DNA from: Steinernema hermaphroditum
Taxonomy: Eukaryota; Nematoda; Chromadorea; Rhabditida; Steinernematidae
DNA length: 64,000 nucleotides
Assembly: GCA_030435675.1 (NCBI GenBank)
Contig: CM059625.1
Coordinates: 6,386,001 to 6,450,000, forward strand
Direction of reading: 5' to 3'
In this document: piece after piece, positions 1 to 64,000 of the stretch
How positions within the stretch are numbered: position 1 is the stretch's first letter
How the letters are laid out: every line of letters starts with the position of its first letter
Notes under the pieces: generated by a model
What the model was told of the DNA's origin: nothing
Database searches by the model: none
What the model saw: only the letters and a program-made list of their open reading frames with translations
Position numbers and translations under genes: made by a program

Positions 1-2477
1 TCAGAGAGCCGTCAGCCATAACTACCGTTGTTCCACTAAATGATGAAGCACCAGCCGTGGCCGCGATCGCAAAGAGTAGTCCCACTATGCCCTCGTCGTC
101 CGCTTCTACTAGCGCCATTTTACCCGACATGGTCACTAGTGCTAATGAGGCTGCAAGCACGGTAGAGGCGTGGAATTTACATGCGCATCAACTGCGTGAT
201 TGTAACTTCGATGACAACTGCACTGTGACGATGAGCACAGTTGCATTGCATCCAGCGATGGAAAGTAGTGCTGAAGGGGACGGGTGTGACTACAGCAAGC
301 AAATATCGGAAAAGTCAACGTACGCGGAGCGTGCTGAAGCAGACACGACCTTTTCCGAGGAGATCGACGATCTTGTGTAAGTTCCGAAAGCAGCGTCTTT
401 TTGTGGAAAGAAAACATATTGCCACTTCCCTTCTTTCACTTGTACTTTCACTCACAACTATTGATTGATGCAGACTGTTTCGCAATAGATCTGATTGTAG
501 GCGACGCCCTTCGACATCTCCACAGAAGCCGCAGACAACCTCAGTAAACTCCGCGGTATCCCCCATCAACGTGTCAATGCCTTTGACTCCTCAAACAGCG
601 ACATCCGTCGCAGCGGTCTGCACCCGAAGTCTTCCTTCCTCGCCGAAGGTCTCCCTCGCAACAACCGTCATCGCTCAGTCTGCCGTTAACACTCCCTCCA
701 TCTCTCCATTTGCGCCCGAAAAGAAACAGTCAAAACCCATTCCCACGTGTGAGGCTTGTAACAAATCGCTTTCGTCCGAATACTCGCTCAAGCGTCATAA
801 ATCGACGTGTGTACGCTATAAGCTCTTACAGCAAAAAAAGAAAAGGTACCCGAGAAGCGCTATTCTAGCTCATCTTCCTTTTCAGACCGGATTCTCAGAG
901 CACAATTGCGGAAGTACTTCCGAAGGTCGAGGAGAAACCAACCACCGAGAAAGACGCATCTATCCCTTCACTTGTGGTCCCGGCACTTGCTATTAACGAA
1001 GTGGATGGTACTACTTGGGCATCAGGTTTAGGAGAGGCTAGCGACTTAAAGGAATCGTTAGATCGAATTATTGACGACAAAGAGGTTCCAAAGGATGATT
1101 CGAACAACGACGAACCAACACCGATGAAGGAAATAGCTGGAGAGTTTATGTATTCTGAATCTGGCTGCATGTCCGAAGGACTGTCATCGACGGAAGAGAT
1201 GAAACCACTGCTAAAAGAAGTGAAGAAAGAAATAGAAGAAGAACAACTTGAAGAAATGAAAAGCGAAGAAGTCTTTTTGTCGTTTCCCGAAAGTCTCCTG
1301 TGCAAAGAAGAGTTCGTAGAGGACGTAAAGCAGGAGCAAGCGGTTGTCCTCGAGCAATGCAATGATGAGGAGGCGTTGAAGGAAGAAAACGATGAGTGGT
1401 TCGAGGCCAAAAACGAGTTCACGCCGCAGTGTGATCCCGCTGATCCTACTGTCAGTGCCGCTGCCGACAGCACGACCACGTCGTCGTCGAGTCAAGCGAC
1501 AACACCCAAGAACGAACTACCCAAACTGGAGAACGGGTTATCTCCGTTGACAGACGATCGCAAGCGGGCGATTTCCGAAGAAATCACCGAAGAAGACAGC
1601 GGCAGTGAAAGCAAAAGTGACGAAGACAGCAGACCACCAACCAAAATTCTGAAGACTGAAGTAGAAGAAAAACCCGGTGACAGTGTGAGTCAATTTGAAG
1701 AATCTCTCGGCAGCGACGCATGCAATCTTTCAGGCCTGCGATTCTCAAATAAACGGGTGCAAAATGGTGGGGAAGAATTTGATGGTCGCTCAAATTGAGC
1801 CTAGGTAAACAAACGCCTTCCTCTCCAACTATTCATCTCGATACCTTTAGGCCCCCCATAAATTATAATACAGATGCTATTCTCCATGTTGGCAGATGCT
1901 GCTTCGAAATTCCAAAGCAGGTGACAAACCCACACAAAAACTCGCTTCTCACTCATTCGCTTTCAGTTTCTCGCTGTCCACTCACACCATTTTGACAATT
2001 TGTTTCTCAATAACCCTAATGAGAATTCATTTATACTTCCTGGCGACATTGAACCCGGTGCCTTTGAAAAATCTCTTGGAGTAATGACAAAGCAAGTGCC
2101 CTTAAGTGGTAGGGAAGACATGCATAACTATCGTAACAAGGAACTTACTTTCAGAATTGAACATCGACTTAATTCTACATGTTGCGGAACGACTGAAATT
2201 CACATATCTGCGGAAACAATGTAGAGCGTTTATCAAACATACAGTAAGTCCCTTAATCAAAATTCGCCTCGTCAGGATGAACGTTTAGCTACCACATACG
2301 TCAGTGATGCACGCCGTTCGGCTTACCGACGAGTACTGTTTCAAAGCGATCAAAAAACGTCTGATCAACTCGGTTCCCGAAAACATGCTTCGCGAGTTCA
2401 ACGAAGACGAACAGTACGAGATGATGAGCAGCGGACTGAAAGCGGAACTGTTGGAGAAGTGGTCCATTTACCTCTGA
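1..2477 (+). CDS. Zinc-finger plus C-terminal BTB/POZ domain protein (5' end outside window)
   Basis: This is a probable nuclear or adaptor protein; its exact function is unknown. Exons inferred from splice sites and phase are <1-376, 474-845, 886-1684, 1734-1804, 1851-1920, 1967-2105, 2155-2243 and 2289-2477, and all junctions keep frame. Exon 2 encodes one finger of C-x2-C-x12-H-x4-C type (CEACNKSLSSEYSLKRH..C). Exon 3 is a long acidic Glu/Ser-rich low-complexity stretch. Exons 4-8 give a BTB fold: DAILHVGRCCFEIPKQ, then HSHHFDNLFLN, then the SFILPGDIEPGAFEKSL strand/helix, then LNIDLILHVAERLKF and LRKQCRAFI. A tail beginning HAVRLTDEYCFKAIKKRL follows, resembling the segment after BTB in nematode BATH/BTB proteins. 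The reading frame is open at base 1, so the start codon lies to the left. Fusing the finger exons to the BTB exons rests on phase alone; two genes remain possible. Confidence 0.7.
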
Positions 2478-3666
2478 TTGTTTTCCATTCTTTGCATTTG
2501 TTACCTTCAGATATTTATTGTACTATTTAACCCTTACTCCTCTACTGCATTGAGAGCTTTATCTCGTTTATCTCATAGAGTGTGCGTCGAGCGCATTTCT
2601 TGAAGCTGCCAGAAGCTTTACTCTAACCGTTATTATTTCCACAAACATTTATTGTTCCCTCAAAGCCCTTTACGGTTTCTATCTGCAGGTACATGTCTTT
2701 TCCACATTCCGTTCAGATTTTATGTTCGAATTCTATGTGTTTAAAAGCGTTAGCAAACAGTCAACCATGTTTATGTCATTGTTTTCTGCGATCTCTTTCG
2801 TTAATTTCACAATATAGTCGATTTCATCTATGTTAAATTTGTTATAAAATTGGCAATCTAACCATGATCTCTGTTATATTGTATGAAAGTCTATTATCGT
2901 AGAGAAGTATAGTGTATTGTATCGATTATATTATCATAAACAAGCTCAATTTATTGAGGAATACGGGCGTCAGATGTTCATTAAGTAGACAGAGTCGGTT
3001 ATTTTAAACTAACTAACGTGTTTGTCTATTCACAAAGGGATTATGATGAAGGCAGTGTCGAGTTATTCGTCAAGCTCGTCTCCTTTTCCTTTTTACTTTA
3101 CGAGAAGCCGTTATTAGGAATCAATGGTGAACAATGGCGTTTGAATCGTGTGACGTGGATTTTAAAGAACATAATCGATTAGCTGCCCATCACGACGTTG
3201 TACATGGATCCTGCTGCGGTCTAGAACGCCTCCAACATATGAATCTCCAGCTAACTCTCAAATGCAAACTAATGATTTGCTAATAACTCAGCGAGGAAAG
3301 CATGCTGACAGTCGAGCCAGGGCTCATTCGCGGCGGAATCTGCTCAACAACCGTCCGTTCATGAAATTGCGTCAGAAACGAGAAAACAGCGAGTTACTAT
3401 GATTTTGAGCATATCCCATTGTAAATTTTTGGCGCGTGAAATGCGCGCGCAAAATTTTCGTGGTGGGAGCTTTGTTAGAGATTTTTGACGAATACCATAA
3501 TAGCAAAAATGACTCACATTTGTTCACAGGACTAGGAAATGTAGCAGGCATTGCGAAGAAGAACAATTAGTTGCTCCCAACATAAAACTATCATCATAGA
3601 GAAGGAAAACGAAGGACACATGCTACAGTAAGAAAGAGTTTCGTTATGCATGTTAATCGATTATGT
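2478..3666. other. Intergenic, 3' flank of the BTB gene
   Basis: AT-rich sequence follows the BTB stop codon and grades into ordinary intergenic DNA. I see no open frame with splice sites, no tRNA and no canonical motif worth naming. Confidence 0.5.
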
Positions 3667-4639
3667 GAGAAAATATCCCGCGAGAAAATATCCCTGCGAG
3701 AAAATATCCCAGCTATGGCAGCAAGTCATACTCATTTCCCTTGCGCTTACGCTCTGCTGCTTCTTCGGGTGCTTGATTTTAGCAGTTTTTTCCTTCTCTT
3801 CTGTTGTAGTCACTCTCCACACTTCTGTGATCCACCGAAGCAGGATTAAAGTAAAAATCGGGGTAGAAATGCGGTAGATCGCCTGTAAAATGAATTCAGA
3901 ACTCCATAAGTAGGAATTTAGACCTTCAGAAGTACTAGGATATCAGCGAAGCAGTCAAGACAACAGGGCTCGCCCTTCGGGCCCGCGTTAAATCAATAGG
4001 CATAGTCCTAAGCCGGAGCCTAAGCCAAGCCTGGATGTTAGGCTAAGCACAAAAATGAATATAGGGCTCGCTTCGCACGCCCGCAGTCTGAATTTGCAGG
4101 CTGAAATCTGCGAAAATAAGCGAATCCTAGATTATCCATAACGAGAGATGAGAGAGAGCTTGTGCGGAACGAACGATTGACGGGATCAGTGGTGCGAAAA
4201 AAACTCATTTGACTCGTTTGCTCATTCCAAACAGTTCCCTAATTTTCAAACTATAGAAGGTATCTTCATAAAATTTCTGAGGATATCGTTGCGGGACTCA
4301 AGGATTTTTCGAAATTAAAAAAAAAAGTTCGTACGTTCGGTCTACTTGCGCTGCCTTTCTTCGCGCTGTTTGCTGAAGAAAGGCGAAGAAAGGCAGCGCA
4401 AGCAGACCGAACGTACGAACTTTTTTTTTTAATTTCGACAAATCCTTGAGTCCCGCAACGATATCCCCAGAAATTTAACGGCCGATCCTAACAATTTCGG
4501 AAGATAATTTTGAAATAGAGGATAGGCCGCCCAACGCGAAAAGAGGCTGTCTTTGTGATGCATTTGCCGAAGAAAAGAAGACTATTACCATAGCTGGGAT
4601 ATTTTCTCGCGGGATATTTTCTCGCAGGGATATTTTCTC
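3667..4639. mobile_element. Foldback, MITE-like transposon with minisatellite terminal inverted repeats
   Basis: The ends are 52-bp inverted repeats (3667-3718 and 4588-4639). Each is made of three direct copies of a 15-16 bp unit starting GAGAAAATATCCC and finishing with AGCTATGG. The first two spacers (CGC and TGC types) are in opposite order at the two ends. Inside lies a second, almost perfect hairpin (arms about 4281-4366 and 4383-4466). No protein-coding capacity is visible, so it is non-autonomous. A target-site duplication is not evident. The terminal unit resembles GACAATAGATCCC, the unit at the ends of the MULE at 26054-29811, so the two may belong to one superfamily. Confidence 0.75.
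4281..4466. repeat. Long internal hairpin of the 3667-4639 element
   Basis: Two arms of about 85 bp are near-perfect reverse complements (GGATATCGTTGCGGGACTC at the left end, its complement at the right), with a long A run in one arm and T run in the other. The loop is about 18 nt. A transcript would form a stable stem, a possible small-RNA source. Confidence 0.8.
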
Positions 4640-4948
4640 CACCAACGATGTGAATCGTTTTTTTCTTTACATCCTATTCGTTCACAAACACGTTTGTTTA
4701 AAACCATTTCATTTGAATGTTCTTAAACAAGTTCATGTTGGCGAATTGTGTGAGGGCTGATCATCACAAGTGCGATGGAGTGGGTCCCACAGCGAACAAC
4801 CCTACACAGCCACAGTGCATATGGTATTTCTGAATTTCGCCTTTCGGCTGTGGTTCCGTACAATATGCTTGTTTTCTCTCGCGATATTGCGTTCTTCCTA
4901 TTTTCTATCGAATTTTATTTGATTGAGTTCAAATCTGCACAATTTCAG

Positions 4949-5995
4949 GAAACATGGATAGCGTCGGGGATACGCCAGACGCCGAGCCGGAGAAGCCCAT
5001 TCTCAAGACGTCCGATGCGTCATCTATGCTTGGTCTGCGATCGGAGCTCTTGAAGAAGAGCAGTCTGGCGAAAGCTGGAAGTTCGTCTTCTCGCGTTTCG
5101 GAAGTTAACCTTACGCAAAGCAGCATCTTGCGGGGACCGAAGAAAGCCGCTGATCGCGTGAAGATAGAAAAAGGTGAAAGACTTCAAGCTCTCCAAAAAT
5201 CCCGGGAAATTAGCGCCAAACAAATCGAGATGGATGAGAAGCGAAGAAAAATTCTGGAAGAGAAAAGTCGAGTGTACGAACGTATGTCTCGTGGAGAAGT
5301 GTTGGTCAATGATGATGGCCGGGAAGCTGAGTTTCTGGTGAATTTCTTGGAAAAGCGAGATGAATTGGAAGAAGCTAGCGAACGTCGTCGAAAGCATGAA
5401 GATGCCGACAGTGACGAAGACCGTGAAAGGTCAGCAACTCCACCGCTTATCGAACATTATGTTCCCAACGAAGAACGACGTGTTTATGGTGCATCGCATG
5501 TCGTTTTCTCGAATAATGAAGAAGCCAGGCAAAAGGAGATCAGTGCGCTGCTTGCCCTTTCAACCCAAACCGCAGCGTCTCGAGACAAAGTGAAGAAGCA
5601 GGCTAAAGAAGTTGAAGAAAAAGTGGATGAGCGATTGAAGGAGTTGCGGAATCAATTTGAACTACCGGAACCTGAACCTGAACCGGAACCAGTTGAGCCG
5701 GAGGTTCCGCTCGACAGCATTTCTCTACCCAGTGACGAACCGCCTGAAAAACGTCCGAAACGCTCCTATGGAATCCGTGAGTGGGACATCGGAAAGGAGC
5801 AGCAATTCCGTTACATGGAAAGCAGACGCGAAGAGCGCGATGATGAGTTCAGACCGCCCACTTCTTATTACCGCCATTAATTGATATTATTGAAGTGTTG
5901 ATTCTATTTATTTTTGGTGACTATGTATTTGTTCTGATGCGTGAGATATTACCTTTGTAACGTTGTTGATCTCGTGGAAATATAAAGTTGTTCAG
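4949..5995 (+). promoter_or_regulatory. Probable two-gene operon: trans-splice acceptors of CCDC174 and NOC2
   Basis: AATTTCAG ends at 4948, five bases before the CCDC174 ATG, with no upstream coding exon, which fits SL1-type trans-splicing. The CCDC174 stop (5880) is 121 bp before the NOC2 ATG (6002), and GTTGTTCAG ends at 5995, six bases before that ATG. A tandem same-strand gap of about 100 bp with an acceptor at the downstream ATG is the hallmark of nematode operons. The leader sequence used cannot be seen. Confidence 0.65.
4954..5880 (+). CDS. CCDC174: CCDC174 homologue, coiled-coil nuclear protein
   Basis: One uninterrupted exon encodes 308 residues. Residues about 55-115 and 200-235 are highly charged and helical, as in the family. 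The central segment holds the conserved block NEERRVYGASHVVFSNNEEAR followed by helical repeats. A short EPEP repeat lies near residue 240, and the C-terminal region has GIREWD and RDDEFRPP. CCDC174 is a conserved nuclear protein linked to the exon-junction complex and splicing in vertebrates; the worm role is inferred. A splice acceptor ends five bases before the ATG, and the NOC2 homologue starts 121 bp after the stop, so the two are probably co-transcribed. Confidence 0.85.
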   Translation: MDSVGDTPDAEPEKPILKTSDASSMLGLRSELLKKSSLAKAGSSSSRVSEVNLTQSSILRGPKKAADRVKIEKGERLQALQKSREISAKQIEMDEKRRKILEEKSRVYERMSRGEVLVNDDGREAEFLVNFLEKRDELEEASERRRKHEDADSDEDRERSATPPLIEHYVPNEERRVYGASHVVFSNNEEARQKEISALLALSTQTAASRDKVKKQAKEVEEKVDERLKELRNQFELPEPEPEPEPVEPEVPLDSISLPSDEPPEKRPKRSYGIREWDIGKEQQFRYMESRREERDDEFRPPTSYYRH

Positions 5996-6001
5996 GTGAC
6001 G

Positions 6002-8370
6002 ATGAAGACGAAAGCTACTAAGCTGCGCAAGAAATCGGCATGTCCTCCGCCGGATGAGGATGGAAAATCTCATCGCGAGGAACTGATGAAGATTGTTGAA
6101 AATGACCCAGAATTTATGGAGTTTTTGAAGGAGAACGATGCGGATCTCTTGGGGAACGACTTCATTGAGGGTTTCTTTGCAAACTTTTTGAAAGCCGAAA
6201 TAACTTACGTTTAGACGAAGACGAGTTCGAAAAGGAGCCAGAAGTCGAAACCACCGTAGTCGCCGGTGGGAAGCTGCGCATCCGCAAGGATCAAGATGGT
6301 CGCAGCATCGTCGATGATGATCTTGTCGATTTCATCGAGGATCACATCAAGGTCGACTCTGGATCGGGTGAACTCAAAGCTCAGGAACGGGTAGTACGTC
6401 TCGCGGTGAAATGCTTTATCGCGTGTGTGGCTCGCGTTGGCGCGAAGATGGATTCTCCGCAGTTTGTCGTCGAAAGTCAGCAAGGTGAGTGAAGGTTCTG
6501 AAATCTGGTGCTACTTTAAATGTAGTCTTTGAACGTGTTGTTCGCTTATGCTTCCAACAACTCACTGGGTGTCTTTACACCTTGTTGGGGAAGGTGAAGG
6601 CCGATGAAAATCCCAAACCTGATAAGACGGAGAACGCCGATGAAGTCGATGATGAACAAGAAGATGATGAGCCTGAAGACCAATCAGACGAAGATTACGA
6701 TAAGCAGGTTCAGGCTCATGAGCCACTTGCCACTGAATCGTTCAAGAACTGGAAAAAGTATAGTGCTGTTGTGAAACAGTACCTTCACCATTTGACCATG
6801 GTAATATATACTCAAATGTTCCTGAACAGCCATTTTTTCAGTTCGTCGACGAATTACGACACGATGACGTCATATTCGCCACAGTGAAAACCATTGAGCA
6901 AGTGGCCGAGATATACATTCACTTCAAAATTCTACGGAAAAGAGTTCTCAAGGTATCTTTCGATATGCCGGTGCTGGGTATAATTACCATCGTTTCAGTC
7001 ACTCATACGCCTGTGGTCTCAGAAAAGCGAGAAGTGCCGCTTGATCGCTTTTGTTGCGATGTCGCGATTCTGCAAACTCAGCGATAGTTTGATTCCTTTT
7101 GTGCTTAAGGTAATAACAGAAGACCGGTAAATGCAATCTTTAGTTTAGTCCTGCTACGTCAGCTATATCTCAAACTCACGAGTTGTCACTCCTGATACAC
7201 TTCCACTGATTTCGCTGATGCAGCGGACCTATGCTGAGCTCGCCATGATTCGCCCGTCCATTACCTATCCATACATGTTTGTGTACATCCGCCAGTGCGC
7301 CATTCACGTCAGGAATGCTATGATCGCCAAACGAAAGGTTTGACTGTAATGACAACAAGAAATCAGCTGGGAGCATTTAGGATATGGTGCAAACGGTGTA
7401 CAATTGGCAGTTTATCCAGAGCTTGTATCTGTGGTGTGAAGTTATTTGCAAAGCTTCGAAGTACCACGGTCATGAAAAGGATTACAGATCAGTGGAAGAA
7501 CTGGCCTTTCCGTTTACTCAAGTTGTCACAGCAACCATGCGGTAATCGTTGTTGTTATGAGGAGCTCATTTATTTATTTTTACCTTCAGGCTATTCCCAT
7601 CGGCCAAATTTTTGCCATTGAGGTTGCACTGCATCCGAATGTTTGTGCAGTTGCAAAAGTATTGTGATATATTTATTCCAGCTCTGTATTACTGTGCCGA
7701 GGTAGGCTTTGTTATACGACTTACGCGAACTTAAGGTTGCTCATTCCAGCTACTGGACGACGTTCTTGAGATGACGACAAAGACACCTAAAACCAAGAAC
7801 GGAAATTTCGCTGATATTTTGTGCCTTTTGAAAGCGTCTGATGCCATGTTGTCCGACGCCGTGTACCGGAAAGCTGTTTCGGATGACCTCCACGGGCAGA
7901 TGCTGAAATCGGCATATCATATGGCCACACACAGTGGATTCCCCGATGTCATTGTTCCATTCGATGCCAAGATAAGAGTAAGCTCGTTCACGCGTGGTAC
8001 AGGTGCACCTAGCGTTTGCTTCAGGCATTCATTAAAAAGTGTCGATCACCAATGGACAAAGTACAATTCAAGTACTTGTTGAATACTTTGCGAACTCATG
8101 CTGAACACGTTCGAATGGTGATTTTGGCAAAGCAAGTGGATTTGAATGAAGAATCCAGCTTGGTAAGTCATGTTACGTAAACATATAGTACTGGTAGCAT
8201 TTCAGAACGGAATTCATTTCGCACTAAAATTGAATTCACCGCTCATTACATTCTATAACAACTGGACTAAGCAGATTGAGGCACAGCGAGATGCACTGGA
8301 AATTGCTGAAAAGAGCGCCCAAGAGGAAACAAAACGGATGGAAAAGAGAAGAGCGAAGGCGAAGAAGTAG
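6002..8370 (+). CDS. NOC2L: Nucleolar complex protein 2 homologue (NOC2L family; PRO-2 in C. elegans)
   Basis: Eleven exons: 6002-6170, 6215-6484, 6526-6800, 6842-6952, 6999-7109, 7149-7337, 7381-7541, 7590-7701, 7750-7977, 8025-8162, 8206-8370. Together they encode 642 residues, slightly shorter than the human protein. An acidic N-terminal region (EDEFEKEPE) and an Asp/Glu-rich insert near residue 190 precede the helical-repeat Noc2 domain, seen in MRLFPSAKFLPLRLHCIRM, in YNWQFIQSLYLWCEVI and in the segment around KYLLNTLRTHAEHV. The Lys/Arg-rich end (RMEKRRAKAKK) fits nucleolar targeting. Noc2 pairs with Noc1 and Noc3 to export and mature 60S pre-ribosomes. It is the probable downstream gene of an operon. 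Intron 1 has an unusual GTTTCT donor. Confidence 0.88.
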
Positions 8371-8571
8371 ATCGTTGTTTTATTGCTTGTTCGGGCGTTG
8401 ACCTCGAACTGTTGTTACCAACTTGTTGCTGTTTATTACACAGAATTGTTATCTCCGTTGTTATCTGATAAACACTCAGAACTTTTTGTATTTACAAACT
8501 TCGGACAGTGAGAGTGTATTACATAAGAGCTTGTTACATAATGATGCCAGAAGTCGAATGTATCGCAATTA
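8371..8571. other. Convergent intergenic gap between NOC2 and LEPROT homologues
   Basis: About 200 bp between two converging 3' ends. Nothing beyond AT-rich 3' flank is visible. Confidence 0.5.
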
Positions 8572-9475
8572 TCACCAGAGAGCCATTTCTGTCAGTTCTT
8601 CTTCGTTGAAGTAGCGGAAGTAACCGATGATGCTGCCGAACAAGACGATGTTAGCCAACAACGTGAAAACACAAGCACCAGCGTTGATCTATAACAGAAT
8701 GAAGATGTATGTAGATGAAATAATAATAAGGACCTTCAGTGATGATAAGTGCATACAACACAATACACGAGGCCATACTATACAATACAGATTTACAAAT
8801 TTACAAATTGGTGACGTGATGTGGTTTAGAACAACTGAGCGTTCCATCCGCCACTGTCGTCTTCACGGTGAAGGTAGTAGTAGGCCCATATCGTGGAGAA
8901 CATTACAACGGAGCCCAAGTTGGCACAAAAGCATGCACCCCATTTGATCTAAAATTGGAAACATCCGATGGCGGGAAAGGTGAAGCGGAAAGTCAATGGC
9001 TACTCATTGTCGAGGTGAAGCAAAACGGTTGGTATTCATGCAGGATCATTCTGTCGATCATCATGCACGGCGACAAACGCGTGCAGTATTGAGAACGAAA
9101 CACTTACCACTGAGACGTGAGCCAAAACGAGCGGAAGCGCGAAAGCAGAGATGACGATACCCGTAGTCGCGAACAAAGCAAACTCGATACACGCCGAGGT
9201 TCCTGTCATATCTTCGTTGTAGTGCCGCGCGATCATAAGTGGGATTGGAACCAAAATGTAAAATGTGATGACGAACATGGGCCACCACGACCTGAAATGA
9301 GTTAATGTCAGAACGGCAAGTCATAATTGCATACCCGAAGTCAGAAAGGGCACATCCCAATACCAGAAGGGTGAGTCCGACAACACCAGCTAAAGCCAGC
9401 AACACAACGGCTGAAACGAATCGATGGCATTACCAGGAAACCAATGAAGAGGGAAATACCTTTAACGCCTGCCAT
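8572..9475 (-). CDS. LEPROT/VPS55 homologue with two alternative terminal exons
   Basis: This is a four-helix endosomal membrane protein of the LEPROT/Vps55 family, which acts in endosome-to-vacuole trafficking and receptor surface levels. Exons run 9475-9460, 9410-9335 and 9291-9108, then either 8948-8826 (132 residues in total) or 8688-8572 (130 residues). Family landmarks are MAGVK, LTLLVLGCALSDFGSWWPMF, IARHYNEDMTGTSACIE and TTGIVISAFALPLVLAHV. Both final exons start ATC in phase 0 after an acceptor and encode homologous fourth helices: IKWGACFCANLGSVVMF in one and INAGACVFTLLANIVLF in the other. Human LEPROT is about 131 residues, so either product is full length. A TTTTTTTTCAG acceptor 49 bp upstream of the ATG suggests trans-splicing. 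Confidence 0.9.
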
Positions 9476-9529
9476 CCTTGAGAGCCTTGATTTTATTTAA
9501 CCAGCAAGTTTGGTTACAAACGATCTGAA

Positions 9530-10094
9530 AAAAAGGAAGAACCGTGAGAAATCGAAATAAGTGTTTGTAAGGTAATTGATATACAAGAAGTATCAATATA
9601 ATGGACAATACCGCGATGAAAAGAAGAAGAATTTAGCACCATGTATTCAGAGTACAAGCTGCACTCCAGCTGTAGTCAATTTGAAAACAATGACTAATAG
9701 GTTGGGACGCTGAAAGACAAACAAAATGGTGCAGTCCGCAGCCATCGACTTCTAAGGAACACAACTGGATTTCCGCGAGGAAACACCGGTCGATACGAGC
9801 AGCTCACGGTGTCTGAAAAAGAAAACAGCGGAAACGGTTCGGCGGCCGCTGGCGGACACTAATAAGACGCGTCGCGCTGCTTGACATCCCCTCCCGTCGC
9901 TGCGCAACGGTTGGCAGCCTGTCGTATTGGTCTTTGCTGCAATCATGCTTATCGCTGCGAGACCACCGTCTTATCCTGATCATAGCAAGTATTACTGCAG
10001 CTCTAGTTCTGGTCGCTGTTTCAAGCGCCCTACGGGAAAAAAAAGATTCAAACCTTTCCACAGCTTTTATTAACTACAGTAACGTTTAAAACAA
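9530..10094. other. Intergenic, no gene seen
   Basis: Only short unsupported open frames are present. An AATAAA on the minus strand near 10065 probably belongs to the 3' end of the next minus-strand gene. Confidence 0.5.
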
Positions 10095-10970
10095 TTAATA
10101 AATACGAGAGCAAATCTTTGGTGGCACAGGCGGTTTCAAGCTTTTAGGCCTTAAAGGCGCTGCAGACGTACTCGTAGCCACAGTAACCGGCTGTTGGATT
10201 TCGGTGATTTGAGGTGGAAAGGTTGTAGTTGTAACTTCTTCGACGTCCTCCGACGACGTGCCGTTCGTAGCATCCCAGGCTCTGTAGTGGAACGGGATAC
10301 TGTAATCTTCACTTAGGCGCCACAGTCCTGACGCTTTGCGGTACCCATCTATGAGACCTTGATGATATTCTCGCATTTTGTATTCGAACTCGTCTAACTC
10401 CCGCATTTCCTCGTTGTTCAACTGACGTACGTATAGGGAACCGATGTAGACACGATAGTTCTGGACGACGCATCCGCCGAAGCGGTGGACTACCGTATCC
10501 CTTCCTGTACAGAACGAAGGAGCCGATGGTCGTCGGGGCGCGGTATGGTGTGGGACGCGAGAGGACATTCGCCCGCCGAGCAACCAATTGAAATTGCCAT
10601 GCGATGTGTAGGTTTCGCGGAAAAAATCAGCGATTAACTGAAAATAAGAAGGTGTTGCAAACTGTGATAGGCTACCTTGTTGTAATTATCCATGTTTGCT
10701 TCATAATCGGCCAATTCCTGCTGCTCTGCTAGGGTTATCTCGCGCACAAAGTATCCATTCGCATAGAGAAGATTAGCCTACAGTGTTGGTTAGCAAGCCA
10801 CGGAGACACTTTCATACCGTAACCGTACATAAGCTGTTTCTGAAGGGAACTGAAGAATGATGTCTTCGGTAATGGGTCGGAGCATCATTTACGGAGAGTT
10901 GCACATCAGATTCCACACAAAGCACTAGGAGAAACAACGACAGAATACGTACAAATCGGAAGCCGACCAT
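10095..10970 (-). CDS. Secreted pepsin-inhibitor-3-like (aspin family) protein
   Basis: Three exons (10970-10818, 10777-10676, 10637-10095) encode 265 residues. The start chosen gives a signal peptide (MVGFRFVRILSLFLLVLCVES); upstream in-frame methionine is unlikely. Two copies of the nematode pepsin-inhibitor-3 repeat follow: a first with CTVTANLLYANGYFVREI and a second with PSFCTGRDTVVHRFGGC, then YIGSLYVRQLNNEEMREL. Each carries the family pattern C...(L/Y)(F/Y)..G.(F/Y)VR.(L/I)T/N followed by an acidic helix. The C-terminal 60 residues are Thr/Pro-rich. Parasite members inhibit host pepsin; free-living relatives have unknown targets, so inhibitory activity is inferred. A second family member lies at 17153-18912. 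Confidence 0.78.
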
Positions 10971-11261
10971 ATTGTCCGAGTTGGATGGCTGTTGAAAGGA
11001 CGCATCGTTCTTATACACTAACGCTAATCTGTCAATGAACGACACATTCATTTGTTTGTTTCAACGGCTGAAAAACCAACACGAGTCGCTTCCCTTTCAC
11101 TTTTCCTTTGTTTGCTTTTTATTCCGTGTAAATTACATCCCATTCAACCAAATATACGCAAGTCTTACTTAAGTAGCTCACAACATTCGCTTCACTAGAA
11201 GATTTCGCGTCGACCATGCAACTGTATTTAGCTGAAGCCGTCACCAGTAAATGCTAAATGA

Positions 11262-11895
11262 TCAATGAAGAGATTTTGTTGCCCAGTGCAGTTCATTACC
11301 TCGCATCATTTGCAGCGCTTCAGGTGGCGGACGGCCGTAGCTGTGATACGACGATGATTCATGATGAGAGCTGTAGGAGGAGTATCCGCCTCGAGGATTG
11401 CTACTGCGGCTACTGTACGAGTAGCTGTAATGGGTATCTCCGTCTTTGTTTTTCGAAGAGGAGGTATGCGACGAGTAGGGTGAAGTGTCTGAGTGAGCGG
11501 ATGATCCGGCGTAGGAACTGGCGTAGGCTCCGGAGGGTCCGGCATAGGAGCTTGCGTACGACGACGCTGGTGCGTGGTAGGACGGGGGTGTTGTGGCTCG
11601 CCGAGTAGTAGGGCGATGCGTCGTTCTTAAGAAGTTGTAATGTAAAGTTTCCCACATTCGAGTTTTCCATTTATCGCATAGGAAGGCCATTTTACAAGTT
11701 TTGGAAGGAAAACATATCGGACCTCCACTTAAGAAAACAAATATATCGATCTGCTCAGTATGTAAGACGCATTAGAACTTTTACTAATTTTCTACGTTGT
11801 CCTAAAACGAATATAAAGCTGAAAACTTACGTGTATCCGAAGGAAAACGATACAATAAATAGGGTGAAAAACAGAGCGACGAACGACCACCGCAT
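11262..11895 (-). CDS. Small secreted Ser/Tyr-rich protein, family not recognised
   Basis: Two exons (11895-11831 and 11727-11262) encode 176 residues. Exon 1 is a clean signal peptide beginning MRWSFVALFFTLFIVSF. After the intron comes a short cysteine-containing head (GGPICFPSKTCKMAFLCDKW), then a long low-complexity region rich in Ser, Tyr, Pro and Thr with repeats such as SSYASSYAG and HYSYSYSS. Such sequence suggests an extracellular structural, cuticle-like or mucin-like role; this is inference only. It sits among other small secreted-protein genes on the same strand. Confidence 0.6.
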
Positions 11896-12044
11896 GACGC
11901 TTCTTCTGTTTAATGGACGCATGACTGTTTATATAGAATGTAACACTACTCGGAGGAGGAACAAGTTCATTCCTTAAGACGTCTATCTCTCTAACAATAA
12001 CTTTGTACACGCAAACACTTGATGACTGAACTTTCTGTGACGCT

Positions 12045-12568
12045 CTATCCGAACCAGTACGGCGAATGATCAATATTGCCCCAGACGCCGTTGTAGTAGG
12101 GTCCTGAAATTTGCTAAATTAAGCACACACTTGCAATCGAGACACCGTACCAAATCGTTCCTGCTGTAAAATCTCAAATTTACCAGCTACAGGTCTCGTT
12201 TCACGATTCTTGTATTGGGAGAACTCTTCGTAGAAATTCTTGAAGCGATTACGGTCTTTGTGCTGATGGTACTCTTCATAGTAGTTCCTGTATGACGAGA
12301 ACGTGTATTTTGCAGGGAGTCCACTGTTGTAGAATTTGTCTTTGTAGAAGCCAAAACTGTCAAATCCTCCATTGGCTGGCCCTACACCGAAAGGACCGTA
12401 ACCGTAGTTATTGGTGAAACCATTTCTCTTGACTCTAAAGTGGACATATTAGATACCTGCACGAAGGCCAAACCTGCACAAGCGTTTTAATCTTATATTG
12501 GCCTCATTCCTGTCGATACATGATATCAGAACCACTGTGGTGAATATGTAAGCTGCGGCACGTCTCAT
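12045..12568 (-). CDS. Small secreted Gly/Tyr-rich protein, family not recognised
   Basis: Three exons (12568-12474, 12434-12184, 12103-12045) encode 134 residues. The N-terminus is a probable signal peptide (MRRAAAYIFTTVVLISC...), followed by basic pairs (LKR and VKR) that could be pro-peptide cleavage sites. The mature part is aromatic and glycine-rich (NNYGYGPFGVGPANGGF), then charged (YEEYHQHKDRNRFKNFYEE), ending GPYYNGVWGNIDHSPYWFG. The introns are 39 and 80 nt. All junctions keep phase, which supports a real gene although no homologue is recognised. It could be a cuticle component or a precursor of secreted peptides. Confidence 0.6.
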
Positions 12569-13085
12569 TGCGGCTAAGCACAGCTAATGAAACAAGTGGA
12601 TATATTTTCGTCGTCGGCTGTGATCGAACGATTGCGCAACTCGAACAGGTTTTGCACATACCAACCTGAAGAACCTGATAACAAAATCGATTCCACTTTT
12701 GATATGTTTAACATCTCACATTTTGATATTCGAATTACAAAAAGTCACTTAATTGACGAATTGTCAGATGGTCGACATTGTTTCTTAGACAACATCGAGA
12801 GCATGAGTCATCGAGAGTTCGACGAATCGGGGTTCTTGTTCTGAAGGCCATCAACCCGATTTAACGGTCTCCAATCCTCGAGACCGAGACAAATTTGGTG
12901 TTGTACTGGTGGAAAACAGTCACTTCCTCCCATATCCACCGAGCCTCTTCACATTGTGCGAGTTTAATCCGTACGATTACGATTCCTTAGGAGATTAACA
13001 GTTGCTGTCGAGGTCATAGAGGTTAAGAGCACGGGTTGAAATTATTTTAGGGCGACGTCTTCAAGGTTGACCCTTCGTACCAGTC
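12569..13085. other. Divergent intergenic region
   Basis: It lies between the 5' ends of a minus-strand secreted-protein gene and a plus-strand lectin-like gene, so it probably holds both promoters. An 85-codon open frame at 12587-12844 lacks splice support and resembles nothing known. Confidence 0.45.
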
Positions 13086-13870
13086 ATGATCTCCCCACTG
13101 GCACTCTGTGTGTTCACCGTCGTTGTCAGCACCAGCTGCGCTCAGTTCGTACGTTTCTGATGTTAGAAGAACTGTACTAATTACGCGATCCCAGTTTAAT
13201 CGAGGATTCTTCGCTTCTGTTGTTGACGAACCGAACTATCGCCAAGATAATCAGAATGCTTACGTCAGTCCTGAAGAGCGAATTCGCGAGCTGGATGAGA
13301 AGTTATCGGCGCGCATCACTCAGCAAGTGACGCTGATGCGCGAACGCATCGAGCAGTTGGAAAAACAAGTACGTATAGTAGTACTACTTTCAATTTGTGA
13401 TATATGGGGGCAGCTCAGCTCAGTAGTCACTTCAAAACAGACTTGGAAAGTGCTTCTTCGACGAGAAATGTATTTAGATCCGTGAATTCCGTCGATCGAA
13501 TACGTACGACTGGATCCGCTCGGATTCGGGATCACTCTACAAGATCTTCACCGTGCCCAAAAACTGGGACGACGCACAGAGTGTGTGCAGCTCCTTCGGC
13601 GCCCATTTGGCCATTATCGACACCGAACACAAAAACGCTTTTGTCAAGGAGTTGTTCGAAAAGCAGTTTGGAGACAGTGAAAGCACCACGGACGCCTGGA
13701 TCGGTCTGAAAACGAAGGCCGCGATGACCACCAGTGACTCGAGCTACTCGAACTTCGCGGATTCGGAAAAGGTCGACGGCTGCACGGTGATCGACCGCGA
13801 GGGAAAGTGGCAGGTGAAGCCATGCGCCCTCCAGCACGTCTTCGTCTGCCAACAAATCAATGTCCGTTGA
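13086..13870 (+). CDS. Secreted C-type lectin-like protein with coiled-coil stalk
   Basis: Three exons (13086-13148, 13195-13368, 13478-13870) encode 209 residues. Exon 1 is the signal peptide (MISPLALCVFTVVVSTSC). Exon 2 encodes a heptad-like helix (PEERIRELDEKLSARI, then QLEKQ), a likely oligomerising stalk. Exon 3 is a C-type lectin-like domain: NWDDAQSVCSSFGAHLAII, then DAWIGL, with four conserved cysteines (SVC, DGC, KPC, FVC). The EPN/QPD and WND calcium-site motifs are absent, so calcium-dependent sugar binding is unlikely. Nematode clec genes often act in immunity or cuticle biology; this role is inferred. An acceptor-like TACCAG ends two bases before the ATG. Confidence 0.82.
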
Positions 13871-14207
13871 AGTCGTTCGCTACGCTTTTCCTTAATATGA
13901 TACGTTTTCTTGCATACTACACGTTTAAGCTAGTTCTGTTTATACGCAGAGGTAGCCTAATAACTATAATAACAAATAAATGGATGTGCTCACTGCGGGC
14001 GTGAAGTTCACCGGGACAAATAACATGTTGCTATATACAATCAAAATAGAGGAGGTTGAGGTTGCAGACGTTAAAAATAGGACAGAGTTTGAACTCAACA
14101 ATCAGATCGGATGGTTCAAGCGTGAAAGCATAGGTGTACGAGGATCAGTTGGAACGGAAGAGATGCAATGGAAGATGGGGTATTATAAAGAGCTACGATG
14201 TTAGGAG
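13871..14207. other. Convergent gap between lectin-like and homeobox genes
   Basis: Includes an AATAAA near 13974 that may serve the lectin-like gene. A 74-codon open frame on the plus strand is not supported. Confidence 0.45.
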
Positions 14208-14942
14208 CTAAATTTCTCCTCGTGCTTTTCGTTCGTCACGCTCGCGTTTTCGACGATTCTCGAACCACTTGTTGACTTGGGTTACCGAGAGGCCTGTACG
14301 CTCGGATAACTCTTCCTTCACCTCTCGAGACGCGTAGTGCTCCGCGTCGAATGCTTCTCGCAGCATCTCCACTTGTTCTTCTGAGTAGGTGAGACGAATT
14401 CTCTTGTGCTCACCTTCTTTGGTGCCCTGCGGAGCAGCGTCTGGGACCCAGTCGCCAGAGTCGATACGTTCTCTGATTATTCTGGAAGGCTTACTCACAC
14501 GCTTCGTTTCTTCACGTTGATTACGATTCTTCCAGCGACCTCCACCTGCAGTACCACCGATAGCAGCAGCAGCAGTAACTATAACTTCGTCGTCTCCACC
14601 TTCGGTTTTGTTTGTAGGAGTGGGTACAACTGTAGTTGCACTTTGTTTAGCACCCTGGTCGACGTTTTTTGGTCGTGGGCCTCTGCGGCGTCGAATGACC
14701 TCCTTCACTTCCTTCACAGCCTTCATGTGTCTTCCCTGCTTGAACGACTTCACCGGCGGTTCGTCGTCGTCGTCGTTCTCGTCCTGCTGCTGGAAGCCGG
14801 GTGGTGGCGCATTGTCCGAAGTGTCATGGATCCAACGCCAGAGCTTCATCTTTCGGTCGAAGTCTTCAATGGCCTTTTCGCGTTCGATACGGGCGTAGGA
14901 CTGCAGGAAAGGGATGCATCGTCTCTTCATCAACTCTTTCAT
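14208..14942 (-). CDS. Homeodomain transcription factor with atypical recognition helix
   Basis: A single exon encodes 244 residues. The homeodomain is C-terminal (about residues 178-238): KRIRLTYSEEQVEMLREAF for helix 1, then SREVKEELSERTGL and VTQVNKWFENRRKRERDE for helix 3. The invariant W48, F49, N51 and R53 are present, but position 50 is Glu and position 47 is Lys, which is unusual and suggests altered DNA preference. The N-terminal half is helical (IEREKAIEDFDRKMKLWRW), then acidic, then basic (RRRRGPRPK), ending in an alanine run. It resembles no named class I can assign. An extra 5' exon upstream of 14942 cannot be excluded. Confidence 0.78.
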   Translation of the reverse strand: MKELMKRRCIPFLQSYARIEREKAIEDFDRKMKLWRWIHDTSDNAPPPGFQQQDENDDDDEPPVKSFKQGRHMKAVKEVKEVIRRRRGPRPKNVDQGAKQSATTVVPTPTNKTEGGDDEVIVTAAAAIGGTAGGGRWKNRNQREETKRVSKPSRIIRERIDSGDWVPDAAPQGTKEGEHKRIRLTYSEEQVEMLREAFDAEHYASREVKEELSERTGLSVTQVNKWFENRRKRERDERKARGEI

Positions 14943-17152
14943 TTTCGTTCTTTTCGGTAGCTATCGTGCCTTGTTCGAGTTTAGGTGTGGCGTAGCATTA
15001 AAGACTCATCGGCTAGCGTTGAGTAGGTCTGAAAAGTAGTTGTTAGCACCGGACATCTTTTTTCCACGATTGCGAATAAACAAGCATTGCCTAAGGTTGC
15101 GAAGAGTGCGAAGAGCGCTGGTTTTAGGTCAGCAAAGGCAATTGATTGGATGTGGCGACGCCAAGGCAAGGGGATAGCTAGGGTGAGCATCCAGGATAAC
15201 GCCTAATGGGAAGTTCGAACCGATTCGTGGTCGTTTTGTGATGTTGCACATTGGGCGGGAGATTGTGAAAGGATCTAACTCTTTTTAGTCGCTCAAATTC
15301 GGCTGCGCGCTACTTACACTAAAGTCACATTTGAGCGCAAAGAGGCGAATGGAAACGCGTCTTTTCTTACAGGTAAAGCATCAAGATTAAGGTCCACTTA
15401 TTACTTGGCTCTGCTGTTCACAGAACGCATATCTGTGGCAAATGTGACTGAGGTAGTGAGACACATTTAGCGCTGGTGGAGGGTGCTCCTCAAACAATTC
15501 GAAACCCAAAAATCGATAACGGTTTTTTCCTTTTTTGGATCGCTGGACCACGTGCGGCCGAAACTGGAATGGACCTTTAGTTCCGCAGGGCGCAAGATTT
15601 GGCAGTTCAAGAAGGCCTCAAGGGGTACCGGAGGGCTCTGTCTTTACAGTGGATAACGAGCGTCGTGAGGCAGATCGGCACGGGACCAGTCGAGTTGCGA
15701 TAAGGGCGTGAAGGGAAGACTAGACGGGACGGGCAGACGATTAGTGCTGGAGTTATGTTGACTCTCACTTACGTTGGACGGAAAGGCCGGAGAGGATTTG
15801 GAATCTCATGCAGTTGCTTTCGTTCCTTTGGGCGCATCGTTGCCGATTCATTTAACGAATGGAAAGCAGCCTGAAATGGGCGACATGTGCTGTCCTTCAT
15901 TGCTGCCGGTTAGTGTTCCACAGAACATGATCGATCGAAGTGTTCATATACAGAGAAACTAAAGCCGTTCATGGTTGGGCCTTTGACTGGAACGGAACAG
16001 AACGTTTCATTCGAATACGCCGGAATTTGCGGGAATATGGTGACTAGGTGATGGCATAGTTGCGAGTAGAGGCGCGATCGTTCTGAAGAACAATAGGTCA
16101 ATCGATAGTTAGATATACGAGTCGGTTCAAGAGTAATGAGAAGGAGACGGGCTTAATCGAGTTAACGAGTCCTTTGTTTTACTCCTAAAGAAGAATCATC
16201 AGCCATGCAATGCATATCAAGTGCATGAGCCAAAAGAACAGTCGACAGGGAGTAGAAGTGACCGCCAAACTGCCAAGAATGCTCTGATAAAGAAGGAACA
16301 TGTTTAGATATAACGATAACAACTGGCAGTCAAACGCAACACAATTTGCAGCAAAATCTAGAAATGAATTTAAGTGATTCTCAACCTGGCCTGCTTAATA
16401 CGATGTACAGAATTACAGAAAATGCATTTTCTATAAGTGATAGTGTTGCTACAGGAAATGTATCCCTATTCTTAAATGAAACTATTGTAACCTTTCGTGA
16501 AGAGACTCACAGTCTTAATTGTTTGCTCGCAAAACTTTTTCGTTCACATAACGATGGCTGCGGCTAAGGATGTAACTTAATCCGCTTGTCCCATTCTTGT
16601 TGTCGTCTCTCGAAAAAGCACGCATTCCTAAATGATCCGCTTTACCCGAAACGGTCAGTCACTTCCGCTTTACCGTTTTCCGCAGAAATTTTTTCGGGTT
16701 GTCCAAACAGCTGTCACCAATGTCCCGCGGCTTAAAAACTGAATTTGACACCATTCTTTTCTTAGTCACCGCCCGGTGCGGGTCACTCTGCTTCCCATTG
16801 TTTGTCCATTTCATTTACGTTTCGGTCTGTATACACGCACCGTATTCATTAAGCTATCGACAGCAAAGCGACGTGGCTGGTGGCAACTCCGCGTTTCCCT
16901 CAGTTCAAATGTCGGTGAGTCGAACTGATAGCTCCATATCGACAAGCCAACGTTTTTCTTCTGTTTCTTTGAATTGAATTGCTAACTGACACTTCATTAA
17001 TGCTCTCATCTTCTAAGGGACGCTTCAGATTATCTTAAGTACCTCCGAGGGGCAAACGGGAAGTGTGAAAGCGCGAACGGTTTGCTTACTAATTGAGTTA
17101 TCGTATAATGTGCTCTTAGCGCCTCACTTGCTGTTCATTCTCACTCTAGATA
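14943..17152. other. Divergent 2.2-kb intergenic region
   Basis: It lies between the homeobox gene (minus) and the pepsin-inhibitor-like gene (plus), so it probably carries the regulatory sequence of both. No coding exon or RNA gene is convincing. A TGAGGTAG string at about 15448 lacks a miRNA-like precursor. Confidence 0.45.
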
Positions 17153-18912
17153 ATGCTAAGCGTCTTGGTAATCTGCGTGGCCTGCCTTGGCAGCGCGTTA
17201 TCAGTCGATTCGAGTTCATCAAAAATTGGACTGAAGGGATATATCGGACCTGCTTGTGCAGTCGTGGTAGGAGACACGGAAAGAGACGTAGTTCCTTCAG
17301 ATGTGACGTTGCAGGACCAAAACCTTTATCTCCATGGCTTATTCGTTCGGAAGTTGACTGTAAGCGAAGTTTCAGAATTTAAGAAATATCAAGATGGAGT
17401 GCAATTGGTCAAAACGTTGAGTGAAATTAAGTTCTTGTCGTAAGTTCACTAATGGCTCTTTTAAAATGCCCACCACTTTTCAGAAATGACATAAATTTGC
17501 CAGCACCTCCGCAAATACCGGATTTTTGTGGGGGATTGGATGACTCTGTTGAAGTTGTACTTGAAGGATGTACTGTCAGAGTAGGAGAAAAGCGTTGCGA
17601 CCTAACAAATTGCAGAGCTGCTCTTTAGAATAGCCGCGTGTTCATTCAAGACAAACTGATCAGACCGCTCAATGGCTTAGAGCGCGACAAAATTAATAAT
17701 TTATTGACTGCGAAGTCGTTCCCTAAGATGGTGGCGCGAATTAAGCGACAAGATGCCAACATGGACCCTAAATCATCGAACGCTGCACCAGAGGATCCTC
17801 TGCTGATGGCTCAGAACGACATTAGCCTGATCATCGAAAGACTCCTCAATGTGAACGCGACTGTCGCGAAGCGGTTTCTGCCAGTTGCCCAGATGTCTCC
17901 CCTTCTCGCTCACGTAGAGCAAGCCACCCGACCAGGGGTCAACGATTACTCAAGAGGCAGGGCATCTCAAAGACATTCCTTTATTTGTATTTATTTTAGA
18001 TTTCGCAAAATCTCTTGATGTTCCCAGATCTTCACGTGATGTTGCAGATGTCCAAAATAATACCAAACCCACAGAAGTGACTACTGAGGTTCGGGTAGAG
18101 TCGGGTGAGTGGAAATCGCAAAAGCAGTAATAAAACCCTGACCGTGTATTAGCACCAGCCACCTCCACTTCCACTTCTACGCCCTCGACTACTGCGGCTC
18201 CAACTAATTCCATTCAGGATTCGCCCAAAAGCGGTTTTGTACCATGTCAAGGCGCAGTTATTCATTCACTCTTTAGAAAAAACAGTTCACGACCCAGTTA
18301 TTCTTCAACTCGTGCAAGCTCTCCTCAACCGGCAGAATCAGCTGAAGCAGCCCGGCGAATCCTCGTCCTCGAACGCTTACTCTGCCACTGCCAGTAACCC
18401 CGAGTTTAATTCGTTCAATCACAATCAACCGGTGTGGTATTTAACTTTGAGGCAAGGCAACATGCCCTCTTTTTCAGAGTCCGCCACGATTCATTATTCC
18501 AGTCAACATGGGCAACGGTCTTCGTGCTGGGGACAAGACGGTCATCGGGGGACAAACCTATCTTGCCGTTCCGATGAACCCCATGCAGAGTGGTCCGCTT
18601 CCTATGCTTGCGAACTCCTTGGGTTCCCTCGCTTCAGCGCCTCAGCCGTCCCCCACACAAACTCACGGAAATGGATACGGTAGCGATTATGGCGAAAGCT
18701 CAAACTACTACAGCCCAGTTCGCTACAACGCTGGCTCACTATATAATCAGAACGCTCCTAATCTCCAGCAAGCTTCAGCTGTCGGTCATGAGAACGCTAC
18801 CCCTCTCGTCATCAATTCAAATCATCCTCGCTATCATCCTGGAAGCAACTACTTTGCATCTTCTCCGCCTCAGTTGCCAAACGAAATCTGCAAGGCTCAT
18901 ATCATTGAGTAA
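17153..18912 (+). CDS. Secreted pepsin-inhibitor-3-like protein with long Ser/Pro/Asn-rich tail
   Basis: CTCTAG ends three bases before the ATG (trans-splice candidate). The signal peptide begins MLSVLVICVACLGSALS. Exons 17153-17439, 17484-17580 and 17629 onward encode two aspin-type repeats. The first has ACAVVVG, then LYLHGLFVRKLTVSEVSEF; the second has PPQIPDFCGGL, EGCTVR and VFIQDKLIRPLNGLE. Later exons start at about 17998 (DFAKSLDVPRSSRDVA), 18152 and 18280 (VILQLVQALLNRQNQLK); the last is 18469-18912 and ends at a stop. They encode a long tail rich in Ser, Pro, Asn and Tyr. The junction after exon 3 cannot be made in frame with a GT donor, so that boundary is uncertain (possible GC donor or error). 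Target protease unknown. Confidence 0.68.
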
Positions 18913-20967
18913 TCATCCTTAATATCCGATCAACTGTAAATATAATAAAGGCTTACGAAAGACGACGAATTTGTTTCGATCTCTATCAAGAACTGCTCCT
19001 GCTACGAAGCTTCACACTTTCTGCAAACTAATCTGCAAATTGGAATGAATCTAGCTTGAACTGAAAGTGCAGCGGTGACACTAACGCGTAGTCCCTGTGA
19101 CCCCTTCGTCTTCGAAGATCAAGTGCAAAGAGGCACTGGATTTGTTTGAATAAAAGCTTCGAGGACCCGTCTATCTGTGTAGAACACATGATGTTCACAG
19201 GCGCCGCGCGGCTCGTTGCTTGCTGAAGTGTGATGTTGATAGAAATTCAGATTGTCCTTGGTGCGTTCACAATAGACTTCAGAGGAATAAAGGATTACAG
19301 TATCACACCTTTAAAGTCGAACACAGCGAACACGCTTATATACATTGGGATTTGCGCACTCCGTGTACCCTTCATGCCGTTCCTTTCTGTGCCGAACGCA
19401 TATTGTCCAAAAGTGAGATTTTGGCTGCTCTGAAGCATGATCTCGCACCGGAACTGTGAAGCGTCGTGTTTGCTCTTGTCTCAGTCTCACTTGTTCGCGC
19501 GCTCGTCTTACAGAAGAACTTAGGAGGGTAAATATTGTCGTCAGCTCTAAACTACAATGTACGGACTTCCGAGCACGAAGTTGGACTGTGCGGCCCTCAA
19601 ACGAGAGCTAGAATTGCGCAATATTGCGCACTGGTCTTTAGAAGAATAGAGACGGAAATTCTATAGTCACTAGCGGTAGACATTGTGATCGCTGTAATTT
19701 ATAACTGACATGGAAAGATCTCCAAATACCAGACAAAGATCGAGCTGAGATGCCTTGGATATCTTCACTTGCGATTAGAAAGCCGAAGGGAAAATAGCGT
19801 GATTTAATATCGACAATTCTTTCAAATCAAGAAGCGGGTTGGAGCACCGTTGAAAGCTGGCTGAATCGCAAGCTGAACGTTGACCTAAAGCTTGGCAGAT
19901 TTTCAAAATCTTTGCTCCGATACTTGCATAGCCCTTTGCATAGGAATGATAGCTTGATAATTGCTGATAAGACACAACAATCAAAAGATATTATTGCGCA
20001 ATATTCCCCTAAACATAACAGCTCTACGTGTGAATGTGCTCTGCAACACAATCGTGCACGCACCTCGTGCATATACACTTTCAAATACTTAAATATTGCT
20101 CCTTCTTTTTGTTTGATCATGGGTACACCATGTCGCCGCATGAATGCTCAACTTACATGCTTTTCACTATATGCTCTACCGCATAACTTTTTCACACCTT
20201 TCATTTCAATGGATTCCTGTTGTCTAAGTAAATAGTAACCGGTGCGCGGCGCGACACAAAACGAACATACAGTTACTGTAGGTTGTGACTAGCCTGAAAT
20301 ACCGTACACACATCCCTGATTGCATTTTTTCATGTTGCAAGTTAATAGTTTGTTTCTTTGATATGTGATTGCTACAAGCGAGTGATGCACTTTTTAGAGT
20401 GCACTTTGCATAGGCACCTCCGTTGCCGACATCGTGTCACACAGTGTTTGCTCTGGAAGTAATTGGACAAACTTTGTGTTCCGCATTGTGTCTTTCCGGG
20501 AGATTCCAGCTTTCACCTACGCCGATATAAAAGTCCTTCGCGCCGTTCAAACAGAACCCTTAGCACTGACGATAGTACGGAGAGCTCCGAGTTCTCGGAT
20601 CACTTTATGTCTGAATGAAGTTTTACTTTGTATATATGTAATGTCTGTGTATGTATATATGTAACAGTCATTTTTTTTGCTGTGGCTATATTTACTAATG
20701 CACTGTATATTTCAGCTCTAATCTGTGCTCGATAGGGATACGTTTTTTTTCCACAGTTCCTTCCATAGGAAGCGGAAGCTCTTGACTTATACTGTTTCGT
20801 AACATAATAACCGTCTACTGACCACTTATGATATGCAAGCCGCCACTGATCTTTACGACATTTTCCTCGCAAAATAGCGTGATAAAGGTCTTTTCCGGTT
20901 TTGGATAAAGAGTCATTTTTTTTCTTTTATGGATCCGCACTGTATTACAGATTATTGACAACCGGGG
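18913..20967. other. Intergenic, upstream of the P-glycoprotein gene
   Basis: An AATAAA near 18943 probably ends the upstream gene. The remaining 2 kb has only scattered short open frames without splice logic, and no tRNA-like sequence that I can see. Confidence 0.5.
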
Positions 20968-23900
20968 ATGACCAGAAAAGATCATCCTTCGGATCGCCTT
21001 CAAACGGGTATTGAGGTGCCTCCCACCTTTTCAAAGAAAAAGAAAGGGAAGACGAAGGAACTGCCAATTGTGGACGATGACTACGAGGACACCGCGGTTA
21101 ATTATGAACCCAGTTGTCTCGACAAATTCTTCAACGTCCTTCTTTGTCGGTAATTTCGGCTTTTTTCAAATACTCTTCTAATATTCGAATTGCAGATTTG
21201 ATTTGGCGAACCAAAAGTTAGAGGCCCGCCCTGTCAGTGTCTTCGGATTGGTAAGTGGTTTATGTGAAACCTTTGGTGAAACTGAATGAATCGGTTGCAG
21301 TTCCGCTATGCGAACACTGCTGACTACGCACTTCTAATTGTGGGCGTCATTTGCTCCATACTTTCTGGTGCTAGTTTACCAGTCCTGGCCATTATCAATG
21401 GTCGCATTGCTAACGTCCTCATGGTTGTTGATCATAGATCGGACGAATTTCGCAGAGCTGGATACGAAAATGTGTACATATTTATCGGAGTTGGATGTTT
21501 TACCCTGATAGTCAATTACGCTCAGGTGGGATGTCCTACACAATGAAAAAATAGATGGTGCTAATTTAGTATATGTGCTTCCAAACAGTCTGCGTTCGAG
21601 TTATTTCAAAACTGCGCCACAATTACCTGAAGGCCATCCTCAGACAGAATGCCGGATGGTTTGATAAGAACCACAGCGGCACGTTGACAACTCGCCTAAA
21701 TGAGTAAGCCACTATTACGACGTCTCAATCTCATTTCTCTGGATACAGTAACATCGAACGAATCCGTGAGGGAATCGGTGATAAACTCGGACTTCTGCTT
21801 CGTGCAGCCGCTATGTTGGCCGTGGCCATCGCCGTTGCCTTCAGCTACGAGTGGAGACTTGCCCTCATGATGCTCGGCGTCTCGCCTGCCACCTGCATCG
21901 TGATGTCGGTCTTGGCTCAGAGAATGGGGGCCATCACCCAGCGTGAACTGCAAGGTGTTGCGAAGGCCGGCGCCATCGCTGAAGAGTCTGTGCTCGGTGT
22001 TCGCACGGTTCAGGCATTTAATGGCCAAGAAACGATCGTCAAGCGCTATGAAGAAGCCCTTTCACATGGAAAGAAGTTCGGCATTCAGAAAAGCGTTTGG
22101 AGCGGAGTTCTTGGAGGACTATTCTTCTTTATCCTTTACGCGTTTTTGGGATCCGGATTACTTTATGGAGGGTGGCTATTGAAAGTTGGAATTTTCACGA
22201 ATCCCGGAGAGATCTTCACTGTCATCTTTTCTATGCTGCTGGGAGCTTACTTCTTGGGACTCGTCTCACCGCATCTTATGGTTCTGTTGAGTGCCCGCGT
22301 GGCTGCCGGGAGCATCTACAGTACTATTGATAGAGTACGCTTAGTTACCTTCACCACATAACTGTTCTGATTGCAGAGACCGAAAATCGATGTTTATTCC
22401 GAGGAAGGTCGTCGTCTAAAAGACGAAGACGTCGAAGGCCGTGTCGAGTTCAAAGGTGTTCATTTCCGGTACCCAACGAGAAAAGAAGCGAAAGTCTTGA
22501 ACGGATTGAACTTGGTCATCGAACCTGGTCAAACCGTTGCTCTTGTGGGCCACAGGTATCAGCATCGAAGATCAACCTGAAAAGAATGCTTATTTGCAGT
22601 GGGTGTGGAAAGTCTACTTCAGTGGGTCTGTTGACCCGGCTGTACGAATGTGAAGCGGGCGAAGTGCTTCTGGATGGAGCCGACGTCAAATCGTTGAATA
22701 TCCAGTGGTTGCGGAACGTTGTCGGAATTGTGCAACAAGAGCCTATTCTCTTCAACGACACCATCGGTACTGAAATGGGATAGATGTGAAACGAAGAATT
22801 CGAGTGTTTCAGAAGAAAACTTGAAGTTCGGCTTTCCCGAATGTTCCCGTGAGCGCATGGTGGAAGTCTGTAAAATGGCCAACGCCCATGATTTCATTAT
22901 GAAATTACCAAAAGGCTACGAAACGCGCATCGGCGAGGGTGGAGTGCAGTTGTCCGGAGGCCAAAAGCAGAGAATAGCAATTGCACGAACACTAGCTCGC
23001 GACCCGAAGGTACTGCTACTCGATGAGGCTACGAGCGCTCTGGATGCCCAAAGTGAATCCATTGTACAGGTACGCTGATAAGGCAAATGAATGGTAGAAG
23101 TTATTCAATTACAGGAGGCTCTCAACAATGCTTCCCGAGGACGGTCTACTATTGTGATTGCTCACAGACTCTCAACAGTTAGAGATGCGGATAAAATCGT
23201 CGTCTTCGAAAAAGGACAAATTGCGGAGCAAGGAACTCATCGCGAGTTGTTCGAACTAGGAGGACGATATGCTGACCTCGTGAAAGCGCAGCAGTTCCAG
23301 CCGGAAACCATTGAAGAAGAAGACGAAGACCAAGAAATCGACTTGGAGCGGTAAGACACGAAGTATCTGTGTTAAGCCTGACCCATATTCAGTGATGAGC
23401 GACAAGAAGGTGTATACAAGGCAGTCCCTATCCAGTATCCACACGAATCCGTTCAGTACGACGAGGTGCCCTTCGATGATATTACTCCTGCAGGACGACG
23501 CGAGTCGTTTACTGGAAGCAACTTTGGACGTGAATCGTTCGTTAGAGGTTCCACAAGAGGCGCTGTGAGCAGTGTCCGGTCGTCGTTCGCTAGCGCCATC
23601 ATGTTGAGTGCTGAGCACGAAGCATTCGCTCACCAAGTAGAAAAGGAAATGGCTGACGACGGAAAGATAAAAGCCGGACTGTTTACTGTCTATCGGCATG
23701 CAGAAGGAAACTATACCTTGATCGTGATATGTTTCTTTTTGAACCTGGTCCGCTCTCTGCAGCTCCCGGCCCTGGCGCTCATCATGCCAGAGTCCTTCAG
23801 GGCATTCATAATGCCTCCAGATGACATGGTCCATCAATTAGTTAAGGTCTGCATTATATTCTCAGCTGTCGGTCTGGGTATTGTCCTCTTCCAAGCTCTG

Positions 23901-25680
23901 AGTGTAAGTCAACCACTTCAAACAAAATAAAGCAAAGACGAGCTGCTTTAGACAGTTCTGTGCGGAATCATTTCGGAACGGCTGACTCTTTCCTTCCGAG
24001 TCAGAGCATTGCGCAATATCCTTTACCAGGACGCGGCTTACTTCGACAATCCACAGCATACGGCCGGAAAACTGATCACCCGTCTGGCCACAGATGCTCC
24101 GAACGTGAAGGCTCTTATCGACAGTCGCATGTTACAAGTGGTCTACTGTGTAGCCTCCTTGTTGACCGAGATCATCATTTGCTTCATTTACTCCTGGCAA
24201 ATTGCCATTGTTGGCACCGGATTGGCTTTTCTTCTGGGAATCATGCAGATCGTTCTCGCACACTTTATCCAGAAACGAAACATGGATCTCATCAAGAACG
24301 ACGAAGCAGGAAGAGTTGGTTTACGGGAACAGCAACCGAACATAATCGGCCATTTTCCAGACAGCCATTGAAATCATCGAAAACGTACGAACAATTCAGC
24401 TCTTGACGAGAGAAGGCGTCTTTTATGAGCGTTATGAGCAGTGCTCCAAAGGACAGAAATGGAACGAAATGGGCCGTGCTTGGTTGGAAGCGGCCAACTA
24501 CAGTATCTCGCAGACCTTCCAATATTTCATGACGGCAGTTACATACGCTCTTGGTATCCATGTGATCTCAATGGGACAGAAGAGCCCAGATCATGTTTTC
24601 CAGTAAGACACAGTGAAAATATTTGCGTATTTATGGAGTGCTTTAGGGGAATCGTCGCCATGATGATGGCCGCTGTTGCCGTCATGGATGGGGCTGCCTA
24701 TTTCCCTGAGTTCGTCAAGGCGAGGACGGCGTCTGGAATGCTATTCTCAATGATTTTCAGAAAGCCAAAGACTGGAGACTCAAGTGTTGGTGAAAAGATG
24801 GTTAGGTGTAATATGTCTGGCCATTATCATGAAGTCATTCGTTTAGAATTTGCAAGGAAACATTCACTTCAAGCATGTGAAATTCACTTATCCACAACGT
24901 CCACGACAACCTGTTATGACCGATCTGAACTTCAACGCTAATAGAGGTCAGACAGTTGCGCTGGTAGGACCGTCTGGTTCCGGCAAGAGTACGGTAATTT
25001 CGATGATCGAACGATTCTATGATCCAACTGGCGGCGCTGTGGTATGCTGTTCAATAGTTGTTCTCGTATAATGTATTGCTGCCTAGCTGTTCGATGGACG
25101 AGACCTGAAAGAGTTGAGTTTGGATCACTTCAGAACTCAAGTTGCATTAGTCGGCCAGGAGCCTCGTTTGTTCGCCGGAACTATTAAAGAAAACATATGC
25201 TTTGGCCTTGGAGATACAGTATCAGGTGCCGAAGTAGACAAAGCGGTGGAACTCGCAAACGCGAAACGTTTCCTAAGCAATCTGCCGCAAGGTCTCGACA
25301 CGGAGGTTGGAGAGAAAGGAACTCAAATGTCGGGTGGACAGAAACAGCGCATCGCGATTGCGCGCGCCTTGGTTCGAAATCCGAAGATTCTCCTGTTGGA
25401 CGAAGCCACAAGTGCGCTTGATTCGGAATCGGAGAGGGTAAGCGGAGCCAGCTCGCCGCTCATTCAAGGTGATCCTGTTTAGGCTGTACAACAGGCGTTG
25501 GACAACGCCAGAGAAGGCCGAACGTGCATTACGATAGCCCATCGTCTTTCTTCCATTCAGAATTCTGACCTCATCCTCTTCATCGAAAACGGAAAAGTGA
25601 GAGAAAGTGGAAATCACAGCAGTCTGATGGCAAAGAAGGGCAAATATTACGATCTGATCAAGAAGCAGGATCTGAATTAG
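20968..25680 (+). CDS. pgp: P-glycoprotein, full ABCB-type multidrug exporter
   Basis: Sixteen exons: 20968-21149, 21196-21250, 21301-21525, 21570-21703, 21749-22334, 22377-22555, 22600-22766, 22813-23069, 23115-23350, 23393-23903, 23952-24314, 24361-24602, 24647-24800, 24847-25041, 25087-25437, 25483-25680. They encode 1344 residues, the usual size for a full TMD-NBD-TMD-NBD exporter. NBD1 has Walker A GHSGCGKST (split by an intron), [13 protein letters not shown] and [15 protein letters not shown]2 has [22 protein letters not shown] and [12 protein letters not shown], and each half has an H-loop (AHRLS). All key residues are present, so it should be active. It is a plasma-membrane pump for hydrophobic toxins and drugs. 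TTACAG ends 17 bases before the ATG. Intron 11 uses a GTTGGT donor. Confidence 0.93.
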
Positions 25681-26044
25681 AATGCGGTGGTCCATATCTC
25701 TAGAACATATCGGGTTTTTACGTTACATACAACATGTTAGATTGTACATAACTGCCTGAAACGAATGAACAGTCATATTGTATATGAAATGGAATACTCT
25801 ATTCGTCAACGGATTCGAGAGCTTTCACATAATAGTCATACAAGTGGTTATATAGAAGAAGCTCCAGAGACGATCTTTAGTCGGACAGTCGGAAGATATA
25901 AGGCCACACTGAATGAAGGCGATGATTTGATTCGTATGATCAAAGAGCACACATCTAAGTTCAAATAGAATATTTCTGAAGAATTTCTTTCACCACAAAT
26001 GTTTTTGTTAGGAACTGCTAATACAATGGAGACCGGAAAGCTGG
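25681..26044. other. 3' flank of P-glycoprotein, up to the transposon
   Basis: Contains a 67-codon open frame (25765-25968) ending EHTSKFK that I do not recognise and that lacks good splice partners. The sequence runs directly into the 9-bp target duplication of the transposon at 26045. Confidence 0.4.
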
Positions 26045-26053
26045 ATAAGTTGA
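26045..26053 (+). repeat. Outer target-site duplication, left copy
   Basis: ATAAGTTGA, directly abutting the element end; identical copy at 29812-29820. Confidence 0.88.
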
Positions 26054-26061
26054 GGTTGTGT

Positions 26062-26207
26062 GACAATAGATCCCCGGGACAATAGATCCCGGGACAATAG
26101 ATCCCGGGGACAATAGATCCCGACGGGACAACAGATCCCCGGGACAATAGATCCCTGGGACAATAGATCCCGGGGATAATAGATCCCGGGGACGATAGAT
26201 CCTGGGG
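26062..26207 (+). repeat. Terminal minisatellite, outer left end
   Basis: About nine tandem copies of a 15-18 bp unit of the form GGGACAATAGATCCC with small spacer changes (one CGACGGGACAAC variant). The unit is itself nearly palindromic across junctions (GGGATC/GATCCC). Confidence 0.9.
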
Positions 26208-26311
26208 AAAACAGAAGAAAGATAATACATTTCGTTTTCCAGTTAAAACAACTCAGACATTTGCAAAATAATTTATTGTTTAACAACGCTATGAACAAAA
26301 GTAACATTTGC

Positions 26312-26434
26312 TTGTTGCATTTCGAGCATTTCCAGACTACATACTTGTTGCATTTCGAGCATTTCCAGACTACATACTTGTTGCATTTCGAGCATTTCCA
26401 GACTACATACTTGTTGCATTTCGAGCATTTCCAG
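26312..26434 (+). repeat. 33-bp tandem repeat, about 3.7 copies
   Basis: Perfect copies of a 33-bp unit beginning TTGTTGCATTTCGAGCATTT at 26312, 26345, 26378 and 26411 (last copy partial). It lies just beyond the 3' end of the transposase frame, inside the outer element. Confidence 0.92.
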
Positions 26435-27246
26435 ATTTAAACCTTAAGATATAACATTCGTCACACATGGACACAACAGCTTACACTTGCCAACTCAATG
26501 TTGAAGTCGGCGTCAGTTTGAAACATATCGTTTTCATCGTTTCGTGCAAGTATCGAAACGGACTTCTTAGCACAATTGAATGCTTGGTGGCGACAATAAC
26601 GCACTAATATATCGAGATCGGGATCTTCTCCCTCTTCAAGTTGAGCCAAATAAAGACTCAGCTTCTCTTTCGCATTCTGAACACGCCGCTCCGATTCGCT
26701 ATAGACAGTTGCTCTCATGCGAATATCACGCTGACGTCTTAGAAGTTGTAGCGCGCGTGTTGCACTCGCATTAATCTCCTTTCTCATGACAGATAGAAAA
26801 CGTCCAAAAGATGGATGATTCGACGGGAAAACAGCACGGAGCTGGTTATGCCATCCCTCAGCGTGATTCGTCGTCCGTGGGCCGTCATTATCAAAATGTG
26901 ACTAAGAGTTACGGTATCTCGCCCAGTAATCATTGAAGTACTGGAACAATTGTCGAATCTTGGCATTTTCGGCCGGTTCATAAGATTGCGGCATGTTCTC
27001 GCGAAGATAATCCAAAATCAAGTGCCAGTAAGAGTTTGGAGCTTGCGCAGATCCAATGAACGTTCTGATCCACGTGCAGAAGGAGGCGTTCGTGGAACGG
27101 TCGTAAATAGCTTTCAAGCCTAATGTGGCAACTTTGTCCATCACGTTCTATAAATGCAACACGAAATGTGCCACATCTAACATATTCTAACCTTCGAAAA
27201 ATGAAAGTAGCATGACTTCACTGTTGAGTTTCGAAAAACCTGCTTT

Positions 27247-27255
27247 GCAGCATTC
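27247..27255 (+). repeat. Inner target-site duplication, left copy
   Basis: GCAGCATTC, identical to 29017-29025; on the coding strand it is GAATGCTGC within the transposase NAA codons. Confidence 0.88.
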
Positions 27256-27263
27256 GGTTGTGT

Positions 27264-27393
27264 GACAATAGATCCCCGGGACAATAGATCCCGGGACAAT
27301 AGATCCCGGGGACAATAGATCCCGACGGGACAACAGATCCCCGGGACAATAGATCCCGGGGATAATAGATCCCGGGGACGATAGATCCTGGGG
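27264..27393 (+). repeat. Terminal minisatellite, inner left end
   Basis: GACAATAGATCCC unit array, one unit shorter than the outer left array, otherwise the same order of variants. Confidence 0.9.
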
Positions 27394-27620
27394 AAAACAG
27401 AAGAAAGATAATACATTTCGTTTTCCAGTTAAAACAACTCACAAGGGAAGTACACAACATGACCCCCGCCGATTTGGCTGAAATTTGGTGCACTGATAGA
27501 TCTTGGGGAGAGTAGTAACCGTGCAAAAAATTAGCTGCCCATACCGGGTAGATTTCGAGAAAAATGTACTTTTAAATTTGCTATTGTGGTTATGTTGTTC
27601 TAATGCATGAGTGTTGAGAG

Positions 27621-27690
27621 CGTACAGGTGGTCGAGGGGTAACACTTCAGAACCGCGTATTTTGGTTTCGGGTTCGAATCCCAGTGGAAA
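27621..27690 (+). other. tRNA-like pol III promoter boxes, left arm
   Basis: A-box-like TGGTCGAGGGG at 27629-27639 and a perfect B-box GGTTCGAATCC at 27671-27681, spaced as in a tRNA gene. A complete cloverleaf is not evident, so it is more likely a tRNA-derived relic than a functional tRNA. Confidence 0.55.
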
Positions 27691-28082
27691 CAATTCCTTT
27701 TATCTTTCCTTTCCTTGTTTCTCTGGGTGTAAATTTCACGTTAGCACAGTTCTCCCGATTCGAAAATGTGTTATTCTTGAAATGCAAAGATGACAGATGT
27801 CCAAATCGCAGCACTGAAATCCACAGCGCTACAGAAAGCGACCAAACATCAAGATGTGGTGTATCTCAATGCCCTGGGTGTCCTGATCACTTTCTCAAAT
27901 TATTAGCGGACGTCGATAACATGATGGCTAAAACTGGTCTCAACATGATTCTTATAGTTGGCATAAAGAGATGATATATGGATACGAAAAAATTACTTCG
28001 TGATTTTCTCTTTTTTTTTGCGACGAAATGCAGTAAAAGGCAGTTAGATACAAATGATAAAACGAATGAAAAATCACGACTT

Positions 28083-28150
28083 CTGATGGGAATCGAACCC
28101 GGGTGTACCGCCTGTCAGGCAAGACTGTTACCACTGAACTATTGAGACAC
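28083..28150 (-). other. tRNA-Gly-like pseudogene or SINE head at the palindrome centre
   Basis: On the minus strand, AGTTCAGTGGTAACAG, then TTGCCTGACAGGCGG, then CCCGGGTTCGATTCCC follow the order and spacing of a tRNA-Gly(GCC) D arm, anticodon arm and T arm. The anticodon position reads GAC rather than GCC, and acceptor and T stems pair poorly, so it is probably a decayed copy. A-box and B-box are intact. Confidence 0.6.
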
Positions 28151-28459
28151 AGTCGATTCGCCATCGTTGTCGTACTATGATACGTTTTTACGTAAAGTTG
28201 ATCATCTTGATGCCAGTTTTAGTCCCAGTGTAACCGACGGCCGCTAATATTTTGAGAACGTGCTTAGGACACAATGCCTTCATGTTTGGTCACTTTCTTT
28301 AGCGCTGTGGATTTCAGTGTTGAGATTTGGTCATCTGTAATCCTTGCATTTTAAGAAGATTTTGCATTTCAAGAATAACGCATTTTCGAATCGGGAGAAC
28401 TGTGCTAACGTGAAATTTACACCCAGAGAAACAAGGAAAGGAAAGATAAAAGGAATTGT

Positions 28460-28530
28460 TTCCACTGGGATTCGAACCCGAAACCAAAATACGCGGTTCT
28501 GAAGTGTTACCCCTCGACCACCTGTACGCT
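28460..28530 (-). other. tRNA-like pol III promoter boxes, right arm
   Basis: Mirror copy of the left-arm sequence: B-box complement GGATTCGAACC at 28468-28478 and A-box complement CCCCTCGACCA at 28510-28520. Confidence 0.55.
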
Positions 28531-28863
28531 CTCAACACTCCTGCATTAGAACAACATAACCACAATAGCAAATTTAAAAGTACATTTTTCTCGAAATCTA
28601 CCCGGTATGGGCAGCTAATTTTTTGCACGGTTACTACTCTCCCCAAGATCTATCAGTGCACCAAATTTCAGCCAAATCGGCGGGGGTCATGTTGTGTACT
28701 TCCCTTGTGAGTGACGAATCACGGAACACAAAGAGCAGATACGTAAAAAATTTCGATAATCTGTTTTCTTATTCCCGTTATTGCGAAAATGACGGGAATA
28801 AGACGTTGTAGGACCAATTCGCTGTAGGATACTCCTGATCCTCAGGCGAAGGATTTGTTCTTT

Positions 28864-29010
28864 CCGGGGATCTGTTTTCCCCGGGATCTATTTTCCCAGG
28901 GATCTATTGTCCCAGGGATCCATTGTCCTGGGGATCTGTTGTCCCGTCGGGATCTATTGTCCCCGGGATCTATTGTCCCGGGATCTATTGTCCCGGGGAT
29001 CTATTGTCCA
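28864..29010 (-). repeat. Terminal minisatellite, inner right end
   Basis: Inverse-orientation array nearly identical to 29659-29805, with a few substitutions such as ATTTTCCCAG for ATTGTCCCAG. Confidence 0.9.
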
Positions 29011-29016
29011 TATACC

Positions 29017-29025
29017 GCAGCATTC
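29017..29025 (+). repeat. Inner target-site duplication, right copy
   Basis: GCAGCATTC, identical to 27247-27255. Confidence 0.88.
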
Positions 29026-29658
29026 ATTGCTGCCGGTTCCATGTCAAAGTGGAACACTTTAGCCACGCGGGTGTCCCCGAACTCTAGCAGCAGAGCGTCC
29101 CGAATGTGTTGAAACATCAACTTATAGTCAGCTGTATCCTTCGTAGGCAGCAGCGCCGTAACACTCAAAACCGATTCCGAACGGTCGGGCAATTCCTAAC
29201 GATACTCGATTAGAAGTTGAAAAGAATGTACGGCACCACCTGATAGATTGCATGTAACGTATACAACTGGCGAAAAGCCGACCCTGCTTGCGGCTGGTAC
29301 TTAAAATTGCCGTCGCACGAGATGTGCTCACAACATCGAAAAGCGGCTAGACCAACAACAGACGCCATAACAACCATAGGCTTTTTCGTAGCATCGGTTT
29401 CGTGATAAATTATCCACGTGTTGTCATTTAAATTGTTGCCGATACCTACAGGCCTAGGAGATAGTGGTGCCTAAGTAGCAAATGCCAGAGCTATTTTACA
29501 ATCGCAACTCCAAAAATACCTGTAGCTCCTGAGGAATAGGAGTGTGAAACGTGTCAATATTTAGAAACGATGACGGGAAAAAAATGACGGGAATAAGACG
29601 TTGTAGGACCAATTCGTTGTAGGATACTCCTGATCCTCAGGCGAAGGATTTGTTCTTT

Positions 29659-29805
29659 CCGGGGATCTGTTTTCCCCGGGATCTATTGTCCCAGGGATCT
29701 ATTGTCCCAGGGATCCATTGTCCCGGGGATCTGTTGTCCCGTCGGGATCTATTGTCCCCGGGATCTATTGTCCCGGGATCTATTGTCCCGGGGATCTATT
29801 GTCCA
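29659..29805 (-). repeat. Terminal minisatellite, outer right end
   Basis: The same unit array in inverse orientation (GGGATCTATTGTCCC), including the same CGTCGGGATC variant at the matching place. Confidence 0.9.
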
Positions 29806-29811
29806 TATACC

Positions 29812-29820
29812 ATAAGTTGA
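29812..29820 (+). repeat. Outer target-site duplication, right copy
   Basis: ATAAGTTGA, directly abutting the element end; identical copy at 26045-26053. Confidence 0.88.
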
Positions 29821-30079
29821 AAGTGGTGGCCAATGAAAGCTTAGTTACTAATTACGGAGAAGGCCAGAAAGTAACGAAAAAGATCACAGATCGATTCACG
29901 GTTTCTATATGATTTCTTTTTATCGTTACCGCAAAAAAAGAAAACACGTCTGACTGGGCGAACTTTTCGTACTTTCATCGTCTCATACCAAAAATCGCAA
30001 CCATAGAGCACCCTTATCGCCGCCAAATAAAGTGGAGGTGCTAGTTACCGTTTGTTCTCCCTTGCTTCCCCATGCCGAC
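29821..30079. other. Gap between transposon and amino-acid transporter
   Basis: Probably the promoter of the SLC7 gene. A short frame (ending VTKKITDRFTVSI) is continuous across the reconstructed empty insertion site but has no recognised homology. Confidence 0.4.
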
Positions 30080-31938
30080 ATGTCGTCTTCCCGCGAAAAA
30101 CATCAAATCGGCGCTTTGGCGGCAGTCGCCTACTGTGCGGGAGATATGATAGGCTCTGGGATATTCATATCTCCAACAGCTATTCTCTCCCATACAGGCT
30201 CCGTCGCCCTTTCGCTGATTGTTTGGGTTGCCTGTGCGGTGATCGCCGTTGTCGGGGCCCTTGTCTACATAGAACTAGGGACAAGCATTCGACGTTCGGG
30301 TTGTGATTTCGCCTACTTATCACATGCAGAATGGTAACAATATATATTTATTGTCGTTATAGCTCAGCAAGTCCCTTCCAGGCATTTTCTGGCGGTGGCG
30401 TTCCTGTGGGTCGGAGTGGTCATCCAGTCGCCGTGCGTACTCGCCATTCAGTCAACAGCTTTATCACAGAATATTGTCGGTGGAGTCCAGATTTACTACC
30501 ATATGAACGCGGGTTTACAATACCTGTTGGAAAAGCTGATCGCCATCGCCGTCTTATGTACATATACACTCAGTTAGCCTGCAAATCGTACTTTTACTTT
30601 AAGTGCTGCTCGGCCTTCTTAACATGTTTTCGCTTAAGCAGTGGGCATCCAAGTTCCAAATCGTGGCTTTTACGGCTAAAATTCTGACTACAATCCTAAT
30701 CATAGGCGCAGGAATTTACTATATCGCATTTCAAGGTAATCCTGTTCAGACAGGTCCATTATTGCTGATTTAGAAAAATACAAATCCTTCAACGACGCCT
30801 TTGAAAACAGCACCAAAAATCCAGGAGAAATAGTGCTTGCTCTCTATGCTGGACTTTTCGCCTACGAGGGATGGTGTATACTAAATTATGGTCTCGAGGA
30901 AATCGCAAATCCGAAAAGGTATCTCAGGTTCAACATTCCTGCTAATCATAGGCATTGAGGGTGCTTCCTATTGCGGCATTAGGAGGAATTGGAATTTCCG
31001 CCACCGTCTATGTGCTTATGAACGTGTCATACTTTGCTTTATTGACCGTAGATGAATTCAAGAGTTCGGATGCAGTTGCTGTTGTAAGTGGCAGTGTATC
31101 GACAAGAATTTACATATTCCACTTCTAAGACCTCTTGTGCCATACTGTATTTTTGGCTTTAGGCCTTCTCGAAAAAGGCGCTTTCCGGATTTGCACCTGT
31201 TCTACCGTTTCTCATCGCCCTTCTTCTTTTGAGTAATCTCAATACAACAATCTTCAGTGGTAGTCGGTAGCTACGACGCCAACAAAACTTATGTTTTTTT
31301 TTCTCTATTTAGGCATTTACTAGCAGGTGCCCAACGACGCGTTGCGCCTACCGTCTTCTCCCTCATCGATCAATCGTCGGGTTCTCCTCGAATTGCCATT
31401 GTCACTGAGGTTATCCTTCATTTTCCACCACAAAATACGCATCGATTTCAGCTCGTTTTTGGCGTAGCCATGCTTTTTGCCGGGGATCTAAGTCGTTTGA
31501 TCAGCTACATGACCTTTGCTGGAATGCTAGAACGCGTGTCAGTGGTGCTTGCCCTCTTCTATATGCGTTACAAAAAGACTCCAATGCATCCTGAAGGCAT
31601 CCGATATCCGATTATTCTACCACTTCTCTTTCTCTGCATTAACATCACTCTGCTAGTGATTCCACTAATCCTAGACTTTACCGTAGCCCTTTATGGCTTG
31701 GCAGCAGTTTTTTTCGGCCTCCTCGTCTATTTTTTATTCATATTCCCCAATCAACTCCCGATGTGGCTGATGAAAATGGACGGTATGATAAACTTTTCTC
31801 TTATTGAGGAAGAACACTCATTTAGAGGGTGTGTCCAACGTAGTACAACGGATATTCGGTTTGGAACCATCGGCGTTCATACCGGATGAATGCGTAATGC
31901 ACAAGAAAGTAGTTTCTGTTGTAAACGTGATAATTTAG
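30080..31938 (+). CDS. SLC7-family amino-acid transporter (LAT/AAT catalytic subunit)
   Basis: Nine exons (30080-30333, 30382-30557, 30604-30735, 30774-30918, 30960-31083, 31163-31266, 31313-31409, 31452-31782, 31826-31938) encode 491 residues, the usual size of a 12-helix light chain. TM1 carries the substrate-site motif GDMIGSGIFISP. Others include GLFAYEGWCILNYGLEEIANPKR, VLMNVSYFALLTVDEF and SNLNTTIFSGSRHLLAGAQR, all family landmarks. Such transporters exchange neutral or basic amino acids at the plasma membrane, some with a glycoprotein heavy chain. I place the start at 30080 because MSSSREKHQIGALAAVAYC matches the family N-terminus. Exon 5 uses an ATTGAG acceptor, slightly unusual. Confidence 0.9.
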
Positions 31939-33512
31939 GTTAAGGAAGGAGAGGATCAGAGCTACAATTGCGAAAGTTGCGACGCAATAACGGACTGCAA
32001 CTCTACCACCCATTGCATACGATTTTAGGTTGGATACCGTTCAATAGCCCACATTGAAAAACATAAAACTGATTAAAAAATCAAAGGTCCACCTTCGCCC
32101 TTTTGATATGTGAACAAATCTAGAACTTAATCGCCTTCGTAGGAGCAGGAATCATTTGATCGGCTTTTTTTTGTGGTAAAGCAAACCAAAAGTGACAATT
32201 ACAGGTAGAAGTATCAAAAATGGAGGGTGTTCATGGAATTCAACGAATAAACGCTGGTCAAACTGACTGAATCGTGACTAGCTCATAAATTTCGCCTCCT
32301 TCACCGGCCGATAAAAATGACAACATGGTATTTCTAAGACGCAAAAACACATTGTCACCTTTCTAATAACAGGGTACAGTATGCGCTGCTCTGTGATTTG
32401 TTCGATAAAATCTGCGGCGATGGATCTGCCCGATAAACGCGATCGGAAGTCGCCTCTTCCTTTTCGGCATCGCCTCCTCTCTCGACCCGCCGACACGTCC
32501 TCGATCACACTTCGGTGAAACACCCGACGTTACGCGATATGCAAATTACTGGCGGAACCAACTTTCCCACGCTTTCAACCTGCCGCCTACTTGCGCACTC
32601 CTTTACTCTTTTCCATCGCATTTGATGGCCTCCGCAGCGGATTAGCGATGCATGGTTAATCCATAGTGTCAGCAAAGGCCAAAAGTTTACTTTGACTGGA
32701 ATGCCGAGCGGCTTGTACGGTGAGTTATGAGTTCATTGGCGCGTGGCAGCGGTTTCCCATGCTGATAAGCGGTGCAATCACTTATGGGAAAGTCAAACAA
32801 ACAGGTGTGCTACCAGAGTTGATGCGAAGCGCGAGCGGAGCCGGCGGAGGCTCCGTGATTGGAGCGAAGAAGTGTCGAGCGGTGATAACGAGTTGAGGGT
32901 GTGAGTGATGCCGCAATCACGGCCCACTCAGCGTCCAAATGGCGCGCGCCGAAAAAGAACGACTCCGAGAGAACGGCTGATCGAAGTGCGAGTCGGTCGA
33001 ATGCGAAATGCGATCGGGGCTAAGCGTCTTATTACTTCAGAATCGGTGGAATGCCTTTGGCGGTACTCAGTCACAAAGGAACGCCGGCACAAATCCGAAA
33101 GGTGATAAGACAGCTTAGCGACGATCAACTAAGCCGGTCCAGAGTCTGAATGCAAAGTGGAAAACAGAGGGAACGCGAATAAAGGGCACGTTCTTTTGTA
33201 ATAACATTTATGCTTAGGTCTGTGGGATCACAAACAAGTATAGAAGTTTGCACTACATAAAACGACCCATAGGTTCGATTGGGCAAAGGCAGCTCGTGTA
33301 ACTCATTCACAAATCGGATATCATAGCAGAAGGCACAGTGAAGACGGAAAGTTGAGCATCAACGGAACACATTTTGTTGAATTCTAGAGTATATACAGTA
33401 TTATAGGAAAACCCGCAAGATGAATTTGTGCAGTTCTTGGCGCCCGCAACAACAATTTAACCTAATTCGCAACACGCGCAAAAGGGCAAAGGAAGGTGTT
33501 GGGTTACGGTAG
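31939..33512. other. Convergent intergenic region
   Basis: Lies between the 3' ends of the SLC7 gene and the minus-strand Hairy-like gene. No exon, RNA gene or repeat is convincing. Confidence 0.5.
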
Positions 33513-34399
33513 TCACGAGTACGGACGCCACATAGATTTTGAAGGGGAACTCGAAGCTGAGCAAGGATTGGACGGAGACGTCGAGCTGGGAGCTGTTGAA
33601 GCACAACGACAGTTACCCAAAACAGAGGTTGAGTCATCGGCGTTGACGACGTCGACTTCTTGCTCAGCATGGGAAACGTCTTGCTCATGGTTGTGAGGTG
33701 ACGCCTGTCGAGACGAATACGCACTGTCCTCCGAAAGCGAAGCTGGGCTAGTCATCTGAGACGATGACGATGTCGGAGTCAACAAGAACGCCTTCGGGTC
33801 GGGAACAGGAACGGGCATAGGCTTCATGGAGAATACTGGGGGAACTTGAGGGACATTCGACGGAGCGGGAAGAGTTGGTGGCGCGCACATGGCCTTCTGT
33901 TGCAGTGCCATGTAGAGGCCCTGATGGAACTGCTGAGCTTGAGGGCTGCTCATTGGACTCGGAACGGTGTGGCTCAGGTATTGTGTTACGGTATTCGCAC
34001 ACGCGTTGAAGCCTTCTTGGTAGTACATACGGTTTACAACGGGTGAGGCTAGAGAAGAAGGCCGTAATGCTGCATTGGATCTAAGGAGACTTACAAGGCT
34101 GACCACTAGCGGAGACTTGCTGCCAAAGCGCGCGGAGACTATGAACAGCCATTTCGAGAATGTCAGCCTTCTCGAACTTCGAACGGTCGTTGGGGTCGAT
34201 GTTCATGAGAAGCTCCTTCATTTCGAACAGGGACTTGTTCATGCGTTCGCGACGTCTCTTTTCCATTAAGGGTTTCTTGAGCTGAAATAGCGTTGCTCAG
34301 ATCTCAGGCTTCGGAGAGCTTTATTACCTTCCGCTCCATTGGGTACGGTGGAGGGCTGGGTGAGGAAAAGTGAGACTCGTATCCCATGACTTTGGGCAT
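33513..34399 (-). CDS. Hairy/Enhancer-of-split bHLH-Orange repressor
   Basis: Three exons (34399-34328, 34281-34095, 34048-33513) encode 264 residues. The basic region has the Hairy-type proline (KKPLMEKRRRERMNKSL), followed by a helix-loop-helix (KELLMNIDPNDRSKFEKADI). An Orange domain follows (MYYQEGFNACANTVTQYLSH). The middle is Pro/Ser-rich, and the protein ends MWRPYS, a variant of the Groucho-binding WRPW tetrapeptide with one extra residue. Such proteins repress neurogenic and patterning genes through class C and N-box sites. The closest C. elegans counterpart by function would be lin-22, but that protein lacks, as I recall, both Orange domain and WRPW. TTACAG ends 12 bases before the ATG (trans-splice candidate). 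Confidence 0.88.
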
Positions 34400-34644
34400 T
34401 GTATCGTATATCTGTAAGTAAGGGTACGAATGAGGAAATGCGCACTGAACAAAGGAGACGCGACAAAAGGTGACATATCTTGAGGACAACAAGGTTGCCT
34501 CCGGACAGTGCGAAGGGTGGCCATCGAGTGAGGGGGAACACCGGGGCGAGAAGTGATGCCAACGACGGCCAATTGACGGTTCCGATCAGAGTTTGCGGAA
34601 TGCGCCAAATGTAGGCGGGGCTTAGGGCGTGGCACGCTTATGGA

Positions 34645-34820
34645 CACGCGACTGTAATTAGACTGATAGTAGCAGCACGCGTGCGAGCGATCGCTCTTCG
34701 CTGACAGCGGCGACGTCGCCGCGCGACCGCGGCTGACTTAGCAGAGAAAGAACCAGCAGAAGAAGGGGATCGGCAGCCTGGGAAAGCGCGGACAGTGCAG
34801 CGTGGCGAGTTGCGCACGCG
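34645..34820. promoter_or_regulatory. Class C (CACGCG) sites upstream of the Hairy-like gene
   Basis: CACGCG occurs at 34645-34650, 34676-34681 (as CACGCGTG) and 34815-34820. This is the preferred site of Hairy-type repressors, so autorepression is possible. The sequence here is GC-rich, which raises the chance of random matches. A perfect 16-bp palindrome GCGGCGACGTCGCCGC lies at 34707-34722. Confidence 0.3.
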
Positions 34821-37800
34821 AGCGCGCGACACGCTTTGAAGTCGCCGGCGGGAACAGTGAGAAAAACGTCCGTTCACAGACCAATTATGCTTAATTGTCC
34901 GCTTGGTCGCGCCGTACCATATAATCCGGCGGATATGAGAGCGCGCGGCTCAAAAAGTGAGGGTGCCGATTACCTCGTTGCGCGACAAGTGTGCGATGAT
35001 GTGGGAACGTGGACACGACACAAGAAGTTCTCCGAAGGTGGCTCTTTGATTCACCCGGCACAATAGAGTTGAAGTGAAAACCCCTCAAAACCATTGAAGG
35101 GCGCGGCGCGACAATCAGCATATTACGGGTGCGACAGTAATCCACAAGTTTCTAAGTGTGAATTCGAGTAAATATCCGTTAAAGACGATGTTTGCAGATG
35201 TTTGCAAGGTGCTAACAAGTGTGCAAACAGGAAAGAGAACAATTGCAGCAACTGCAAATCCGTTGGCCAAATTTCAGCTAACTCTCGAACAATTGGCACC
35301 CATCGTTAATGCGTCGCTTCATTAGTCGCACTTAGTTAGCCATTAGCGAGAAGCGCTAAAAACCGTAATGCCTCTTTTTCCGGCTTCTCTGAGATGTTAC
35401 CATTACTACGCATCGACACTTCGTTCGGTAACATATCGTGCCAATAAATCTTATCGGCGTCCGACGTTTGGCTTCTGCTGCTGCCACCCACCGCGCGGCC
35501 CTCTTTGAAGTGAGCACGATGAGGGGCCGCCTGAGGACACCTGAGCCGTTCTGCTCGCAAGAAGTACACAATTGGATTTTAATGGCGATATGATAGATGG
35601 GTTTGGGAAAATGGGTTCTCCGCGTTCAACGCCTCGTTAGCGAAGTTTCCGGATGCTTTTCACCTTTTTGCCACTTAGCCACTACACGCCGCACCAGCTG
35701 GCTCTGTGTCTACCGTAGTTCTGCGCCCGTTCCTCCCTTCTTCGTCGTATTCGCAACTATTTGAAACGTGGGGTGGACGGCATTTGCGCAACTGTCAAAG
35801 GCACTCATCTTAAGTATACAACCGTGCGGACCATATTTCATGCTGGCAGAGGCGATCCGTAATTATTAACTGCACCCACTCAGCAGGCGGCACGATGCGC
35901 GAGCGGATAATGATGGGCAAAGAGAGTCTTTTTGCCGTTTTGATGACAGTAGCAAAAATGCGGCGAAGGAGGTTGCGCGGAACTCCTTATGATGTGCACA
36001 CGCCCGTTGACGGCTGTTTCCCAGTGTAAAAAGTAAGATGCAATCCACTCCTTGCACATGAACGGATTTGCATAACAGAAAGGAAGACGAAACGGTACGG
36101 TAGAAGTTTGCCGGTAGCGGAAGAGGACGCACTTCTCGCCACAATGACCGAGAAGAGGGCGAACGGAAGTTGAGCGGATTATACAACGGGTACTGTATGT
36201 GCGACTTTCTGGGATAATGGTAGGGCTTTTGCGCAATTGGAACTGCGGGAGTGGCTGAGAGCCAGCACGAACTCGGATGTTTTGTAACAAACTAATAATT
36301 ACATATTCGCTGCGCCGAGGAGTTGATTGCGAGGCGATAATCGAGATGTTCGCTCTAAAGGATTAACCTTTCACTCGATGTTTCTCGTGAGCGATGTCTG
36401 TTTACGCGGTCATCGCTACCGTAACCCCGAACGGGGAAGACGTTGTTTTACAATTCTGCCATTGATGGAATTGTGACACCTTGATGGTCATGGGAACGCA
36501 CTATGGCACGCACCGTATGCAAATGAGGAGGCGCCGAGTGCGCCAAGGGGGTGAGTTCACCGGATGCGCGAGCGCAACCTTTTTTGTTGGTTTGTTGCAT
36601 TTGCGGGCGCGGGACAGGCATGCGTCTTTCAGTCGGCACTTCCGATCGTGGGAAAATGTGCCGATGCGCCTTTCGGTGCGAAACGTCTCAGCCGTCTGTT
36701 CTTCGGCGAAATTGGTTCCCTCGAGGGGTTGACGGGTAAACAGTCGACAGAAGAGAGCTTTGCTCCGAACGGGATGAGTACTAAACCGCATTTGGTGCGA
36801 TGCTTATCTCGCCAGAACACGGTCGCGCAAGGCCGTAAAACGGTAGTCGAAAACGCAACATTTACGACGTTATGGGAAGACGCTGAGAACGTGGCGCGAA
36901 CGCTTTGATAGTGATCGCGAGCGCGAGTTGATAATTATCATGCCTCAGGGATCTGAAATGGCAACATTTAAGTCGGTGCTGGGAAGTAGGAACGCAGGGC
37001 GACAAGGTTCAGAACGCATGTTTATTTGCGTAAACAATTAGCGCGGAATGCGGGAACCTAATTAGGCGATTAGCGCTGATCGACGGACACCATCCATAAA
37101 GTGGTCCGATATTCATCGGAGAGCACCGAAGGCTAAATGAGAACAGCTTCCGAAACGTCTAATAAATTTTACGATCGAAAAACCATTAGATCGTCAAAGA
37201 AAAAAATGCCTTCTCGGTAAATGTTGCCTTCTCAAGGACACGACAAGCAAGAGGAGTTTGAACCACTAGAAGCGAGCTTTTAGACATGCTTATGACAAAA
37301 TTGTTCTAGTACCTTAGAATCGTGGGGAAACAGCCAATCATTCAACGCCGAACGCCTATTCGCCCCTTTCTCGTGCGCCAAGGTCGACGCTAATGCGCAT
37401 ATTATATTTATTGCCGTCGGAACACCTCTCATCTGGACACCGTATCGGCTGGGAAGATCTCGAAGACACCGGCGACAGAACGCATCCCAGCCAGGTCGTT
37501 TCGGAGACTCCTTCTTGATAGCTGTCAGCAGAGGAGTAAGCTGCCGTCGGACAACAGGTCCCTCTGGCGCGAATAAGCGCGACGTGATTTATGCGATCTC
37601 CTTAAACACGTTCTAGACCATTCCTTAAGTCAACACTGCTGAGTCAAAAAAACATCGATGACGGGCGGCGGCCCTTCAGAAATCGTTTCACAGCTTCTTC
37701 CCACAATAAAAATACAAAATGTATTAGTGAGTGCGCCAAACGCTTGGCATCGGAGGTTACTCTTAGAATGACGCTTGAAAATCAACCATAAGATGAATAT

Positions 37801-40645
37801 TACTTTTACTTAGCTTCGCCGATACATTCGGTAGTTCTGGTTACCATTGCGTTTTAATTTGAAATGTGGTTGAAATAGAAAGTGGACTAATGAATTGAAA
37901 CAGAATATGCATTAATGATAAGAACTATCTATGAAAAACAAAGATTCTTCGGAGAATACAGCTTCAAAACTTGCTTTGGTACATAAATGGTTGGGTGCAA
38001 GAATATTGTCGTGTTTTTGGTGGTCATTTTGCAGAGCTTGGTTTTTTAAACTGCCTCTTTCTCTTTAAGAAAACGCAACATCGAAGATGCGCGATCGACA
38101 CTTTTTCTCGTAATGACTTCTAAATTTAATGGTCTATTACGCGTCGATGATTGAATGGGCCGTTTAATTAGACGAAGTAAAATGCGCGATGAGCAAATTG
38201 TTGCGATCTGGCCTCGCGCACGCTCGTATCAGCGTGCGCACAGGAACTGGTTCCACGTCTCTGCTCAACCTTCTAGAGCTTCGTCATCGGCTCGATACAG
38301 TATATCTCGTCCGGCTTCTGATCACACGCCCCCGAAGTCGTAAACCCATTTAAGGTCGATCGCCGGCACGCACGGCGGCGAAGACAAAGAGTTGCGTAAG
38401 ATTAGCGTCGATCTCAAGCGCCTGAGGCAATTAAACCTCAATTGGAAACAAGTCGCCATTCGATAGAAATGTTGCATTTTGGTGCACTTTTTGTGGAAGG
38501 GTTAACACGATCCATTTATGTCGAGTCTTTACGATCGCCCCCGCTCGTTCCGTTTTTGCTGTGTCGTCGTTGATGACAAAATAATGGATTAGGTACCGTA
38601 TACGTGGCCGCGTCGCATCGGGCGACCTTCTTTGAAGTGCGCCGTCTTGTGACAGCCGCCATAATTCTTGGTGACAGTGCTATGATTGCTGTCGTTAATC
38701 ACTCGGGGCGAATGTTGCCATTTGAAGGCGCGCGTTCCGCCGACCTCTGCGCCGCCACCGGCCATCGAAAGCGTTGCGCTATCTCCAGCGTTTATCGGAA
38801 CGTTGTTTTGACAGTCCTACAGCTTGATGTAAAACACTCTAAGTTCTCGGTGCCCTTCGTCTGCACTTGTAATTGTAAAAGTATTTCCGGTGTATTAGCA
38901 TATGCAGACGATTGGTGGATCAGATTGGAAAAGTGCACATTTTGTTTCGTCCTATTGTGGAGACGACCTGATTAGATAAAACGAGAGAACGAGCCTGGCG
39001 CCAAGTTCGTTCCCGGCTGTCGATGAGTCAAAGGGTAAAGGTTCCTGTGGAAGTTCGAAGCTAGAGGGCCGATTTAGAGGGAATGCCATCTCGACCACAG
39101 CTCAACTGGTTATCGAGGGAATGCTGCGTTGTGCCCGGTCACAAACAGTTCTTTTGACAACAGAATCGCCAACTTGGCGGCGATTAGAATGTTGAAAATA
39201 AAGGGGCTAGACTTTTGCGCTCCAGGAAATGCGGCCTCGACACGTGGTAGTGAAACCAGTGACGTATTCGCTCTGCGAGTTCCTATTACTTTAATTCGAC
39301 GTTTCGGGTTTGGCTCTTTACAGAATGACACAAAAAAAGACAATTCCGAGGCTATTGACTTCAAAACAGAGTTCGACCAGTCTCAATTGATATGTTTCTT
39401 TTGCCTTGTTCTCTTCTGTAATGCGAGTTGTATTGTGAGCAGAAAGACTTTTACTACTAAATGGGCTTTCCGGAATGAAATAATCTTAAGACCGAACAAA
39501 GGACCGAGTGTGATTCAAACGAAAGTTAACAAACAGTTATGAAACATGCCAGACTTCCATAGGCTGTCTCACTTCGACCGCTTTATGAACGATAGGTGAA
39601 ATCAGAAATCAGGACAGAGTAGGCGTCAATGCAGATGCAGAGACACGTTCGTTCTTCTTTATTTTGATTATTGCGTTTGATTAGGAAGAATAGTGATCAG
39701 CAGACTAGTGTGCTATGTATATGCTATGGCAGTGTCTTGAACTACATCCAGACCGTAGTAACAGCATACTGTAGTGCATTATGTCCGGGACCTAGCTACC
39801 AAGAGAATCATTGAAGTGTATCTGTCGGAGATCAATTTTCTGAAATCTACGAAAGCAAGATTCGTCGTATCTGAAAGCTGCCTACTCCGCTCGGTTTCAA
39901 TTACGTAAAACACGCACATCTCTCAGCTGAAAGTGGGGAGCCGTTGTGTAGGTCAGCAGTCGTGCTTTCTGTGAATCCTCTATTTTCGCAAAGTAATAGA
40001 AATGAGCGCATGTCCTCACTGTTTGTTACAGCACTTAATCACGATGGAGTTAACAGGACTTGGTGAGGATCGGACATCTTTTTCAGATGTGCTTATGTTG
40101 CAATATATGACGAATACAGCGATAGGTACGTTCAACAGGTTAGACCTATTGGTGCACTTCGAAATCTCGAGGTACAAGGTAAGAAACGCCAAACCATAAC
40201 AGCTCTCCAAAATCAGGGTGAATGAGATGGACGAGCCGTCAATCGTAGTACGGGGTTAAAACTGCACAGTATTCAACAACGCACCGATCAATTTCACACA
40301 CGGAATAAACATTTCCCAAATAGACCTTGTGAGCCGTTTGCAACTTAACACCTTTATAGAACGGACTATCTTTACATGAAAACACTACGATCATTAAGGT
40401 TCTGCATTTCATTTATTGACAGAAACAATTTTATCACCTTCACTGAGCTCCATTCCTGTCACATCCAACATTTTTATACACCGTGTCTTTCATGGGAACA
40501 TACGTACCCTGAAACGAATAACCTTCCTATATGCGAAGCGAGGACATCAATCTGCTGGTACTCAAGTCGATCGAGGAGACAGTTACGGTAACCCACAATA
40601 ACTAAACGTGTTGATTAACATGAAGACCAGCTGTTTTGTCTTTGC

Positions 40646-40953
40646 TCCAGAAGCGACAGGTTGCGGTCTCGGTTTATGAGCACGCTAATTCCTCGCGTTT
40701 AGCATTGACCACAAAGAAACTATCTGGTTCATGGTATTCGTAATTTCAGTCTTTAACGCATTCTGAGAAGTGTTGCTAGAGGACAATTTACATATGGTAG
40801 CTTGTGTTTTGTTCGATGTCAAGTTATGTAATGAATGTTTTCTTCGGCTATTTGTGGATTTTCCGACGTTTCAGACTAGACTCATTCAACTGTCTTACTG
40901 TCTCTTTTCCGGAAGCGGCAGGTTGCGGTCCGGGTTTATGAGCACATTGATCC
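40646..40953 (+). repeat. Diverged local direct repeat
   Basis: About 44 bp at 40646-40690 and 40908-40953 match with few differences (shared core CAGGTTGCGGTC and GGTTTATGAGCAC), about 262 bp apart. It looks like an old tandem duplication. Confidence 0.55.
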
Positions 40954-41837
40954 TTGTCATTCAACACTGCTCTGGGACGCGTGTTTCGCATGGTAATCTC
41001 ATTGGTACCCTGAACTCGATCCTGCATTCGTTTGCCGTTCTAGTTCTACACAAAAATCTCGACATCTGAATACAAGATGGATTGGAAACAGTATTATGAC
41101 TCTCATTAAAAAGTTCTCCCCGCTATTATTTAATTGCCGATGTGCATTTGGCTGACAGCAGAAAATAAGGAAGCCAAGAAGGCTGAGTTTCAGAGGGTTG
41201 TTTTACTTCGTACCAGACTTGTTTAAGTCCCGAAAGTTCGAGTACCCCATCCGACCAGACCCAAAAATCCAAACTTGACAACTAAGCTGATTTATGAGTG
41301 AGGTGATGCTCCACTAAAGTTCCGATCATGGTGTAATCGTCGGATTTATATCAGTGGTCTTACAACGAAAGAACTTCCGGTGCTGGCAGACCTCCCAGAT
41401 TCCTTGATACGTCACAGACAAAAGCCGTACAATCACTTCCGGGATGATATTATGTTTCGGTGTTCCATGCCTCTGCAAATAAACCATTTTTATCGCTTAT
41501 TCCCATAAATCACTGATTCTGTAATCTCTGTGTGGTGAAGCGTGATCCGTTCTTTGACCTAGCTTCCCTACTGCACTTTCACCAGCGAATGTCTTTTCGG
41601 TCAATGTACCGAAACTGTCGCCTGTTTCAGTCGTTATCTTATCACTCGTTCTAGCATCGCCTCGAGTTATTTTTTGCTCCCCCGCCACAACTTCTCTCCA
41701 TGGCGACTTCTTTTATTCGTTGATCTGACTATAATACTTAGTTCCTCTTTCGCGTTTCTCTGCACATTATTCGAGAAAGAAAATTGTTACATTGTTGTAA
41801 AACCTAATTTTCGACATTATTCAGAAACAACGGCTCT

Positions 41838-44800
41838 ATGCACGCCGTTGTGGCTTTGTGCCACTTCTGCGAAAGCCATGGTCCTCGAATTGTGTACGTT
41901 TGCCAGCCCATCTCAAAGATTAGTCAAGTCATCGCCAACGATGACGGTGCACGATCACCAAAGACTTCGACGAACCGGCGACAGGCTAACACGAATGCTA
42001 AGAAACCGACGATCTCGACGATGACTAAAGAGTACAGAGGATGCTTAGCAGACGACAGCGTTCGCTGTTCCGCATGCTCTTCATTCGGCCGAGGACCTGG
42101 CCTTATTACTAACGACTACCAGGCCGATATGAGTTACGTATCCACGCAGGTCGATCCTAACAGAAGTGCATTAATGACAACCAACGCTGTTTAGTCTGCT
42201 GTGGACGATGGGGCCGACATGTTGATCCAACAAGCCTGTTGGAGGAGTTTGACGTGCGAAATCGCTTCGGTTTCGCGAACAGAAAGTAAGTCCGCCAGTT
42301 ATTCTAAGACTTTACGAGATCATTTCAGATCCGAGGAAAGAGGGAAAACCTATCTTGGAGATTGAGCGCAGCGGAACCGTATTTTTTGGTGACGCAGAAA
42401 ACGGTTATACCATATCATATGTGTTCAGGTATGTCTTAAAATGCTTTGCAACAATGTCAAAGAAACATGCATGCAATAGAAATTCAAGTGAACTTTTTAC
42501 TTACATCAGTGAATGAAAATTCGATAGTTGAGCAGCATGAGATATAGTCAGATGGTCCGCGAAGTGCAAGCGATGATAAGAAAAACCGCAAATTAAATAA
42601 TGGTTTTTATAGACACGAACGCAAGCGGCAATATTGTGTCATAATTGTAACCTGATTTAGGCTACCCGACGCAAGAGCTCGAGGGTTCGCACGACTGTAC
42701 TCTTTGATCGTCGTTTGCCTGGACAAACTTCTACTCCTCACGTATTACGACTTCTTCGTGAACGGTTTCAGCGCAATCAGCGACTCTCTCGTGGTGAGAC
42801 AGTGCGGCACACCGCTCCTTTTAAACGCCGCTCTAGGAGCAATCACAGCAAATATTTTTGCGCGAGCAAAAAGCCGAGGAGGAGGACGCGCTTCGACTGG
42901 CCACCGCCCAGCGTGCCTCGATGCTGCCCCAGGGTTTTCTCAGGCACCGCAACGGAGTGACTGTTGACACGTCGCGTAGTCTTGGCGTTATCACCGGCAA
43001 TCATGACGTTTTCAATAGCTTGCACAGGTAAGCAGATTATTTATTTCGCTGTTTGTCGCCGGAAAACAATCCAAACATGTTTTGAAGAGTTGTGCATTTT
43101 ACGACTTTCACACGATCGCGTTTCGTTCTAGAACGTATGGGACCAGCGAGAGACCGTAAATGCCGTTTGTATTTCCTCGTCTTCGTGTGCTTTGGCTGGA
43201 ACCTCCCCTTCTTTCATCATTGGCCTCCCTCTTTTTTTCTTGTGTGTGCTTTAGTGGTTAAGGAGCGCTCTTTTCTTTAATTGCAAATTCATTTTTCGCA
43301 CAAAACATCTTTGCAAGAAACCACTCACCGCTTGATCGGCCTGTGATTCCTGGAGCGGTCTGAAACATATACATTGTGCAGCCAAGATCTATGCAGAAGA
43401 CAACGTGCATACTGGTAGAATGGCTCTCAAGATTTATATGATCTAGATCTAGAAATGCGCGATGTTTTCCATATTGCTTTCGCCTGATAGTGAGACGCTG
43501 GTCTAATTTCGAGTCAAAAGGAAATGAACCGCACAAAGTAATTACTTACTGATTATGCTGGCTATTAAAGTTTGCTTGGCTTTTAATCCGTAGGTGCGTT
43601 GTTCGATCTTATAGCAAAATCGTGAATTTTCGGTTTCCACTGTAAAGTGGAAAACTCCCTTTAAACGTAGTGGATTGCGGTTTCTGTCCAGTCATAAAGA
43701 GACTGAATGGTGAGCAGCTGATTCAGCGTTCTGTGAGAAAAAATTAAATAGAGAAATGCGTGTAACTCACCTTTCTCCCATCTAGCGAAAATCGATGCAG
43801 CCGTCGTGAATGCTGACAGCCTCGACGATTCGGGCGAGGATCGCGGCGACCGTGCGCCTTGAGTTCCACAAACGTTAATTCACCGTAATGAGTGCACGGC
43901 GTTTTCCCGTCTTTTCTTCTTCTTCTCTCAAGGTGATGAATACCTCCGTCTCGCCATTGGTGGACGCGTCGATTTCTTTTTATTCCGACAAATAAGGGCT
44001 TGCCGACACATCTTGTGCCTCCCTCAGAACATTTGCGACTTTGACAAAATTATTCGGGGTTGCAAACCCTTCCGTCTTTGCTCGGACGACAATGGCTCTG
44101 TTTGGATGCCCTTGTCGTCGCGAAACGTCAACACCTTAAACCCTTCTCTGCGCCTATCACCGCCGATTTCGTTTGTCTGAGTATGGCAGCCGAAACGATC
44201 GGAAGAGGATGTGGCGAACGACGGTCACCACTCGCTGCCATTGATCGTCTTCAGGTCGTGAGCAGCGGGCGGTCCTGGCGCAGCAGGTGTTTGTTGGTTT
44301 TGTTTCTTGCCTGTTTTTGTTTGGGGTTGCCACAGAAGTCCTGATCACTGTCTTATGCACGCGAGAGAGGTGCACAGGCCGTTTGCTTTGGTCGCTTCCG
44401 CCGCTGACTACGGCATCGACTCTGATGTGCACTCCTCCTTTCACTGTTATGGTGGAAAGTGGATATTTGAGGGAGTGAAGAACCTCATTAGGGATCCGCG
44501 TGATTCACTCGCCGTTTCCTCTAGCGTTTGGGCTGCTAGGCGCCCGTCGCTAGGATGAACTCGCCTTGCCTTTACGAGCACCATCCATGTGTGCGTGCTG
44601 TATGAGGTGAAATTTTGATGGCGATAACAATGTGACAGTTGATTTGAGAAGTACTTCTGTTCTCACATAAAGCTAATTAGGAGTCTTTATGGTTCACTAC
44701 TTCCTCGTTCCATATTCGCGTCTCAGCAGTCTTCCCTCGCCTCCCCTTAATGAATCTTATAGGGATTCGCAAAGTTCCACTTCTTCCTTGCTTGCGTAGA

Positions 44801-45943
44801 ACTTAGGCTTTGTGTTACTTTTGTAAATCTCTGTTTTGATTAAAACGTGATAAAAATCATCCGATCGCAAGAGGTCGCCGTTTATCTCGCGTCTCGCTTT
44901 CACAAGTCTCATCTTTCAGGCGGATAATGTGGCTTCTGCGCACGCAAACCATGCTGCGTGAGGAAATGTGCATGGAAGGTCTGCCGACGCAGGACATGCT
45001 CGTCTTCATGGAAATGGACCACGACAATCGTGTCGAAATGGACCTTCTCGGGAACGATCGCACCAGTGCTTCCACTTCCAGCCAACTTTCGAACCTGAAG
45101 TGGATCGTTCAGGAGGTCGGAGCAGACCTTGATGCCCTTCTTTATCAGATAATTACTGGAGGACAGGTGAGCCCATCCAACTGGATTCGAATATACTCCG
45201 GTTCTCTTTTATAGGTCGTTGTTCGTTCGAACGACAAGACAATTTCGAAATCGCTGCTTTTGGCGCTGACTCACTTGCTCCCGATGGGATGCATCCGATT
45301 TCTCTCCAGCTCAAACATTTATTATCATCCGGTGAAGTAAGTAATCTTTACTAAAAAAAACATTTGCCATGGTTGAAATGTCCTAAGTTATGCAGTATGT
45401 TGGATAATAACAATAATAACTTTTTGGCGATAATTCTGGTCAGCTACAGCTTTTTCTTTTAGGTATAACTTTTTGGGAGTCACTTTGAATACCACCGTCC
45501 CTCGTGATCTCGAAAATCAACCCGTGGTCTTGCATGTAACCTCACTCTTCGACCAATGTGAAGCAGTCAAGCTAACCGACTGCAAGCTCACGGTCGAGTG
45601 TGTTCCTTCCCTCCCTAGACGTCTTCCGGCATTGCTCAACCGTTTCCGACAGCTCCTCAAAGGTAAACGTTCGATGTATAAAGTGTAGATTCAAAAACGC
45701 CTTTCAGAATACTCTTTGTCCTCTGGAGTTCTGGAGGCAACGCTTCGGGCCACTCGTGAGGAGTGGCTGAGCAAGGCTAAGCTTGTGTATCAAGTGAGTC
45801 GCCAGAAAGAGCAAATCGACATCAACGCCGTCATCAAGATCATCAAGTGCGGCGAGCACGATCGTCTTGTGCTTCGCTTCTGGCAGTCGGGTCTTTCGAA
45901 AGTGTACAAACAGCAGGTCATCGACACCATCAACAAATCTTGA
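41838..45943 (+). CDS. FLCN: Folliculin homologue
   Basis: Nine exons (41838-42149, 42195-42285, 42329-42428, 42661-42793, 42849-43027, 44920-45166, 45215-45336, 45463-45662, 45708-45943) encode 539 residues, close to the human 579. The start MHAVVALCHFCESHGPRIVY is the folliculin signature. Next come CSACSSFGRGPGLITNDYQ and TVFFGDAENGYTISYVF, then the longin-domain segment RGFARLYSLIVVCLDKLLLL. The C-terminal DENN part has LLALTHLLPMGCIRFLSSS and ATREEWLSKAKLVYQVSRQ. Folliculin, with FNIP, regulates RagC/D GTPases at the lysosome and AMPK signalling. TTATTCAG ends 13 bases before the ATG. Intron 5 is 1.9 kb, far larger than any other intron here. Confidence 0.92.
43028..44919 (+). other. Large fifth intron of folliculin
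   Basis: Phase 2 on both sides. It has pyrimidine-rich stretches and short open frames on both strands, none with support. Possible internal promoter or enhancer; nothing specific can be shown. Confidence 0.5.
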
Positions 45944-46511
45944 ATGGCAATGCGGCAACTTCGTCAAGCTTTAAAACAACGTTGTATCTCACATATACGG
46001 TTCGCAGCAGAGGACAGTCGCCGTACACTGCCTGAACTCTGGTGTGACACGTCCTTCTTTGAAGGTGCTCATATCACAAAATCACTTTTCTTTCAAGTTT
46101 TTCGTGATCTTCATCAGATTAGCACAGATTTCTTCGAATAAATTTTAGAGAGGCTTGACTGTTGTAAATTTCGGTCCATGTGAAATGGATGGCTATCCTA
46201 CAAGACCAGAAATTGAGGAAAATCTGAGAGACACTCATAAGCACACCCACATCTCACAAGCACTAAAAACAAATGGCTGAACTTGGATGCGGTCATACTT
46301 ACCAGCCAGAGTCTCAGTTTCGAACAATAACTTATTTCAAATTCCGTTATTGTTTTCTTCGCACAATTTCTTCAATTTTTCGTTGTCAAGACATTATTGG
46401 AGATCTTAAATTGAACATTGTTTGAAAACCATATAGGACCTTTCAAGGACGCAGTTCACATATGATTTATTATGCGCGGTGTGCACTAAACAGTCAAACA
46501 TGATCACTTGA
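45944..46511. other. Convergent gap between folliculin and a lustrin-type gene
   Basis: No further feature is visible; the AATAAA near 46138 (plus strand) may be the folliculin polyadenylation signal. Confidence 0.5.
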
Positions 46512-49500
46512 TTATCCGTCTTGAACAACCCATCTGTTAGCTTCTGCAATACCTTCACGTCTACAGCATACCGTAACACCTTTCACCGAGGATTCTACGC
46601 ATTGGAACGAAGCATCCCCACAATGGTGGTCGCGAAAACATCTGCAAATCGAATATAAAAAGTTTCCGCTAAAGGTGATGACGAATTCGAACCTCTTTGC
46701 CTGATTGGTGAACGCGTCGATTAGAGGAGTATCTGAGAATCTGCAGAAGGCGATCGGAGAGCAGCAGATGTGCCGTTCCTGCAAAGGCTCCCGGGCCCTT
46801 TTACAGACAAAGCCCTCCGGACAGGCAAAATCGGTCTTGTCACAAAAGAAGAGGTCATCGGTGGAGGGCGAGCGGAAGGGACTCCGGTTGTCAGGGCACT
46901 CGCTAGTCACTTGCGAAATTGTTTCACAACAAAGACTCTCATTGGATGTCGTCTGCGAGGAACATTCGAATCCTGCGTCACAGTCCATCGACGATGCACA
47001 CTGCACTCCGCCTTCAGTCGACATCTGAGTTGCTCGTCGTACACAGCGCGCGGGTTCGACATTCTCATGTGAAGGTACCGAGGAAGTGAGCGAGTGAGAG
47101 AAACGAGGAACGCAACACAGAGATATTCCTGAAACGATCGTAATATTAACAGAAATAGCTTAAACACTAGATATGGGGTTACGAGTTATGTTACGAGCGA
47201 TGGATTTGCAGGGCTACTCTTGTATATGTACCTGGGACATTTTCTGATCTTTGACATGTAGTTCCGGCGACACAGTCCTGATCGGTGTAACACCTGTTAG
47301 GTTCACGTAAAGGAGGGGCCAACAAGCAGCGCGCTTCTTGGCAGCAGTACATGTTTGTATTTGTGAGTGATGGCTGACATTGAAAAGGCTGTAAATATTG
47401 GATATACAGGAATTAGTCGATGACATTTTACATCACTGCATATGCTTGGATCACTCGAACATTCTACCGGTTGTCCTTCTTGCTTCAAGGCGACCCCGAT
47501 GCTACCGCAAACGTTATTGCTTCTCTCTGTTTTTCGAATGGCGCTGCTGCAAACAAAAACTACCCGTTCTGCAAAACGTAGATGCTTATCCGTACCTGAT
47601 CTGAGGTATACAACATACGTTGTAGTTGGGTCTAGTAGATCGGGAGCAAACTGACCCTGCCGGGCATTCGCCGCTTACACCAATGATTGAACACTGTCGA
47701 ATGATGCTTCCAGTCGACAAGGGCTGCGATCCATCGAAGCACTTCGGCTCGTCATCCCAGTTCGGACCGACTGAACAGCAGATGTGAATGGTAGCCTAAA
47801 GATGATATAGATGGTTACAATTAATTTCTTTTTGAATAGGTTTAGAATAGAGCATCGATACAGCTATTGCGAAATTCGAAATCGCTACATCTTTGTGCCC
47901 CCAGCGATCGGTCGGGTCGTCCACTCGCTCTCTCTCTGAGGCTGTCTGAGCCGAATGAGTTAAGTGAGCGGTCGTTCTCGGCCGTCGCTGTTGGCGCAAT
48001 GATCGCCCCGGCTCCCAGAAGGCCTGGAACACCAGGGAGCCGTAGTTCCACCGTCTCGCCAAGAAGCTCGTCATGACTGCCCGACTCTACCCGCGCCAGA
48101 GAAGCCGAAGAAGCGTTGCAACTCCGAAGTCCGCGCCGCCAGCCGAACCGAAGATGCCCCTCCGTTCCGTTCGCTGTTCTCCGCCGCCGCGCCTCTTCCG
48201 GAGTCAACTCTTCACGACTTCGACGCCCGCGCATACTGATGGGAACGCTGGATTCTCTTCGGATTCGTCTGCTCCACCGAAACCAGAAGAAAATCAGCGG
48301 CTACGGTGTGACTTTGTTCTTCTTTGTGCATTTATGAGACGTCCTGCACGGCGTAAGCCGTTGATTCGGGAAGATAAATCGTGTAAATCGTGTACATATT
48401 CGCACTTACTGCATATACTTTCATCCCTCTGCCGATAGTCAAATGCGAAAAAAAACTACCCTGAAGTCATATAAATATGTCATTGGAGAGTGAACCCTGT
48501 AAAAACATGTCTAAGGAGGGCCGAGTCTAGACTCGTAGGTATCACCGCCTTCCTATTTCGAGGTCTGACATATCAATTTGTTAATTTAGCATCTTACCAT
48601 TGTCGACTTAATACACATGTAGTATGGAGGACAACGCTGCGGCCCCGATTTCGTACATGTTCTTGGCTGGTTGTTCACATAAAGTGCCTGTGCACCAGCT
48701 GGACACTGTGGACTTGATGCAATACGACAACAGATAAAGGTTCCTAGTTGATTTGACTGCACACACGAAAATCCATTGGGACAGTTGGGGTCCATAACAC
48801 TTTGACAGTATTCCAACGTCCCTTGTTCGGATTGGTAAGGGTTCCAACCTCTTGGGCATGTCAGGGCCACGGGAGGCACTATCGTCGGAACAATGGTGGG
48901 TATCGCCTGCTTGCAGCAGACACTGATTCCGCGCACATTTGAATAAGCGCACTCGTATTTGACAGGACAGTCACCGAACGTCAGAGGATTGCATTCGTAC
49001 GTAGTTCCTTGAAACAAACACTCTTTTACTTCTTTTTTTCGAACAAACCTACCAGATATCTGATAGTAAGTCTCCCTACCATCGGCACATAAAGCCATCG
49101 GTTGATCATGGCCACAGCAAATCCACGACGACATCGCTGGAGAAAGCTGGCAGGTGTATCCAGGTCGACTGCAGGACTGACCAGGCCCAGTACACGTTTC
49201 AATTCCACCATGTAGGTCTGGGAGGCCGTCTTGACCATTTGGACATGCTCGAGGAACGGCTGTACTTTTACAGCAGATGAATCGATTTGGATGATTTTGG
49301 GACTCAAGGCAGCTGGAGTCTCCAGGGCATTGTGAGCGGTCTCCGAACGAGCAAAACATCTACTTTCGTGTTTCGGTTTATTTCCACGTAACCTTCTGCA
49401 GGACTCACCACATTGCCGTAGTTATCGCGACTTGGCGAGTAATCACGAGGACAAATCGTAGCTGAAGGGCTAGAACAGCAAACGAAAACGTCGTTCTGCC

Positions 49501-50163
49501 CCAGAGCATTAACACAAATGTAGTCATCTGGGCAGTTGTCGGGAATGATGGGATTACAGTACTGTGGTCGTCCACTTTCCTAAAAGCGACGTCTAAATTG
49601 AACGTGTAGAATATCTTACAAAGGAAAGGGATTGCTGATTTGGACACGTCGGATTTGGAACTTCCTTTAATGAGCAGCATAGGGAAGACCGGTAGCCGGA
49701 CGCGGAGCGTACGCACGTGTAGCCAGACCAGCACTCGTTGGGACGCATCATGTCGCAGGGAACGTAGCCAACCGGAGAAGGTTGAGGCGTTCGCGGAAAG
49801 GGACATGTCGGAATGTTAGGACTTCCGTAACAACATATCATCAATCCAGCAGAGTTTGCCGCGGATTGACATGCTGCGCTAAAAACAGTGTCTTGTCAAT
49901 GTCACTATTAAAACTTTGGAAACATACTCGATTGGACAAACCCCTTTTTGTCCAGGGTACTCACAAAACACGTTTTCACTTGGATTTTCTGGTCGTGTAA
50001 CAGGAATTTGGCTTGGATGGGGGCATCTGAAGGGAGGCGCATCGTCTAAGGAGGCCAAGGCAGCACTGCAGCAAAGCATCTTGCCTCCGGAGAGCGGTCC
50101 GCCAGGTTGGCAGGAGTAGCTGCAAAGGACGGCAAGCGTCAGTGCAACTTCAACCAGCAGCAT
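46512..50163 (-). CDS. Secreted cysteine-rich protein with 14 lustrin-type repeats
   Basis: Ten exons: 50163-49928, 49878-49620, 49579-49409, 49359-49053, 49007-48598, 47795-47596, 47546-47432, 47388-47232, 47128-46693, 46641-46512. They encode 806 residues and start with a signal peptide (MLLVEVALTLAVLCSYSC). The rest is about 14 copies of the pattern C-P-x-G/x-(F/Y)-x-C-x(8-12)-CC, for example NECWSGYTC..LCC, PNCPNGFSCVQSNQLGTFICC and FACPEGFVC..HICC. There is no transmembrane segment. Nematode genomes carry many such lustrin/CC-repeat proteins; matrix or protease-inhibitor roles are suggested but unproven. Intron 5 is 0.8 kb; the others are short. It lies 402 bp downstream of its tandem neighbour. 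Confidence 0.82.
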
Positions 50164-50565
50164 AGGTCAGAGGGCAGACCCATTCGACGAGCTGTATCGC
50201 TCGCCACTCGATCCACTTTAGCACCCGTTTCGCTTACGAAAAAGCGGCTCGCGACTCTCGGTCACCTACCCTTCGGAACACCGGTCATTTCGTGATCTGC
50301 AAACACGCACCCGACCGGCCCGTCGCTCGGCTTTCGCGAGCCGATTTGCACAGCTGATTTCTCCGACGGTGTCGTCATCGTAACCTAAATTGATCAACTG
50401 TTAGAGGAGGTGTTGCAATCAACAGTCGTACAGGATGACCACGTAATCCACGATTAATGCATCCGAAAGCAAACCATCAACATATTTCGAAAATCATAAA
50501 GTTTATTGGGCCATCCTGCACGCTATTTACATACACATATACGAAATTTACAACGTATTCGGAAG

Positions 50566-52583
50566 TCAGAAAATGACGAAACCTGGCACACAGCAGACAA
50601 ATTGCTGAGCAATCGGAGAGCGGAGACAGGAGGCGAAGCCCGGACATGAAGCGGTGATTTGAGGATTGCAGTACTAAAAACAACCCGTGCATATATGTGT
50701 CTCATGCCATTTGATGTACCTGAACGCTAAAGTCGTTGGCTTTCCATCCAGCCGGACAGAGATTGTTGTGCTGTTGACCGTCATTACAGCAAATGTTGAG
50801 TCCCGGAACGTTGCTAGGCAGGCACTGGCTTGGGAGCGGGCAACTGTAGGGGTCGAAGGGACTGCACTGTTGAGGACTTGAGGCGCTTGGATAGGGGAGA
50901 CCGGGAGCCGGACACGAGTAGACGTTCTGTGAGCAACACAGTCGTTGTCCTACGGCACTGCTCGCTTCGCACGTCGATCCTCCGGGGCAAGTTGCCGAAG
51001 CACGGATGGAGCACACACTTATGCGACCTGAAGCAGTTGAGCTCTGCTCTTCTGTTAGTAACGGCTTTTTACCGTTGGCGTCGGCAACAATAGACTTTCC
51101 GGCAGGACAGCTTCCGGGTCTTCCGCAACAAACGTTTCCGTTCGAGCAGAAATATCCGTCAGGGCAAGGATCAGTAGCCGAGCATGTGTACACTTCTCCG
51201 CTCGATTCGATGAGGAACGGAACTTCTCCAGCAGGACAAAGGTCTAAATGGGCGATGCTAGAGAAAAGAAGACGGTAGCTCACTGTAATCTTCAGGGCCA
51301 AAGAACTGTGGATTTAGACTGAGCGATACAGTTGCTAGGCTGATTAATAGAAGCAAGAATTTAGTCAAAGAAGAAGGACACATTGGCTGAGCAGCATAGA
51401 TGCTTTGGAAGTGCGACGTAAAAAGTGTTTGCGAAAACTGAGAAGTGAGCGGCCGGGCTCTGATTCGAACGCGGAATTGAGATCAAACATGGTCTTGTCA
51501 AGGACCACTTATGTATCGTGGTCAGAGACTCTCAGCGCTGAGGTCAATCACGCCTATGATGATGCCCTTAAAAGCCTACCGATCGTGTTCAATGCGCAAC
51601 ATTGATATCCAGCCGTCCAGAAGTTGAATCGACAAGTTCCTCCGTTGGGACAGGGAGCGCTTTTCGAGCAAGGGATCACTTCTCCTTTGCTATCTTTCAG
51701 CGGACTTTGCATAGCGGCGCAACCTAGAGCAACGAAATTAATGAAAAGGGTGAGAACCAAAAAATACCGTTGTCGGGTTCACAGCATTGGTAGCGGTCGA
51801 TGAGGAAGCTCCATTGACAAATGGCCATGTTCTTGCAGCCGTGTTCATAAGATCCCGGAGAGCACAGGGTTGGCTTTCCGTTGGCGTTCTTGACAACTCG
51901 GCTTCCCGAAGGGCATCCCTCTCCGGGATCTCTTCCACAGCAGCGGCGGAATCCGTCCAGAGAGTCTTCGTGGCAAATAGCGCCTCCCGGGCAGCTGTCA
52001 GCGATGTTGGGGTTGCAGGATAGTTCGGTTCCGTTGGCAGTGCGCAGGGGACGCGTTCCCATGGGACATCCAACTGGAGGAGGCTCCTGATGAAGGGCGA
52101 TCAAGCAGCAGAATCCCGAGGAGTGGCACACAGATGGTGGAAGACATTCACTGTCCAGTTCGCAGTTAACCAACCGACTTCCGTTTTCTGCAATCAAAGC
52201 GTTAATTCCTTCTCTCATCAATTTGTTTACCTTTGACAAGACGACCCTCGACTCCGCAAAATTTCTCGTGATCGTCCTCCGACTCAAAATAGGTGAAATT
52301 GAGAATCGGCTCACTGATCATCATTCGAGGACAACAGTATTTGGTGCTTCTGTCGCACTCAAAAGGAGGTCCGCAGTTCTCGTCGTTGTCGTCGGCACAT
52401 TGGAGAGCAGTTCCGTTCTCGAATTGGAAAGGACGATTTCCGTTGGAGCCTAGATGGTTAAAGTTGAACAACTTGCAGAACACAACTCGCAGGAAACTTA
52501 CAAAGATCGCTCTCTTCATTTGGAACTTCCTCGAAGTTTCCAGCACAGAAGAGTAAGGAGAGGAAAAACAGTTTGAAGAGCAT
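50566..52583 (-). CDS. Secreted cysteine-rich protein with 9 lustrin-type repeats
   Basis: Six exons (52583-52502, 52449-52231, 52187-51768, 51723-51580, 51243-50720, 50673-50566) encode 498 residues. The first exon is a signal peptide ([15 protein letters not shown]). Nine repeats follow, for example [54 protein letters not shown] and [17 protein letters not shown]. An AATAAA about 70 bp past the stop fits polyadenylation. It is paralogous to the next gene on the same strand and probably arose by tandem duplication. The fourth intron (336 nt) contains a degenerate B-box-like sequence. Function is unknown; extracellular matrix or secreted inhibitor are guesses. Confidence 0.82.
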
Positions 52584-53180
52584 TTTTCGAAAATCTATTG
52601 TTGTTTTGCTTCGCGGCGAGCGAACTGTCTGGGAGTCGAATGGTACAGAGCTTAAGTACTGTTTTGTGCAGACTGGTCATGGACTCGAGATCCGGACGGA
52701 ATGGCGGTGACTCATGCTTCAATGTTTACTTTTGACAAAGAGCCTACTCTTTGGCCGCAAGGCAGGTAATCATTTGGGAGACACCCGCAGTGTACACTGG
52801 TCTAAGCTGATTCAGAACATGCAAAAAACGTTGAGTGATGAGAGCGCGTTCTTTGTTTCTCTCAAGACTTCCCCTTGCGGCTGAACGGAGTCCACTTGGA
52901 ACGTGTTCCCAGATCATTATGCTTTTCCACATGGTGACTTTCAGGTGAATTGCCATCTCCCTCTTTATTATCTGCAACCTGTACTAATAGTCAAACGAGT
53001 GGTTCACAATCAAGCTGTTTGCCATGTATTCTTGACGTCTATGGCGGTCACTGGTAGGCATTTCAAGGGTATGAAATTTGTTTTAGAATGACCAGTATGA
53101 TAAAGTGCTATGTGCCCAGTGTTATCCTCACTGTGTCTGATTAAATATTGTTTAATAAATTAAGGCAACAATCACAACAA
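52584..53180. other. Gap between lustrin-type gene and MOLO-1-like gene
   Basis: A minus-strand open frame of 77 codons (52744-52977), rich in Arg and Leu, might be an exon of an unrecognised gene, but I find no start or splice partner that convinces. Confidence 0.4.
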
Positions 53181-54397
53181 TTAAAGGAAGCGCCTCGAGG
53201 TAACGGCGGGGCACTGTGTTGCTTTGCGTGAGAGATGTCGTCGGTACTTTTTATAGAGATCGTCGATAAAATCTTTCTTTGCGGAGATCCAAGCTTTGTT
53301 TCTGGCGTCAGGATCGATCTTGTTGGAAACAACCTGTTCCTCGATCACGTTGTATCGAGAGTCGCTGATCAACTGCACCGAAAGATCCATCGCTTCCTCA
53401 ATAACAGCGCGGACGTGGTAGGCGATCTTGCTAGGATCATAGCCACAACGAGCGGCCGCTTTTTCGATTATGTCTATCCACAGACGATCTTTCGGATCCA
53501 CTGTGTCAGGAGCAAATTTCTCGAGATTCACAGGTCTCTCCTCTCGCTGCCGAACTCCTTGGGTTACTGACTGACTGATCTGAGAGGGGATGACGGGGAC
53601 GAGTCCGGGAAGATTGCTTGGCAGCATTGCGGAGATAGGGCTGGGTGCTTGGATGAAAGAGTTGCTAAATAGGAAGAGCATTACAGGGAGCGGTAAATTC
53701 CGAACCTGGCGGGGAATTGTTCGGGAGTCGGCACTTGTACGATGTGCGCGTTGCTGTAAGCAGAAACTATATGTTCGACCATTCCCTGAAGTCCCATGGC
53801 GTTTCGTGTTGCGCGGAAATGTCCGAGATTTCGCTCAAAAGCGGCCCTCAAGACATCCTTCGAAAGTTTTGTGTCCCGTCCAGCCACGGTGAAGACCTGT
53901 CGGTCAAGCCTCGAGTTGACAATAACCACCATTGTATCACACATTCCAATGTCCTGGCGAAAGAATTATTGAACGGATAAGAAAAAGATGCTCACCTGGA
54001 ATTGCTGGAAGTGCATCTTCAGGTGATTGGTGAACTTTTCAACATCTACGGCTCCGTTGGACACTGTCCCTATTCTGTCGAGAAGAGCGATGACAATCTG
54101 AAGGTTCTTGCCTGTGTTCTGACAAGAAGGGGACTGATTTTTGATCCCTTGTGTGACGGCCAAAAGCTAAAACGGGATGTAAGTACAGTTTTGCGTGAAC
54201 GAGCGCACCTTGTTGATACGATCGGCGAGCAAAAGCCGTTCCTCTTCGGTGATGATCTCGCTCGGATCACAGATTGGACCAGGATAGGCGATGTGGCAGG
54301 CGACAGGGTCGGCCCTCGGGTCAGGATACGTCTGAGAACTCCACTGCGCCGAGGAAACGGCGGCCAGGGAGAGGAGAAGAGGGATGACTCGGAGCAT
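53181..54397 (-). CDS. MOLO-1-family secreted protein (TPM-phosphatase-like fold)
   Basis: Four exons (54397-54209, 54166-53996, 53953-53706, 53664-53181) encode 363 residues. The start chosen gives a signal peptide (MLRVIPLLLSLAAVSSAQ). The MOLO1 domain spans about residues 25-190: DPRADPVACHIAYPGPICDP at its start, then ITEEERLLLADRI, CQNTGKNLQIVIALL, CDTMVVIVNSRLDRQVFTVA and GRDTKLSKDVLRAAFERNL, ending near GLQGMVEHI. C. elegans MOLO-1 is an auxiliary subunit of the levamisole receptor with one membrane segment; I see no such segment here, so this one is probably secreted and its partner is unknown. The C-terminal half is charged and helical. Confidence 0.78.
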
Positions 54398-55421
54398 AAT
54401 TTCCAAGCGGCGTCTACTCACTGACTGACCCCCGAGGCACAACTGGAGCCTTTGTGCGCGACGACTGACCACCGATCGCGGATTAGAGTGGATAGCGACT
54501 CAGGAAGGCGGGATCAAAGTCGACGGAGATGACGCAAGTTGCCAAGTGGACGCTGCTGACTCGAGGCTTCGAGAAACACGAGTATCAAAAAGTAATTAAG
54601 TGCACGCGTTCCTCGACGCGTGAATCACTTTCCTTTTCGTCGGAAAAACTCGATGGGAAACCGTGACGGTCACTTTCCTGCGCGATCACCTGTTCGTCCG
54701 AGTTCCATGTCGTTCTCTGTGCGCACCAATCGTAGGAGTTACAGTTTTTAGAGGACAAAAAAACGAGATGCGTTAATCCTCCGAAATTGCAATCCTTCCG
54801 CGGGACGCGAAAGACGGCCTCGTTTGAAAGGGATATTCATTGCGGCCGCGATTGCCGAAATCTTAAAATGGAGCAAATTTGCATAGTCGTTAGAAAACGA
54901 AAGTTTCGCCTTTCAACATTCCGTTGTGAATGAGATTGATTTGATTTCCTCACAGTTTCAATCAATGGTAGTGACCCACATGCACTCATAAGTAACATCT
55001 CGAGACACAGCATGTTTCAACAAATCATTTTGGCTTATCGTCACCTTTTCATTCACAAATTTTCCGAAAAATTCTTGTGATATGCCACCACTTCTTGGTA
55101 GAGCGATGCATTGCTAAAACAGTAAGAGGTTACATGACAGTTGCGCTGGTTAAAGGCCAGACTTCAGCTTCTGATGTCTCGGCAGCCGGGAATGACGGTC
55201 AGTTCTTTTATTCTAATCTCCCCCCCCCCTTCTATCACTCGTACAGACGCGTATAATTAGTGTTTATTAAACATTTGACCATCTCTCTTGGAGTCACTGG
55301 AACAAAGCACTTTACAAGCTCGAGGACGACAGACAAGACGGCATACGTTTGGCACACACAAGCTGAGATTCTGAGCAATTATTTGGGAAGATCACACTGA
55401 TCGGCTGAACTCTCTCTCACT
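54398..55421. other. Intergenic region upstream of the MOLO-1-like gene
   Basis: Contains a CCCCCCCCCC run near 55224 and no supported exon. It holds the promoter of the MOLO-1-like gene and the 3' flank of the channel gene. Confidence 0.5.
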
Positions 55422-58400
55422 TCAGACCCGTTCGCGACTGAGATAGTACCACCAGTACACGACTGAAATAGTGCACAGTAAATACAAATACATCTGATAG
55501 TGGAACCTACCGTTAAAGCAAGCGAACAGTGCGGGAAACGTTTTCGCAGCGAACGCGTCGACTCGCGCACCGACGCTCGACTCTGAGGAAAAGCCTACAC
55601 GGTAGGAGTCATCCACGTAGAAGTTCTGATTGCTTCTAAACATAATATCATAAAGAAAGTGAACAGTTTATATATGGGATAACGTAAGGGGCGAACTCTT
55701 TCCACCCCTCCTCAATTCGAGGCGAAAGAAAACAAACCTGATGAAATCGTCCGTGCCGTAGCTGAGTCTTTTCCTCTTCACGTGTCCAATGCCGGACGAT
55801 CCGTTCTTAGAGCCTGAGATCTGCGTGACCGACTGTCTTTGAATGAAGTCCGATGTTCCATTCGGAGCCATGATGTTGATGGTTCCACTCAGCCGATGGT
55901 GAGGGGGCATTCCGAATACAGGACTTGTGGGAGAAGTAGGACTTCTGGTTCTACAGTATATAGCGACAGCAAAAAGAGAGAAACATACTTAGATGTGAAT
56001 AAATTCATTTTGTTGACACCGCCTCTCCGACTGTTGAATCGTCGATTACGGTATCTGTGATCGTCGAGTTTGTCCACAAAGCCAACGACGGCGAGTTCGA
56101 CAAGTGAGAAGAAGATGAATGCAACACAGACGAAAAACCAAAGATCGATGGCTTTGACAAAAGAAACTCGCGGCAAGTTTTTGACCACATTGCCAAACTA
56201 AAGAGATATGTCATTGCCAAACCGTTATCATTCGACTTACTTGGAACGTTAAAGCCATAAGCGAGGAAACGCCAAGCGTGATACGCGCGGGCAGTGCTCG
56301 AGAGTCGATCCAAAAAGCGATCCAAGAGATAAAGACCTAAAGAACCTTCGACTAATCCAATCGGACTGCTTTGTGTTCACTACTTTTTTTGCAAGAGATT
56401 ATTAGATAACGTCGAGTTTATTGTCCTTTTTACGACCAAAAATGGTTCAATTGGGCCTGTCACAAAGCCTTGCAATTCGCTTACCGGCGACCCAAATAAT
56501 GACATCGCATATTATAGCTTTATTGCACATATGTGATTTATGTCGCGTGGAAAATAGCTGGGGAGTTGTGCTTATGGTTTCCGAACTAATATACGCCTTT
56601 TACGCGAAGCTCTCAACATCGCTACAAGATAATTTCGCTGACGTGGGATCCGAAATGAAACTCAGCTCTTGAGTATATGGTTTTCATTGATTTTCTAACA
56701 AAATCAGTGCACCTAAGGAACCAGTACGACCTTTTCAGTGACCATAAAATTTTGTTTTCATAAATCCATTGGCTAAGAATCATTTCAATCTACGTCTAAC
56801 CAAAACGTCCACACTCACCGAGAGATATGTTGGAAGATACATTTGCAAAACATAATACCCGTAGAGACGTTTAAATCTAAAATGCCCTTGTAAAAATCAA
56901 AAACCTATGCTTTTAAGATACCTGAAGGTGACCTTCAACTGATCCCACATTCCGGCGGTGTACTCATTCATGGTACGACCCCAAGTAACATTGTAGAACT
57001 GGAAGTCGGGCAGTCTGAGCTCCTCCGGATCTGGCATAGTCACGGGGCTCCAGTCCTGCCATAGTAAGCGAACTTCGGCGATGTTGTACGAATAGGACTC
57101 GAACACTAGTGTGCACTCCTAAAATATACAATAGTTATTTATAGTGCGGCCATTTTTCGCAGAATGCCCGACGTTCCTCGTAAGAAGGAAAAACAAGCGC
57201 ATTATCGGCTTCCAAAAGTTGCTCCTTGAAGCGCCTGTTGCAAATCGAAACAAAACAAAAGGACAGCGAGAGGGAAGCGGAATTCATTAAACTTCAGCAC
57301 TCTTTTATTCCCTCGTCAACGCATGAATAATTCAGCGGAGAGATGTCTTCGGAGCGTTGTTCCTTCCTTACCTGACTGTCGATGGGGAAATTGCTCAAGT
57401 GAAAAGTGCACGGACCAGACACCCGCACGCGGTAGTTGAGCCACGTTGTCCCTGAAAACTGCCGTAATTCAGCTTCTGCTAGCACGTTTCGCACATACCG
57501 TTTGGGTAGATAATTAGAAGGACGTTGTGGCTTGGACTCTTGTGAACTTCGGTTTGTTTGCTGTTGACGAAACAAACCTGAAAATGCCTAATTGTATTCC
57601 TGTGTATGTAGATGTTGCACTGACTGAATTACACATGGTGATTTTGTATGGAATGAAGTAGAAACAGCAATCGTATTAAACATTTTAACGTTTTGTGTGT
57701 ATAAGCTCGTTTTGGGGAACCACATTATCCTCTCTTGACATATGGTCGTAACCATCCATAGTTAAGCCTTGTCTGTGACGTATACGAGTCCTTTTTCATT
57801 TTTTTTGTGTAAAAATGGATATTGGCGGTTAAAAGACACTAATATCGCCGAGTGCAATGATCCGGAAAGCGCATATATGAGAAAGAAGATCGGATTTTGA
57901 CTCAAGAATTTGTGCTTTTTTGGAGAGAGCACTTACGTTAGGAGTCCATAACCGCTCGGAAACGGAACTGTCCAATGAGAGGTTTGTTTTGCATGAGATG
58001 TTTCGGTATTCGAGACGTGAATCCATCCAAACTTGACTGAACCAGACGTCTGCCACAAAAGAACCCGTAATTTCAGAAATTGATGATATGTCCTGCAGTT
58101 GTCAATAACGCTGGTGATGTGGATTCATGTGCTCACCTGCACAGTCAGCTCAACGCTGACCGTAACACTTTCATTGGAAGGCACTACTGTTTTATCGTAG
58201 TTGGCCATGATATCGGCTAAAAGACTCTTTCGCTGATTGGAGTTGTATTCGCAGTCGATCGGCTTCTCTGCGTTCTGCTGAGCCGCCGACGACTGGAGCA
58301 CATCTTCCGACGTCAAATCCAGAAAAGGATCCAACGTCGTTGTATAGGGGCTGTCGGAGGGAAGAGGAACGGCCGCTGGAGAGGTGTGATGGAATAATGC

Positions 58401-58427
58401 TATCATTAGCAGTAGATCGTGAATCAT
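55422..58427 (-). CDS. Cys-loop ligand-gated ion channel subunit, anion-type pore
   Basis: Eleven exons: 58427-58137, 58092-57937, 57577-57499, 57451-57372, 57118-56922, 56876-56819, 56336-56241, 56197-55989, 55950-55738, 55635-55511, 55462-55422. They encode 514 residues. A signal-like start ([14 protein letters not shown]) is followed by the binding domain with [18 protein letters not shown] and the Cys loop C-x13-C ([15 protein letters not shown]). M1 is [19 protein letters not shown]. The M1-M2 linker has the PAR motif ([20 protein letters not shown]), typical of chloride-selective channels. M3 is [21 protein letters not shown] Ser-rich cytoplasmic loop of about 110 residues precedes M4 ([17 protein letters not shown]). 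It resembles the nematode amine/GABA-gated lgc and mod-1 group; the ligand is not decidable. The start could also be 14 codons earlier. Confidence 0.9.
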
Positions 58428-61400
58428 AGTATCATAATAGCGCGATAGCCTGTAACAACAGATAGCCATGATAGGGAACTCATAGAGATGCGCGCATCCC
58501 GTCGCTTCGCAGTAGTTGGGAGTGCAGTACGAGTTAATTATCTTTAGCGACTTATTTACTACCGAAGATTGATTGCGTTTTTGGACCAAATAAAAACTCT
58601 AAACGGGTTAACGATGTGCCGAAAGCGGGATTGAAAAGTTTTATGATTTTCGGAAAAATGGTTGCATAGAGGCTCCGTTTCGCCTTTTTTGGGAATGCGA
58701 AAGGCGGAGAGAATGCAGTTGGAGAACGGCGGACACGGTAGCGATACGTTTTGTTTTTGCGTGATTGTCCATTTGTAGATTGGAAAGCAATGTGAACACG
58801 AGGACAATTTTGCGTATGCGGACAATAGTAACATAAGAGGCCACCTGAACGCAAATGCAATGGAAAAGGACAAGCACCGCTGATTCTACAGTGAACTAAA
58901 GCAGTGTTCCGGCCACGACGTGGTGCGAATCAACTTGCATCCGAAGCCTGAATAATTCCCGCCCTTTCGGGTGTCCGGGACATCATCAACGCAATGAAAG
59001 AACGCCCTTTGGAGCTTGCTCCATGACGTGAAGACCCCAGTTATAAATCAGAATCCGCTACCTCGGGAGAGGGCGCGCGAGAGGACAACGCATAAACACG
59101 CAGCGTTGTTGTTTCGAAGAGTGTACCTTAATCGTCGAAGGAACCAAGTCTAAGAGTCCGCTGGGGAGTGCGGCGTCGCTGTGGCGCGTCTGTCCGTGTG
59201 TGGGCCGCCTTCCATTTTCCGAAATGCTATTCATAAGCGGAATTATTATTTTTGTGTTTTTTACAATTACCCCCGCTGGTAGCACAAGCGCAGACACTGC
59301 AATGAGTAATGCGATTAGAGCATGAAACGAGAAATCTTGGCAAAGTGAATATGGAAAGCACAGTAGGCGTTAATTAGTCTTGAAAAGAATTTAAACGCGC
59401 CCATGCGGAAGTCGCACGGGCTTAAATTCGAAAGTGTTAGAGCGGTAAGTGAATGATCCGAAGACACAGCGGCCTTTTGGAAAAAATCATCTATAAATTT
59501 TGATTAGCTTCGAAGGTGGAGGGTTAATGACATCCAACAGACCTAACAACCTTCAACGACGTCTTCGTCCAGAAGGGCGCCAAACTCACAAAGGCAAATT
59601 CTAAAGATATCTTTTGAGTACGATAACCAACTTGCTTCTGCTCGAGCTGACGCCCAAAACAATTCGAGCTACGGTAGGAGGATGAGGAACTGCGGCTGAT
59701 CGCATTAGGATGAAGCGAGAGATCAGGACGCGTCGATGCAGTCTCTCGTGAAAGGGGATACAGAAGCCTCTTGCGAGGGGCTGGTAGAGGGCCGATGAGT
59801 ATCGTTGGAGTTATAATGCTAATTGGGGAGCAAATGATGTATTTGTTGTTTTCTTTCGAACTCAAATTATAGTGCCGTTGAAATGAGGGCCAATGGATGC
59901 AAAGGCAAACGAAATGGAGGCTGCCGGAAGACTCAAAGCCTTCCAGACGGCAAAGATGGCTCGATTCATTGGACTGTAATGAGTTTCACCCTCGTCTCTG
60001 CAAATTGGGGACCACGGCACCGCCGTGTGGCCACACACCGCTCGTTATTTATATCTCCTTGGGACAATTACTGCGGGAAAGTGCAGTGGGTCGCGCGGTC
60101 ACAGGAGGGCGGAAACAATTAGTTAGTCGGAGCTGTAAAAAACGAACCTGAACTTTCAAAGCAGGCGTCACCGCTTTTGACCGTTAAAGCCTGGACTCCG
60201 AGGACAACAATCAAAGCTATTAGCGACGAGGAAGCGAACGTATTCTTCTTTGGCTCAAAAGAAAATAGTCGTCGCTTTTTCTGACAGATCAATCAATTGG
60301 CGCGCAACTTTTTTGACGTGCTCCAAAAAACAACTCACTCCTGAGAAAGGCCGATGAGAAAATAGAGTTGAGCTTTTCGGTGAAGGAGGCGCGTTTCGAT
60401 CAAAAAGTCATCCATCACGATTAAGCAAGCAATCTCAATTTTTCAAATCAACTAGAAGAATTTTTCTTTCTTCTTGACTATCTGGGGTCAGCTTTAAACG
60501 CTAATCATATTAGTACTTCTAACATTACTGTATATCATCTGTAAGGGATGTACAGAGTTTTTTTTTGTAAACAAACAAAAAAAAGACATGAATGGTACGT
60601 GAGTTTTATATAGAAACACGTGCAAGCTGAAGAACAATACTTGAGGCCAAGGACTCTTATTGTTGCGCGCAGGCGCGCGAAGCATCAAGAAGCAAAGAAA
60701 AACAAAAGACTAAACGCTAATCAAATTTCGGACGACTGGCGTTTGCCTTATCCAACAAATTGTTTTTTGTGGTGCGCGCCACAGCGATGACCGCTTCGGC
60801 ACGAATTCGGAATTTGATTTGGATTCTTTCGAAAAAAAGAGGGAATTAAGAGCGTCTAGACGCACGCTTCCATACCGAAGAGTAAACGTCATAGGGTAAT
60901 CGACAGTGGCCAACCAGGAATTTGGGGCGCCAGGCGGGGCGCGGATAAAGGGGCCGCAGTACGTGCTGCGTCTTGAGGGGAGTGGACGTTGCTCAGCAGG
61001 TACGAGTAATAACGAAAACAGCGAGGCGACCACGTCCAGCATATCAGGAAACAATTTGGGAGACAGATCCGCGCGGCCCCCACCTGGCTTCCGACGTGCT
61101 TTCAGTTGCCAAAAGCGAAAAAGAGAGGAGAACGACTAAATGCGGACGCAAAGCTTTCAAGAAATGGCACCCGAATGGTGTCTTCACGATGTCCTTTTAA
61201 TTGACGCTCCCGGAAAACAAACATCTGATCCGAAGGGAAAACATCGTTTTTCCATGGCAATGTTCCTTCTTTGCTTCATGTTTCCATTTGTCGTGACACA
61301 CGACCCGAGACGATGGACCCTGGACCCCAGAGGTCGTTGGTTTCTCGGGATGAGGAGATTATGGTGGCGGAAAAGGGTAAATTACATTGAATTAGAGAAA

Positions 61401-64000
61401 AACGGTGAAGTGCGAAGAAAGTGTGAAATTCATTTATCAAATTTGGAAGCACGAGACGCGATTCATTTACCGAAACGAGGCCGAAATGCCGGATTCCGAG
61501 CGTGAAAATGCTGTTTACTTAGCTGATCAGTTCAGAGTTAAGAATTCATAAGAGAGAGACGGACTTTTACATTCCGGCGAGATCCGCACAATGAATGCTG
61601 ACGAATCTATTACGCTTTCGCGAGATTATATGAATCGCGTTCTTGCACTAACTCTAATATATGCAGATTTAAAAGGAACCGATTTCTCAGAATCGGAACG
61701 GTAGCCACTTCCTGTCGCCAGATACTTTAGTTGTTTCCGTAAAACTACTGAAACGGTAATGTGAAGCGGAGTGACAACTTCAAGGTGTTCTCTAACCGCC
61801 GGCTATTCCAAAAGGTCATCTTACTTCATTACGCGATAATTGCTGTGATTCAGTGTTGAGAGAATGTCGAGTGCAAATTTGGGAAAGTGGGAATTTATGT
61901 TGAGTTCAAGTGCTTACAGAAAACAAGAATTGTGGCTTTAAGTGTAACATGTCGGGAGGCTAGTACAGGAGGTAGTACCTGTTGTCTACCCACTAATACC
62001 AGTAATACCGGCAGTCTGTCCACTTTTTACTAAGACACTAGTTAAATAGTATCGCTAGTAGTTTATATTGAATACTGAAGTCGCGGCGTACTCATAGAGC
62101 ACATCACAAGCACAAACATTTCTTTGTTGAACAAATCTACAAAATAAAGTTCCCACAAGACCAAAGTGCACGTCGTGCAAATTCGAAGGACACAAATCCG
62201 TCTATATTTCCAGACGGCAGCGCACAATTCAGTTGCATTCGGAGAAGCCGACACATGTGAACCGTAATTAATGTGTGAATCTGTCATAAACAAACACAGG
62301 ACCCCTTCTTCGTTTAGAAAACAAAAGTGGATTCGAATCGAATGGTTTCGCTTCGTTATCGGCCAAAAACAAACGGACGCTCTCCAGGCGCGGAACCGCA
62401 CAAAAATATTTTTCTCGTATTGTTAAGGAAAGTTAAACCACGGGATTAGGAGGTCAGTAAATAGCAATTATAGCCTAAAGCACAGTAAAGCCCACAAATA
62501 AGATTTCTTTTTTGATTGATTAAAAGAAGGAAGACAGATGACGAAAGAGCAACATGAGTCAAAGAAATCATTTCTTTTGGATTGGTTACTTATCGTTATT
62601 ATGTAAATGATTTGAAAAGTCCATACTTTCGTGCCCGCCCAACTGAACGAGCGCAGCAGGCAAGGTGAGAACTGTTGACGTACTGAAAAGGTCCTGATTT
62701 CGCCGAATAGTAAACTAAGTTTATTGTTTTCTACCCTTTTCATAAGAGCAAGCTAGTTTAAAATGATGGAAGCCAAGGGAAGCAGCTTGAGGTCATGTTC
62801 TCAGTTTATTCTAGTTGATATAACGAAAGAACTGATTTTAAAAGATACAAATCTGTGCAATGAGATGTGATATCTGGCAACCAAGAAAACCAACTGATTT
62901 CTATGTCATTCCGTGTTCGAGTAAGGCCTTCTTATTTAAGAAGAATATAAAAAACCCCTTGCAGTTTTTGTACACACATTCTTCAGGACATAAAAAATTA
63001 TGAGTTCCAAAGCAGATCCCAAGCGTATCGTTGCAAAGTGCAACTGGTTGCAAAGTACAATAAATGTAATGATCATGCTGACAGCGTCGCCAAATCATCA
63101 AAAAGAACATAAACCAAGCTAGTGAATGCGCGTGATGAATTTTATATTTCATTATTTTGTTTGAGAGCGGGCCAAATCCGAGTGACAATCCCTGGTGGGT
63201 TCGGTGACGTGTGACGTAGACGCGTATGCGGAAATTGTTGGAAGGGCCAGAATAGAAACAATAATTCAAAGCTAGTCACATCTGTGAAATGATTATGGCT
63301 TTAGCAGCGAACGATGTTCTCACTGCTTTGGATTCACTCGTGCAAACGTTGACTTCCTGGAAATTGGAAATATGGAAATAGTATTCAGATGAACAAACTG
63401 AAAAGGAGATAACAGAGTGTAATTAAGAATTCTAGGAAAGTCGCGTGATCTAATTAAACACAATAAAAATATTTGTGTGTATACTCAGACAGAAGTAAGA
63501 CTACAGTTGAACTATAACCATTCGCACACGAGTGTTATGAGGTATGAAAGCGGCCAGTGAGGCAGAAAGGACACTTTTATTGTCATTTGTTTGATCCGGA
63601 CAAAGTTTATAATAAACGTCCCCGAAGTCCATAATACTACACCAGAAAGAAGAGCCTAAATAAATCAACTGCTGATCTTTTTTCGCTCTCCTTGACGACT
63701 CACAAGACGGAAGTTTATTCACGACCCTAAATCACAGTCTTTTTCCACAATGTTTCGGCGGACGCATCTCTACGGTCGATGGCTTCCAGAACGCGAAAAT
63801 AAAAGCTTTTATGGTATTACGACAGCGTAATGAATCGCGTCGTTATGACTCTTCTGAAGACACGCGTCATCGACCCAAGAAGACAGACTCGTTCATCACA
63901 ATTTGGAAGCTAATTGTTCCATATCAACTCGCTAAAGAGTCATAAGCCGAATGTTGCCCGCAAAATGAGAAGAAAATGGAAATTAGAGACTTGGAGCGAG
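58428..64000. other. Right-hand intergenic region
   Basis: The first few hundred bases should hold the channel promoter. Open frames of up to 122 codons occur on both strands (for example 61140-61505 plus, 62901-63269 minus) but lack splice sites in matching phase and recognisable motifs. A hairpin of T and A runs around GTAAACAAACA at 60559-60583 contains a DAF-16-like GTAAACA core. Otherwise I see nothing. Confidence 0.45.

What the first reader, a model, noticed from the sequence alone, without database searches (positions are those of the whole stretch)
26045..29820. MULE inside a MULE, each with its own perfect 9-bp target duplication
The outer element (26054-29811) is flanked by ATAAGTTGA and the inner one (27256-29016) by GCAGCATTC. 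The inner insertion lies within the outer element's transposase gene. Removing it plus one 9-bp copy brings FDMEPAAMNAA directly into frame with the following KQVFRNSTVKSCYFHF segment. Both have the same ends, so a non-autonomous family member hit its own likely helper. This gives an order of events and a direct test of cross-mobilisation.
Basis: partly seen in the sequence, partly recalled or inferred. Interest (0 to 1): 0.8.

Follow-up and report, generated by a model that had tools for sequence, protein, structure and literature searches.

The report
Jumping gene inside its own relative
In the genome of an insect-killing nematode, one defective jumping gene has landed inside another defective member of the same family, and a sister copy elsewhere still shows the untouched site; it is a clean example of known behaviour rather than a new kind of element.

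Summary
An outer element (26054-29811, 9-bp duplication ATAAGTTGA) contains a second element of the same family (27256-29016, GCAGCATTC). All 7 family copies found with both ends have 8-9 bp duplications; the four whose flanks I compared sit in unrelated surroundings. A C1 copy is the outer element without the insertion (2 substitutions in 1,922 compared bases), so nature shows the empty site. The host is Steinernema hermaphroditum. A catalytic segment passes Pfam's MULE cut-off, and the ends resemble Tm1, a Mutator/Foldback family of root-knot nematodes.

The 'likely helper' needs correcting. The outer element lacks the N-terminal exon and has an in-frame stop, both shared with the C1 copy, so this lineage was already defective when it last moved and was mobilised in trans. 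No copy found holds all transposase parts.

A third layer exists: the inner element's middle (27442-28707) is a separate dispersed inverted-repeat element with 3-bp TNA duplications. Its flanks here (TCA, TGA) fit two different native target sites of the parent, suggesting a deletion between two such insertions.

New family member, ordinary mechanism.

The parts
26054..29811 (.). outer MULE, 3758 bp including the inner insertion; transposase remnant on the - strand
   Evidence: TIR and TSD; sister copy at C1:12134319-12136240
26045..26053 (.). outer TSD, left, ATAAGTTGA
29812..29820 (.). outer TSD, right, ATAAGTTGA
26054..26208 (+). outer left TIR: asymmetric end GGTTGTGTG plus array of 16-bp units (9)
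29662..29811 (-). outer right TIR: asymmetric end GGTATATGG plus array of 16-bp units (9)
26311..26435 (.). 33-bp minisatellite between transposase stop and left TIR; 4 units here, 2 in the C1 copy
26461..26901 (-). C-terminal transposase segment, open to its stop
26902..27147 (-). transposase segment NVMDK...RYRNS ending at a premature in-frame stop shared with the C1 copy
27148..27191 (-). probable 44-nt intron (HFSK | NVMDK), as also used in the public gene model
   Evidence: inferred from sequence; model P0002
27192..27255 (-). transposase segment downstream of the inner insertion (KQVFRNSTVKSCYFHFSK)
27256..29016 (.). inner MULE derivative, 1761 bp, no transposase; sister at C4:560323-562101
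27247..27255 (.). inner TSD, left, GCAGCATTC
29017..29025 (.). inner TSD, right, GCAGCATTC
27442..28707 (.). third layer: separate inverted-repeat element CAAGGG...CCCTTG, 1266 bp, with arms of about 350 nt, dispersed in the genome
27439..27441 (.). left flank TCA of the inverted-repeat element (native CTCAG site of the MULE)
28708..28710 (.). right flank TGA of the inverted-repeat element (native CTGAG site of the MULE)
29017..29195 (-). catalytic transposase segment with FHFDMEPAAMNA
   Evidence: (same segment in the C1 copy)
29240..29470 (-). transposase segment with CDGNFKYQP; followed by a probable 44-nt intron 29196-29239
   Evidence: intron inferred

Best explanation
Shown: a 1.76-kb internally deleted member of a Foldback-type MULE family (probably Phantom subclass) inserted into the transposase remnant of another member, duplicating 9 bp of target; by parsimony this came after the outer copy and its C1 sister had separated. 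Shown: the outer member carries two lesions that its sister shares. Inferred: both were cut and pasted by the same family transposase supplied in trans from a copy that is absent from, or was not found in, this assembly. Also inferred, with less confidence (about 0.6 taken alone): the inner derivative arose when two copies of an unrelated inverted-repeat element, inserted at two CTNAG sites of a full-length MULE, became one by deletion of everything between them. The product stands at two sites (C4 and here), so it moved at least once carrying that element as cargo. The confidence given is for nesting and trans-mobilisation.
For: TSDs in 7 of 7 two-ended copies. Natural empty site in the C1 copy: 2 substitutions in 1136+786 compared bases and one 66-bp minisatellite difference. 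The site is also unoccupied in C5 and in the roughly 90% related C2:14680831 copy. Shared stop and missing N-terminal exon in outer and C1. Inner and C4:560323 differ by 1 substitution in 1761 compared bases plus 16-base and 2-base gaps, and share both deletion junctions. MULE domain above cut-off; conserved DG.F, D.E and C.FH motifs in an alignment of the public model with 6 relatives. TNA duplications in 14 of 15 two-ended inverted-repeat copies, mismatched in the inner element exactly where the parent has CTCAG and CTGAG.
Against: No intact helper was found: the parts at 98-100% identity are scattered over different copies, so trans-mobilisation is inferred from relics, and the searches give lower bounds. 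The two-insertion deletion goes one step beyond the data: no copy with a single or both insertions was seen. A hybrid-of-inverted-copies version of it was tested and failed. One other inverted-repeat copy (L096/L097, C2:1283353) also has mismatched TCA/TGA flanks; its wider surroundings were not read, so such mismatches may have another cause. The public gene model at the locus scores below the MULE cut-off (20.1 against 27.6).
Confidence: 0.85

Rival explanations
1. The outer element was the active helper and was killed by the inner insertion.
For: It is the longest two-ended copy (3758 bp with the insertion) and retains catalytic transposase segments.
Against: The N-terminal exon is missing and a premature stop is present, both shared with the uninterrupted C1 sister.
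Confidence: 0.04
2. Inner and outer were placed together by recombination, segmental duplication or misassembly rather than transposition.
For: Family TIRs are long and nearly identical, which favours both recombination and misassembly.
Against: Exact 9-bp duplications around both elements; natural empty site; no flank similarity in the 4 of 7 copies compared; a sister of the inner element stands on C4 with its own duplication.
Confidence: 0.03
3. Concerning the third layer only: the inverted-repeat middle of the inner element was captured as filler during double-strand-break repair (abortive gap repair) with 4-base microhomology on both sides, not left by two insertions.
For: Its flanks lack a matching TSD, and the other two-ended MULE copies are deletion forms too. 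Internal deletion by abortive gap repair is recalled as the usual route for DNA transposons.
Against: A whole element with exact ends lies there, and the two parental sites are both perfect CTNAG targets of that element.
Confidence: 0.3

Closest known systems
Tm1 Mutator/Foldback family, Meloidogyne (PMC3169594; abstract, sections 6 and 9 and passages read)
   Same: Composite TIRs with 1-9 short tandem units (mostly 14 bp there, 16 bp here); asymmetric terminal motifs A1/A2 outside the inverted repeat; TSDs of 8-10, mostly 9 bp (45 of 53 there); MULE domain; intron-containing transposase gene; many non-autonomous copies.
   Different: Terminal and unit sequences differ. FLYWCH is not recognised by Pfam in the N-terminal exon here. 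No intact autonomous copy found here.
Phantom MULEs of animals (PMC6446971, passages read)
   Same: MULE transposase with FLYWCH-carrying relatives; TSD 8-10 bp; minisatellite after the transposase ORF listed for aphids, and a 33-bp one here.
   Different: No tree was built here, so clade membership is not tested.
Nested insertions in coding MULEs of maize and rice (PMC3903597, abstract and passages read)
   Same: More than one third of candidate coding MULEs there carry nested insertions; a Tourist-like MITE inside MULEs is described in rice.
   Different: Mostly LTR retrotransposons in maize; in the passages read no same-family insertion with an empty sister copy was described.
PIF/Harbinger-type MITEs and Turmoil-1 of C. 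elegans (recalled; PMC2572040 seen only as listing with start of abstract)
   Same: 3-bp TNA-type duplication and inverted-repeat structure of the third-layer element.
   Different: No transposase was sought or linked to it here; assignment is a lead only.

Membership tests
Mutator-like elements (MULE) | MULE transposase domain (PF10551) | tested here: met
   29.2 bits, cut-off 27.6, on the C1 sister's catalytic segment; the public gene model at the window locus scores 20.1, below the cut-off, and the window's own short pieces gave no hit
Mutator-like elements (MULE) | 8-11 bp target site duplication (range as in PMC6446971) | tested here: met
   7 of 7 two-ended copies, 8 or 9 bp
Mutator-like elements (MULE) | long terminal inverted repeats | tested here: met
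   148-nt arms, 94% complementary
Foldback-type TIRs as in Tm1 | tandem short units and asymmetric terminal motifs outside the repeat | tested here: met
   16-bp units, 6-9 per end, GGTTGTGTG versus GGTATATGG in 7 of 7
Phantom subclass | N-terminal FLYWCH zinc finger | tested here: inconclusive
   No FLYWCH hit in the 128-aa N-terminal exon of the C5 copy, although 14 of the 20 best-ranked rows for a distant hit (P0004, itself among the 20) carry PF04500 with PF10551
Phantom subclass | phylogenetic placement | not tested
   no tree built
Autonomous element | complete transposase gene between functional ends | tested here: not met
   outer element lacks the N-terminal exon and has a stop
PIF/Harbinger-like MITE (third layer) | 3-bp TSD | tested here: met
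   identical TNA flanks in 14 of 15 two-ended copies; 5 of 20 copies set aside because one end was not found
PIF/Harbinger-like MITE (third layer) | link to a Harbinger transposase | not tested
   no search made

The most novel reading that the evidence does not exclude
The inner MULE behaves as an intron of the outer gene. The public gene model (QR680_001201, P0002) skips it; the join that fits uses a donor GT one base inside the MULE's own end and an acceptor in the target, rejoining the frame with the loss of two residues. If transcripts confirm this, these MULE ends carry a ready splice donor, and insertion into exons could create introns, as proposed for introners (recalled). A second open reading is that the family prefers to land in or near its own copies: one of 7 insertions is nested and two others lie 55 bp apart, which chance gives at about 7e-4 and 3e-5 (computed after the fact).
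Probability: 0.08. Interest if true: 0.6.

Novelty: new member of a known kind. Interest (0 to 1): 0.3.

Why it matters
It gives a record, ordered by nesting, of trans-mobilisation in a young MULE family of a nematode used in laboratory work. The untouched sister site is in the same genome, and the case suggests how deletion derivatives arise and spread without an intact helper in view. It also warns that the public gene model at this locus is a composite over two transposons. The mechanism itself is known.

Tried and rejected
Helper reading of the outer element: rejected on lesions shared with the C1 sister. Segmental duplication: no flank similarity among the 4 of 7 copies compared. Inverted-hybrid origin of the third-layer element (predicting that its right arm is of left-arm type): failed. 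In 6 of 6 ordinary copies the arms are 92-96% alike, and the inner right arm is not consistently closer to left arms. tRNA-derived origin of the third-layer element (box-like GGTTCGAATCC by eye): ARAGORN found 0 tRNAs (bacterial code), Rfam 0 matches at E up to 0.1. A more distant open-framed relative at C1:9188713 as helper: no match to the 16-bp unit core (up to 2 mismatches) in the 821 bp fetched, which end just inside its N-terminal match; two loose end-like matches there look like chance. Divergent relatives: scans of 13 loci gave 3 with a TSD-flanked pair of family-like ends (L075, L078, L079); the general scan also gave chance-like pairs in L077 and L079. These scans were conditioned on TSDs, so they are not counted as evidence. 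First Pfam call on 5 short pieces of the outer gene gave no MULE hit. The literature search for nematode MULEs with '9-bp' found 0 papers and also missed the Tm1 paper, which writes '9 bp'; one search found it.

Full report
Observation. The genome held for this window (G000, 90,648,085 bases in 60 contigs, window at C5:6386001-6450000) belongs to Steinernema hermaphroditum, judged from proteins named for that species on a contig of 18,392,284 bases, the length of C5.

The family. The exact 16-base end occurs 8 times. Seven copies have both ends: outer (3758 bp), inner (1761), C1:12134319 (1922), C4:560323 (1779), C2:2920374 (1277), C4:8931718 (685) and C4:8932458 (790). Five have 9-bp and two 8-bp duplications, all of different sequence. 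The eighth, C5:2149838, is truncated after about 1,567 bp and has an internal deletion. Each two-ended copy has GGTTGTGTG at one end and GGTATATGG at the other, with arrays of 6-9 units of 16 bp. Apart from two sister pairs (outer with C1, inner with C4:560323) they are different deletion forms. The N-terminal exon at 98% or more is found only in C5 and C4:8932458 (2 of 19 matches). The catalytic part at 99% or more is found only in outer, C1 and C5 (4 of 10 match rows, three loci). The C-terminal segment at 98% or more is in outer, C1, C2 and, in part, C4:8931718 (4 of 31 matches). No copy found holds all parts; these searches give lower bounds.

Order of events. The C1 copy is the outer element without the inner one: 1 substitution in 1136 compared bases left of the site, 1 in 786 right of it, and two 33-bp units fewer. 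Its sequence runs ...TTTGCAGCATTCATTGCTGCC..., with one copy of the 9 bases. The C5 copy is also unoccupied there, as is a roughly 90% related copy on C2. So the empty state is most simply ancestral, and the frame FDMEPAAMNAAKQVF is read in nature. The inner element and its C4 sister differ by 1 substitution in 1761 compared bases, one 16-bp unit and 2 bases. Both pairs are therefore young; no clock was applied.

Helper. Outer and C1 share an in-frame stop (absent from the C2 and C5 copies) and lack the N-terminal exon. They sit at different sites with their own duplications, so at least one of them moved after the lesions were in place, which requires transposase in trans. The same holds for the inner type, which carries no transposase. 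The outer element is thus a fellow dependant, not the helper. A distant relative with open frames at C1:9188713 shows no matching unit in the 821 bp fetched, almost all upstream of its N-terminal match.

Identity. The C1 catalytic segment scores 29.2 bits against PF10551 (cut-off 27.6). The public model at the window locus scores 20.1, below the cut-off. In an alignment with 6 relatives, the motifs CDGNF, FDME and CYFHF fall on conserved columns. Of the 20 best-ranked rows for one distant hit (P0004, itself included; 193 found, 120 listed), 14 carry both FLYWCH and MULE domains, but FLYWCH itself was not found in the N-terminal exon. The architecture closely resembles Tm1 of Meloidogyne (PMC3169594: abstract, sections 6 and 9 and passages read).

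Third layer. The inner element's middle, 27442-28707, is a separate repeat with arms of about 350 nt and 88 match rows across the genome, its own included. Among 20 copies whose ends I fetched, 15 showed both ends, and 14 of 15 have identical 3-bp TNA flanks; the target reads CTNAG, or CTAAA in one. In the inner MULE the flanks are TCA and TGA. The parental MULE has CTCAG at the left junction and CTGAG at the right junction. The simplest reading is two insertions reduced to one by deletion, which also explains the missing transposase. Against it: the one mismatched copy of the 15 also shows TCA/TGA, and a version with inverted insertions was tested and failed. Filler DNA at a repair junction remains possible.

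Gene model. Two public proteins map here. P0002 skips the inner MULE as if it were an intron (MNAA|VFRNST, two residues lost) and uses two short introns that I also infer. P0001 starts inside the inner MULE's left part. Whether transcripts support these is unknown.

Literature. Searches for Steinernema with MULE and transposon (0 papers), for nematode MULE with '9-bp' duplication (0 papers, though the Tm1 paper exists and writes '9 bp'), for S. hermaphroditum with genome terms (1 and 10 papers, listings only) and for nested MULE insertions (27 papers, 12 listed, one of these read in part) showed no description of this family. The library holds open-licence papers only, so this does not establish absence from print. 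Nested insertions in MULEs, including MITEs, are described in maize and rice (PMC3903597, abstract and passages).

Verdict. Confirmed, young, well documented by a natural empty site, and ordinary in mechanism; the helper claim is corrected. Wording was narrowed where only 4 of 7 flanks had been compared, and 'moved at least twice' was reduced to 'at least once'.

Noticed in passing
L072 1019-2548 (C4:8931718-8933247): Two different deletion derivatives of the family lie 55 bp apart in opposite orientation, each with its own duplication, in a tract with several TTTGGTAC-like words.
   Followed up: partly
window 27148-29470, - strand: Public proteins QR680_001201 (P0001, P0002) are composites over the two nested MULEs.
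   Followed up: partly
L086 1906-3800: The C5 copy of the MULE stops abruptly beside sequence that looks by eye like a retrotransposon gag/protease (not tested).
   Followed up: no
L131 (C2:1283335-1284645): An inverted-repeat element copy with mismatched TCA/TGA flanks, like the one in the inner MULE.
   Followed up: no
window 25087-25482 and 29954-30337: The outer MULE lies between an ABC transporter segment (PF00005) and an amino acid permease segment (PF13520), both on the + strand.
   Followed up: partly
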